This document shows positions 1-48,696 of a stretch of 48,696 bases of DNA, one piece after another (the first letter of the stretch is position 1; every line of letters starts with the position of its first letter). This stretch comes from Nostocoides sp. Soil756 (lineage in GTDB: Bacteria > Actinomycetota > Actinomycetes > Actinomycetales > Dermatophilaceae), in contig NZ_LMSE01000002.1 of NCBI RefSeq assembly GCF_001428065.1, positions 588,315 through 637,010 on the forward strand. The letters run 5' to 3'. Both the position numbers and the translations under genes were made by a program. The notes under the pieces are model-generated. The model was not told the DNA's origin, searched no databases, and saw nothing but the letters and a program-made list of their open reading frames with translations.

Positions 1-2166
1 GCCCGCGCCCGAGCACCTCAACGCACCGTTCTGGTCGCTCCTGCGGGAGGGTCGGCGCTCGCCGTACGCCGGCTGGTTCGACGTCGACTGGGTGGCCGAG
101 GACGACCGGCTGCTGATGCCGATCCTGGGCGACACCCTGGCCAAGGTGCTCGCCCGGGGCGAGCTCACCGTGGCCGAGGACGGCGGCCCGAGCGGGGCCG
201 AGCCGGTGCTGCGCTACTACGAGCACGAGTTCCCGGTGCGGGCGGGCACCGAGCAGCTGCCGCTGGCCGAGCTCGTCGACGCGCAGGCCTACCGGCTCTC
301 CAGCTGGCGTGAGGCGGGGGAGTCGCTGAACTACCGGCGCTTCTTCGACGTCACGTCGCTGATGGCGGTGCGGGTCGAGGACCCCGTGGTCTTCACCGCG
401 ACGCACGCGCTGCTGCTGGCCCTGCACGGCCACGGCGAGGTCGACGGCTTCCGCATCGACCACCCCGACGGTCTGGCCGACCCCGGCGGCTACCTCGAGC
501 GGCTGGCGGGCGCCACCGGTGACTCCTGGGTCGTGGTCGAGAAGATCCTCGAGGGCGACGAGCGGCTGCCCGACTCCTGGCGCTGTGCCGGCACCACCGG
601 CTACGACGCGCTGCTGCGGGTGCAGCAGGTGCTGACCCCACCCGACGACACCGGCACCCTCGACCGGCTGTGGGCGCAGATGGCGCCCGACCTGGTCGAC
701 CTCGACCAGGTCGTCACCGACAGCAAGCGCCTCGTCGTCGACGACGTGCAGGCGGCCGAGGTCGACCGCCTGATGCGGCTGGTGCGGCGGGTGCTGCCCG
801 GCGAGGACCTCCCGCGGCTGCGGCACGCCCTCGAGGCGCTCCTGGTGTCGATGGACCGCTACCGGGCCTACGTCGTGCCGGGTCGAGGGGTCGATCCGGA
901 ACAGGCCGCCGTGGTCGACCAGGCCGCCGAGCGGGCCCGCGGCATCCTGGCCCCCAGCGACCACGACGCCCTCGAGGTGGTCGTCGCGCTGGTGCTCGAC
1001 CGCGAGCTGCCCCGGGCCAGCACCGATGCGGGGGCGGCCGCCGACGACTTCCGGGTGCGCTTCCAGCAGACCTGTGGGCCGGTGATGGCCAAGGGCATCG
1101 AGGACACCGCCTTCTACCGGTGGTTCCGGCTCTCGGGCGCCAACGAGGTGGGCGGCGACCCCGAGGTGCTCTCGATCGACGCCGAGGCGTTCCACGCGTG
1201 GTGTGAGCGCCAGCAGGCCGACTGGCCGACCGCGATGACCACGCTGACCACCCACGACACCAAGCGCTCCGAGGACACCCGGGCGCGCCTCATGGTCCTC
1301 GCCGAGGATGCCGAGGGCTGGGCCGCGTGGCTGGAGGTGGCGCGGGGGCTGGCTGACCCGTACCGCACCGAGCGCGTCGACGCTCCCACCGAGTACCTGG
1401 TCTGGCAGACCCTCGTCGGCACCTGGCCGATCACCGGAGGGCGCCTCGAGCAGTACCTGCTGAAGGCCGTGCGCGAGGCGAAGGTGCACACCGCCTGGGT
1501 CGACGGCGACGCCGGCTACGAGGACGAGGTCGTGGCGTTCGCCGTGGCCCTGGGCCGCGACCCCGGCATCCACGCCCACCTCGACGCGTGGACCAGCGAG
1601 CACGACGCCTCGGTGCGCGCGAGCATCCTCGGCCAGAAGCTCGTGCAGCTGGCGATGCCGGGGGTCCCCGACGTCTTCCAGGGCTGCGAGATCGGGCGCC
1701 TGGCCGTGGTCGACCCCGACAACCGTCGCCCGGTCGACTGGACCGACCGCGCGCTGCGCCTGTCGCGGGTGCTCGACGACGAGCCGGCCTTCGACCTCGA
1801 CGACGACAAGATCCGGGTCACCGCGCTGACCCTGCGGCTGCGGCGCGAGCATCCCGAGTGGTTCGTCGGGCCCGAGGCCACCTACGAGGGGCTCGCCGCC
1901 GGCAGCGAGCACGCGCTGGCCTTCGCGCGCGGTGACGGCTCGGGGCCGCAGGTCGTGGTGGTCGTCACGCGCGCGGCCGGGCGGCTCGAGGCATCCGGCG
2001 GGTTCACCGACGAGACCGTGGCGGTGCCCGAGGGAGCGTGGCGCGACGTGCTGTTCGGGCGTTCGCACGTGAGCGACGGCGCCGGGGTGCCGCTGGCCGA
2101 GGTGCTGGCCGACCGCCCGGTGGCCCTGCTAGTCCGCGACGAGCCCGACCCCGACGGGGTCCCGGC

Positions 2167-2170
<4 letters not shown>
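1..2170 (+). CDS. treY: Malto-oligosyltrehalose synthase, 3' part (5' end outside window)
   Basis: TreY isomerises the reducing-end alpha-1,4 bond of maltodextrins to an alpha,alpha-1,1 bond, giving maltooligosyl trehalose for TreZ. The frame is open from base 2 to the TGA at 2168-2170, so the gene enters from outside; the GTG at 92 is internal, because conserved sequence (EHLNAPFW, SPYAGWFDVDW) lies before it. Visible GH13 features are DGFRIDHPDGL near base 445 (nucleophile Asp), WVVVEKILEGDE near 525 (acid/base Glu region), TTGYD near 595, MAKGIEDTAFYRW near 1087, LTTHDTKRSEDTR near 1245 and MPGVPDVFQGCE near 1655. These are characteristic of TreY rather than other GH13 enzymes. The stop overlaps the treZ start (GTGA), so the two are translationally coupled. 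The usual third partner, treX, is probably upstream but not visible. Confidence 0.95.
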
Positions 2171-3998
<1,828 letters not shown>

Positions 3999-3999
<1 letters not shown>

Positions 4000-4015
4000 G
4001 CCCGGCGTCCGGGCT
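3999..4015 (+). terminator. Possible weak terminator after treZ
   Basis: A 7-bp perfect stem (AGCCCGG/CCGGGCT) with a 3-base loop begins on the last base of the treZ stop codon. There is no T-run, as usual in such G+C-rich genomes. It could end the treYZ transcript, but it is short. Confidence 0.35.
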
Positions 4016-4078
4016 CCGGCCCGGGTCACGATCCGGCGACTGTCGCGGGCGGTCCCCGAGGGTGCCGCCGGCCGCCGT

Positions 4079-4084
4079 TAGGGT
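4079..4084 (+). promoter_or_regulatory. Putative -10 box of the FtsX-type ABC operon
   Basis: TAGGGT fits the actinobacterial TANNNT -10 pattern and lies 38 bases before the GTG of the first permease gene. No convincing -35 element is visible at the right spacing. Confidence 0.35.
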
Positions 4085-4122
4085 GGCGCGGACCGGCACG
4101 GTGGACGGGGAGGAGTACGGGC

Positions 4123-7100
4123 GTGTGGACGCTCCTGACGCGGCGCGCGCGGGCCCATCCGGGCGCCGTGCTCGCGGTGGCGGTGTCGGTCCTCACCTCG
4201 CTCCTGGTCGTCGCCACCGTGCAGCTGCTGGCCCGCGGCATCGCCGACGCCGCGGTCCGTGGGGAGGTCGACGGGCCGGTGGCGGAGCGCTCGGTGGCCC
4301 TGAGTGCCGGGCTGCGGCCGGGTGAGCTGGACCAGGCCGACCTGAGGGTGCGGGCCGTCGTGGCCACCGGTGGGTCGGGGCACCTCACCCGCAGCGCCAC
4401 CGCCACGGCGCGAGGGATCGCCGGGCGCGCCGTCACCGACCGCGCCCAGCTCCTCGACCTCGACGACCTCCCGGGCCAGGCGCGGCTCGTCGCCGGCGCG
4501 TGGCCGCGGACGCCCCGCGGCGCGGGCGCCGGGGCCGTGGTCGAGGTGGCGCTGCCCGAGAACGCGGCGACCCCGCTGCGGGCGAGTGTCGGCGACGTGC
4601 TCACGCTGACCGACCTCACGGTCCCGGATGCCGCGCCCCTGCGGGTCCGGGTGGCCGGCGTCTTCCGGCCCACCGACGTCGCCGACGGCCGCTGGGTCGA
4701 CGAGCCCCTCGCCGGGGCCGGGGTGCGGCGCACCGACTTCACCACCTACGGGCCCTTCGTCACGGGGCCGGGCGCGCTCGACATCGGGCTGGTCCCCGCC
4801 TCGACGGTGACCTGGCGCTGGGTCCCCGACCTCGAGGGGCTCGAGGGGCCGTCCCGAGACGACGTCCGGGCCCGGGTGGCTCGGGTCGTCGACGGGTTCC
4901 AGCGCCTCGGCGGGGTCGGCGGCGCGGCCCCCGCCGCGGGCGAGCCGCTGCGCGACGGCGACGTGACCACCGGGCTCCCGGCCCGCCTGGCCACCGCCGC
5001 GCTGAGCCGGGCCCGGGTCTCGGTGGCCCTGCTGGCACCGACCGTGCTGCTGGTCCTGCTCGGTACCGCCTCGCTGGTGGTCGCGGCCTCGCTGCTGGCC
5101 ACGCTGCGCCAGCCCGAGACCCGCCTGCTGCGGATGCGCGGTGCGTCCACCGGCCGCCTGGCCGGGCTCGCCCTCGCCGACGCCGCGGTGGTCGTGGGGC
5201 TGGGCTCGCTGCTCTCGCTGCTGCTGGCGCCCCCGCTGGCCCGCCTCGTGGCGTCGCGGGCGGGGGTCGCCCTGCCGGGCACGGCCGGCGACGCCATCGG
5301 GTCGCTGCTGCCCGTGGTCGCGTCCATGGCGCTCGCCGGGGTGCTGGTGGTCGTCGCCACCACCGTGCGGGTCGGCCGCGGCAGCGGGGCACCTCGGCCG
5401 GGCGGGGCTGCCCGGCTCCTGCGGGTCCTCGGCTCCTCCGGCCTGGATGTCGCCCTGGTCGCCCTGAGCGTGCTGGGCGTGGTCCAGCTCCGGCGGTACG
5501 ACGGCGCCGGAGCCGAGGCCACGACGGTGGTGACCGACCCCCTGACCGTCGCCGCGCCCGCGCTGGTCGTGGCGGGCTCGGCCGTGCTCTGCCTGCGGCT
5601 GCTGCCGGTGCTGTCGCGTCAGGTGGCCCGACTGACCGGTCGGAGCCCGGGCCTCGACCTCGCGTGGGGCGGCTGGCAGCTGTCGCGCCGCCTCGCGAAC
5701 CAGTCGGGCACCGTGCTGCTGATCCTGCTCGCCGTGACCATGGGCTCGCTGGCCCTCACGCACGCCGCGACGGCCGACCGCGCGCTGCGCGACCAGTCGG
5801 CCTACGAGACCGGGGCACCGGTCCGCGTCGTGACGGGTGCGGTCGGGGATGCCGTGCTGGCGTCCACCGGCGCCACCCTGGTGCGCGCTGCCGGGGCCGA
5901 CGACCGGGTCGCGCCCGTGGCGCGGAGCACGACCGCGATCGGCCCGGTCGACGCGGTCACCGTCCTGGCGGCCGACGCCGCGGCCCTCGCGGTGGTGGCC
6001 GACCCCCGGCCCGACACCCTGGGTGGCCGGTCGTGGGGGGCGTCCATGCGTGCGCTCGTCGCCGACCGCGCGGCCCCCACCGGGGTCGTGCTGCCGCCCG
6101 CGGCCCGCTCGCTGGCGCTGACCCTGCGCGTGGAGGCGGGGCCGGGCGTGGTCCTCGGCCCCCGGCTCACCCTCGACACCTCGGTGCTGCTGCGGGAGGG
6201 GTCGGGCCTCGAGATGGTGCTGCCGCTGGGCGCGGTCGGGGTCACCCCTCGCGAGCTGTCGGTCGCCCTGCCCGCGCCCCGGGGTGGCGCGACGATGCTG
6301 CTCGCGGTCTTCTCCACCGTCCCCACGGGGGCGCCGGCGGCGGCCGACGGCTCGTCGTCCGGGGCGCCGTTGGCCCTCACCCTCGACCGGGCCCGCACCG
6401 ACGCCGGCGCTCTGGCCGGCCTCGACGTCCTGCGCGACCGCTCGGACGGTGGGGACGTCCTGCTGGCGGGCGAATCCGCGTCCGTCGAGGCGGTCCCGGC
6501 GGTCGTCACCTCGGGGGTCGCCGAGGCCGCGGGCGTGGCCGTCGGGGGTCGGCTCGAGGTCGCGCTGTCCGGGCGCCGGGTGCCGCTCGTGGTCCGTGCC
6601 GTCGTGGGCTCGCTCCCCACGGCCGCCGACCCGGCGCGGGCGGTCCTGCTCGACCTGCCCACGGTCCTGGCGACCGGGGAGGGTGGCACGGCCGACCGCC
6701 GTCCGTCGACCCGCGTGGTCGACCCCACCGAGTGGTGGGTCGCCCCCCGGGCCGCCCTGGACCTCGACGCCCTGCGGTCGGCCCTCCCCGGGGGGAGCAC
6801 GGTGACCACCACGGCCGCCCTGCTCGCCGAGCGCACCGCCGCGCCCGTGAACGCGGGGATGCGGGCCGCCATGCTGCTCGTGACCGGGGCCGCGCTCCTG
6901 CTGGCCGCCGTGGGGCTGGGAGCCACCACCGCCGCCCTCGGCCGCGAGCGCCGGCGCGAGAACGCCGTCCTCCTGGCCCTGGGTGCCTCACCCCGCCGCA
7001 TCCGGGCCGTGCTCGAGGCCGAGCGGGTGGCGGTGGTCGTGCTCACCGTGGTCGTCGGATCGGTGCTGGGTGTGCTGGCCGCGCTCGCGGTCGTGCCGGT

Positions 7101-7278
7101 GCTGGTGGGTGGCGACGGCCACCGGCAGGTGCCGTCGGTGCTGGTGACGCTGCCCTGGGGCCGTCTGGTGCTGTTCGCCCTGGCGGTCGTCGCCCTCCTC
7201 GGCACCGTCGGGGTGCTCGTGCTGCGCCGGGTGGCGGCCGACGTCGCCGCCGAGCTGCGCCGGGGGGAGGCGTCGTGA
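4123..7278 (+). CDS. Large FtsX-like ABC transporter permease (1)
   Basis: A 1051-residue integral membrane protein of the FtsX/MacB/LolCE permease superfamily. One N-terminal membrane segment (about 15-37) precedes a large extracytoplasmic domain. A group of hydrophobic segments with the typical cytoplasmic turn LLRMRGASTGRLAGL follows (about 295-430), then a second extracytoplasmic domain, and a final FtsX core near 915-1040 with the turn ENAVLLALGASPRRIRAVL. Such duplicated permeases usually drive mechanotransmission or lipid/peptide movement at the cell surface rather than classic solute import; the substrate is unknown. The GTG start has GGGGAGGAG about 7 bases upstream. Its stop overlaps the next permease (GTGA), and two matching ATPases follow. 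Confidence 0.85.
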   Translation: MWTLLTRRARAHPGAVLAVAVSVLTSLLVVATVQLLARGIADAAVRGEVDGPVAERSVALSAGLRPGELDQADLRVRAVVATGGSGHLTRSATATARGIAGRAVTDRAQLLDLDDLPGQARLVAGAWPRTPRGAGAGAVVEVALPENAATPLRASVGDVLTLTDLTVPDAAPLRVRVAGVFRPTDVADGRWVDEPLAGAGVRRTDFTTYGPFVTGPGALDIGLVPASTVTWRWVPDLEGLEGPSRDDVRARVARVVDGFQRLGGVGGAAPAAGEPLRDGDVTTGLPARLATAALSRARVSVALLAPTVLLVLLGTASLVVAASLLATLRQPETRLLRMRGASTGRLAGLALADAAVVVGLGSLLSLLLAPPLARLVASRAGVALPGTAGDAIGSLLPVVASMALAGVLVVVATTVRVGRGSGAPRPGGAARLLRVLGSSGLDVALVALSVLGVVQLRRYDGAGAEATTVVTDPLTVAAPALVVAGSAVLCLRLLPVLSRQVARLTGRSPGLDLAWGGWQLSRRLANQSGTVLLILLAVTMGSLALTHAATADRALRDQSAYETGAPVRVVTGAVGDAVLASTGATLVRAAGADDRVAPVARSTTAIGPVDAVTVLAADAAALAVVADPRPDTLGGRSWGASMRALVADRAAPTGVVLPPAARSLALTLRVEAGPGVVLGPRLTLDTSVLLREGSGLEMVLPLGAVGVTPRELSVALPAPRGGATMLLAVFSTVPTGAPAAADGSSSGAPLALTLDRARTDAGALAGLDVLRDRSDGGDVLLAGESASVEAVPAVVTSGVAEAAGVAVGGRLEVALSGRRVPLVVRAVVGSLPTAADPARAVLLDLPTVLATGEGGTADRRPSTRVVDPTEWWVAPRAALDLDALRSALPGGSTVTTTAALLAERTAAPVNAGMRAAMLLVTGAALLLAAVGLGATTAALGRERRRENAVLLALGASPRRIRAVLEAERVAVVVLTVVVGSVLGVLAALAVVPVLVGGDGHRQVPSVLVTLPWGRLVLFALAVVALLGTVGVLVLRRVAADVAAELRRGEAS

Positions 7279-10076
7279 CCGGCCGTCACGCGTCGACGCG
7301 ACCGCGCCCGTTCCTCCTGTTCCGGCGGGGTTTCGCCGCGGGCCGCGGCACGGCCGCCCTCCTGGCCGTCGTCGCCGCGCTGACCTGTGGCTTCGTCGTG
7401 GCGGTCCCACAGCTGGCGGCCGGGGCCGGCGACCGCGCCCTCGGGGACCTCGTCCGCGCTGCGCCTCCGGGTGCCCGCGACCTCGGCCTGCGGCTGGTGC
7501 CGCAGAGCACCCAGGGCGTCGCCCTGCCCTCCACCGACCCGGGCGCCGAGGCCGCCGCGCCCTTCGACGTCGTGAGCCGCGCCGTCGCCGGGGCCGCGCG
7601 GGCCACCGGCGCCCGCCTGGATGCTGGCCCGGACCTCGCTGCGCAGAGCGAGCCGATGACGGTCGTGCCCCGCACCCGGCCCCTGCGGGTCAGCGCCGCC
7701 GAGGCGCTGGTGCGGCTCGACGACGCCTACGACGCTCGGGTCCGGTGGGTCGAGGGCGCCGCACCGGGCGCGGCCACGACGCGGCGCACCCTCGACACCA
7801 TCAGCGGACAGGCCCACACCGTGCTGGTGGTGCCCGTGGCCCTGCGCGACCGCACCGCACGTACCTGGGGGGTGCGGGTCGGCGACGTCCTCGAGCTGCG
7901 GCAGGGCTCTCAGGCGACCCGCCGCACCACCCCCACCGCGGTCGTCCTGGCCGGGACCTTCGAGCCCACCGACGCCGACGACCCGGGGTGGGCGGCCGAG
8001 CCCCGGCTGCTCGGCATCGCCAAGATCCCGGCGCCCGAGGGCGGGAGCATCGACCAGGCCGCCCTCGTCGCCCCGCTCTCGAGCTACGCCGCGCTGGCCG
8101 ACGGCCTGTGGCGCATCCCGGCCGGCGGCCCCATCGACGCGTCGCCGGCCCTGACCCACACCTGGCGTTGGACGCTCCACCCCGACCGGCTGACCCGCGC
8201 CGACGTCGCCCCCCTGCGCGCCCTCCTGGTGCGGCTCGGCAGCGACCCGGCCGTCTGGAGCGGGATCGCCCGCCGACCGGCGGTGGTCACGGGACTGCCC
8301 GACCTGCTCGACCGCTACCAGCGTGACCTCGCGGTCACCGACGTCCTGGTCTCCTTCGTCACCGCCGGCGTCACCGCGCTGGCCGTGCTCGTGCTGGCGC
8401 TCACGGCGCTGTTCGGCGCCGAGCGGCGCCGCGACCAGGTCCGCCTGCTGAGGCTGCGCGGCGCCTCGACCGCCCGTGTCCTCGGTCTGGTCACCGGATG
8501 GACCGCCGGCGCGTGCGTGCCGGCCGCACTGCTCGCGGCGCTGGCCACCGGGCTGCTGGTCGCCGGGCCGGTGCCCGGGGCGGCCCGGCTCGAGGTGCTC
8601 GCCGTGACGTTGCTGCCGGGCCTGGTCGTGCTGGTCGCGACGTGGCTCACCGTGCGCCGACTGGGCGAGGTGCCCGACGCGACGCGCTCGCTCGCGCGGG
8701 CCGCGCGACGGCTGGTCCTGGAGCTGCTCGTGGTGGCGCTGGCGGTGTTCGCGGTCACCACGGTGCGCAGCCGGGGCGCGGTCATCGTCGCCGGGCACGC
8801 CGACGCCCTGGCCGCCGTCGCGCCGGTCCTCGTCGCGCTGGCCGCCGGGGTGCTGGCCGTCCGGCTCCTGCCAGGACCCCTCGGGCTGCTGGCCCGGGCG
8901 GCCGAGCGGCGCCGCGGGCTGGGCGCCTTCCTCGGTCTGGGCCGGGCGGCGCGCACCGGGGCCGAGGCCGCCGTGCCCGTCGTCGCCCTCGTGGTGGGGA
9001 CGGCCCTGGTCGCCCTCACGGCCACGGTGGGCTCGTCGCTGGGGGCCCAGCGCGACCTCGCGGCGCGGCTGGCCGTGGGGGCCGACGCCCGGGTCGACGC
9101 CGGCCGCATCGACGCGCCCGACATCGCCGCCCTGGCTGCTCGGCCGGGGGTGCGCTCGGCCGTCCCGGCCTACGTCGAGACCGCCGGCGGGATCGAGGTC
9201 GACGGCCGTGAGTCGCTGGTCACGGTGCTGGCGCTCGACCCGGCCCGGTACGCCGACCTGCTGCGTGACACCCCGCTGGCCTTCGCCCCGCCGGCCACCC
9301 ACGCCGGTGGCGGACTCCCGGTGGTCCTCAGCGGCGGCCCGGCGGCGGCCGCGCTCGGGCTGGTCGTGCGGGGCACCACCCTGCCCGCGCACCGGATCGC
9401 CACCGTGCCCGCTCTCGCGAGGGTGGTGTCCGGCCGCGAGAGCGTCGTCGCCCTGGTGCCGCTGGATGCCCTCGTCGACGCGCTGCCCACCGTGCAGCCG
9501 AACACCGTCTACCTCGCCGCCGACCGCGACGCCCAGGCCGCGCTGGCCGCCGATGCCGCGGACGACCGCACCCGGCTCGGTGCGCTCGTCACCGGCGTCA
9601 CCACGGTCGACGGCGTCGTCGGCCAGGTCGCCGACGGCGCGCTGGCGTCCTTCGTGGGCGCCACCTACCTCGCGGGGTCGCTCGTCGGGGGTGTGCTGAC
9701 CCTGCTCGCGCTGCTGCTCCTGCTGGCCGCCACCCGCCCGGCGCGCAGCCAGCTCCTCATCCGGCTGCGGACCCTGGGGCTGGCGCCGGGGTCGGGCCGC
9801 CGGCTCGCCTGGAGCGAGGTGATGCCGGTGGTCGTGGTCGGTGTCCTCGCGGGGGCGGCCGCCGGAGCAGCCGCGCCGCTGGTCGTCGGTCCGGCCCTCG
9901 ACCTGGCCGCCGTCACCGGCGCCGCCACCCGTCTCGCCCTGGAACCGCACCCGCTCGCCGTGGCCCTGGCCGCCGCGGCCGTCCTGATCCTCGGGGCCTC
10001 GGCCCTCCTCGTCGACGCCGCCGCCACCCGGCGCGGTGACCTCGCCCAGCACCTCCGTGGAGGCGACACCGCATGA
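7275..10076 (+). CDS. Large FtsX-like ABC transporter permease (2)
   Basis: A 933-residue membrane protein with the same architecture as the preceding gene: an N-terminal segment (ALLAVVAALTCGFVVAV, about 27-43), a long extracytoplasmic domain, a membrane group with the cytoplasmic turn RLLRLRGASTARVLGL near 390-405, further segments around 470-540, and a final FtsX-like core near 790-920. The GTG start overlaps the previous stop, which is preferred over the much longer upstream open frame because the upstream residues are arginine-rich and without homology features. The two permeases probably form a heterodimer. Its stop overlaps the ATG of the first ATPase gene. Substrate unknown. Confidence 0.85.
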   Translation: MTGRHASTRPRPFLLFRRGFAAGRGTAALLAVVAALTCGFVVAVPQLAAGAGDRALGDLVRAAPPGARDLGLRLVPQSTQGVALPSTDPGAEAAAPFDVVSRAVAGAARATGARLDAGPDLAAQSEPMTVVPRTRPLRVSAAEALVRLDDAYDARVRWVEGAAPGAATTRRTLDTISGQAHTVLVVPVALRDRTARTWGVRVGDVLELRQGSQATRRTTPTAVVLAGTFEPTDADDPGWAAEPRLLGIAKIPAPEGGSIDQAALVAPLSSYAALADGLWRIPAGGPIDASPALTHTWRWTLHPDRLTRADVAPLRALLVRLGSDPAVWSGIARRPAVVTGLPDLLDRYQRDLAVTDVLVSFVTAGVTALAVLVLALTALFGAERRRDQVRLLRLRGASTARVLGLVTGWTAGACVPAALLAALATGLLVAGPVPGAARLEVLAVTLLPGLVVLVATWLTVRRLGEVPDATRSLARAARRLVLELLVVALAVFAVTTVRSRGAVIVAGHADALAAVAPVLVALAAGVLAVRLLPGPLGLLARAAERRRGLGAFLGLGRAARTGAEAAVPVVALVVGTALVALTATVGSSLGAQRDLAARLAVGADARVDAGRIDAPDIAALAARPGVRSAVPAYVETAGGIEVDGRESLVTVLALDPARYADLLRDTPLAFAPPATHAGGGLPVVLSGGPAAAALGLVVRGTTLPAHRIATVPALARVVSGRESVVALVPLDALVDALPTVQPNTVYLAADRDAQAALAADAADDRTRLGALVTGVTTVDGVVGQVADGALASFVGATYLAGSLVGGVLTLLALLLLLAATRPARSQLLIRLRTLGLAPGSGRRLAWSEVMPVVVVGVLAGAAAGAAAPLVVGPALDLAAVTGAATRLALEPHPLAVALAAAAVLILGASALLVDAAATRRGDLAQHLRGGDTA

Positions 10077-11014
10077 GCACCACCGGCACCACCACCGGCC
10101 GCAGTCACGGCTCCGGCACCCGCCGCGGCGACGGACCGTACATCCTGTGCGACAACCTGGTCCGCATCTTCAGCGCCGAGGGCGTCGAGGTCGTCGCCCT
10201 CCAAGGGCTCGACCTCACCGTCGAGAAGGGCGAGCTCGTGGCGCTCGTGGGGGCCTCCGGGTCGGGCAAGTCGACGCTGCTCGCCATCCTCTCCGGCCTC
10301 GACACCCCCAGTGCGGGCGTGGTGCGGGTGGCCGGGCGCGACCTGCTGGCCCTCTCGGCCCGCGACCGCCTGCACTACCGCCGACGCACCGTGGGCTTCC
10401 TCCACCAGCAGGCCACCGCCAACCTGCTGCCCTACCTGAGCGCCCACGAGAACGTCGAGCTGCCGATGTCGCTGGCCTCGGTGCCGCGGGCCGAGCGTGC
10501 CACCCGGGCGGCCGAGACCCTCGAGGTGCTCGGGGTCGCCGACTGCGCCGGGCGCCGGCCGCACGAGATGTCGGGTGGGCAGCAGCAGCGGGTGGCGCTG
10601 GGGGTGGCCCTGGCCAACCGCCCCGGGGTGCTGCTGGCCGACGAGCCCACCGGCGAGCTCGACAGCCGCAGCAGCGACGAGGTGTTCGCCGCCATCCGCC
10701 GTGCCAACGCCACCTTCGGCACCACGGTGCTGGTCGTCACCCATGACGCCCACGTCAGCGAGCACGTGGCGCGCACCGTCGGCATCCGCGACGGCCGCAC
10801 GTCGTCGGAGGTGCGCCGGCGTACGGCCGTCGACGAGCACGGCAACGAGGGCCTCGTGGCCGAGGAGTTCGCGGTGCTCGACCGAGCCGGGCGGCTGCAG
10901 CTGCCCCGGCAGTTCACCGCCGCGCTCGAGCTGCGCGACCGGGTCCGCCTCGACCTCGAGAGCGACCACATCGGCGTCTGGCCCGCCGAGCGCGGCGAGG
11001 AGGAGCGGGGATGA
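10073..11014 (+). CDS. ABC transporter ATP-binding protein with C-terminal AbrB-like extension
   Basis: MacB/LolD-type ATPase of 313 residues that energises the adjacent FtsX-like permeases. Seen directly: Walker A GASGSGKST at 60-68, the Q-loop region, signature MSGGQQQRVALG, Walker B VLLADEPTGELD, and the H-loop VVTHDAHV. The ABC domain is preceded by an approximately 20-residue polar, Gly/Ser/Thr-rich head and followed by an extra stretch. The final 50 residues contain FAVLDRAGRLQLPRQF and a DRVRLDLESDHIGVWP tail that resembles the swapped-hairpin AbrB/SpoVT fold (VLDxxGRlxLPxxf). That resemblance is my reading, not a database result. The gene overlaps both neighbours by 4 bases. The companion ATPase lacks the extension, suggesting an asymmetric ATPase pair. 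Confidence 0.88.
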   Translation: MSTTGTTTGRSHGSGTRRGDGPYILCDNLVRIFSAEGVEVVALQGLDLTVEKGELVALVGASGSGKSTLLAILSGLDTPSAGVVRVAGRDLLALSARDRLHYRRRTVGFLHQQATANLLPYLSAHENVELPMSLASVPRAERATRAAETLEVLGVADCAGRRPHEMSGGQQQRVALGVALANRPGVLLADEPTGELDSRSSDEVFAAIRRANATFGTTVLVVTHDAHVSEHVARTVGIRDGRTSSEVRRRTAVDEHGNEGLVAEEFAVLDRAGRLQLPRQFTAALELRDRVRLDLESDHIGVWPAERGEEERG

Positions 11015-11694
11015 GCGAGACCCTGGTGGTCCAGGACGTCAGCCGCGGTTTCGGTCGTGGCGAGGCCCGGGTCGAGGCGCTGCGCGGGGTCTCGCTCACG
11101 GCCGCGGCCGGTGAGCTGCTGGCGGTGCGTGGCCGGTCCGGGTCGGGCAAGACGACGCTGCTCAACGTCGTGGGTGGCCTCGACCGGCCCGACGCCGGGC
11201 GGGTGCTGCTCGACGGTGCCGACGTCACGGCCATGGACGACGACCACCTGCTGGCGTTGCGCCGCGGCACGGTGTCGTACGTCTTCCAGGGCTTCGGGCT
11301 GATCCCCATCCTCACCGCGCGCGAGAACGTGGGGGTGCCGCTCCGCCTGCTCGACGTCGACCCGGCCGAGCGCGAGGAGCGGGTGGCCGAGGCACTCGAG
11401 CACGTGGGGCTCGCGGGGCACGTCAACCAGCGGCCGGGCGAGCTCTCGGGCGGCCAGCAGCAGCGCGTCGCCATCGCCCGCGCGCTCGTCGCCCGGCCCC
11501 GGGTGCTGCTGGCCGACGAGCCCACCGGCCAGCTCGACTCCGAGACCGGGCGCGAGATCATGACCCTCATCGCGCGCCTGGCCGCCGAGCAGCGGATGAC
11601 CACCGTCGTCACCACGCACGACCCCGCGCTGCTCTCGATCGCCGACCGGGTGCTCGAGATGGCCGACGGCCACCTGGCGCCGCCGGTCGGCTGA
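11011..11694 (+). CDS. ABC transporter ATP-binding protein (MacB/LolD type)
   Basis: Second ATPase of the operon, 227 residues, a minimal MacB/LolD-type subunit. Walker A GRSGSGKTT is at 41-49, the Q-loop lies in YVFQGFGLIPILTARENV, the signature is LSGGQQQRVAIARAL, Walker B is VLLADEPTGQLD, and the H-loop is VTTHDPAL. It overlaps the preceding ATPase by 4 bases (ATGA). Four genes in permease-permease-ATPase-ATPase order, all overlapping, strongly imply one complex. A hairpin begins within the stop codon and probably ends the transcript. Confidence 0.9.
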   Translation: MSETLVVQDVSRGFGRGEARVEALRGVSLTAAAGELLAVRGRSGSGKTTLLNVVGGLDRPDAGRVLLDGADVTAMDDDHLLALRRGTVSYVFQGFGLIPILTARENVGVPLRLLDVDPAEREERVAEALEHVGLAGHVNQRPGELSGGQQQRVAIARALVARPRVLLADEPTGQLDSETGREIMTLIARLAAEQRMTTVVTTHDPALLSIADRVLEMADGHLAPPVG

Positions 11695-11719
11695 CCGGCC
11701 GCCGAGCGCCGGGCCGGTC
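11693..11719. terminator. Hairpin between convergent ABC operon and tesB
   Basis: An 8-bp perfect stem (GACCGGCC/GGCCGGTC) with an 11-base loop lies between two converging genes, beginning in the stop codon of the ATPase gene. It could serve both directions. There is no T-run. Confidence 0.5.
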
Positions 11720-11726
11720 GCGTCGG

Positions 11727-12674
11727 TCAGCCCGGGACGCGGACCATGCCCTCCTGGGCGACGGTGGCGACCAGCGTGCCGTCGGCGGTGAACATCCGGC
11801 CGAGGCCGAGACCGCGCCCGCCCTGGGCCGACGGCGACTGCTCGGCGTACAGGACCCACTCGTCGGCGCGGGCCGGGCGGTGGAACCACATCGCGTGGTC
11901 GAGGCTGGCCATCTTCAGCCCCGGCTGGGTCCAGGGGAGCCCGTGCCGGCGCATGACCGGCTCGAGCAGGCTGTAGTCGGAGGCGTAGGCCAGCACGGCC
12001 TCGTGGATCAACGGGTCGTCGGGCAGGGTCCCCACGGCGCGCATCCACACGTTCTGGGCGGCCACGGGCGGGCCGTCCCCGGTGTAGAGGTTGCCCTCGA
12101 CGTGGCGCATCTCGATGGCCCGGTCGACCAGGTGCCGGGCGCGGGGGTCGTCGACGCCCTCGAGGGCGTCGCGCAGCGACGGCACGCTCTCGGGGGGCGG
12201 GACGTCGGGCATCGGGTCCTGGTGGTCGAGGCCGCCGTCGGGGAGCTGGAACGAGGCACTCATCGACAGGATGGGCTGGCCGTGCTGCACCGCGTGCACG
12301 CGCCGGGTCGAGAACGAGCGGCCGTCGCGCATCCGCTCGACGCTGAAGGTGATCGGTCGGGTGTCGTCGCCGGGGCGCATGAAGTAGGCGTGCAGGGAGT
12401 GCAGCCGGCGCCGCTCACCGGGGAGGGTGTCGACGGTGCGGCCCGACGCCACCACGCACTGGGCCAGCACCTGGCCGCCGAACACCCGGCCGTGGGGCTG
12501 CTTCTGGCTGTCGCCACGGAAGAGGGTGATGTCCTCGGCGAAGGTGTCGGGCAGCTCGATGCCGGTGTCGGTCCGCTGGCCCTGGGGACCCACGCTGACC
12601 TGCGCCGACCCCAGCTCCTCGAGGTCGAGGATGGCGAGCAGGTCGACCAGGGAGGCGGGCGTCTCGGCGGTCAC
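11727..12674 (-). CDS. tesB: Acyl-CoA thioesterase II
   Basis: TesB hydrolyses medium- and long-chain acyl-CoAs to free acid and CoA. The 315-residue protein has the double hot-dog layout: the first half contains FRGDSQKQPHGRVFGGQVLAQ and RPGDDTRPITFSVERMRDGRSFSTRRVHAVQHG, and the second half contains SLDHAMWFHRPARADEWVLY and AEQSPSAQGGRGLG, both diagnostic for TesB. The start chosen is the GTG at 12674 (then TAETPASL); another GTG lies 9 bases upstream. A TAGGGT box ends exactly 7 bases before the chosen GTG, consistent with a leaderless transcript and supporting this start. It follows the MocR gene on the same strand after 52 bases but seems to have its own promoter. Confidence 0.93.
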   Translation of the reverse strand: MTAETPASLVDLLAILDLEELGSAQVSVGPQGQRTDTGIELPDTFAEDITLFRGDSQKQPHGRVFGGQVLAQCVVASGRTVDTLPGERRRLHSLHAYFMRPGDDTRPITFSVERMRDGRSFSTRRVHAVQHGQPILSMSASFQLPDGGLDHQDPMPDVPPPESVPSLRDALEGVDDPRARHLVDRAIEMRHVEGNLYTGDGPPVAAQNVWMRAVGTLPDDPLIHEAVLAYASDYSLLEPVMRRHGLPWTQPGLKMASLDHAMWFHRPARADEWVLYAEQSPSAQGGRGLGLGRMFTADGTLVATVAQEGMVRVPG

Positions 12675-12681
12675 GACGGCC

Positions 12682-12687
12682 ACCCTA
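12682..12687 (-). promoter_or_regulatory. Putative leaderless -10 box for tesB
   Basis: On the minus strand TAGGGT is followed by 7 bases and then the tesB GTG, the spacing expected if transcription starts at the start codon itself. Confidence 0.5.
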
Positions 12688-12726
12688 CCGAGCCCCGGGA
12701 CATCCCCTCGCGGCGCGCGGAAGCCC

Positions 12727-14190
12727 TCACGCCACCAACGGGCGGCCACGGGGGCGCGAGGGGCGCGGCCGGGCGCGGCCCCGGTCGGCGCGCACGGCGG
12801 CGGCCGCCACCGCGAGGCGACGCACCGCCTCGGCCATCGCCTCACCGGGCAGCACGTGAGGCAGGCGCAGCCGACGCTCGAGCCCCCCGTCGACGGCGAA
12901 CCGCGGGCCCGCCGCCACCAGCAGCCCCGCGTCCTCGGCGGCCACGGCCAGCCGGGTCGACGGGAGGTCGGCCGGCAGCTCGCACCACAGCGACAGGCCA
13001 CCGCGGGCCGGGACCGCGGTGAGGTCGGGCAGGTGCTCGGCGAGCGCGCCGAGGAGGGCGGCGCGCGAGGCCCGCAGGTCGAGCCGGCGCTCGTCGGTGA
13101 TCCCGGGGGCCGACCGCATCAGCTCGAGCAGCACCAGCTGCTCGAGCACCGGGGCACCGAGGTCGCTCGCCGCCCGGGACTCGACCAGCCGGGACACCCC
13201 ACCGCGCGGCGCGCGCAGCCACCCGGTGCGCAGCCCGCCCCAGTGCGACTTCGAGGCGCTGCCCACCGTGACGGCCGACGGGGCGTGGGCCGCGAACGGC
13301 AGCGGCATCGGGCCACCGTCGAGGTCGACCTCGACGGTGGTCTCGTCGACCACGACGGTGGTGCCGGCCCGGTGCAGCGCGGCGGCCAGGCGGGCCCGGT
13401 CCTCGTCGGGCATCAGGGCGCCGGTGGGGTTCTGGAAGTCGGGGACCAGGACGGCCGCGCGGGCCCCGGCCGAACGCACGGTGGCGACGGCGCCGTGCAC
13501 GTCCCACCCGTCGGGGTCCATGGGCAGCGCCGTCAGCCGCGCGCCGGCGCGGCGCAGCACCTCCAGGGTGTTGGGGTAGCCCGGGTTCTCGACGACGACC
13601 CGGTCGCCGTGTCCCACTACCGAGCTCGTGACCACGTTGATGCCCGCTACCGCTCCCGAGGTGATGATGATGTCGTCGGCCGTGGTCGGCAGGCCCCGCG
13701 CGGTGTAGCGCGCCGCGATGGTCTCGCGCAGCTCGGGCACGCCGAACGCCAGGTAGCCCGCGCCGGACAGGTAGCAGGGGAGGCGGCCGACTGCGCGCTC
13801 GTAGGCCTCGACCACGCCCGCGGGGGCCCGGGTGGCGGCGCAGGTGAGGTCGATGACGTCCTCGCGCGGGTCGGCGGGGAAGAGGCCGGTGGTTCCGCGG
13901 TGTCGCACCCCGTCGGGCAGCGTCACCAGCGAGCCGGAGCCGCGTCGCGAGACCAGGTAGCCGCTCTCGCGCAGGACGTCGTAGGCCCGGCTCACCGTGG
14001 TACGGCTGACCCCCAGGGCGCCGGTGAGCTCGCGCTCGCTGGGAAGGCGGCTGCCCAAGGCGATGCGACCGTCGGCGACGGCCACCCGCAGCGCGTCGGC
14101 CAGGGCGCGGTAGGCGGGGCGCGCCTCGCCGAGGTCGCCCACCAGTCGGGCGGTGCGGGCGGCACCGACGGCGGGTGTGGTCTCGCTCAT
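12727..14190 (-). CDS. MocR/PdxR-type GntR regulator with aminotransferase domain
   Basis: A 487-residue regulator: an N-terminal winged-helix GntR domain (about 25-95; GSRLPSERELTGALGVSRTTVSRAYDVLRESGYL) joined to a class I aminotransferase-like domain (about 115-465) that binds pyridoxal phosphate as an effector. The PLP lysine lies in SASKSHWGGLRTGWLR, and FQNPTGALMP and NPGYPNTLEVLRRAGA are typical fold-type I motifs. The start is the ATG at 14190; upstream in-frame codons are antisense to the divergent gene. It is divergent from a YczE-like membrane gene with 54 bases between starts, a pairing also seen as ycxD/yczE in Bacillus subtilis as I recall, so it probably controls that neighbour. 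The ligand is unknown; no pdxS/pdxT genes are in the window, so PdxR function is not supported. Confidence 0.9.
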   Translation of the reverse strand: MSETTPAVGAARTARLVGDLGEARPAYRALADALRVAVADGRIALGSRLPSERELTGALGVSRTTVSRAYDVLRESGYLVSRRGSGSLVTLPDGVRHRGTTGLFPADPREDVIDLTCAATRAPAGVVEAYERAVGRLPCYLSGAGYLAFGVPELRETIAARYTARGLPTTADDIIITSGAVAGINVVTSSVVGHGDRVVVENPGYPNTLEVLRRAGARLTALPMDPDGWDVHGAVATVRSAGARAAVLVPDFQNPTGALMPDEDRARLAAALHRAGTTVVVDETTVEVDLDGGPMPLPFAAHAPSAVTVGSASKSHWGGLRTGWLRAPRGGVSRLVESRAASDLGAPVLEQLVLLELMRSAPGITDERRLDLRASRAALLGALAEHLPDLTAVPARGGLSLWCELPADLPSTRLAVAAEDAGLLVAAGPRFAVDGGLERRLRLPHVLPGEAMAEAVRRLAVAAAAVRADRGRARPRPSRPRGRPLVA

Positions 14191-14244
14191 GGTGGCCACT
14201 GTGTCACGATTGGCCCTCGAAACCCATGCCACTTCCGCCGCAGG

Positions 14245-15096
14245 ATGAACACCGTGACTCCGCTCCAGCTCGTCCGCAACGGCGCCCGCCGGCGCGTCGA
14301 CCTCGTCCCCATGACCCCGCTCGAGCAGCTCCGTGCCGGGCGCCTCACCCATCGGGTGGCCCAGCTGTTGGTCGGGCTCTGCCTGTTCGGGGTCACCATG
14401 GCGTGCATGCTGCGGGCCGGGCTGGGGCTCGAGCCGTGGGGGGTGTTCACCTACGGCCTCACGCTCCACCTGCCGCTGTCGTACGGCCGGATGGTGATCG
14501 CGACCAGCTTCGTGGTGCTCCTGCTGTGGATCCCGCTGCGCCAGTGGCCCGGCCTCGGCACGGTCCTCAACGCCGTGGTCGTGGGGCTCGCCACCGACGT
14601 CATGCTCGGCGTGCTGCCCCCGGTGGGCACCCTCGGCGCGCGCATCCCCCTGATGGTCGTCGGGATCGTGGGCAACGGGTTCGCGGGCGCCCTGTACATC
14701 GGCAGCCAGCTCGGCCCGGGCCCCCGTGACGGGCTGATGACGGGGCTGGCGCGGCGCAGCGGCCGGTCGATCCGGCTGGTGCGCACCGCCATCGAGGTCA
14801 CCGTCGTCGTCCTCGGCTGGCTGCTGGGCGGCGTCCTGGGCATCGGGACGGTGCTCTACGCGCTGGCCATCGGCCCGGTCATCCAGCTGTTCCTGCCGTT
14901 GCTCACGGTGCGGGTCGACCCGCCCGTGCGCGCTCAGGCCGCGTCGCCGGCGCCCGCTGAGTCCCGGGCGTCGGGCTCACGGCGCCAGGAGCGCACGGCG
15001 GCCGCGAGCGCGCCCAGCAGCAGCAGCAGCGAGGCGCCCAGGGCCCCCCGCAACGCCGTCCCGGGCTCGCCGGAGTGCGAGAGCACCACTTGGTAG
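14245..15096 (+). CDS. YczE/YitT-like membrane protein with antisense-encoded tail
   Basis: An integral membrane protein of about 283 residues with five or six hydrophobic segments: about 35-55 (VAQLLVGLCLFGVTMACML), 85-103, 112-130, 138-155 and 190-230. GLGLEPWGVFTYGL and GSQLGPGPRDGLMTGL are typical of the YczE/YyaS family, whose molecular role is unclear. The ATG was chosen because homology-like sequence starts soon after it and the MocR gene diverges just upstream. The family-like portion ends near residue 230, exactly where the converging MFS gene's stop codon lies; the last 50 or so residues are low-complexity (Ser/Ala/Pro/Arg) and antisense to that gene. This suggests loss of an earlier stop codon. 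Confidence 0.85.
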   Translation: MNTVTPLQLVRNGARRRVDLVPMTPLEQLRAGRLTHRVAQLLVGLCLFGVTMACMLRAGLGLEPWGVFTYGLTLHLPLSYGRMVIATSFVVLLLWIPLRQWPGLGTVLNAVVVGLATDVMLGVLPPVGTLGARIPLMVVGIVGNGFAGALYIGSQLGPGPRDGLMTGLARRSGRSIRLVRTAIEVTVVVLGWLLGGVLGIGTVLYALAIGPVIQLFLPLLTVRVDPPVRAQAASPAPAESRASGSRRQERTAAASAPSSSSSEAPRAPRNAVPGSPECESTTW

Positions 15097-16412
15097 GTCG
15101 TCATCAGCGCGGCCGCACCGATGGCGGACCCGATGCGCTGGCCGGTCTGCAGGGCTCCGCCGGCGGCCCCGCCCATGCGGGGTGGGATCTCGGCCAGCGA
15201 CAGGGTGATGTTCGGCGAGACCACGCCGCCGCCGCCGAGGCCCGCCACCAGCAGCGGCACGGCCAGGACGAGCCAGAGCAGGTCGCTGCCCTCGGCCCCG
15301 GGGGCCAGCGTGGCCAGCGCCACCAGCCCCGACGTCATCACGACCAGCGCGAGCACGGTCAGGGGCCGCCCGACGCGGCTGACCAGGCGCCCGGCCACGG
15401 GCGAGGCGACGGCGGAGCCGACGGCGAAGGGCGTCAGCAGCAACCCGGCCCGCAGCGGTGAGTAGCCCAGGCCGTCCTGGAGGTAGACGCTGAGGACGAG
15501 GAAGATGCCGGTGAACCCGGTGAAGTACAGGCTGCCGATGAGGATGCCGCTGGCGTAGCCCGGCGCCGTGCGCAGGAGGCCGAGGTCGAGCAACGGGACC
15601 CGGCCGCCGGCGACGACCCGCCGTTCGCGGCGCACGAACGCCACGGCCAGCGCCGGCACCAGGACCAGCAGCAGCAGAGCGCTCCGTCGGCCGGTCTCGA
15701 TGCTCACGATGGGGTAGAGCAGGGCCAGCACGGTGGCCCCGAGCAGGGCGGCGCCCCCGAGGTCGAGGTGGCGGTCGGCGCCCGCGTCGGCGTCGGCCCG
15801 ACCGGGCACCAGCCGCGCGATGGCGACCAGCAGCACGGCGCCGATGGGGACGTTCACCAGGAAGATCCAGCGCCAGCCGTCCTGCTCGCCGAAGGCCGCG
15901 ATGAGCAGCCCGCCGAGGATCGGCCCGATCGCGGACGAGACCGAGACGGTGAACCCGAAGAGCCCGAAGGCGATGCCGCGCTCACGCCCGCTGAACAGCG
16001 TCTGGATCAGCCCCGAGCTCTGCGGGGTCAGCAGGCCGGCGGCGAAGCCCTGCACCAGGCGCGCCAGGATCAGCACGCCCACGGAGGGGGCGAGGCCGGC
16101 GGTCGCGCTCGCCAGCACGAAACCGGCGAGGCCGACCAGCATCATCCGCCGACGCCCGTAGGCGTCACCCAGGCGGCCGCCGCTGACCAGCACCAGGCCG
16201 AGGGCCAGCGCGTAGCCCGACACGACCCACTGGATGGTGCCGGCGCTGGTGTCGAGGCCGGTGCGCATCGAGGGGATGGCGACGTTCACGATCGTGACGT
16301 CGAGCAGCACCATGAAGCCCACGACCAGGGTGACGCCGAGGATGCGCCACCGCCGCGGGTCGGGGGTGTCGTCGCGGGGCGGCGCCGGGCGTTCCTCGGT
16401 CTCCTGGCTCAC
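14934..16412 (-). CDS. MFS drug-efflux transporter, DHA2 (EmrB/QacA) family
   Basis: A 492-residue proton-driven exporter with about 14 membrane segments. Motifs visible are LDVTIVNVAIPSM (DHA2 motif D1 near residue 38), WVVSGYALALGLVLVSGGRLGDAYGRRRMM (motif A at the loop between segments 2 and 3), LVQGFAAGLLTPQSSGLI (motif B) and GPILGGLL (motif C), all typical of multidrug efflux. The start is a GTG with TAGCGT ending exactly 6 bases upstream, so the message may be leaderless. Its 3' end overlaps the YczE-like gene on the other strand by 163 bases. No dedicated regulator is adjacent. Substrate unknown. Confidence 0.9.
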   Translation of the reverse strand: MSQETEERPAPPRDDTPDPRRWRILGVTLVVGFMVLLDVTIVNVAIPSMRTGLDTSAGTIQWVVSGYALALGLVLVSGGRLGDAYGRRRMMLVGLAGFVLASATAGLAPSVGVLILARLVQGFAAGLLTPQSSGLIQTLFSGRERGIAFGLFGFTVSVSSAIGPILGGLLIAAFGEQDGWRWIFLVNVPIGAVLLVAIARLVPGRADADAGADRHLDLGGAALLGATVLALLYPIVSIETGRRSALLLLVLVPALAVAFVRRERRVVAGGRVPLLDLGLLRTAPGYASGILIGSLYFTGFTGIFLVLSVYLQDGLGYSPLRAGLLLTPFAVGSAVASPVAGRLVSRVGRPLTVLALVVMTSGLVALATLAPGAEGSDLLWLVLAVPLLVAGLGGGGVVSPNITLSLAEIPPRMGGAAGGALQTGQRIGSAIGAAALMTTYQVVLSHSGEPGTALRGALGASLLLLLGALAAAVRSWRREPDARDSAGAGDAA

Positions 16413-16418
16413 CGCTCC

Positions 16419-16424
16419 ACGCTA
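16419..16424 (-). promoter_or_regulatory. Putative leaderless -10 box for DHA2 transporter
   Basis: Minus-strand TAGCGT followed by 6 bases and the GTG start at 16412. Confidence 0.45.
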
Positions 16425-16491
16425 GGCGCTGCGGGCGGGCCGCCGGACGGCTGGGACCGCGAGGCCGGCCCCCTGGTGAGGGTTGCGGCGG

Positions 16492-18648
16492 TCAGCCGTC
16501 GACGGCCAGGGCGAAGGGCAGCACCGCCGGCGCCCCCGCCAGCCGCAGGGCGCGCCCGGCGACGGTGAGGGTCCACCGGGAGGAGACGACGTCGTCGACC
16601 AGCAGGACCGGGCCGGGGCAACCGGCCAGCGCCGCGCCCAGCTCGGTCCCGACGACCAGCCGTTCCCAGACCCCGGCCAGGCGGAAGGCGCTGTTGCCGC
16701 CCATCTCGCCGGTAGGGCCGCCGTGCGCGAGGTCGAGGGTCCCGAGGAGCCGCAACCGCCCGATCTCGGCCAGCCCGGCGGCCAGCGAGCCGACCAGCTG
16801 CGGGTGGCTGCGCGACGGCATCGCGACGACGCCCACCGGCCGCTGCGCCCAGCCCCACTCGGCCAGCACGGGCACGCAGGCCCGCACCAGCTCGGGGGAG
16901 GCGGGGGCGTCCTCGCGCAGCACCTCGCGCAGCCGCTGGCCCCAGCCGAGGTCGGAGAGCCGGGCCAGCGCGCGCCCGCCGAGCACGGCCTCGTCGGGCG
17001 GGATCCTGCCCTTGACCGGCACCCCGATCCGGTCCATCCCGGTGGGCCACTGGGCCCGGGCGTCGACCTCGACCCCGACGCGGGTGAGCCGTTCACGGGC
17101 GGCACCGACCACGGTGTCGGGGATGTCGGTGGGGTACCAGGGTCCGGCGCACCCGTCGCAGCGCCCGCACGGCACGGCGGTGTCGTCGTCGAGGCACTCC
17201 TGGAGGAAGGCCATCCGGCAGGCGTCGGTGGCCTCGTAGTCGACCATCAGCTGCTGCTCGTCGCGCCGGGCGGCGGCGACCCGCTCGTAGCGCTCGGCGT
17301 CGTACTGCCACGGGACGCCGGTGCTGACCCATCCGCCGGAGACCCGCTGGACCGCCCCGTCGACGTCGAGCACCTTCAGGAGCAGCTCGAGGCGGGTGCG
17401 CCGCACGTCGACGGCCGTCTCGAGGGCGGCGGTCGACAGGGCCCGGCCCGCGGTGGCCAGGGCGGTGAGGACGGCGGCGGCCTGGTCCTCGCGTGGCATC
17501 GAGACGCTGGCGAAGTAGCGCCAGATGTCCTTGTCCTCGGGGCCGGGCAGGAGCAGCACGTCGGCGCGGTCGGTGGCGCGGCCGGCGCGGCCCACCTGCT
17601 GGTAGTAGGCGACCGGGCTGCTGGGGGCGCCCAGGTGCACGACGAACCCGAGGTCGGGCTTGTCGAACCCCATGCCCAGGGCCGAAGTGGCGACCAGGGC
17701 CTTGACCTCGTTGTGCCGCAACGCTTCCTCGAGCCGCTCGCGGTCGGCGGGGTCGGTGCGGCCGGTGTAGGACGCGACGGTGTGGCCGGCCTCGCGCAGG
17801 CTCGCGGCGACGTCCTCGGCGGCCGAGACCGTGAGGGCGTAGACGATGCCCGAGCCCGGCAGGTCGCCGAGGTGGGTCAGCAGCCAGCCGAGCCGCTGCT
17901 CGGGCGACATCGACCGGAGCACCCCCAGGCGCAGCGATTCGCGCGCGAGGCCGCCGCGCACCGTGAGCACCGGCCGGCCGCCGACCCCGAGCTGCTCCTC
18001 GACGTCGTGGACCACGCGCGCGTTGGCGGTGGCGGTGGTGGCCAGCACCGGCACGTCCGCGGGCAGCTCGTCGAGCAGGTCCTTGATGCGGCGGTAGTCG
18101 GGCCGGAAGTCGTGCCCCCAGTCGCTGACGCAGTGCGCCTCGTCGACCACGAGCAGCCCGCAGCGGCGGGCCAGGTCGGGCAGCTGCTCGTCGCGGAAGC
18201 GCGGGTTGTTGAGCCGCTCGGGGCTGACCAGCAGGACGTCGACGCTGTCGGCGGCCAGGGCGGCGCGCACCTCGTCCCAGTCCTGGGCGTTGGCGGAGTT
18301 CATGGTGACGGCCCGGATGCCGGCCCGCCCCGCGGCGGCGATCTGGTCGCGCATCAGCGCCAGCAGCGGGCTGATGATGACGGTGGGCCCGGCGCCCTCG
18401 GCCCGGCGCAGCGCGGTGGCCACGAAGTACACCGCCGACTTGCCCCACCCGGTGCGCTGCACGACGAGCACCCGCGAGCGCTGCTCGACCAGGGCGGCCA
18501 CGGCCTCGAGCTGCCCGTCGCGGAAGTCGGCGTTGTCGCGGCCCACCAGCCGGCGCAGCGCCACCCGGGCCCGGTCGGCGAGCTCGGGGGAGGGGGCGGC
18601 GGGGAGGGCGGTGGGTGCGGGCACGGCGGCGTCGGTCGGTGTCGTCAT
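16492..18648 (-). CDS. RecQ-type DNA helicase with C-terminal phosphoribosyltransferase-like domain
   Basis: A 718-residue ATP-dependent 3'-5' DNA helicase. Seen in order: motif 0-like FRDGQLEAV, Walker A variant RTGWGKS at 65-71 (most RecQ have TGGGKS), DEAHCVSDWGHDFRPDY at 169-185, SALGMGFDKPDLGFVVH and QQVGRAGRATDRAD (motifs V/VI), and a zinc-binding CRMAFLQEC...CGRCDGC near 460-485. No HRDC domain follows. Instead the last 150 or so residues end in VLLVDDVVSSRWTLTVAG (about 681-698), which matches the PRPP-binding loop of ComF-type phosphoribosyltransferases, with a VVAMPSRSHPQLVGSLA stretch about 75 residues earlier. The ATG (then TTPTDAAVP) is preferred; an in-frame start 19 codons upstream is possible. 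Likely role: recombination or fork repair. Confidence 0.9.
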   Translation of the reverse strand: MTTPTDAAVPAPTALPAAPSPELADRARVALRRLVGRDNADFRDGQLEAVAALVEQRSRVLVVQRTGWGKSAVYFVATALRRAEGAGPTVIISPLLALMRDQIAAAGRAGIRAVTMNSANAQDWDEVRAALAADSVDVLLVSPERLNNPRFRDEQLPDLARRCGLLVVDEAHCVSDWGHDFRPDYRRIKDLLDELPADVPVLATTATANARVVHDVEEQLGVGGRPVLTVRGGLARESLRLGVLRSMSPEQRLGWLLTHLGDLPGSGIVYALTVSAAEDVAASLREAGHTVASYTGRTDPADRERLEEALRHNEVKALVATSALGMGFDKPDLGFVVHLGAPSSPVAYYQQVGRAGRATDRADVLLLPGPEDKDIWRYFASVSMPREDQAAAVLTALATAGRALSTAALETAVDVRRTRLELLLKVLDVDGAVQRVSGGWVSTGVPWQYDAERYERVAAARRDEQQLMVDYEATDACRMAFLQECLDDDTAVPCGRCDGCAGPWYPTDIPDTVVGAARERLTRVGVEVDARAQWPTGMDRIGVPVKGRIPPDEAVLGGRALARLSDLGWGQRLREVLREDAPASPELVRACVPVLAEWGWAQRPVGVVAMPSRSHPQLVGSLAAGLAEIGRLRLLGTLDLAHGGPTGEMGGNSAFRLAGVWERLVVGTELGAALAGCPGPVLLVDDVVSSRWTLTVAGRALRLAGAPAVLPFALAVDG

Positions 18649-18732
18649 GGTCCGCCCACCGTATGCCGACCGCCCGACAGCGGTCGGTCCGTCGTCCACA
18701 GGCACCGGGCGGCGCCGGGCCCGTCACGCGCG

Positions 18733-18765
18733 GGGTGGTCGCCAAGACCCTCCCGGCGACCACCC
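18733..18765 (-). terminator. Terminator downstream of the small secreted protein gene
   Basis: An 11-bp perfect stem (GGGTGGTCGCC/GGCGACCACCC) with an 11-base loop, 11 bases past the stop codon of the gene ending at 18777. No T-run. Confidence 0.55.
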
Positions 18766-18776
18766 GCGGCTCCGGC

Positions 18777-19259
18777 TCAGGGTCGCGGCACCGCGGTCAC
18801 CGTGAACGTCAGGGTGACGAGGTCGGAGGGCTGCGCCCAGTCCGGCAGCCCGGACGGGGGAGCCCCCTCCTGGGCCAGCAGCTCGGCCAGCGTGGCGGTG
18901 AAGCTCTCGGTGCACGTGATGACGTCCTGCTGGTGGTTGCCGTGACCGCCGCCCTTGGCGATGCCCATCGGCTCGAAGAGGTAGGCGCCGTACGTCTCGT
19001 CGTAGGCGCTCTGGGTGAACGAGGTGGGGATGAGCGTCCCCGACCCGTCGACGAGCTTGCCGGTGCCCCAGGTGTTCTCGCTGTGGGTCTCGTGGACCAC
19101 GAGCGGGGTCGGCGTGCCCCCGCAGTCGAAGTACTCGACGCTGGTGTTGGCCGCGTACGCGGGGCTCGCGGCGAGCGCCGCGCCGGCCGCCACGCCCGCC
19201 GCCGCGGCCACTCCGGCCGCCCGTCGCCACGTCGTCCGCCCTGACTGATGAGTCCTCAT
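18777..19259 (-). CDS. Small secreted protein of unknown function
   Basis: A 160-residue protein with a clear Sec signal peptide: basic head (RTTWRR), an Ala-rich hydrophobic core and ASPAYA as the cleavage site, so the mature protein starts near Ala37. I do not recognise the mature domain; it contains two cysteines (in FDCGG and ITCTES), is acidic to neutral, and holds two HxTxSENxWG/HGNHQQD polar stretches. The length and cysteine spacing could form one disulfide. The ATG start has GAGAGAGGGAG upstream at a good distance; the longer frame upstream lacks a signal peptide and was not used. It is transcribed alone with a terminator hairpin behind it. Localisation outside the membrane is well supported; function is unknown. 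Confidence 0.8.
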   Translation of the reverse strand: MRTHQSGRTTWRRAAGVAAAAGVAAGAALAASPAYAANTSVEYFDCGGTPTPLVVHETHSENTWGTGKLVDGSGTLIPTSFTQSAYDETYGAYLFEPMGIAKGGGHGNHQQDVITCTESFTATLAELLAQEGAPPSGLPDWAQPSDLVTLTFTVTAVPRP

Positions 19260-19341
19260 CCGAAGGTCTCCCTCTCTCCGCCCGCCGGCCCGGTGCCAGC
19301 GGCGCGGGACGACGCTAGTTCCGGCGCTCGGAGCGCACATC

Positions 19342-19367
19342 GACCCGCGGGATGACGCGGGTCATCC
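19342..19367 (-). terminator. Two overlapping alternative hairpins after the serine hydrolase gene
   Basis: GACCCGCG/CGCGGGTC (8-bp stem, 6-base loop, 19342-19363) overlaps GGATGAC/GTCATCC (7-bp stem, 4-base loop, 19350-19367). Only one can form at a time. The position, about 24 bases after the stop codon at 19391, fits a terminator. Confidence 0.4.
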
Positions 19368-19390
19368 TCGAGATGGACGTTCGCGGGCCC

Positions 19391-20746
19391 TCAGTGCCAG
19401 CCGAGGTCGTCGACGCCGCCCGGCACGTCGGCGCCCGGGTCGTACGGCGTGCGGGTGAAGCGGAACGACGCGAGGTCGAGGTGCGAGACGGTGCCGTCGG
19501 GGCGGCGCACCACCCGCAGCGGCTCGCCGGTGTGGTACCCGTCGAGCCCGACCCAGGCGTCCGGGCCGGCCGGCGCGAACCGCGACCCGCGCGCCTGCCC
19601 GGGCTCGCCCAGCACCAGGTGCTCGCCCACGACCCGTGCGGTCGTCGTCGAGGACCCCCAGTGCCAGGTGCCGACCAGCTCGAGCAGCGCCGGGTCGCCG
19701 GATGCCGACCACGCCGCCACCGGCGCCGGCGCCTCCTCGCGGACCAGCCCGAGCAGGTCCTCCGACAGCGTGCGCAGCGCCGGGGAGGCGGTGCTGTTGG
19801 CCATCACGACCACCCCGTCACCGTCGTCGAGTCGCACCCGCAGCCCCGCGAGGAACCCCGGCATCGAGCCGCCGTGGCCGGCGAAGCGCTCGCCGTCGAC
19901 GTTCCACAGCTGCCAGCCCAGGCCGTGGGCGCCGGTCCAGGGCTGACCGACCTCGTCGTTGACGTGGTGCGGCTCGCACATCTCGGCCAGGGTGTCGGCG
20001 GCCAGCAGCCCCGCGGTGTCGCCGCCGAGGAACGCGGCCCAGCGGGCGAGGTCGGGCACGGTGGTCCACAGCTGCCCCGCGGGCGCCATCGCCCCGCCGT
20101 CGTGCTCGGGCTCGACGTGCAGCACGTCGGCGAACGGATGGACGGCCAGCCCCTGCGCCGCGCGCCCGGTGGGGCGGGTCGTGGTGCGCGTCATCCCCAA
20201 CGGCTCGAGCAGCTCGGTGCGCACGACGTCGGCCCAGCCGATGCCGTGGTGCACCTCGAGCAACCGCCCCAGCGCCCCGTAGCCCACGTTGGAGTAGTGG
20301 AAGCGGCGCCCGGCCCGGAAGCGCGGCGCGGTGGGGGAGGCGACGAGGGCGTCCCAGTCACCGCCCGGGGTGCGCTCCCACCAGGGACCCTCGGTCTCGG
20401 CCGGGGTCCCGCCCGCGTGCGACAGCAGCTGCTCGAGGGTGGCGCGCCCGAACGGCGAGCCCGGCACGTGCTCCTCGAAGCGGTCGGTGAGGTCGAGCCG
20501 GCCGGCGTCGCGCAGCCGCAGCACGCACACCCCGACGAAGGTCTTGGTGATGGAGCCCATCCGGTACTGGGTGTCGTCGTCGGCGGGCGCCCCGGCCGCC
20601 CGGCCGTCGACGGTGCCGACCGCGCCACGCCACACGAGTGAGCCGCCGCGCACGATGCCGGCCACCACCGAGGGCAGGCGGCCGTCGCGCTGGGCGGTGG
20701 CGAGGCGATGGTCGAGGCGGGCGGCGGTGCGCGGTTCGAGGTCCAC
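19391..20746 (-). CDS. Serine hydrolase of the beta-lactamase/D-Ala-D-Ala carboxypeptidase fold (class C-like)
   Basis: A 451-residue protein of the beta-lactamase family (esterase EstB/class C type). The catalytic SxxK is Ser65-Ile-Thr-Lys68 in YRMGSITKTF, and the YxN motif is Tyr151-Ser-Asn153 in HYSNVGYG. HGGSMPGFLAGL near 295 fills the place of the KTG/HxG motif. A C-terminal beta-domain of about 110 residues follows (after ALRTLSEDLLGLV), as in many actinobacterial members. No signal peptide or membrane segment is visible at the chosen GTG, so it may be cytoplasmic. Members include esterases, peptidases and beta-lactamases; the substrate cannot be assigned. A TAGGGT box 6 bases before the GTG supports this start and a leaderless message. 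Confidence 0.87.
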   Translation of the reverse strand: MDLEPRTAARLDHRLATAQRDGRLPSVVAGIVRGGSLVWRGAVGTVDGRAAGAPADDDTQYRMGSITKTFVGVCVLRLRDAGRLDLTDRFEEHVPGSPFGRATLEQLLSHAGGTPAETEGPWWERTPGGDWDALVASPTAPRFRAGRRFHYSNVGYGALGRLLEVHHGIGWADVVRTELLEPLGMTRTTTRPTGRAAQGLAVHPFADVLHVEPEHDGGAMAPAGQLWTTVPDLARWAAFLGGDTAGLLAADTLAEMCEPHHVNDEVGQPWTGAHGLGWQLWNVDGERFAGHGGSMPGFLAGLRVRLDDGDGVVVMANSTASPALRTLSEDLLGLVREEAPAPVAAWSASGDPALLELVGTWHWGSSTTTARVVGEHLVLGEPGQARGSRFAPAGPDAWVGLDGYHTGEPLRVVRRPDGTVSHLDLASFRFTRTPYDPGADVPGGVDDLGWH

Positions 20747-20752
20747 GGCCCA

Positions 20753-20758
20753 ACCCTA
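20753..20758 (-). promoter_or_regulatory. Putative leaderless -10 box for the serine hydrolase gene
   Basis: Minus-strand TAGGGT, 6-base spacer, then GTG at 20746. Confidence 0.5.
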
Positions 20759-20783
20759 GGACCGCCACCGGCCCGAACACTGC

Positions 20784-20789
20784 GAGGAT
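20784..20789 (+). promoter_or_regulatory. Putative leaderless -10 box for the thioesterase gene
   Basis: GAGGAT followed by 6 bases and the ATG at 20796. It keeps the A at position 2 and T at position 6 of TANNNT but not the first T. Confidence 0.35.
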
Positions 20790-20795
20790 GGGCCC

Positions 20796-21242
20796 ATGGC
20801 CGACCCCTACGTCGTCGACGTGCCGCTGCGCTGGTCCGACATGGACGCCTACGGGCACGTGAACAACGTCCAGTACCTGCGCCTGCTCGAGGACGCCCGC
20901 GTCATCGGGTTCCGCGAGTGGTTCCCCGGCCGCCCGGCCCTGCTCGACGAGGGCATCGTCGTCACGCGCCACGCCATCGAGTACCGCGCGCCGCTGACCT
21001 ACCGGCCCGAGCCGGTCGAGGTCGCGATGTGGGTCACGTCGGTGCACGGGGCCGGGTTCGACCTCGGCTACGTGGTGCGCGACCCGGCCGGCGTGGGGGA
21101 GGCCACGTACGCCGTGGCCGAGACGGGGCTGGCCCTCTACGACTTCGCCACCTCCCGCCCGCGGCGCCTGGAGCCCCAGGCGCGCGAGCAGCTGGCTGCC
21201 CACACCGGCGAGGCCGTGGCGTTCCGGTGGACCCGGCGGTGA
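20796..21242 (+). CDS. Acyl-CoA thioesterase, 4HBT hot-dog family (Rv2475c-like)
   Basis: A 148-residue single hot-dog-fold thioesterase that would hydrolyse a small or medium acyl-CoA. The N-terminal RWSDMDAYGHVNNVQYLRLLEDAR (about 12-35) is the 4-hydroxybenzoyl-CoA thioesterase signature, with the conserved DxDxxGHVNN catalytic region. The length is normal. It overlaps the next gene by 4 bases (GTGA), indicating translational coupling. In M. tuberculosis a similar pair is, from memory, Rv2475c-Rv2474c, close to aglA and glbO as here. Acyl specificity is unknown. Confidence 0.88.
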   Translation: MADPYVVDVPLRWSDMDAYGHVNNVQYLRLLEDARVIGFREWFPGRPALLDEGIVVTRHAIEYRAPLTYRPEPVEVAMWVTSVHGAGFDLGYVVRDPAGVGEATYAVAETGLALYDFATSRPRRLEPQAREQLAAHTGEAVAFRWTRR

Positions 21243-21859
21243 GCGAGGTCCTGCGGCTCGTCGACAGCGCGGCCCTGGGCGACCTCGGCCGTTACGCCGC
21301 CCGCGCCCGTGCCCTCGACGACCAGGGCGCCATGCGCCTGCAGGCCGGCGGCGGGGTGCTGGCGGCGTGGGTCGGGGTGCTCCAGGGCAGCGGCATCCTG
21401 GCCGAGGGCACCGTGCTGGGGCTGCGGACCTTCGGGCTCGACGCCCCCGCCGAGTGCGACGTCGTGGTGCCGCTGGGCGCCGTCACCGACCGCACCTCAC
21501 GCCACGCCGGGACCGCCGAGCTGCCGATCCCGCCGACCCGCGCCGTCGCGGCCTGGTCGGCCGTCACCCCGCCACGCTCCGGCTGGGAGGCCGCGGGCGA
21601 GGTGGACGCCGACGAGCTGGCCGCCGCCGCCCGCGCCGGCCTCGAGGAGGTCACCGCGGCCGTGCGCGAACGGGGCGCGGCCGCCGGCTTCGTGCGCGAC
21701 CGGGTGTGGGGCCGCGAGGTCGTGCCGGGGCTGCGCTCCGGCGGCGCGTTCGCGGCGTTCTCGCTGGGGTTCCTGCGTCCCGGCAGCCCCGTGCGGGTGT
21801 TCCGCTCGAACCGCTGGACCCGTCTGACCGCGACCGGCGGTCACGTCCTGATGCGCTGA
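21239..21859 (+). CDS. Conserved actinobacterial protein of unknown function (Rv2474c-like by context)
   Basis: A 206-residue soluble protein with no signal peptide or membrane segment. The GTG start overlaps the thioesterase stop. Predicted features are an N-terminal helical stretch (LGDLGRYAARARALDD), a hydrophobic segment with Gly/Trp (GGGVLAAWVGVLQGSGIL), then VVPLGAVTDR and a C-terminal strand-rich part ending FRSNRWTRLTATGGHVLMR. I do not recognise a domain. The coupling suggests it works with the thioesterase. Its last 19 bases overlap the converging MFS gene. Assignment to the Rv2474c family rests on gene order, recalled from memory, not an alignment. Confidence 0.75.
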   Translation: MSEVLRLVDSAALGDLGRYAARARALDDQGAMRLQAGGGVLAAWVGVLQGSGILAEGTVLGLRTFGLDAPAECDVVVPLGAVTDRTSRHAGTAELPIPPTRAVAAWSAVTPPRSGWEAAGEVDADELAAAARAGLEEVTAAVRERGAAAGFVRDRVWGREVVPGLRSGGAFAAFSLGFLRPGSPVRVFRSNRWTRLTATGGHVLMR

Positions 21860-23229
21860 CCCGCCGGCACCACGACGAGGGCCGCCACGGCCAGGCCGAG
21901 GAAGAGGGCACCGAAGAGCGGGTTGTCGTGCCCGGGGCGGTGCGCGGCCGCGAAGGCGGCGGTGACCGCGGCGATGCCGAGCACGCTGCCGAGGACGTCG
22001 GCCAGCTGCAGCGCCGACGACGTCTCACCGTGCTGCTCGACGCCGCACAGCTCGAGGCCGACGATGGTGGTGGTCGTGACGCCGGCGCCCATCGCCAGCC
22101 CCGCGAGGAGCATCGCGAGCACGCTGAGCCAGGCCGGCAGGTTGATCCAGGCCACCAGCGCGAGCCACAGCAGGGCGGCGGTCAGCAGGCCACCCCCCAC
22201 CTCGACGAGGCGGTAGCGGGGCAGGTGCAGGCTGTCGTGCCCCTGGTACCAGGCACCGACCGCCCAGCCGATCGCGCCGACGGCCAGCACCAGCCCGGCC
22301 ACCTGGAGGCTCGCGTGCCGCTGCCCGACGAGGAAGAGGGGGACGTAGGTGATGCCGCCGTAGAAGGCCGCGCACAGCAGCGCCCGGGCCAGCACCACAC
22401 TGGGCAGGCCGCGGCCCATCAGCAGGGTGGCCCGGGGCAGCAGGACCGGAGCGAGGGCCCCTACGCCGACCAGCCCCAGCAGGGCCACGACCGTCTTGGG
22501 CGACCACTGGACCACCAGCTCGTGGGTGCCCAGCTGCACGGCTCCGGCGGCCACGGCCACCCCGAGCCCGGCCCACGCCGTACGGACGTGGGTGCGGTGG
22601 TCGCGCGAGGTGACCGCCTCGCGCAGGTGGCTGGTGTCGACCCGTCGCTGCGCCCGGGTCAGCGCCACGATGGTGACCAGGACCGGGACGACGACGCCGA
22701 GGAAGACCCACCGCCACGAGAGGTTCTCGGTGACCCAGGCGGAGACGGGCGGCCCCGCCAGCGAGGGGAGCACCCACGCGGCGCTGATGTAGGTGAAGAG
22801 CCGCGGGCGGATGACCTCGGGGTACACGCGGCCGGCGATGACGTACAGCATCACGACCAGCAGGCCACCGCCGAGGCCGGTGAGCGCCCGCCCGACCAGG
22901 AAGGTGTCGAGACGCGTCGACACCCCACAGGTGGCGGCACCCGCGGCCAGCAGCACCTGGCCCGCGAGGGCGCCGGGGAGGGGGCCCGAGCGGTCGGTCC
23001 AGACCCCGGCCACGACGATGCCGAGCAGCTGGGCGGTGAGCATCACCGAGAAGGCGTAGCCGTAGGAGCGCACGGCGTGCAGCTCGCGCGCGACGTCGGG
23101 CATGGCCGTGGAGACGGCCATCGACTCGAACGCCACGATCGTGACCAGGGCCAGGACGGCGACGGTGACCTCGACGTAGGGACGGCTGAGGGGTCCACCC
23201 TCGGTGGCCGTCGTCGGGTCCGTGCGCAT
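21841..23229 (-). CDS. MFS transporter, 14-segment drug-resistance type
   Basis: A 462-residue MFS permease with 12 to 14 hydrophobic segments. The N-terminal segment VAVLALVTIVAFESMAVSTAMPDVARELHAV resembles EmrB/QacA-like exporters, followed by TAQLLGIVVAGVWTDRSGPLPGALAG (motif A region) and GRALTGLGGGLLVVMLYVIAGRVYP (motif B-like). The substrate is unknown. The ATG start is supported by TAGATT ending 7 bases before it, which would make the message leaderless. It follows the glycerophosphodiesterase gene on the same strand, whose 3' end reaches 23240, so the promoter overlaps that gene's stop region. It converges with the Rv2474c-like gene with a 19-base overlap. Confidence 0.87.
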   Translation of the reverse strand: MRTDPTTATEGGPLSRPYVEVTVAVLALVTIVAFESMAVSTAMPDVARELHAVRSYGYAFSVMLTAQLLGIVVAGVWTDRSGPLPGALAGQVLLAAGAATCGVSTRLDTFLVGRALTGLGGGLLVVMLYVIAGRVYPEVIRPRLFTYISAAWVLPSLAGPPVSAWVTENLSWRWVFLGVVVPVLVTIVALTRAQRRVDTSHLREAVTSRDHRTHVRTAWAGLGVAVAAGAVQLGTHELVVQWSPKTVVALLGLVGVGALAPVLLPRATLLMGRGLPSVVLARALLCAAFYGGITYVPLFLVGQRHASLQVAGLVLAVGAIGWAVGAWYQGHDSLHLPRYRLVEVGGGLLTAALLWLALVAWINLPAWLSVLAMLLAGLAMGAGVTTTTIVGLELCGVEQHGETSSALQLADVLGSVLGIAAVTAAFAAAHRPGHDNPLFGALFLGLAVAALVVVPAGQRIRT

Positions 23230-23236
23230 CCTCGCC

Positions 23237-23242
23237 AATCTA
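23237..23242 (-). promoter_or_regulatory. Putative leaderless -10 box for MFS gene
   Basis: Minus-strand TAGATT, 7-base spacer, then ATG at 23229. The box overlaps the stop codon of the upstream phosphodiesterase gene. Confidence 0.45.
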
Positions 23243-24058
23243 GCCCTCCGACCTGGGCCGGAGGGGGTGACCGCGTTCTTCCAGCACGTCGCGCAGGACG
23301 TCGATGCGGTCGGCCACGATGCCGTCGACGCCCAGGTCGAGCAGCCGGTGGTACTCGGCGGCGTCCTCGCGCGACCAGTCGTGGAACCACACGTGCACGT
23401 GCTTGCCCAGGGCGTGGGCCCGGCGCAGCAGGCCGGGGGTGACCAGCGTGAGGGTGCGGCCGCCCACACGGTGCTGGGCCGGGATCTGCAGGACCGGCGC
23501 GGGGGTGTGCAGCAGCCGGCTGAGAAGTCCGGGCGTGAACCGGAGGGAGGCCGTCCCGACCTGTCCGGCGGCGGTGGCGACGCCCGGCCCCAGGGCCCGC
23601 CGAGCCGCTCGGATGCGCCGGGGTGAGAACGAGCCCACGCACACCCGCGCGGTGGCGTCGTGCGCGCGCACCACCGCCACGGTGGGGGCGAGGGCGGCGT
23701 CGGCCTTGACGTCGATGTTGAAGCACGCGTCCGGGAAGGTCTCGAGCAGCTCGGCCAGCAGTGGGGGCGACTCGGCGCCGCCCACTCGGGCCTCGCGCAC
23801 CGCCGCCCACGGGAGGTCGGCGATGCGGCCGGCGGCGTCCGTCACCCGGTCGAGCGCGGCGTCGTGGAACGCGACGACCTGTCCGTCGGCGGTGGCGTGC
23901 ACGTCGGTCTCGAGGTAGCGGTAGCCCATCGCCACCGCCCGCGCGAAGGCCGGCACGGTGTTCTCCAGGCCGGCGTTGGCCGCGAGCTTGGCGCCGCCCC
24001 GGTGCGCCAGGGCCAGCGGGCGCGGCGCCGCGAGGTAGGGGTAGTCCTCGGCGCGCAC
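23240..24058 (-). CDS. Glycerophosphodiester phosphodiesterase
   Basis: A 272-residue GDPD-family TIM-barrel enzyme that cleaves glycerophosphodiesters to glycerol-3-phosphate and an alcohol. The catalytic and metal residues are visible: His19-Arg20 in AHRGG, Glu32-Asn33 in GLENTVPAF, Glu50, Asp52 and His54 in LETDVHATADG, and His65-Asp66 in VVAFHD. INIDVKAD-like sequence (FNIDVKADAAL near 112) and HVWFHDWSREDAAEYHRLLDLGVDGIVAD close the barrel. No signal peptide, so cytoplasmic. The GTG start lies one base after the alpha-glucosidase stop, implying co-transcription and coupled translation with that gene. Confidence 0.92.
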   Translation of the reverse strand: MRAEDYPYLAAPRPLALAHRGGAKLAANAGLENTVPAFARAVAMGYRYLETDVHATADGQVVAFHDAALDRVTDAAGRIADLPWAAVREARVGGAESPPLLAELLETFPDACFNIDVKADAALAPTVAVVRAHDATARVCVGSFSPRRIRAARRALGPGVATAAGQVGTASLRFTPGLLSRLLHTPAPVLQIPAQHRVGGRTLTLVTPGLLRRAHALGKHVHVWFHDWSREDAAEYHRLLDLGVDGIVADRIDVLRDVLEERGHPLRPRSEG

Positions 24059-24059
24059 C

Positions 24060-25847
<1,788 letters not shown>

Positions 25848-25889
25848 CCCGCAGCCGGGACGAAACGCGGCCGCGCCGCCCGAGGTGGG

Positions 25890-26288
25890 TCAGGGCGTCA
25901 GCGGCGGGTGTCCGTGGCCGTCGTCGGTGTTGACGAGCATGTGCGCGGCCCGCAGGAAGTAGTCGCGCATCTGCTCGGCCTGCGGCTCGGGGATGCCGGC
26001 CCGCTCGACCGCCTCGAGCATGTGCCGCATCCACCGGTCGCGCATGTCGAGGGTGACCGGGTAGGGCACGTGCCGCATCCGCAGCCGGGGGTGGCCGCGC
26101 TCCTGGCTGTAGGTGTTGGGGCCGCCGAAGTACTGGACGAGGAACATCCGCAGCCGCCGCTCGGCCGGGCCCAGGTCCTCCTCGGGGTAGAGCGCCCGCA
26201 GCGGGGCGTCCTCGGCCACGCCCTCGTAGAAGGCGTGCACCAGCCGCTCGAACGTCGGCTCGCCGCCCACCTCGTCGTAGAGGCTCAT
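25890..26288 (-). CDS. glbO: Group II truncated haemoglobin (GlbO type)
   Basis: A 132-residue 2-over-2 globin that binds haem and O2. Expected residues are present: Tyr21 (B10) and Tyr34 (CD1), the FGGPNTYSQERGHPRLRMRH stretch with proximal His73, and Trp86 (G8), which is conserved in group II. The length is standard. In M. tuberculosis GlbO is linked to respiration and oxygen or peroxide handling; that is family knowledge. The ATG overlaps the stop of the upstream MscS gene by 4 bases (ATGA), so pepN, mscS and glbO form one coupled transcript. The open frame upstream of the ATG is not used because it runs into the MscS gene. Confidence 0.94.
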   Translation of the reverse strand: MSLYDEVGGEPTFERLVHAFYEGVAEDAPLRALYPEEDLGPAERRLRMFLVQYFGGPNTYSQERGHPRLRMRHVPYPVTLDMRDRWMRHMLEAVERAGIPEPQAEQMRDYFLRAAHMLVNTDDGHGHPPLTP

Positions 26289-27250
26289 CGCGGCGGCCCG
26301 GCCGCGAACGGCGGCAGCTGGGGGCCCTGGATGCCGTGGGCGTCGAAGGCGGCCTTGATGCGGGCGCGCAGTTCGCGCTGCACCCCGAAGTTCTCGCCCG
26401 GCAGGCACTTGGCCAGCACCCGGACGGTGACGGTCTGGCCGGTGATGGAGTCGACGCCGAGCACGGTGGGGGGCTCGATGAGCTTGGCCGACCACTCGGA
26501 GTCGGCCCCGAACGCCTCCGACACGTCGCGGACCACGCCGAGCACCTTCTCGATGTCCTCGCGGTACGACACCGGCATGTCGACCCAGGCGGCCGAGTAG
26601 CCCTGCGAGCGGTTGCCGATGCGGATGATCTCGCCGTTGCGCACGTACCAGGTGATGCCGTCGGCGTCGCGCAGCCGGGTGACCCGCAGGGTGACCTCCT
26701 CGACGGTGCCGATGGCCTCGCCGGTGTCGATGACGTCGCCGACCCCGTACTGGTCCTCGAAGATCATGAAGATCCCCGACAGGAAGTCCTTGACCAGGCT
26801 CTGCGCGCCGAAGCCGATCGCCACCCCGCCCACGCCGGCCGAGGCCAGCAGCGGCCCCAGCGGCAACCCCACCAGCGCCATCACGGTGAGCAGGGTGATG
26901 ACGCCCACCACGAAGGTCGAGATGCTGCGCAGCAGCGAGCCCATCGTCTGCACCCGCTGCCGGTGCCGCTCGTGCGCGACCCCCGTGGCGGCCGTGCCCA
27001 GGACCCGCCCGGCCGCGACGTTGGTGGCGAGCCGGGTCGCGGTGCGCGAGGTCATGGTGGCCACGACGCGGCCGATCAGCCGGTGCAGCAGCCACCGCGC
27101 CACGAAGCCCAGGACCAGCACCAGCAGGACCCGGACGCCGTCGGTGACCAGCCACTCCTGGGCACGGTCGGCGAGGGTGGCGAGCACGTCGGTGTTCAGC
27201 CCGGTGAGGTCGGGCAGGGTCAGGGCGGGGGTGGCGTCAGTCACGGGCAT
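26285..27250 (-). CDS. Small-conductance mechanosensitive channel, MscS family
   Basis: A 321-residue membrane protein that opens under membrane tension. Membrane segments are near 30-48, 95-118 and 125-140; the third, pore-lining one is Gly/Ala-rich (ASAGVGGVAIGFGAQSLVKDFLSGIFMIFEDQY), the MscS signature. The C-terminal cytoplasmic part has VGDVIDTGEAIGTVEEVTLRVTRLR and NGEIIRIGNRSQG, as in MscS beta and cage domains. The start chosen is ATG (PVTDATP), overlapping the end of pepN by 14 bases; a GTG two codons later would reduce the overlap to 8. It sits between pepN and glbO, where M. tuberculosis has other genes. Confidence 0.92.
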   Translation of the reverse strand: MPVTDATPALTLPDLTGLNTDVLATLADRAQEWLVTDGVRVLLVLVLGFVARWLLHRLIGRVVATMTSRTATRLATNVAAGRVLGTAATGVAHERHRQRVQTMGSLLRSISTFVVGVITLLTVMALVGLPLGPLLASAGVGGVAIGFGAQSLVKDFLSGIFMIFEDQYGVGDVIDTGEAIGTVEEVTLRVTRLRDADGITWYVRNGEIIRIGNRSQGYSAAWVDMPVSYREDIEKVLGVVRDVSEAFGADSEWSAKLIEPPTVLGVDSITGQTVTVRVLAKCLPGENFGVQRELRARIKAAFDAHGIQGPQLPPFAAGPPR

Positions 27251-29789
27251 CGCGCTCCTGGGCGGTGAGGGCGCGCGCCACCGGGTCGCGGTTCTCGGCG
27301 ACCAGGCGGCGCAGCGCGGCGGGGGCATGGGGGTGCTCGTCGAGCCAGGTGCACGTGGCGTCCAGCAGCCCGGCGTCGGCGAGGGGGCGGGGGTAGAAGC
27401 CCAGGACCAGGGCCTCGATGAGGGCGTGCGAGTCCTGCTGCTCGACGGTGTCGAGCATGGTCAGGTAGCGGTCGACGTAGGGCCGCAGCAGCTCGGCCGG
27501 CGTCCCCGCGCGGGTGAAGCCGAGGCCGATCATCTCGACCACCGCGGCGGGCAGGCCACCGTCGACGACCGCGGCCTGCCAGGCCCGCTCCTTGGCCTCG
27601 GGGGTGGGCACCGCGGCCCGGGCCCGGGCCGCGCGCTCGCGGGCGGTCGAGGTGTGCTCGCGGGCCAGCTCGGCGGCGATCTCGTTCTCGCCGGCGGAGC
27701 CGGTGGCGGCCAGCGCGGTGAGCAGGGCCCAGCGCACCTCGAAGTCGACGTCGAGGCCCTCGAGGACGGTGGTGCCCTCGTAGAGCCCGCGCACGACCGC
27801 CGGGTCGTCGCCGGCCGCGGTGAAGCCGGCGGCGGCGGTGACCAGCTGCAGCTGGGCGTCGCTGCCGGCCGCCGCGGCCCGGGCGATCTCCCAGAGGCGG
27901 TCACGGGTGGCCGCGCGGGTCTGCTCGCGGTGCTCGGGCGCGGTGAACTGGAAGACGGCCACGCGCAGCTGGCTGACCAGAGTGCGCACCAGGGTCGAGT
28001 CGCTCTCGCCGGGCAGGGTGGCCAGCACGAGCTCGACGTAGCGGCGCGCCCCCATCTCGCCCTCGCGGGTCATGTCCCAGGCCGACGCCATCACGAGCGC
28101 CCGGGGCATCGGCGACCCGAAGCCGCGCGGGTGCGCCAGGGCGGTGGCCAGCGAACGCTCGTCGAGACGGATCTTGGCGTAGGTGAGGTCGTCGTCGTTG
28201 ACCAGCAGCAGGTCGGGCTGCTCGCGGCCGACCAGGGCCGGCACCTCGGTGAACGGGCCGTCGACGTCCACCTCGAGGAGGTCGGTGCGCTGCAGCGAGC
28301 CGTCGCGCACGTCGTAGAGGCCCACGCGCAGCCGGTGCGGGCGCAGGGTGCCGACGTGCTGGGCCGAGGTCTGCTCGATGGCGGCGGTCGTGATGCGCCC
28401 GTACTCGTCGACCTCGAGGTGGGGGCGCAGGGTGTTGACCCCGGCGGTCTCGAGCCAGGCCTTGCTCCAGGTGCGCAGGTCGCGCCCGGAGGTGGCCTCG
28501 AGCTCGACGAGCAGGTCGTCGAGGGTGGTGTTGCCCCAGGCGTGGGTGCGGAAGTACGTGCGCAGCCCGTCGCGGAACGGCTCGCGGCCCACGTAGGCCA
28601 CGAGCTGCTTGAGCACCGAGGCCCCCTTGGCGTACGTGATGCCGTCGAAGTTGACCTCGACGTCGCGCAGGTCCTCGATGGGGGCCACGATCGGGTGCGT
28701 GGTGCTCAGCTGGTCCTGGTCGTAGGCCCAGTCCTTCTCATGGGTGCAGAAGGTGGTCCACGCGTCGGACCACTGCGTGGCCTCGGCCTGACAGGTGGTG
28801 GAGGCCCACTCGGCGAAGGACTCGTTGAGCCAGAGGTCGTCCCACCAGCGCATCGTCACGAGGTCGCCGAACCACATGTGCGCCAGCTCGTGCAGCACGG
28901 TCAGGGCCCGGCGCTCGACCAGGGCCTCGGTGACCTTGGAGCGGAAGACGTAGATCTCGGAGATGGTGACGCAGCCGGCGTTCTCCATCGCGCCCATGTT
29001 GTACTCCGGCGAGAACAGCTGGTCGTACTTGGCGAACGGGTAGGCGCGGTCGAACTCCTCCTCGAAGTACGCGAAGCCCTTCTTCGTCAGGTCGAAGAGG
29101 TTGTCGGCGTCGAGGTAGGGGGTCAGGCTGCGGCGGCAGAAGATCCCCAGCGGCACCTCACCGGCGCGGGTGCTGACGCTGTCGCGCACCACGTCGTACG
29201 GGCCCGCGACCAGGGCGGTGATGTAGCTCGAGATGCGCGGGGTGCGCTCGAAGGCCCAGGTGGCGGCGCCCTCGGCAGCGGGGGTGGGCTCGGGCGTGGG
29301 GGAGTTGGACACCACCTGCCAGTGCTCGGGCGCGGTGACCGTGAAGGCGAACGCGGCCTTGAGGTCGGGCTGCTCGAAGACCGGGAACGCGCGGCGGCTG
29401 TCGGGGACCTCGAACTGGGTGTAGAGGTAGACCTCGTCGTCGACGGGGTCGACGAAGCGGTGCAGCCCTTCGCCGAAGTTGGTGTAGCGGCCGGTGGCGC
29501 GCACCGTGACGGTGTTCTCGGCGGCCAGCCCGGGCAGCCGGACGCGGCTGTCGGCGAAGTGCTCGGCCGGGTCGAGCGAGACGCCGTTGAGGACGATCTC
29601 CTCGACGGAGGCGCCGATGAAGTCGAGGAAGGTCTCGGCGCCGGGCTCGGAGCAGGTGAAGCGGATGGTGCTGGCTGTCGCGAACGTCTCCGCGCCCGTC
29701 GTGACGTCGAGCTCGACGTCGTGGGTGTCGACGGCGACCAGGGCGGCGCGGGTGGCCGCCTCGACGCGGGTCAGGTTCGTGCCGGGCAC
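27237..29789 (-). CDS. pepN: Aminopeptidase N (M1 metallopeptidase)
   Basis: An 850-residue zinc aminopeptidase that removes N-terminal residues from peptides in the cytoplasm. The exopeptidase motif GAMENAG is near residue 265 and the zinc site HELAHMWFGDLV...WLNESFAEW near 298-325 (HExxH-18x-E). A large C-terminal helical ERAP1-like domain follows. The GTG start has AAGGAG 5 bases upstream (29795-29800), which decides it, and the product begins with PGTNLTRVEAATRA, the usual start in actinobacterial PepN. It heads the minus-strand operon pepN-mscS-glbO and is divergent from the Rv2466c-like gene. Confidence 0.96.
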   Translation of the reverse strand: MPGTNLTRVEAATRAALVAVDTHDVELDVTTGAETFATASTIRFTCSEPGAETFLDFIGASVEEIVLNGVSLDPAEHFADSRVRLPGLAAENTVTVRATGRYTNFGEGLHRFVDPVDDEVYLYTQFEVPDSRRAFPVFEQPDLKAAFAFTVTAPEHWQVVSNSPTPEPTPAAEGAATWAFERTPRISSYITALVAGPYDVVRDSVSTRAGEVPLGIFCRRSLTPYLDADNLFDLTKKGFAYFEEEFDRAYPFAKYDQLFSPEYNMGAMENAGCVTISEIYVFRSKVTEALVERRALTVLHELAHMWFGDLVTMRWWDDLWLNESFAEWASTTCQAEATQWSDAWTTFCTHEKDWAYDQDQLSTTHPIVAPIEDLRDVEVNFDGITYAKGASVLKQLVAYVGREPFRDGLRTYFRTHAWGNTTLDDLLVELEATSGRDLRTWSKAWLETAGVNTLRPHLEVDEYGRITTAAIEQTSAQHVGTLRPHRLRVGLYDVRDGSLQRTDLLEVDVDGPFTEVPALVGREQPDLLLVNDDDLTYAKIRLDERSLATALAHPRGFGSPMPRALVMASAWDMTREGEMGARRYVELVLATLPGESDSTLVRTLVSQLRVAVFQFTAPEHREQTRAATRDRLWEIARAAAAGSDAQLQLVTAAAGFTAAGDDPAVVRGLYEGTTVLEGLDVDFEVRWALLTALAATGSAGENEIAAELAREHTSTARERAARARAAVPTPEAKERAWQAAVVDGGLPAAVVEMIGLGFTRAGTPAELLRPYVDRYLTMLDTVEQQDSHALIEALVLGFYPRPLADAGLLDATCTWLDEHPHAPAALRRLVAENRDPVARALTAQERDARD

Positions 29790-29884
29790 GGGAGCTCCTT
29801 GTGGGTGCGGTCGGGCGTCCGGTCCGGACGCAGCCACCAATCCTGTCACGGGCGGGCGGCCCCTCCGCATCCTGGGCGCGGTGG

Positions 29885-29890
29885 CAGGAT
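29885..29890 (+). promoter_or_regulatory. Putative leaderless -10 box for the Rv2466c-like gene
   Basis: CAGGAT, 6-base spacer (GAGGCC), then GTG at 29897. It keeps the A and T of TANNNT but not the first T. Confidence 0.35.
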
Positions 29891-29896
29891 GAGGCC

Positions 29897-30526
29897 GTGA
29901 GCGAAAACACCGCACCCCCCCGCACCGCCGCCGAGTTCTGGTTCGACCCCCTGTGCCCCTGGGCCTGGATGACCTCCCGCTGGATGGGCGAGGTCCAGCA
30001 GGTGCGCGACGTCGACGTCACCTGGTCGGTCATGAGCCTGTCGGTCCTCAACGAGGGCCGCGACCTGCCCGAGGAGTACCGGACGATGATGGACCAGGGC
30101 TGGGGCCCGGTCCGCGTCATCACCGCCGCCCGGGCCGCGCACGGCGACGAGGTCGTCAAGCCCCTGTACGACGCCATCGGCTCGCGCATCCACCACCAGA
30201 AGCTGGGCTTCGACGAGGCCATCGCCGGAGGTCTCGATGAGGTCGGTCTGCCGGCGTCGCTGGCCGAGGCCGCCGGCTCCGACGAGCACGACGAGGCACT
30301 GCGGGCCAGCCACCAGCGCGCCATCGACCTGGTCGGCGACGAGGTGGGCACCCCCGTGGTGGCCGTCGACGGCGTGGCCTTCTTCGGCCCGGTGGTCACC
30401 CCGGCCCCCAAGGGCGAGGCCGCCGGCCTGCTCTGGGACGGCTGCGTCCTCGTGGCGCGCACCCCGGGGTTCTACGAGCTCAAGCGCTCGCGGACCGACG
30501 GCCCCATCTTCGACACCGAGGACTGA
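29897..30526 (+). CDS. DsbA/thioredoxin-fold protein, Rv2466c (mycothiol-dependent reductase) family
   Basis: A 209-residue thioredoxin-like protein with a helical insertion. In M. tuberculosis the Rv2466c family is a mycothiol-dependent oxidoreductase that activates the prodrug TP053. The N-terminal FWFDPLCPWAWMTSRW stretch and VMSLSVLNEGRDLPEEYR, WGPVRV, GTPVVAVDGVAFFGPVV and PGFYELKR motifs fit it closely. The active site here is Cys20-Pro-Trp-Ala23, whereas I recall CPWC in M. tuberculosis, so this would be a monothiol form. The GTG start lacks a Shine-Dalgarno element but has an appropriately spaced -10-like box. It is followed by rpiB after one base, as in M. tuberculosis. Confidence 0.9.
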   Translation: MSENTAPPRTAAEFWFDPLCPWAWMTSRWMGEVQQVRDVDVTWSVMSLSVLNEGRDLPEEYRTMMDQGWGPVRVITAARAAHGDEVVKPLYDAIGSRIHHQKLGFDEAIAGGLDEVGLPASLAEAAGSDEHDEALRASHQRAIDLVGDEVGTPVVAVDGVAFFGPVVTPAPKGEAAGLLWDGCVLVARTPGFYELKRSRTDGPIFDTED

Positions 30527-30527
30527 G

Positions 30528-30998
30528 ATGACCCGGGTGCACATCGGCGGCGACCACGCCGCCTTCGAGATGCTGGGCGACCTCGCCGCGTTCCTCGAGG
30601 CCGAGGGGCACGACGTCGTGCACCACGGGCCGCACACCTACGACGCCCTCGACGACTACCCCGTCTACGTGCTGCGCGCAGCGGCCGCGGTGGCGGCCGA
30701 GCCCGACAGCCTCGGGGTCGTCCTCGGGGGCTCGGGCAACGGCGAGCAGATGGCCGCGAACAAGGTCAAGGGCCTGCGCGCCGCCCTCTGCTACGACGAG
30801 GAGCTCGCGCGCCTGGCCCGCGAGCACAACGACGCCCGCGTCATCAGCATCGGGGCGCGGATGACCGACCCCGAGCTGGCCCGGGCGATGGTGCGCACCT
30901 TCGTCTCCACCCCCTTCAGCGGCGAGGAGCGACACGCGCGGCGGATCGCCATGCTCGAGGCGTTCGAGGCCGACGGCACGCTGCCGCCCCTGCCCTGA
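30528..30998 (+). CDS. rpiB: Ribose-5-phosphate isomerase B
   Basis: A 156-residue RpiB/LacAB-family isomerase interconverting ribose-5-phosphate and ribulose-5-phosphate in the pentose phosphate pathway. It has HIGGDHAAFEM at 5-15 (Asp9-His10), GGSGNGEQMAANKVKG at 67-82 and HNDARVISIGARM near 100. As in the M. tuberculosis enzyme, the catalytic cysteine of E. coli RpiB is replaced and Glu73 in the NGEQ loop is the probable base. ATG lies one base after the preceding stop codon (TGAGATG), so the two are co-expressed. Downstream is a hairpin. Confidence 0.95.
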   Translation: MTRVHIGGDHAAFEMLGDLAAFLEAEGHDVVHHGPHTYDALDDYPVYVLRAAAAVAAEPDSLGVVLGGSGNGEQMAANKVKGLRAALCYDEELARLAREHNDARVISIGARMTDPELARAMVRTFVSTPFSGEERHARRIAMLEAFEADGTLPPLP

Positions 30999-31023
30999 CG
31001 CACCGGCCGGTGGCCTGCGTCAG
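30995..31023 (+). terminator. Terminator after rpiB
   Basis: An 8-bp outer stem (CTGACGCA/TGCGTCAG) encloses 13 bases that may form a small inner GGCC/GGCC stem; it begins at the stop codon of rpiB. No T-run. Confidence 0.5.
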
Positions 31024-31118
31024 CCGCTCGCAGCGGGCCGGTCGGGGGCCGGCGGCCGCGGCCCGGCGGTAGGGGCGCTGACCTGCGCGTTCCCGTGGCG
31101 GCGCCCAGCCGCGCCCGC

Positions 31119-31124
31119 TAGGGT
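31119..31124 (+). promoter_or_regulatory. Putative -10 box for SpoIIE-type phosphatase gene
   Basis: TAGGGT 38 bases before the GTG at 31163, the same box and distance as before the ABC operon. No clear -35. Confidence 0.35.
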
Positions 31125-31162
31125 CGGGCCCGGCCCCGATCGACGACGAATGGGGAAGTGGG

Positions 31163-32275
31163 GTGGTAGCCGGAATGTCCCTGAGGTTCAGCACCAGCGA
31201 GTCCGGAGCCCCCGGCACCCGCCGCATCGTCGCGTCCCGTTTCGTGGGGCTCGACCCCTCCCGCCTCATCCTGCCCGCCGTGGTCGTCCTGCTCGTGGCC
31301 ATGGGGTTCGGGGTCTTCCTGATCCCCGAGATCGTGTCGATCGCGTTCGTCTTCCCCCTGCTGGTGGTGGCGGGTCTGCTGCTCGAACCGCGCCACCTCT
31401 ACCTGGCCCTCGGGGTCTGTGGGGTCGTGGTGGCGGTGTGGGCGCCCAACGCCGGGATCTCGGTGTCCCGGATGCTCGGTGCGCTGGTCTCCATCGTGGC
31501 GGTGATGTGGCTGAGCCTGCTCGTCGCCCGGTCGCGGGCCCAGGTCGGCACCCGCGGCCTGAGCGGAGACCGGATGTTCGCCGAGCTGCGCGACCGCATC
31601 GTCACCGTGGGCCAGGTCCCCGACCTGCCGGCGGGGTGGTCCGCCACCTCCTGCATCCTCTCGGCCCACGGCGACCGGTTCTCGGGCGACTTCGTGGTCG
31701 CGCACCTGCACCCGTCCGGCCGCCGGCTCGAGGTCGCCCTGGTCGACGTCAGCGGCAAGGGGACGCGGGCCGGCACCCGGTCGCTGCTGCTGTCCGGGGC
31801 GCTGGGGGCACTGCTGGGAGCGGTGCCCGGCGCCGACTTCCTCCGCGCCGCCAACGACTACCTGCTGCGCCAGCGCTGGGAGGAGGGGTTCGCGACCGCC
31901 GTGCACGTCGACCTCGACCTGGTCACCGGCGAGTACTCGGTGGCCAACGCGGGGCATCCTTCGCCCGCCCGCTACACCGGCGGCCGCGCGCGGTGGACCC
32001 TCCTCGACGGCGCCCGCGGCCCGTTGCTCGGGGTGGTGCCGCAGAGCACCTTCCCCCGCCAGGGCGGCCGGCTCGACCGGGGCGACGCCCTGCTGGTGTA
32101 CTCCGACGGCGTCGTCGAGGCCCGCGACCGCGACCTCACCGACGGCATCGACCGGATGCTGGGTGTGGCCACCATGTCGGTGCTGCGCGACGGTGACGTG
32201 GCGCGCGATGTGTGCGAGGCGGCGCGTTCGGGGGAGGATGACGACCGGGCCGCCCTCGCCGTCCGGCGGGACTGA
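31163..32275 (+). CDS. Membrane-anchored PP2C-type (SpoIIE/RsbU) serine/threonine phosphatase
   Basis: A 370-residue protein with an N-terminal membrane part (hydrophobic stretches about 38-57, 62-76, 80-94, 100-118) and a C-terminal SpoIIE phosphatase domain (about 150-365). Metal-binding and catalytic motifs visible: SGDFVVAHL near 174, ALVDVSGKGTRAG near 193, NAGHPSPARY near 260, GPLLGVVP near 287 and GDALLVYSDGVVEARDRD near 307-325. Such proteins usually dephosphorylate anti-sigma antagonists or signal proteins. No sigma factor, STAS or anti-sigma gene is adjacent, so the target is unknown. The GTG at 31163 or the ATG 12 bases later (MSLRF) may be the true start. trmB follows after 42 bases. 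Confidence 0.88.
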   Translation: MVAGMSLRFSTSESGAPGTRRIVASRFVGLDPSRLILPAVVVLLVAMGFGVFLIPEIVSIAFVFPLLVVAGLLLEPRHLYLALGVCGVVVAVWAPNAGISVSRMLGALVSIVAVMWLSLLVARSRAQVGTRGLSGDRMFAELRDRIVTVGQVPDLPAGWSATSCILSAHGDRFSGDFVVAHLHPSGRRLEVALVDVSGKGTRAGTRSLLLSGALGALLGAVPGADFLRAANDYLLRQRWEEGFATAVHVDLDLVTGEYSVANAGHPSPARYTGGRARWTLLDGARGPLLGVVPQSTFPRQGGRLDRGDALLVYSDGVVEARDRDLTDGIDRMLGVATMSVLRDGDVARDVCEAARSGEDDDRAALAVRRD

Positions 32276-32317
32276 GGCGGTCGCGTCCGCCCGTCGACCC
32301 ACCGAGGAGACCCATCC

Positions 32318-32995
32318 GTGGCATCCGGCCCGCTCCTGGACCACGCGCCGCGCGAGAGCGTGCGTACCTTCACCGCCCGGTGGCGCAGCCGCCCGCTCGT
32401 CGAGGAGCAGATGGCCACGCTGCTGCCCGGGCGGGCCATCCCCGACGGGCCCCTGGTGCCGCAGGAGGCCTTCGGGCGCAGCGGCCCGGTCGTGGTCGAG
32501 ATCGGCTCGGGACACGGTGCGGCGGCGATCGCCTACGCGGCCGAGCATCCCGAGGCCGACGTGGTCGCGGTCGACGTCCACGTGCCGGGTATCGCCCGGA
32601 TGCTGGCCGCCGCCGACGAGGCTGAGGTGGCGAACCTCTGGGCGTACGTCGGCGACGCGCTGCCCCTGCTGCGCGAGCGCGTCGCGCCGGGCTCGCTGGA
32701 TGCCGTGCACCTGTTCTTCCCGGACCCGTGGCACAAGCAGCGGCACGCCAAGCGACGGTTCGTGCAGCAGCACACGCTGACCCTGGTGGCCTCGCGGCTG
32801 CGGCCCGGCGGCCGGCTGCTGGTGGCCACGGACATCGACCGGTACGCCGAGCACACCCGGCGGCAGCTGGCGGCCCACGGCGGCTTCGACGTCGTCGAGG
32901 GCGTGCGGCCCGCGTGGCGCCCCGACGACGGCTTCGAGGCCAAGGGGCTGCGCGCCGGGCGGACGATCTCCGAGTTCCGCTGCACCGTCTCCTGA
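32318..32995 (+). CDS. trmB: tRNA (guanine-N7-)-methyltransferase
   Basis: A 225-residue class I SAM methyltransferase that makes m7G46 in the tRNA variable loop. The SAM motif VVVEIGSGHGAAAI is near 58-71, VVAVDVHVPGI follows, and LFFPDPWHKQRHAKRR near 132-147 is the TrmB hallmark with the catalytic Asp and RNA-binding Lys/Arg. SEFRCTVS is the usual C-terminal strand. The GTG has GAGGAGACCC upstream. It lies directly before the tRNA-Pro and tRNA-Gly genes, though on the opposite strand to tRNA-Pro. Confidence 0.94.
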   Translation: MASGPLLDHAPRESVRTFTARWRSRPLVEEQMATLLPGRAIPDGPLVPQEAFGRSGPVVVEIGSGHGAAAIAYAAEHPEADVVAVDVHVPGIARMLAAADEAEVANLWAYVGDALPLLRERVAPGSLDAVHLFFPDPWHKQRHAKRRFVQQHTLTLVASRLRPGGRLLVATDIDRYAEHTRRQLAAHGGFDVVEGVRPAWRPDDGFEAKGLRAGRTISEFRCTVS

Positions 32996-33000
32996 CTCGC

Positions 33001-33032
33001 GACCCGTCAGCGCGTCGGGGTAGCCGGACCCG
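33001..33032 (+). repeat. Partial copy of the tRNA-Pro 3' end
   Basis: Bases 33001-33032 match 33121-33152 at 27 of 32 positions. The core GTCGGGGTAGCCGGA is identical. That core covers the acceptor and T-stem 3' strands of tRNA-Pro. The copy lies 120 bases before the real tRNA end and 6 bases after the trmB stop. It may be a remnant of an old integration (attachment site) or of a tandem duplication. Confidence 0.6.
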
Positions 33033-33096
33033 CGGGGCCCGCCACCTCGTCCCTCGGTACCGGGCCCCGCTCCCGTCATCCGTCTCCCGACACGTC

Positions 33097-33127
33097 ACGG
33101 GCCCGGCTCCTTCGTCGCCGGGCCCGT
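33097..33127. terminator. Bidirectional hairpin between trmB and tRNA-Pro
   Basis: An 11-bp perfect stem (ACGGGCCCGGC/GCCGGGCCCGT) with a 9-base loop lies 8 bases past the end of tRNA-Pro (minus) and 101 bases after trmB (plus). It could end either transcript. Confidence 0.55.
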
Positions 33128-33134
33128 CAACGTG

Positions 33135-33208
33135 TCGGGGTAGCCGGATTCGAACCGGCGGCCTTCCGCTCCCAAAGCGGACGCGCTACCAAGCTGCGCC
33201 ATACCCCG
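33135..33208 (-). tRNA. tRNA-Pro (anticodon UGG)
   Basis: A complete cloverleaf on the minus strand. Acceptor CGGGGTA pairs with TACCCCG; D-arm GCGC/GCGC with loop AGCTTGGTA; anticodon stem TCCGC/GCGGA holds loop TTTGGGA, giving anticodon TGG; T-arm CCGGC/GCCGG... with TTCGAAT is typical. The discriminator base is A. CCA is not encoded: the next bases are CAC, so CCA must be added enzymatically. Confidence 0.95.
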
Positions 33209-33244
33209 CAGCGCGCGGAGACCTCCGGTGGGACCGGGGAAGAT

Positions 33245-33274
33245 TTCGGATTCCCGTGCGCGCCGCCCTAGGCT
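33245..33274 (+). promoter_or_regulatory. Putative promoter of tRNA-Gly
   Basis: TTCGGA at 33245-33250 (weak -35) and TAGGCT at 33269-33274 (-10) with an 18-bp spacer, about 35 bases before the tRNA. A similarly weak TTCGGT/-10 pair is seen before tig. Confidence 0.4.
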
Positions 33275-33308
33275 AGCGCTGCCCTCGCGGTGCACGCCGA
33301 CGAGGTGC

Positions 33309-33382
33309 GCGGGCGTAGCTCAATGGTAGAGCCCCAGTCTTCCAAACTGGCTACGCGGGTTCGATTCCCGTCGCCCGCTCCA
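33309..33382 (+). tRNA. tRNA-Gly (anticodon UCC)
   Basis: A complete cloverleaf. Acceptor GCGGGCG pairs with CGCCCGC; D-arm GCTC/GAGC; anticodon stem CCAGT/ACTGG holds loop CTTCCAA, anticodon TCC; T-arm GCGGG/CCCGT with TTCGATT. Discriminator T. CCA is encoded at 33380-33382, unlike in the neighbouring tRNA-Pro. Confidence 0.96.
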
Positions 33383-33403
33383 CGCCCCGGCGCTCCGTCG
33401 TGT

Positions 33404-34378
33404 TCAGTCCTGGGGGTGCCCGAGCAGCCCGCGGCCACCCACGAGCGTCCGGCGCCGGGCGGGCACCCGGGCCCAGACCGTCTGCTGGGCCAGCAGCGTG
33501 AGCCAGCCGGCCACCGCCATCCCGGTCAGGTTCAGCCCGAGCTGCGCCAGGCTTCCGGCCACCTCGTGCCACGCGCCGAAGGCCAGCCCGAGGGCCACGT
33601 TCCCGGCCGCCGGCACCGTCGTCACCGAGATGAAGACCCCGGACAGGCCGCCCGTGCGGTCCGAGGTCAGCGACAACACCCCGGCGGCCGCCGCGACCAC
33701 CGCCACGAGGAAGCTCCACTTGTCGGGGGTGTAGATGAACGCCGTCGCCGGGCGGCTGCCGACGACGTCCTGGTAGGTGACCCAGCCCAGCGCGCGCCCC
33801 AGCAGCGACGCGAGGAACGTCATCACGATGCCGGCCACGAACCCCAGCACCAGGGTGCGCACGGCCAGCCCCAGCAGGTGCCCCTTGCGGCGTACCAGCG
33901 CCAGCCCCACCGCGGCCACCGGCCCGAACTCCGGACCCAGCACCATCGCACCGATGACCAGGATCGGGGAGTCGAGCACGATCGCGATGCCGGCGATCAG
34001 CGTCGCGAGCACCATGAACGACAGGTAGGTCCAGTTCAGCTCCGAGTCCTCGTAGGCGCGCGCCCCCACCTCGGTCCACACCACGGCGTCCGCGCTGGCC
34101 CCGGGGGCGCGGCGTTCGGCGTCGAGCCCGCTGTGCGAGAGCCACGTCGCCACCCGCTCGACGCGGATCGTCCCCTCCTCGTGCACCCCGAGCGCCCGCA
34201 GGGCGTCGAGCACGGGGTTGGCGCCCTCGCGCGCGATGTCGGCGGTCACGACGTCGCCCGGCGGGATGACCGACGCGCCCCGCATCACGGCCAGCCCGGT
34301 GACGTAGTCGTCGCCCTGCAGCACCGCCAGGACGTCGTCGGTCAGGCGCGCGGGCACGGAGATGCTCAGGGACAGCAC
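33404..34378 (-). CDS. DUF389-family membrane protein
   Basis: A 324-residue membrane protein with an N-terminal cytoplasmic part (about 1-110) containing ARLTDDVLAVLQGDDYVTGLAVMRGASVIPPGD, then six or seven hydrophobic segments. NWTYLSFMVLATLIAGIAIVLDSPILVIGAMVLGPEFGPVAAVGLALVRR is the DUF389 signature, and AFIYTPDKWSFLVAVVAAAAGVLSLTSDRTGGLSGVFISVTTVPAAGN is the second conserved block. The family function is not established. The GTG start at 34378 has CAGACT ending 6 bases before it (34385-34390), so the message may be leaderless. No operon partner. Confidence 0.88.
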   Translation of the reverse strand: MLSLSISVPARLTDDVLAVLQGDDYVTGLAVMRGASVIPPGDVVTADIAREGANPVLDALRALGVHEEGTIRVERVATWLSHSGLDAERRAPGASADAVVWTEVGARAYEDSELNWTYLSFMVLATLIAGIAIVLDSPILVIGAMVLGPEFGPVAAVGLALVRRKGHLLGLAVRTLVLGFVAGIVMTFLASLLGRALGWVTYQDVVGSRPATAFIYTPDKWSFLVAVVAAAAGVLSLTSDRTGGLSGVFISVTTVPAAGNVALGLAFGAWHEVAGSLAQLGLNLTGMAVAGWLTLLAQQTVWARVPARRRTLVGGRGLLGHPQD

Positions 34379-34384
34379 CGGCCC

Positions 34385-34390
34385 AGTCTG
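34385..34390 (-). promoter_or_regulatory. Putative leaderless -10 box for DUF389 gene
   Basis: Minus-strand CAGACT, 6-base spacer, then GTG at 34378. Matches only the A and T of TANNNT. Confidence 0.25.
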
Positions 34391-34464
34391 GCGCAGGAAC
34401 CAGCGCGCCGGGCCACCCGAGGGGCGGCCCGGCGCGAGAGGGCGTGCGCGGGAGAGCGTGCGGG

Positions 34465-35430
34465 CTACTTGCCCCCGTGGCCCCCGGCGCGGAAGGCGAC
34501 CCACGCGTCGCTCATCCGCTCGGCCTGGCCCTTCGTGAACATGTTCATGCAGGAGTCCTGCGTGTAGTCCATGAAGTTGTGGATGGGGTCGGGCCCGGGC
34601 GCGGAGCAGGTGTCGGCGTCCACGGGGCAGTCGAACTGCGGATGCGCCTCGCGCGGGGTGTCGGCCACGTAGTCGCCCGAGGCCGAGCAGCCGTGCGCGA
34701 AGGTGTGCTCGAGCATCAGCCAGTGGCCGACCTCGTGGGTGAGGGTGTCGCCGAGGGCGTACTTGCCGGCCGTGCCGCCCGGCATCGACTCGTCGAGCAT
34801 GACCACACCGTCGATGTAGTCGCGCCCGTGGTTGTAGCCCTTCGGGAAGTACGACCAGCCGAGCAGGCCGCCGCCGATGTTGGCCGCGTACACGTTCAGC
34901 ACCTCCGAGTCGCCCTCGTACAGAGCCTTCTTCATGTCGCGCTCGTTCTTGCCGGGCACGACCGTGTACCAGGCGGGGTTCGTGGTCCACGTGGTGTCCA
35001 CCCGCTCGAAGCGGAACGGGGTGTCGGCCGCGTCGGGCGCGGTGGCACCCGAGTACGAGTCGTTGAGGACCTTCATCTGGTTGTCGATGAGGGTCTCCCA
35101 GCGCGCCTTCTCGGCCTGGGTGAAGCCGTCGTCCGAGATCATGTGGAACACGGTCTTGATGGTGATGCTGCCGTTGTCCAGGTACGCAGCGTCGGGGAGG
35201 GCGCCGTACGCGTTGGCCTCGTTGTCGGGGTACAGCTTGGGCTCGACGGCCTTCGAGCCGTCGGCGACGCGGGCGGCGCTGGAGCCCGCACCCGCGTCGC
35301 ACTGCTGCACGGCGGGGGACGGGGCGGCGGTGGCGCTGACGGTGCTGCCGCTGAGCGAGGCTGCGACGAGCAGCCCCGCGGCCAGCGCACCGGCGGCGGA
35401 CATCCGACCCCGGGTCGTCACTGAGAGCAT
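34465..35430 (-). CDS. Secreted zinc metalloprotease, M43 (pappalysin-like)
   Basis: A 321-residue exported protease. The signal peptide (about 1-36) has a basic head, a hydrophobic AAGALAAGLLVAASL core and a SATAAPS cleavage region. The zinc motif HEVGHWLMLEH is at 232-242 (HExxHxxGxxH variant with Met in place of Gly), and the Met-turn region is FMDYTQDSCMNMFTKGQAERM near 290-310, characteristic of M43. Several cysteines in the C-terminal half (GCSAS, DCPVD, TCSAP, SCMNM) can form disulfides. Substrates are probably extracellular proteins. The ATG start is chosen because GAAGGA lies 7 bases upstream and the signal peptide begins there. Confidence 0.9.
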   Translation of the reverse strand: MLSVTTRGRMSAAGALAAGLLVAASLSGSTVSATAAPSPAVQQCDAGAGSSAARVADGSKAVEPKLYPDNEANAYGALPDAAYLDNGSITIKTVFHMISDDGFTQAEKARWETLIDNQMKVLNDSYSGATAPDAADTPFRFERVDTTWTTNPAWYTVVPGKNERDMKKALYEGDSEVLNVYAANIGGGLLGWSYFPKGYNHGRDYIDGVVMLDESMPGGTAGKYALGDTLTHEVGHWLMLEHTFAHGCSASGDYVADTPREAHPQFDCPVDADTCSAPGPDPIHNFMDYTQDSCMNMFTKGQAERMSDAWVAFRAGGHGGK

Positions 35431-35556
35431 GGTGGATCCTTCGGCTCGGGCACGCTCCTCCTGCCGGACGTGCACGAAGGGACCGTACTGGCCGCAGGGC
35501 CTGCGGGGGAGGCTCGTGACGGCCGATGTCGATTCGGTCGGCCACGCGGGGGCCGC

Positions 35557-35562
35557 TAGCAT
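35557..35562 (+). promoter_or_regulatory. Putative -10 box for tig
   Basis: TAGCAT, with a weak TTCGGT (35533-35538) 18 bases upstream, about 117 bases before the tig start. This would leave a leader of about 110 bases. Confidence 0.35.
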
Positions 35563-35678
35563 GGGCCCTTGGCGTCGCTCCGGGCGCGCGCGACGCGTGG
35601 CCCCCGGCGGCCCGGCCCTCATCGGGCCGGGTGCGGCGCCCGACCGTCAACCCCGACACCCCAGGTGGAGTGCCCGCA

Positions 35679-37046
35679 GTGAAGAGTGCCGTCGAGACCC
35701 TGAGCCCGACCCGGGTCAAGCTGACCGTCGAGGTCCCCTTCGAGGAGCTCAAGCCGCTCCTCGACAAGGCCTACGCGACCATCGGGTCCCAGGTGCAGGT
35801 GCCGGGCTTCCGCCGGGGCAAGGTCCCGAGCCGCATCATCGACCAGCGCGTCGGTCGCGGCGCCGTGGTCCAGGAAGCCGTCAACGAGGCCCTCCCGATC
35901 TTCTTCGCCGAGGCCGTCGAGGCCGAGGAGGTGCGCGCCATCGGGGCGCCCGAGGTCGACATCACCGCCGTGCCCCTCGAGGACGGCCAGGACCTCGAGT
36001 TCACCGTCGAGACCGACGTGCGCCCCACCATCGAGCTCCCCGACCTCAACGGCATCGCCGTCACCGTCGACGACGTCGCGGTCTCCGACGACGACGTCGA
36101 GCAGCGGATGACCTCGCTGCGCGAGCGCTTCGGCACCCTGGTCGGCGTCGACCGCGCCGTCGAGACCGGTGACCACGTGTCCCTCGACCTCTCGGCCACC
36201 ATCGACGGCGAGGAGATCGACTCCGTCGAGAACGTCTCCTACGAGGTCGGCTCCGGCAACATGCTCGAGGGCCTCGACGACGCGCTCGTCGGGATGACCG
36301 CGGGCGAGACCAAGAGCTTCACCGCCCCGCTGGCCGGCGGCGACCGCGAGGGCCAGGACGCCGACTGCGTCGTCACCGTCCAGAGCGTCAAGGTCCGCGA
36401 GCTCCCCGAGCTCGACGACGACTTCGCCCAGCTCGCCTCGCAGTTCGACACCCTCGACGAGCTCCGCGCCGACGTCGTCAGCCAGACCGAGCAGGCCAAG
36501 AAGTACGAGCAGGGCATCCAGGCCCGCGACAAGGTCCTCGAGCACCTTCTCGACACCGTCGACGTCCCCGTGCCCGACGGCATCGTCAAGGCCGAGGTCG
36601 ACAGCCACCTCGAGGGCGAGAACCGGATGGACGACGACGAGCACCGGGCCGAGGTCGACGAGTCGACCCGCCGGGCGCTCAAGGCCCAGTTCCTCCTCGA
36701 CGCCATCGCCGAGAAGCTCGAGGTCAAGGTCGAGCAGCCCGAGCTCATCGAGTACCTCGTGATGAGCGCGCAGCAGTACGGCATGGACCCCAACCAGTTC
36801 GCGCAGGCCATCGACCAGCAGGGCCAGATCCCGTCGATGGTCCAGGAGGTCGCCCGCCGCAAGGCGCTGGCCGCCGTGCTCGACGAGGCCGTCGTCACCG
36901 ACAGCAGCGGCACCGTCATCGACCTGGACGAGCTGGTGCAAGGCTCCGACGAGGACGACGACCAGGTCGAGTCCGCCGAGGTCACCGACGAGGCCTCGCC
37001 CTCCGACGACGCGCCCGTGGAGGACGAGACCCCCGCGAAGGCCTGA
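35679..37046 (+). CDS. tig: Trigger factor, ribosome-associated chaperone/prolyl isomerase
   Basis: A 455-residue chaperone that binds the ribosome exit tunnel and folds nascent chains. The ribosome-binding signature GFRRGKVP is at 43-50, the PPIase FKBP-like domain follows (about 160-245, ETGDHVSLDLSATIDGEEID), and the helical C-terminal chaperone domain occupies about 255-430. The last 30 or so residues are strongly acidic (SDEDDDQVESAEVTDEAS), as in many actinobacterial Tig. The GTG start (KSAVETLSPTRVKL) has AGGTGGAG 8 bases upstream; the longer upstream frame lacks Tig-like sequence. A strong terminator hairpin follows. In M. tuberculosis it also precedes clpP1P2 (Rv2462c-2460c). Confidence 0.97.
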   Translation: MKSAVETLSPTRVKLTVEVPFEELKPLLDKAYATIGSQVQVPGFRRGKVPSRIIDQRVGRGAVVQEAVNEALPIFFAEAVEAEEVRAIGAPEVDITAVPLEDGQDLEFTVETDVRPTIELPDLNGIAVTVDDVAVSDDDVEQRMTSLRERFGTLVGVDRAVETGDHVSLDLSATIDGEEIDSVENVSYEVGSGNMLEGLDDALVGMTAGETKSFTAPLAGGDREGQDADCVVTVQSVKVRELPELDDDFAQLASQFDTLDELRADVVSQTEQAKKYEQGIQARDKVLEHLLDTVDVPVPDGIVKAEVDSHLEGENRMDDDEHRAEVDESTRRALKAQFLLDAIAEKLEVKVEQPELIEYLVMSAQQYGMDPNQFAQAIDQQGQIPSMVQEVARRKALAAVLDEAVVTDSSGTVIDLDELVQGSDEDDDQVESAEVTDEASPSDDAPVEDETPAKA

Positions 37047-37066
37047 CCGCCGCATCGCGCAGCACC

Positions 37067-37104
37067 ACCGAGGCCGCACTCCCGAGAGGGAGTGCGGCCT
37101 CGGT
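37067..37104 (+). terminator. Strong intrinsic terminator after tig
   Basis: A 17-bp perfect stem (ACCGAGGCCGCACTCCC and its complement) closed by a GAGA tetraloop, 20 bases past the tig stop codon. There is no T-run, as is common in high-G+C actinobacteria. Confidence 0.85.
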
Positions 37105-37137
37105 CGTGCGGGGCCCCCGCGGCGGCGCGCCGCGGAG

Positions 37138-37143
37138 TACCCT
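37138..37143 (+). promoter_or_regulatory. Putative leaderless -10 box for enoyl-CoA hydratase gene
   Basis: TACCCT, 6-base spacer, then ATG at 37150. Confidence 0.5.
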
Positions 37144-37149
37144 CGGCCC

Positions 37150-37917
37150 ATGCCGGAGCCCCTGGGAGTTGTCCGCGACGGTGACGTCGTCCGCATCACG
37201 ATGCGCCGCCCCGAGCGCCGCAACGCCCTCTCCGAGGACCACCTGCGCGAGCTGCTCGACGCCCTGCGCGCGACCGCCGGCACCGACGCCGCCGGCGTGG
37301 TCATCGGCGGCGAGGGGCCGGTGTTCAGCGCCGGGCACGACTTCGCCGACGTCGCGGCCCGTGACCTCGACGGGGTGCGTGACCTGCTCCGCCTGTGCAC
37401 CGACGTGATGCAGCAGGTGCAGGCGATGCCGCAGGTCGTCATCGCCCGCGTGCACGCCCTCGCCACCGCCGCCGGATGCCAGCTCGTGGCCTCCTGCGAC
37501 CTGGCCGTCGCCGGCGAGTCCGCGGGCTTCGCGCTGCCCGGGGGCAAGGGCGGCTGGTTCTGCCACACCCCGGCCGTCCCGGTGGCCCGCGCCATCGGGC
37601 GCAAGCGGCTGATGGAGATGGCGCTCACCGGCGACGTCGTTGACGCCGCCACGGCGCTCGAGTGGGGCCTGGTCAACCGGGTCGTCCCCGATGCCGACCT
37701 CGACGCCGCCGTCGACGCCCTGATGATGCGCGCCACCCGCGGCGCCCGCGCCAGCAAGGCCCACGGCAAGCAGGTGCTCTACGCCCAGCTCGACCGGCCC
37801 GAGGAGGAGGCCTACGCGGTCGCGCTCGCCGCGATGGCCGACGCCTCGCAGACGCCGTCGGCGCGCGAGGGGATGGCCGCGTTCCTCGAGAAGCGCCCGG
37901 CCGTCTGGCCCGACTGA
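37150..37917 (+). CDS. Enoyl-CoA hydratase/isomerase family protein
   Basis: A 255-residue crotonase-fold protein. MRRPERRNALSEDHL is near 18-32, VFSAGHDFADV near 58-68 forms one oxyanion-hole strand, and VHALATAAGCQLVASCDLAVAGESAGFALPGGKGGWF at 101-137 is the second; crotonase glutamates normally found here are partly replaced (CHTPAV, KGGW), closer to ECHDC3-type proteins. Thus a standard hydratase reaction is likely but not certain. Regulation: TACCCT 6 bases before the ATG suggests a leaderless transcript, independent of the terminated tig gene. It converges with the LacI regulator gene, 25 bases away. Confidence 0.88.
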   Translation: MPEPLGVVRDGDVVRITMRRPERRNALSEDHLRELLDALRATAGTDAAGVVIGGEGPVFSAGHDFADVAARDLDGVRDLLRLCTDVMQQVQAMPQVVIARVHALATAAGCQLVASCDLAVAGESAGFALPGGKGGWFCHTPAVPVARAIGRKRLMEMALTGDVVDAATALEWGLVNRVVPDADLDAAVDALMMRATRGARASKAHGKQVLYAQLDRPEEEAYAVALAAMADASQTPSAREGMAAFLEKRPAVWPD

Positions 37918-37942
37918 GGTCTGCGCAGGCTCGGTCCCGGGC

Positions 37943-39022
37943 TCAGCCGGGCGGGGGAGCAGTGCTCGTCCCCACCCGCAGGCTCACCGCGAACGGCTCG
38001 TCGACGGGCCCCTCGCCCTCCAGACGGCGCCGCACCATCGCTCCCAGGGCGTGCCCCTTGGCCACCCCGGGCTGGAGCACCGTCGTCAGCGTGGTACCGA
38101 GCCACGGCAGGTCCACCCCGTCGAAGCCGGTGACCGACACCTCGTCCGGCACCCTCAGACCGAGCGACGCCGCCGCGCGCACGACGCCGGCGGCCAGCAC
38201 GTCGGCCTGGCACACGACCGCGGTCGGTCGCCGCGCCACGGGCACGTCGAGCAGCAGCCGGCCCGCCTCCTCGCCGGCGCCCACCGTGAGCTCGCCGACC
38301 TGCACCATCGGCGAGCCCTCGGGGGCGATGTCCAGGAAGCCCCGGGCCCGCCCGGCCGCGTCCGGGTAGTCGGCGTGCTCGACATCCGCCCTCGTCACCG
38401 GGCCGGTGGCGACGGCCGGGCGCAGCATCATCGACACGTGCCCCAGCCGCCGGTGGCCGAGGTCGAGCAGGTGCTGCCCGGCGAGGCGCTGGCCGGCCCG
38501 CTCGTCGGTGAGGACGTGCCCGACCTCGGGGGAGAGGGGGGCGCCGCTGCCCACCATCACGACGCCGCGGGTGGCCAGGTGCTCCACGAGCGGGTTGGTC
38601 GCCGTGCCGCAGAGCGGGAAGACGGCGGCGTCGACGGCCTGGGTGGCCAGCTGCGCGACGGCCTGCTCGGGATGCTCCACGGGCTGGGCCACGAGCAGCA
38701 TCGTGCGACCGGCCAGGTCGAGCTCCTCGGCCAGGCCGTCGAGGACGGCCAGGGCGAAGGGGTCGCGGAAGGCGTGGCGCAGCGGGCCCTCCACGATGAC
38801 CGCGACGGTACCCACCCGGCCCTGACGCAGCGAGGACGCGAGCGGGTCGGGCCCGGTGAACCCGAGGTCCGCCGCGGCGGCCCGCACCCGGTCGGCGGTG
38901 GCCGCGGCGACGGGTCCCTTGCCGCTGAAGACCAGCGACGCCGTCGAGGTCGACACCCCGGCCCGCTCGGCGACGTCGCGCAGGGTGGCCCGGCGGGGCT
39001 CGGCTTGACGCTGGGACGGCAC
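37943..39022 (-). CDS. LacI-family transcriptional regulator
   Basis: A 359-residue regulator: N-terminal LacI helix-turn-helix (ATLRDVAERAGVSTSTASLVFSGKG, about 12-36), a hinge region, and a periplasmic-binding-protein-type ligand domain (from about 70) with TDERAGQRLAGQHLLDLGHRRLGHV near 175-200 and VPDEVSVTGFDGVDLP near 290. The start GTG at 39022 is supported by TATTGT 7 bases before it; a second GTG at 39031 lies inside that box. The 30-bp palindromic operator directly abuts the -10 box and lies between this gene and the divergent MFS gene, so it probably represses both. A sugar or related ligand is likely but unknown. Confidence 0.9.
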   Translation of the reverse strand: MPSQRQAEPRRATLRDVAERAGVSTSTASLVFSGKGPVAAATADRVRAAAADLGFTGPDPLASSLRQGRVGTVAVIVEGPLRHAFRDPFALAVLDGLAEELDLAGRTMLLVAQPVEHPEQAVAQLATQAVDAAVFPLCGTATNPLVEHLATRGVVMVGSGAPLSPEVGHVLTDERAGQRLAGQHLLDLGHRRLGHVSMMLRPAVATGPVTRADVEHADYPDAAGRARGFLDIAPEGSPMVQVGELTVGAGEEAGRLLLDVPVARRPTAVVCQADVLAAGVVRAAASLGLRVPDEVSVTGFDGVDLPWLGTTLTTVLQPGVAKGHALGAMVRRRLEGEGPVDEPFAVSLRVGTSTAPPPG

Positions 39023-39029
39023 GGGCGAC

Positions 39030-39035
39030 ACAATA
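39030..39035 (-). promoter_or_regulatory. Putative leaderless -10 box of LacI-family gene
   Basis: Minus-strand TATTGT, 7-base spacer, then GTG at 39022. It touches the operator palindrome at 39035, so bound repressor would cover the -35 region: autoregulation by position. Confidence 0.5.
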
Positions 39036-39064
39036 TCGAATCGATTCGATCGAATCGATTCGAT
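39035..39064. promoter_or_regulatory. 30-bp perfect palindromic operator of the LacI-family regulator
   Basis: Two identical 16-bp palindromes (ATCGAATCGATTCGAT), at 39035-39050 and 39049-39064, share two bases; together they form a 30-bp perfect palindrome. Each has the AATCGATT core with central CG typical of LacI-family operators. Centre spacing is 14 bp, under 1.5 turns, so two dimers would sit on partly opposite faces. This is also the most A/T-rich spot nearby. Confidence 0.85.
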
Positions 39065-39104
39065 CCGCGCTGCGGCGCGTTGTCCCAGCCCAGGAGAGAC
39101 CGCC

Positions 39105-40367
39105 GTGACCAGCACGACCCAGGCGTCCGCCCCGCCCGTCCCGCGGGAGCGGCTCGTCACCGCCCGCACGGCGGTCTTCGTCGCCTTCGCCCTCGCCGGG
39201 CTGGTCTTCGCCTCGTGGGCCTCGCGCATCGCCGACACCAAGGCCACCCTGGGGCTCTCGGCCGGCCAGCTCGGCACCGTCCTGCTGGCGGCCAGCGTCG
39301 GCTCGGTGTCCGGCCTGCCGCTCGCCGGCCGGGTCAGCGACCGGATCGGCCCCGCCCGCACGGTGGCGGTCGGCATGGTCTCGGCCGTCGTCGGACTGGT
39401 GCTCGTGGGCGGCGTGGTCAGTGCGGGCGGCTCCCCCCTGCTGGTGGCCGCGGGCCTGTTCCTCCTGGGCTTCGGGGTCGGCTTCTGGGACGTCGCGATG
39501 AACCTCGAGGGGGCCGTCGTCGAGCGCGGCCTCGGCCGGTCGGTGATGCCGCACTTCCACGCGGCCTTCTCGGCCGGCACCGTGCTCTCGGCCCTCGTCG
39601 GGGCCGGGATGTCGTGGGCGCGTGTGCCGTTGGTCGTGCACTTCCTGGGGACCGCTGTGGTCACGGCCGTGCTGGGCGCCTGGGCGCTGCCGCGGTTCCT
39701 GCCCCGCGTGGTGGCAGCGGCCCCCGGCGATGGCACCGCGCACGCCCCCGCACGGCCGGGTTCCGCGTGGCTCGAGCCGCGCACCCTGCTCATCGGCGTC
39801 GTGGTCCTCGCGGCCGCGTTCACCGAGGGCACGGCCAACGACTGGCTGGCCGTGGCGTTCACCGAGGGCCACGAGGTGCCCGAATGGGTCGGCGTGCTGG
39901 GCTTCGCGACCTTCCTGACCTTCATGACCGTCGGCCGTCTCGTCGGCACCGGCCTGCTCGACACCCACGGCCGCGTGCCGGTGCTGCGGGTCAGCTTCGC
40001 GCTCGCCGTCGTCGGAGCGGTCCTGGTGGTCTTCGGCTCCGCCTGGCTGGCGTTCGTCGGGGCCGCGGTGTGGGGCGTCGGGGCGGCTCTGGGCTTCCCG
40101 GTGGGGATGAGCGCCTCGGCCGACGACCCGGCACGGGCCGCCGCGCGGATGTCGGTCGTGGCCACCATCGGCTACGTCGCGTTCATCGCCGGGCCACCGC
40201 TGCTCGGGTTCCTCGGCGACCGCGTCGGGGTGCTGCACGCCCTGCTGGTCGTCGGCGCCCTGGCCGTCCTGGCCCTCTCGGTCGTGCCCTCCGTGCGCGA
40301 GCACGACGGCCGGCCGCGCAACGCGGCCCGGCCCATCGACCCCGCCGCCGACCGACCGGTCGGCTGA
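39105..40367 (+). CDS. MFS transporter, YbjJ-like
   Basis: A 420-residue permease with about 12 membrane segments. RTAVFVAFALAGLVFASWASRIADTKATLGLSAGQLG and GFWDVAMNLEGAVVERGLGRSVMPHFHAAFSAGTV are hallmarks of the YbjJ-like (fucose-permease-related) MFS group. FTEGTANDWLAVAF in the second half matches the same group. The GTG start has AGGAGAG 6 bases upstream. The divergent LacI-family regulator and the shared palindromic operator make it a repressor-controlled transporter; the substrate is unknown but possibly the regulator's ligand. A terminator follows. Confidence 0.88.
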   Translation: MTSTTQASAPPVPRERLVTARTAVFVAFALAGLVFASWASRIADTKATLGLSAGQLGTVLLAASVGSVSGLPLAGRVSDRIGPARTVAVGMVSAVVGLVLVGGVVSAGGSPLLVAAGLFLLGFGVGFWDVAMNLEGAVVERGLGRSVMPHFHAAFSAGTVLSALVGAGMSWARVPLVVHFLGTAVVTAVLGAWALPRFLPRVVAAAPGDGTAHAPARPGSAWLEPRTLLIGVVVLAAAFTEGTANDWLAVAFTEGHEVPEWVGVLGFATFLTFMTVGRLVGTGLLDTHGRVPVLRVSFALAVVGAVLVVFGSAWLAFVGAAVWGVGAALGFPVGMSASADDPARAAARMSVVATIGYVAFIAGPPLLGFLGDRVGVLHALLVVGALAVLALSVVPSVREHDGRPRNAARPIDPAADRPVG

Positions 40368-40383
40368 TCACGGGGGAACCCCG

Positions 40384-40416
40384 GGGCGGGTCCGCGGACA
40401 CCCCGCGGGCCCGCCC
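40384..40416 (+). terminator. Terminator after the LacI-controlled MFS gene
   Basis: A 14-bp stem (GGGCGGGTCCGCGG with CCGCGGGCCCGCCC, one T-G wobble) with a 5-base loop, 17 bases past the stop. No T-run. Confidence 0.7.
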
Positions 40417-40442
40417 TCGCGCGTCGCCGGGGCGGCGCGTTG

Positions 40443-40456
40443 TGCTCACGGCGAAC
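40443..40456 (+). promoter_or_regulatory. ClgR-like operator upstream of clpP1P2
   Basis: The sequence TGCTCACGGCGAAC reads on the other strand as GTTCGC-N5-GCA, one base from the Streptomyces ClgR site GTTCGC-N5-GCG as I recall it. It is about 90 bases upstream of clpP1 and about 40 bases before a TAGGGT -10 box, a suitable place for an activator. Confidence 0.5.
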
Positions 40457-40495
40457 ATGCGCCGGTCGGGGAGTACGGGTGACAGGGCCGGGCGT

Positions 40496-40501
40496 TAGGG
40501 T
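40496..40501 (+). promoter_or_regulatory. Putative -10 box for clpP1P2
   Basis: TAGGGT 44 bases before the clpP1 GTG; no clear -35, consistent with activator dependence. Confidence 0.4.
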
Positions 40502-40545
40502 CACTGAAAGGTACAAGAACCCTGACGAACGAGGAGTGACGAGTC

Positions 40546-41172
40546 GTGACCAGTAGTGAGATCGTCGCCGCGGGCGACGGCCAGAGGGCCGGCCTCGACG
40601 ACCACATCTACAACCGTCTCCTCAAGGAGCGGATCATCTTCCTGGGCTCCGACGTGCGCGACGACAACGCGAACGCCATCTGTGCGCAGATGCTGCTGCT
40701 CGCCGCCGAGGACCCCGAGAAGGACATCTGGCTCTACATCAACAGCCCGGGTGGTTCGGTGACCGCCGGCATGGCGATCTTCGACACCATGCAGTGGGTG
40801 CCCAACGACGTCGCCACCGTCGCGATGGGGATGGCGGCCTCCATGGGCCAGTTCCTCCTCTCCGCCGGCACGCCGGGCAAGCGCTACGCCACCCCGCACG
40901 CCCGCGTGATGATGCACCAGCCCTCGGGCGGCATCGGCGGCACGGCCTCCGACATCAAGATCCAGGCCGAGCAGCTCATCCACATCAAGAAGCAGATGGC
41001 CGAGCTGATCGCCGAGCACACGGGTCAGACCAAGGAGCAGATCGAGAAGGACTCCGACCGCGACCGCTGGTTCACCGCGGCCGAGGCCAAGGAGTACGGC
41101 TTCGTCGACCACGTCATCAAGAAGGCCGACATGGCCGGTCGCCACGCCGACAACCCCGTGACCTCCGACTGA
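40546..41172 (+). CDS. clpP1: ATP-dependent Clp protease proteolytic subunit ClpP1
   Basis: A 208-residue serine protease that, with ClpP2, forms the mixed ClpP1P2 barrel, fed by ClpX or ClpC. The catalytic triad is visible: Ser99 in GMAASMGQF, His124 in VMMHQPSGG and an Asp in the DSDRDRW motif near 169-175. [17 protein letters not shown] at 64-80 is the oxyanion and handle entry. The GTG start has CGAGGAG 9 bases upstream. clpP2 follows after 29 bases, so the two are one transcript. A ClgR-like site and -10 box precede it. Confidence 0.97.
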
Positions 41173-41201
41173 CCCCGGCCGAGACGACGCGAGAGAGAGA
41201 C

Positions 41202-41846
41202 ATGAACGCAGACCTGACCGGCCGCCTCCACGTGCCCGGCCCCCAGAGCCGCTACATCCTGCCCCAGTTCGAGGAGCGCACGTCCTACGGGATGAAGCGC
41301 CTCGACCCCTACACCAAGCTCTTCGAGGACCGCATCATCTTCCTCGGCGTGCAGGTCGACGACGCCTCCGCCGACGACGTCATCGCCCAGCTGATCGTGC
41401 TCGAGTCCCAGGACCCCGACCGCGACATCCTGATGTACATCAACAGCCCCGGCGGCTCGTTCACGGCCATGACGGCCATCTACGACACCATGCAGTACAT
41501 CCGCCCCGACGTGCAGACGTTCGTCATCGGGCAGGCGGCCTCCGCGGCCGCGGTGCTGCTGGGGGCCGGTGCCAAGGGCAAGCGCTTCGCCCTGCCGAAC
41601 AGCCGCGTGCTCATCCACCAGCCGGCCATCGAGGGCACCGGCGGCATGGCCTCCGACCTCGAGATCCACGCCAACGAGATCATCCGGATGCGCGGCTGGC
41701 TCGAGGACACCATCGCCTCGCACTCCGGGCGCGACGTCGAGCTCGTCCGCAAGGACATCGAGCGCGACAAGATCCTCTCGGCCGAGCAGGCCAAGGAGTA
41801 CGGCCTCATCGACGAGGTCCTCGCCTCCCGCAAGGCCACCAGCTGA
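41202..41846 (+). CDS. clpP2: ATP-dependent Clp protease proteolytic subunit ClpP2
   Basis: A 214-residue ClpP paralogue, the partner of ClpP1. It has the actinobacterial ClpP2 N-terminal extension (SRYILPQFEERTSYGMKRLDPYTKLFEDRIIFLG). Catalytic Ser114 is in GQAASAAAVLL and His139 in VLIHQPAIEG, with the Asp motif RDVELVRKDIERDKIL near 185-200. The ATG start has GAGAGAGAGA 1 to 10 bases upstream, a purine-rich but imperfect Shine-Dalgarno sequence. A terminator-like inverted repeat follows. clpX normally comes next but here is separated by an AbiEi-like gene and repeats. Confidence 0.97.
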   Translation: MNADLTGRLHVPGPQSRYILPQFEERTSYGMKRLDPYTKLFEDRIIFLGVQVDDASADDVIAQLIVLESQDPDRDILMYINSPGGSFTAMTAIYDTMQYIRPDVQTFVIGQAASAAAVLLGAGAKGKRFALPNSRVLIHQPAIEGTGGMASDLEIHANEIIRMRGWLEDTIASHSGRDVELVRKDIERDKILSAEQAKEYGLIDEVLASRKATS

Positions 41847-41875
41847 CGCCGGGGTCGCCCTCGGGTGACCCTCCT

Positions 41876-41910
41876 CGACGCCGCCCCGCCACCCGGCGAG
41901 GGCGGCGTCG
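41876..41910 (+). terminator. Terminator after clpP2
   Basis: An 11-bp perfect inverted repeat (CGACGCCGCCC/GGGCGGCGTCG) with a 13-base loop, 29 bases after the stop codon. No T-run. Confidence 0.6.
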
Positions 41911-41930
41911 TCGCGTCCGGCGTCGCTGGG

Positions 41931-42041
41931 CACCGGCCGCGCCGCTGGCCACCGGTCAAGCCGGCGGTCACCGGCCCCAGGAGGCCGGTGCAGGCGAGGG
42001 TGACCGGTGCAGGCCAGGGTGACCGGTGCGGGGCGCGAGCC
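41931..42041. repeat. 19-bp-phased repeats upstream of the AbiEi-like gene
   Basis: CACCGG occurs in plus orientation with A at 41932, 41951 and 41970, exactly 19 bp apart. After a 14-bp phase shift, CCGGTGC (the inverse) occurs at 41985, 42004 and 42023, again exactly 19 bp apart; 42004 and 42023 carry ACCGGTGC. The non-core bases are poorly conserved. Related to the array after the gene (43075-43264). Confidence 0.7.
42015..42034. repeat. Left copy of an exact 20-bp direct repeat around the AbiEi-like gene
   Basis: CAGGGTGACCGGTGCGGGGC at 42015-42034 recurs unchanged at 43274-43293, with the AbiEi-like gene and the 19-bp array between them. It shares the ACCGG core of the phased repeats, so it may be a repeat-derived match rather than a target-site duplication. 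Confidence 0.75.
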
Positions 42042-42089
42042 TGTGGATGACGCCACGGGGCCGGCGCGCCGACCTGCCACGCTGGCGCG

Positions 42090-43049
42090 ATGTTCGGCTC
42101 CACGCCCCCGCCACCCTTCGATCCCGGCCACCTGCGGCTGGGGTCCGACCTGCGCCGGGGGGGCGTGGAGCCGGCCGAGGACCGCACGTCCTGGCACCAG
42201 GTGCGGCACGGCGTGTGGCTGCCGCGCGCGGTCTGGGACTCCTTGACTCCCGGGCAGCGCCACGCGTCCCTGGTCCACGCCTCCCTCCTGCGCTGCCGGC
42301 CAGAAAGCACGCACGTCATCTCTGGCGCCTCGGCCGCTGCGCTCTGGGGTCTCCCACGCATCGAGGACTGGCCGTCCGTCGTCGTCGTGCACGCGCCGTC
42401 CGGCCGGGTCAGCGGGTCCGACCTGCTGCGACCGCTCGCCGGGCCGGAGGTCGACCCGGTCGAGGTCGCGGGCGTACGGGTCACGCGGGTGCCGCGCACG
42501 ATCGTCGACCTCGCCCGCAGCGGGTCCCTGGTCAGTGCGGTCGCCGCCGCCGACCATGCCCTCCGGCATCGGCTGTGCACGGCGAACGAGCTGGCGGCCG
42601 AGGTCGCGACGCTCCCGCCGCGCACCCGTGGTCGCACGGCCGCGGCCCTGGTGCGGGACCTGGCCGACCCCGACAGCATGTCGGCCGGAGAGAGCCTGTC
42701 GAGGGTGCAGATGTTCCGGCTGAACCTCCCCAGGCCGCGGCTCCAGGTGGAGCACTCGGACGGGGACGGCCTCATCGGGCTGGCCGACTTCGGATGGCCC
42801 GGGGTGGCGGGGGAGTTCGACGGGCAGGTCAAGTACCGGGTGCCGGAGGGGGCGGACCCTCGCCGAGCGGGCGAGGTGGTGTGGGCCGAGAAGCGCCGCG
42901 AGGACCGGCTGCGCCGCCAGGTCAGGGTCGCGCGCTGGATCTGGGCGGTGGCGATGGACCCGCCGGCGCTGGCACGGGTCCTGGCCGAGGTGGGCGTACG
43001 CCCCACGGCACGCTGCACCTGGTTCGACCTCGGGCGGCCGACGGCGTGA
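42090..43049 (+). CDS. AbiEi/DUF559-like protein with degenerate nuclease-fold C-terminus
   Basis: A 319-residue soluble protein of a family common in Actinobacteria and usually left hypothetical. The N-terminal half (WHQVRHGVWLPRAVWDSLTPGQRH, VISGASAAALWGLPRI) resembles the winged-helix/AbiEi-type antitoxin module, and VTRVPRTIVDLAR is a typical family motif. The C-terminal half has GESLSRVQMF, LADFGWPGVAGEFDGQVKYR and RREDRLRRQV, which resemble the PD-(D/E)XK/Vsr-like DUF559 nuclease core (Asp, Glu, Lys). Whether the site is active is unknown. No partner toxin gene is adjacent. It is inserted between clpP2 and clpX with related repeats on both sides. ATG start is preceded by CACGCT with 6-base spacing. 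Confidence 0.75.
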   Translation: MFGSTPPPPFDPGHLRLGSDLRRGGVEPAEDRTSWHQVRHGVWLPRAVWDSLTPGQRHASLVHASLLRCRPESTHVISGASAAALWGLPRIEDWPSVVVVHAPSGRVSGSDLLRPLAGPEVDPVEVAGVRVTRVPRTIVDLARSGSLVSAVAAADHALRHRLCTANELAAEVATLPPRTRGRTAAALVRDLADPDSMSAGESLSRVQMFRLNLPRPRLQVEHSDGDGLIGLADFGWPGVAGEFDGQVKYRVPEGADPRRAGEVVWAEKRREDRLRRQVRVARWIWAVAMDPPALARVLAEVGVRPTARCTWFDLGRPTA

Positions 43050-43074
43050 CCCGCAGGCGGTGCTGCCTCGGCAC

Positions 43075-43264
43075 GCACCGGTGAGCTCGGCGCCGACCGG
43101 CGGCCTCGTCGCGCACCGGGCATCCCGCTGGGCACCAGGGGGCTCGGCGCGCACCGGGCATCCCGCTGGGCACCAAGGGGCTCGGCGTGCACCGGGTGTC
43201 TCGTTGCGGACCGGTGGGCTTGTACCGCACCGGGCATGGCGCAGCGCACCGGCCACCTGGGGCC
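43075..43264. repeat. Degenerate 19-bp tandem array, 10 units
   Basis: Units start with GCACCGG or a close variant at 43075, 43094, 43113, 43132, 43151, 43170, 43189, 43208, 43227 and 43246, that is every 19 bp without exception. The rest of each unit is degenerate, but units at 43113 and 43151 are identical, and those at 43132 and 43170 differ at two positions, so a 38-bp higher-order repeat exists. 19 is not a multiple of 3, so this is not a coding repeat. No spacers, so not CRISPR. The rest of the 450-base gap (43050-43499) holds a copy of a 20-base direct repeat, a ClgR-like site and the clpX promoter. Confidence 0.85.
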
Positions 43265-43273
43265 GGGGTACAG

Positions 43274-43293
43274 CAGGGTGACCGGTGCGGGGC
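43274..43293. repeat. Right copy of the exact 20-bp direct repeat
   Basis: Identical to 42015-42034. The match is limited to these 20 bases: the flanking bases differ on both sides. Confidence 0.75.
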
Positions 43294-43384
43294 AGGACGG
43301 GCCGGGCAGGCGTCAGGGTCGCCGCCGTCCGCAGCCCCCACGGCGGCCCTGCGAACCGCCGCGACGCACGCTGCGGGGCCGTTG

Positions 43385-43395
43385 CGCTGACAGCG
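43385..43395 (+). promoter_or_regulatory. ClgR-like operator upstream of clpX
   Basis: CGCTGACAGCG fits the palindromic core CGCYNANRGCG of the Corynebacterium ClgR site as I recall it, about 115 bases before the clpX start and about 63 bases before a TAGCGT box. Flanking W positions do not match, so strength is uncertain. Confidence 0.45.
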
Positions 43396-43457
43396 GACAA
43401 GCGCGACGCGCCGCACCGCTCGGCGGTTCAATGGGAGCGGCACCAGCCACCGCCCGG

Positions 43458-43463
43458 TAGCGT
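43458..43463 (+). promoter_or_regulatory. Putative -10 box for clpX
   Basis: TAGCGT 36 bases before the clpX GTG; no clear -35. Confidence 0.4.
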
Positions 43464-43499
43464 CGGTGGAGTCGTCAGCGCCGAGGAAGGGACCCGTTC

Positions 43500-44789
<1,290 letters not shown>

Positions 44790-44830
44790 CGCCTCGACGC
44801 CCGCCGGGGCGGCCACCCTCGAGCCCCGAC

Positions 44831-44863
44831 ACGACGCCCCGCCGGATGCCGGCGGGGCGTCGT
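44831..44863. terminator. Bidirectional terminator between clpX and the MoxR/DUF58 operon
   Basis: A 15-bp perfect stem (ACGACGCCCCGCCGG and its complement) with a 3-base ATG loop lies between two converging transcription units. No T-run; the stem strength and position between stops at 44789 and 44869 support a shared terminator. Confidence 0.85.
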
Positions 44864-44868
44864 CGGCA

Positions 44869-45390
44869 TCAGGCCCGGCGCCCCGCGACCGCCCGTAGCA
44901 CGAACGCGGTCCCGGCGACGGCCAGCAGCGCGAGGGCACCTAACCAGGGCCCCCAGCCGACGGGCGTGCGCGAGGCCGCCAGCCCCAACGCCGCGCCGAT
45001 CCCCCCGAGGGTGGCCAGTACCCCGGTCTGACGGGCCCAGCGCGCCGCGGTGGGGCCTGGCAGGGCCGCCCCCGGAGGCCAGGCCGCCAGCAGCGACAGC
45101 GCCAGGTGGGTGACGAGCAGCAGGGTGGCCCCGAGCGCGGCCAGCGACCAGTCGGTGACCGACGCCGGCACCGTGCGCGAAGTGGCCAGCACGAGCGCCT
45201 GCAGCGCGAGCAGTACCAGCGCCCCCCACGACGCCGGCGCGAGGAGCGCCCAGACGGTGGCACCCACCAGCAGCGGCCCGGCGATCTTCAGCGCCCCGGG
45301 GAGCTCGGCCATCGCCACGAGCAGCACCAGCACGTCGGTGGTGACCACCGCGCCGGCGGCCAGCCGGCGCCAGGTCGTCGCCGGGATCAT
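44869..45390 (-). CDS. Small membrane protein, last gene of the MoxR/DUF58 operon
   Basis: A 173-residue membrane protein with four or five hydrophobic segments: about 12-30 (AAGAVVTTDVLVLLVAMAEL), 40-57, 62-80, 88-107 and 140-165. The ATG overlaps the stop codon of the DUF58 gene (ATGA). No recognised domain; short paralogue-like membrane proteins often accompany DUF58/MoxR genes. Transcribed with the rest of the operon. A function in the same membrane complex is inferred only from coupling. Confidence 0.75.
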   Translation of the reverse strand: MIPATTWRRLAAGAVVTTDVLVLLVAMAELPGALKIAGPLLVGATVWALLAPASWGALVLLALQALVLATSRTVPASVTDWSLAALGATLLLVTHLALSLLAAWPPGAALPGPTAARWARQTGVLATLGGIGAALGLAASRTPVGWGPWLGALALLAVAGTAFVLRAVAGRRA

Positions 45391-46726
45391 CGGGCCACCG
45401 CCACGGAGCGACGGCGCCGGCCGAGGCCGCGCAGCACGGCGTCGAGCGACCCCGCGCCCCGCCACGGCACGACCGGGATGCCCGCGGCGGCGCAGCGGTG
45501 CACCTCGCGCTCGCGCTCGAGCAGCCGCAGCCGCCACACCAACCGGGCCACCCCGGGGTCCTCGATCCCGGTGACCGCGACGGCGTCGGACGCGAGAAGT
45601 GCGGGGTCGGCCAGCTCGGGCGGGAGGGTGTCGACGACGACCACAACGTGCCCGCTGCGAGCCAGCCGGACGGCCTGGCCCAGCGGCTCGGCCGACACCA
45701 GCCCCGACAGGAGCACCACGACCGCGCCCGGTGACACCGCTCGGGTCAGCTGGGCCCGGAGCAGCCGCTCCTCGCCGAGGGTCCCGCGGGCCGGTTCGGC
45801 GCGCCCGAGGCCGACCAGGATGCGCGCCAGCTGGTGGTGGCCCCCGACCGCCGGGACCTCGACCAGGCCCCCACCGCCGAGTACCGACAGCCCCACGCGG
45901 TCGCCGGTCGAGAGGTAGTGGGCCGCCACCGCACCGGCGGCCTCCACCGCCACGTCGAGGCTGGTCAGGCGACCCCGCGCCGGGTCGCGGTGCCCGACGT
46001 CGCGCACCGCGTCGACGACGACTCGCACCTCGGCGTCCTCGTCGGCGTAGGTGGTGGTCACGTGAAGGGCCCCGGTCCGCAGCGACACCGGCCAGTGGAT
46101 GCGGCGCAGGCGGTCGCCGGTACGGAACGGCCGGATGTCGGCGAGCTCGGTGCCGCCGCCGGGACGGGTGGAGCGGTGCTGGCCGACCAGCCCGACCGGG
46201 TGCGGCAGGGCGGCCCGGGAGGTGAAGTCGCCGGGCTTGGGGACGACCACCACCGTCTCGGTGCGCTGCTCGGGCCAGCTCCACACGAAGGACCCCAGGT
46301 CGCCGACGGCCGAGACCTGCGCCGGCCCCATCCGTCGCACGCCCCACCGGGTGGGGCGCACCCCCAGGGCCACCGGCACCGCCGTGCCGTCGCCCCGGGC
46401 GGTGGCCGCCACGTGGCCGTGGGCCGGGGTGGTCTCGGTCCAGCGGTCGGCGGGCAGGTGGGCCAGGACCTCGCGCAGGCCGTCGACGGGCTCGACGTCG
46501 ACCCGCCAGGTCAGGGTGTCACCCTCGTGGACCGGGCCGCCCTCGAGCCGGCTGCGCGCGGTCGGCGCGGCGTGGGGGGCGGTGCGCACCGACCACAGGG
46601 CCACCCCGAGCAGCGGGATCCCCAGCACCGCCACGTCTCCGCGGCGCAGCCCGGTGCCGATGACGAGCAGCGCCAGCCCCACCGCGGCGGCCCGGCCGAA
46701 GGCCCGGGTGGGCCGCCAGCCCCCGC

Positions 46727-46730
<4 letters not shown>
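45387..46730 (-). CDS. DUF58 domain-containing membrane protein
   Basis: A 447-residue protein with two short N-terminal hydrophobic segments (about 15-50, AVGLALLVIGTGLRRGDVAVLGIPLLGVALWSV) and a beta-rich middle. The DUF58 signature GTELADIRPFRTGDRLRRIHWPVSLRTGALHV is near 205-237. The C-terminal VWA-like part includes VRVVVDAVRD near 248, DRVGLSVLG near 293 and GAVVVLLSGL near 345. DUF58 proteins are partners of MoxR ATPases, perhaps in envelope or protein-complex assembly; exact function is not established. The GTG overlaps the moxR stop codon by 4 bases and its own stop overlaps the next gene, showing tight coupling. Confidence 0.88.
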
Positions 46731-47688
<958 letters not shown>

Positions 47689-47692
<4 letters not shown>

Positions 47693-48183
47693 GGGTTCTC
47701 CTTCGGACGGGACGGCTCGGCCGGGGTGTGGTGGGGACGGGGGATGCCAGGGGCGAGCGCCTCGAGCTCGGTGACGAGCCGTTCGACCTCCTCGAGGGTG
47801 GTGAGCCGCGGGGGCGCTGCCAGGTACGTCGCCAGCGGACCGGGCGGCACGCCGTGGGGCGCGCGGTCGCGGGCGATACGGGTGACGACGTCGTGCAGGC
47901 GCTCGGGAGCGCCGGTGTCGCGCGGCCCGGGCTGCAGGGTGCGGCGCAGGGTGGCGATGCCGGGCTCGGGCGGGACGTCGTCGGCGCGGCGCGGGAACCA
48001 GGCCCAGTCGACGTCGTCACGGCGCACGAGCACCGGGACGAACGCGATGAGCGCGACCCCGACCGCGGCGGCGGCCAGTGCCTGGAGGACCACCGGCCCC
48101 CGCACCAGGGTCAGGACCACGGCCACGAGGACCGCAGCGGCGGCGAGCCCGACGCGTGCCCGCGGGCCGGGGAGGTCAGCCAC
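47689..48183 (-). CDS. Small membrane protein in the MoxR/DUF58 operon
   Basis: A 164-residue protein with two N-terminal membrane segments (about 11-28, VGLAAAAVLVAVVLTLV, and 35-52, LAAAAVGVALIAFVPVLV) and a soluble tail. The tail has WFPRRADDVPPEPGIATLRRTLQPG and ends with a charged, Pro-rich stretch. No recognised domain. The GTG overlaps the DUF4129 gene's stop by 8 bases, and the tail end overlaps the MoxR start by 4 bases. It belongs to the operon; function is unknown. Confidence 0.78.
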
Positions 48184-48696
48184 GGCGGGCTCCCGCCTCG
48201 CGGGCCGGGGCCAGCTGGGCGTCGAGTGCCCGCAGGGCGTCCTCGGCCCGGGCGCGGTCGTCCTCGGTGAGCGGGTGGTGCGACCAGCTCGCCTCGCGGT
48301 AGAGGGCGGCCAGCGCGTGGAGGGCGCCGGCATCCACCACGTACCGCCCCAGAACGGCCACGGTGGTCTCGGTGGAGGTCCGCGAGGGCGGCAGCGGCAG
48401 GCCGGCCTCGCGCAGGCTGGCCTCGAGCCGGGTCCACGCCGCGACGATGCCCTCGGCCGGGCTGCCCGCCGAGAGGGCGGCGAAGCGTCCGGAGGCGTCG
48501 GAGGCGACCGTCGCCGCGACCCGGTCCACGTCCGGTCCGGTCGCCGCGTCGGCCTCGACCCGGCCCCGGGACCGGTAGGCGTCGAGCAGCTGACGCGCGA
48601 CCAGGGCCAGCAGGAAGAGCGCGGCGGCGCCCAGCAGGAGGGCGGTCCCGTAGCCGAGGACGGCGTCGAGCAGTCCACCGTCGCGGCGGGCGCCGG
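48176..48696 (-). CDS. DUF4129-type membrane protein, C-terminal part (5' end outside window)
   Basis: The open frame continues to the right edge, so the start is not in the window; the GTG at 48529 is an internal codon. A membrane segment (VLGYGTALLLGAAALFLLALVARQLL) sits near the visible N-terminal end. The soluble C-terminal region has AAWTRLEASLREAGLPLPPSRTSTETT and ALHALAALYREASWSHHPLTEDDRARAEDALRALD, typical of DUF4129 proteins that accompany MoxR/DUF58 or transglutaminase-like genes. Function not established. Stop overlaps the next gene's GTG by 8 bases. Confidence 0.82.
   Translation of the reverse strand, partial: GARRDGGLLDAVLGYGTALLLGAAALFLLALVARQLLDAYRSRGRVEADAATGPDVDRVAATVASDASGRFAALSAGSPAEGIVAAWTRLEASLREAGLPLPPSRTSTETTVAVLGRYVVDAGALHALAALYREASWSHHPLTEDDRARAEDALRALDAQLAPAREAGARRG

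Follow-up and report, generated by a model that had tools for sequence, protein, structure and literature searches.

A palindromic repeat family on both flanks of an AbiEi-like, probably nuclease-bearing gene between clpP2 and clpX in an actinobacterium

Dispersed palindromes that lie beside a partner gene have so far been described, in the available excerpts of the literature, with RAYT/HUH transposases. REPtrons, as characterized in portions of three papers, combine dispersed palindromes with a mostly single-copy HUH transposase that gives no sign of mobility (PMC8266576, PMC3116915, PMC3733652), and TIRtrons are, in the portion of one of these, RAYT-like tyrosine transposase genes bordered by terminal inverted repeats, which can form dispersed families (PMC3733652). 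AbiEi proteins, according to excerpts of two studies, bind inverted repeats and autoregulate (PMC7319586, PMC11062541), their known sites, in the first of these excerpts, being 23-bp inverted repeats in the promoter (PMC7319586). Here we analyse a 48,696-nt stretch of the genome of Nostocoides sp. Soil756 (the window), in which repeat arrays lie on both sides of an AbiEi-like gene situated between clpP2 and clpX. In this case the palindromes accompany an unrelated, probably nuclease-bearing family, in genomes in which no Y1/HUH transposase was found (0 of 12). We judge it fairly probable that the arrays belong to a dispersed family of palindromic repeats, as its copies at the flanks of the AbiEi-like nuclease gene, and that this gene is the family's partner, the two forming a REPtron-like pair. 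This is apparently an undescribed gene–repeat partnership, of which a first-pass annotation of the window had reported one flank.

That annotation had described ten consecutive 19-bp units downstream of the gene, each with a GCACCGG-like core and with a 38-bp A-B-A-B order among them, as a single array between clpP2 and clpX. The ten units are present (Table 1): identity at lag 19 is 0.57 across 171 bp from position 43075, against a window mean of 0.30 (sd 0.046), a value reached by 20 of 48,507 window start positions. When lags of 7–59 were scanned in 170-bp segments, the two highest values in the window, 0.71 at lag 38 and 0.61 at lag 19, both fell in this array, so the 38-bp step is real. 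The core does recur in the 19-bp step, but only some units carry it exactly (CACCGG at 43076, 43114, 43152, 43190, 43228 and 43247), and the place of the array is more exactly between the AbiEi-like gene and clpX. Nor is it the single, isolated array it was taken for: it is palindromic, has a counterpart across the gene and further copies in the genome, and is of a kind typical of this gene family. It extends past the ten units to about 43288, through CACCGG-N10-CCGGGG to an inverted CCGGTG that is still in register, and the mismatch in this centre is kept identically in a sister genome (G119). A second, cleaner array of CACCGG half-sites lies on the opposite side of the gene; it folds moderately better than shuffled sequences (z = −2.56), and the downstream segment 43075–43264 folds no better than shuffles (z = −0.44). 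Neither GTAG nor CTAC occurs within 41930–42029 or 43075–43288. A coding origin of the array was rejected, since 19 is not a multiple of 3. Elsewhere in the window (39035–39065), a 14-bp palindromic unit richer in AT is repeated in tandem, in 2.2 perfect copies (ATCGAATCGATTCG), between oppositely oriented reading frames; this tandem looks like the operator of a LacI-like regulator read on the minus strand upstream.

Table 1. The AbiEi-like gene and its flanking arrays, in window coordinates.
Feature	Position	Strand	Description
Upstream array	41930–42029		CACCGG ×3 (41931, 41950, 41969), 10 bases, CCGGTG ×3 (41985, 42004, 42023); 19-bp register; inverted about a 22-bp centre, 41969–41990
AbiEi-like gene, 319 aa	42090–43049	+	AbiEi-like N-terminal part and probable Vsr/PD-(D/E)XK-type C-terminal domain
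Downstream array	43075–43264		Ten degenerate 19-bp units in '+' orientation; 38-bp higher-order step
Centre and inverted unit	43247–43288		CACCGG-N10-CCGGGG at 43247–43268, one mismatch to the palindromic centre; CCGGTG at 43282

The repeat is dispersed through the 3.47-Mb genome. There are 39 occurrences of CACCGG-N13-CACCGG, compared with 8 when the pattern is reversed, and the longer form that includes the palindromic centre (CACCGG-N13-CACCGG-N10-CCGGTG) occurs 12 times, against 0 for the control; a search for this longer form in 118 other genomes of the family gave one match in each of three. Outside the window, arrays are found at six places (C1:217.7k, C2:720k, C3:127.8k, C4:103.3k, C4:183k and C5:21.9k). 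In eight regions of the genome, neighbouring half-sites on the same strand stand 19 bp apart in 28 of 33 cases and 38 bp apart in another 3; the plus-to-minus spacing is 16 bp in 8 of 18 cases and 35 bp (16 + 19) in 3, and the minus-to-plus spacing is 17 bp in 4 of 12 and 36 bp (17 + 19) in 3. Four arrays of this family were folded, and those at L046 (z = −5.1) and L045 (z = −4.4) outdo shuffled sequences by a wide margin. G119 has an array at every one of the six dispersed sites, with unit numbers changed and one gap of exactly 19 bp, so recent movement of this family is not seen. At L045 (5990–6300), a 208-bp duplication carries an entire CACCGG array, and G119 has a single copy at that place.

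The 319-residue window protein has no Pfam or NCBIfam match, and a profile search of solved structures found nothing; PADLOC models of AbiEi match it (best E = 8.8e-11) and also match 58 of 62 relatives. Among these relatives, Pfam at E ≤ 0.01 recognizes AbiEi_4 in 17, AbiEi_1 in 6, and DUF559 and MTES_1575 in one each, no transposase family being among the matches, and NCBIfam gives zero matches. MTES_1575 is described in an excerpt of PMC3710099 as a restriction endonuclease of the Vsr fold. In Foldseek, an AlphaFold2 model of the window protein (pLDDT 93) matches the AbiEi antitoxin 6y8q best (E = 2e-3), with the Vsr endonuclease 1vsr as a weak match at rank 31 (E = 5.6, TMt 0.45). Residues D155, G200, E201, D233, E242, D244, G245, K248, E267, R270 and R282 are invariant in all 62 relatives; E201, D233, E242, D244 and K248 may constitute a Vsr/PD-(D/E)XK-type active site. 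We regard the C-terminal domain as probably of the Vsr/PD-(D/E)XK type, a predicted nuclease.

Six of the 12 genomes of the genus (Phycicoccus) hold the gene between clpP2 and clpX, the five others being 58–92% identical to the window protein, and a second gene type (51–58% identical) lies elsewhere in five of the 12, in one of them beside the clp type. A comparison of this region in close relatives had been suggested as a check on unit number, which does vary: in G119 the gene again lies between two CACCGG arrays, whose unit numbers differ from those of the window's own genome. The old tandem expansion that the annotation had offered is to this extent seen, because unit number is unlike that of the sister species; alone, it fails to explain the dispersal and the pairing. 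The four clp-type genes besides that of G119, each in another Phycicoccus species, are flanked by repeats of different sequence, and a role specific to clpX is unsupported. In 9 of 10 flanks of the five other clp-type genes, no lag ranks above 19. Of the suggested selection on spacing, what stands is that half-site spacing looks constrained, given the same-strand pairs at 19 bp and the preference for lag 19 in flanks of related genes with other repeat sequences (37 of 159, below). The gene also occupies the clpP2–clpX place in Janibacter HTCC2649, Knoellia aerolata and Knoellia Soil729; as judged from these genomes, the clp-type gene holds its place in Phycicoccus, Janibacter and Knoellia while the repeats diverge. 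Six species have no gene at this place, and three stretches upstream of clpX inspected by eye among them contain no such array. One of them, G125 (L093 1500–2140), has a different repeat between clpP2 and clpX, a 26-bp tandem containing TGACGTCA. In Knoellia locipacati (L105 3756–6727), the AbiEi-like gene between clpP2 and clpX is inverted in orientation, an arrangement that recombination between flanking palindromes could have produced.

Repeats shared by the two flanks of a gene were surveyed in two sets of relatives. The first consists of the best 80 loci of 412 relatives from a contig scan of named actinobacteria, to which two Phycicoccus loci were added and from which one was dropped because of a short flank; related species are represented among the resulting 81 loci, so that not all count as independent. 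An upstream/downstream repeat score of at least 36 was reached at 66 of the 81 loci; in the controls, 16 of 648 swapped and 23 of 511 shifted pairs reached it. A score of at least 60 was reached at 45 loci, compared with 5 of 648 and 0 of 511. The median flank palindrome score was 54, against 27 in controls. Of nine arrays folded in all, seven are predicted to form strong hairpins (z = −4.4 to −15.7). Among lags 10–40, lag 19 ranked first in 37 of the 159 gene flanks and in 7 of 1,365 other segments of the same loci; these control segments are probably mostly coding, and within the flanks themselves no rival lag was top in more than 10. As to equal lag-19 peaks elsewhere, which the first-pass annotation had named as evidence that would count against the array, the window's lag scan held none as high, and the comparison covers the window and those 1,365 segments.

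At E ≤ 1e-20, the gene was found in 62 of 296 genomes across the phylum. The phylum set comprises 56 loci outside the window's own genome (the 48 best listed, with E values up to 1.4e-42, and 8 with weaker matches chosen by hand) and is independent of the first set, 0 of 56 loci matching at more than 90% over 500 bp. A flank repeat score of at least 44 was reached at 37 of the 56 loci, in 23 of 27 genomes, and in controls by 1 of 560 between-genome swaps and by 4 of 92 in which different genes within a genome exchanged flanks. Loci below the pairing thresholds number 15 of 81 in the first set and 19 of 56 in the phylum set. Lag 19 was top in only 10 of 120 flanks (60 loci, four of them from the window's own genome), with lags 15 and 24 ahead at 15 and 12, so the 19-bp iteration is common, not universal, and the paired repeat is the more general feature. 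When pairs were grouped by protein identity, scores of at least 44 were seen for 19 of 19 at 80% or more, 12 of 12 at 70–80%, 29 of 43 at 60–70%, 57 of 259 at 50–60%, 29 of 1,160 at 40–50%, 8 of 1,697 at 30–40% and 0 of 50 below; this trend carries no weight, since orthologues at the same place share flanks. On the evidence of these flank sequences, genes of the AbiEi-like family are often bordered on each side by a copy of the same palindromic repeat.

Dispersal was examined for ten flank repeats, chosen by hand for clear pairing, from Curtobacterium, Nocardia, Protaetiibacter, three Knoellia, Flexivirga, Janibacter and two Cryobacterium. The repeats were joined and searched in their ten genomes, with both strands counted and at most 40 candidates scored per genome, giving at least 385 matches (at least 12–88 per genome). 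Every match, among those listed, was to the genome's own repeat, and copies lay at two or more places beyond the gene flanks in each genome, at more than 30 in Nocardia vulneris among the matches listed. Judged by these matches, the flank repeat is in each of the ten genomes also present at other places of the same genome. Twelve flank repeats searched in the twelve genus genomes matched, among the matches listed, mostly their own genome or one with the same gene type; across genomes of the same type, the G083 repeat surrounds the second gene of G053, and the G123 repeat surrounds the gene of G124. The exceptions among the matches listed are copies of the G123 type in G122 and G083, one match in G083 to the clp repeat of G053, copies in G120 like those of G106 with one like that of G001, and one G083-type match in G123. 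Because of the copies in G122, where the homologues found are only about 37% identical, and in G120, gene and repeat are not one-to-one; by these matches, the repeat is largely specific to its gene lineage. In G106 (L233 1168–2395), a homologue of 33% identity has on both sides a tandem repeat, apparently not palindromic, with a step of about 43 bp and many further matches in the genome.

The closest likeness in layout is to REP/REPIN sequences and their RAYT (TnpA-REP): the repeats are dispersed and mostly palindromic, the same repeat lies beside a single-copy, apparently non-mobile gene, each gene has its own repeat family, and tandem and inverted arrangements occur. Dispersed palindromic repeats common to the gene flanks, as in a REPtron, are found here. 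In contrast to RAYT, however, which is a Y1/HUH transposase, the protein here combines an AbiEi-like part with a probable Vsr/PD-(D/E)XK domain; the window arrays lack the GTAG tag, and their half-sites are iterated at 19 bp. TIRtrons share a gene bordered by repeats that also form dispersed families, and differ in their tyrosine (HUH) transposase, which was not found here. With AbiE type IV toxin–antitoxin systems, in which AbiEi reads inverted repeats near its own gene, the window gene shares the AbiEi-like N-terminal part, matched by both PADLOC and Foldseek to a DNA-binding antitoxin (putatively binding here as well); unlike them, it has an extra nuclease-like domain and repeats on both sides and dispersed. 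In the window, no AbiEii nucleotidyltransferase toxin gene adjoins it, its neighbours being clpP2 and clpX. Among open-licence PMC texts, no paper listed connected AbiEi or DUF559 proteins to dispersed palindromic repeats, which is weak evidence of absence.

We propose that the AbiEi part would read the repeated half-sites, often 19 bp apart and inverted about a palindrome or hairpin, and that the nuclease domain would nick or cut the palindrome as a duplex, a cruciform or a single-stranded hairpin. Repair or replication would then copy units to new places and lengthen or shorten the arrays. Such a pair would work like REP/REPIN with a single-copy, domesticated RAYT transposase, by means of an unrelated enzyme. 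The known binding of inverted repeats by AbiEi proteins supports the AbiEi part as the reader, and the invariant putative catalytic residues support cutting. The broader proposition, that actinobacteria hold a new class of repeat–enzyme pair in which an AbiEi-guided Vsr/PD-(D/E)XK-type nuclease, not a transposase, copies and maintains its own palindromic repeats in the host genome, each family having one enzyme lineage and half-sites often lying at 19 bp, is in our estimation evenly poised between true and false.

The main rival, which we consider unlikely, is that the repeats are binding sites of an AbiEi-type autoregulator turned wider regulator or nucleoid protein, with no repeat being moved and with the nuclease domain serving another use, such as defence. 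Excerpts on the binding and autoregulation of AbiEi proteins through inverted repeats (PMC7319586, PMC11062541), the naming of 58 of 62 relatives as AbiEi by PADLOC and the retention of all six dispersed sites in the sister species favour it; however, the repeat usually flanks the gene on either side, downstream included, the dispersed copies occupy more than 30 places in Nocardia vulneris (among the matches listed) and change wholly between related species, and the putative catalytic residues are invariant. Distinctly less probable is an insertion-sequence-like element, in which the flanking palindromes would be transposon ends, the dispersed copies miniature derivatives and the gene an active transposase. 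Paired repeats do border the gene and short copies are dispersed, a layout also seen in MITE families, but the window's own genome holds neither a near-identical second window gene (the next homologues are 37% identical or less) nor near-identical copies of the whole element, the clpP2–clpX place is kept in several species, and no known transposase family was matched in Pfam or NCBIfam. A functionless old local tandem expansion beside the gene by chance is very improbable: it agrees with degenerate units, with a unit number that varies between sister species and with a downstream segment that folds no better than shuffles, but it is contradicted by the identical half-site and register at six other places and across the gene, and the pairing with a gene family in the phylum-wide sample also argues against it. 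We give almost no credence to a RAYT or other Y1/HUH transposase elsewhere spreading repeats that merely collect around the AbiEi-like gene, for although REP/RAYT layouts look alike in excerpts of PMC8266576 and PMC3733652, Y1_Tnp (PF01797) matched none of 12 genomes, two of which have a known completeness, against 5 of 14 control genomes, so that these 12 contradict it and this is not a RAYT system, the window arrays lack GTAG and CTAC, and within one genome the pairing tracks the individual AbiEi-like gene.

If the AbiEi-like nuclease gene and the palindromes are indeed REPtron-like partners, another enzyme class can spread and keep repeats, as an independent solution to the role of RAYT and REPIN. 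The family would then supply many natural, diversified enzyme–repeat recognition pairs for specificity studies, and a possible role for proteins now labelled AbiEi-like or left unnamed. AbiEi matches in defence-gene scans need not mean toxin–antitoxin systems.

At least seven homologues are present in the window's own genome. A flanking palindrome of its own (score 130) accompanies the gene at C7:37.7k, with a further copy at C2:7762, and flank-pair scores are 123 at C2:133k, 77 at C2:1019.9k and 45 at C4:467.9k; the homologues at C2:273k and C2:698k have no common flank repeat. One copy of a second family is present in G119 and absent from the window's own genome, a 137-bp difference with no clear target duplication or readable direction; L242, a second candidate empty site, was too rearranged to read. 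The gene at C4:356k, with a flank-pair score of only 32, is bracketed by a third palindrome family with 19-bp half-site spacing, which matched at nine further places. This third family (L053 6012–7200), with half-sites GCACGCAG 19 bp apart, came to light by accident in a flank query.
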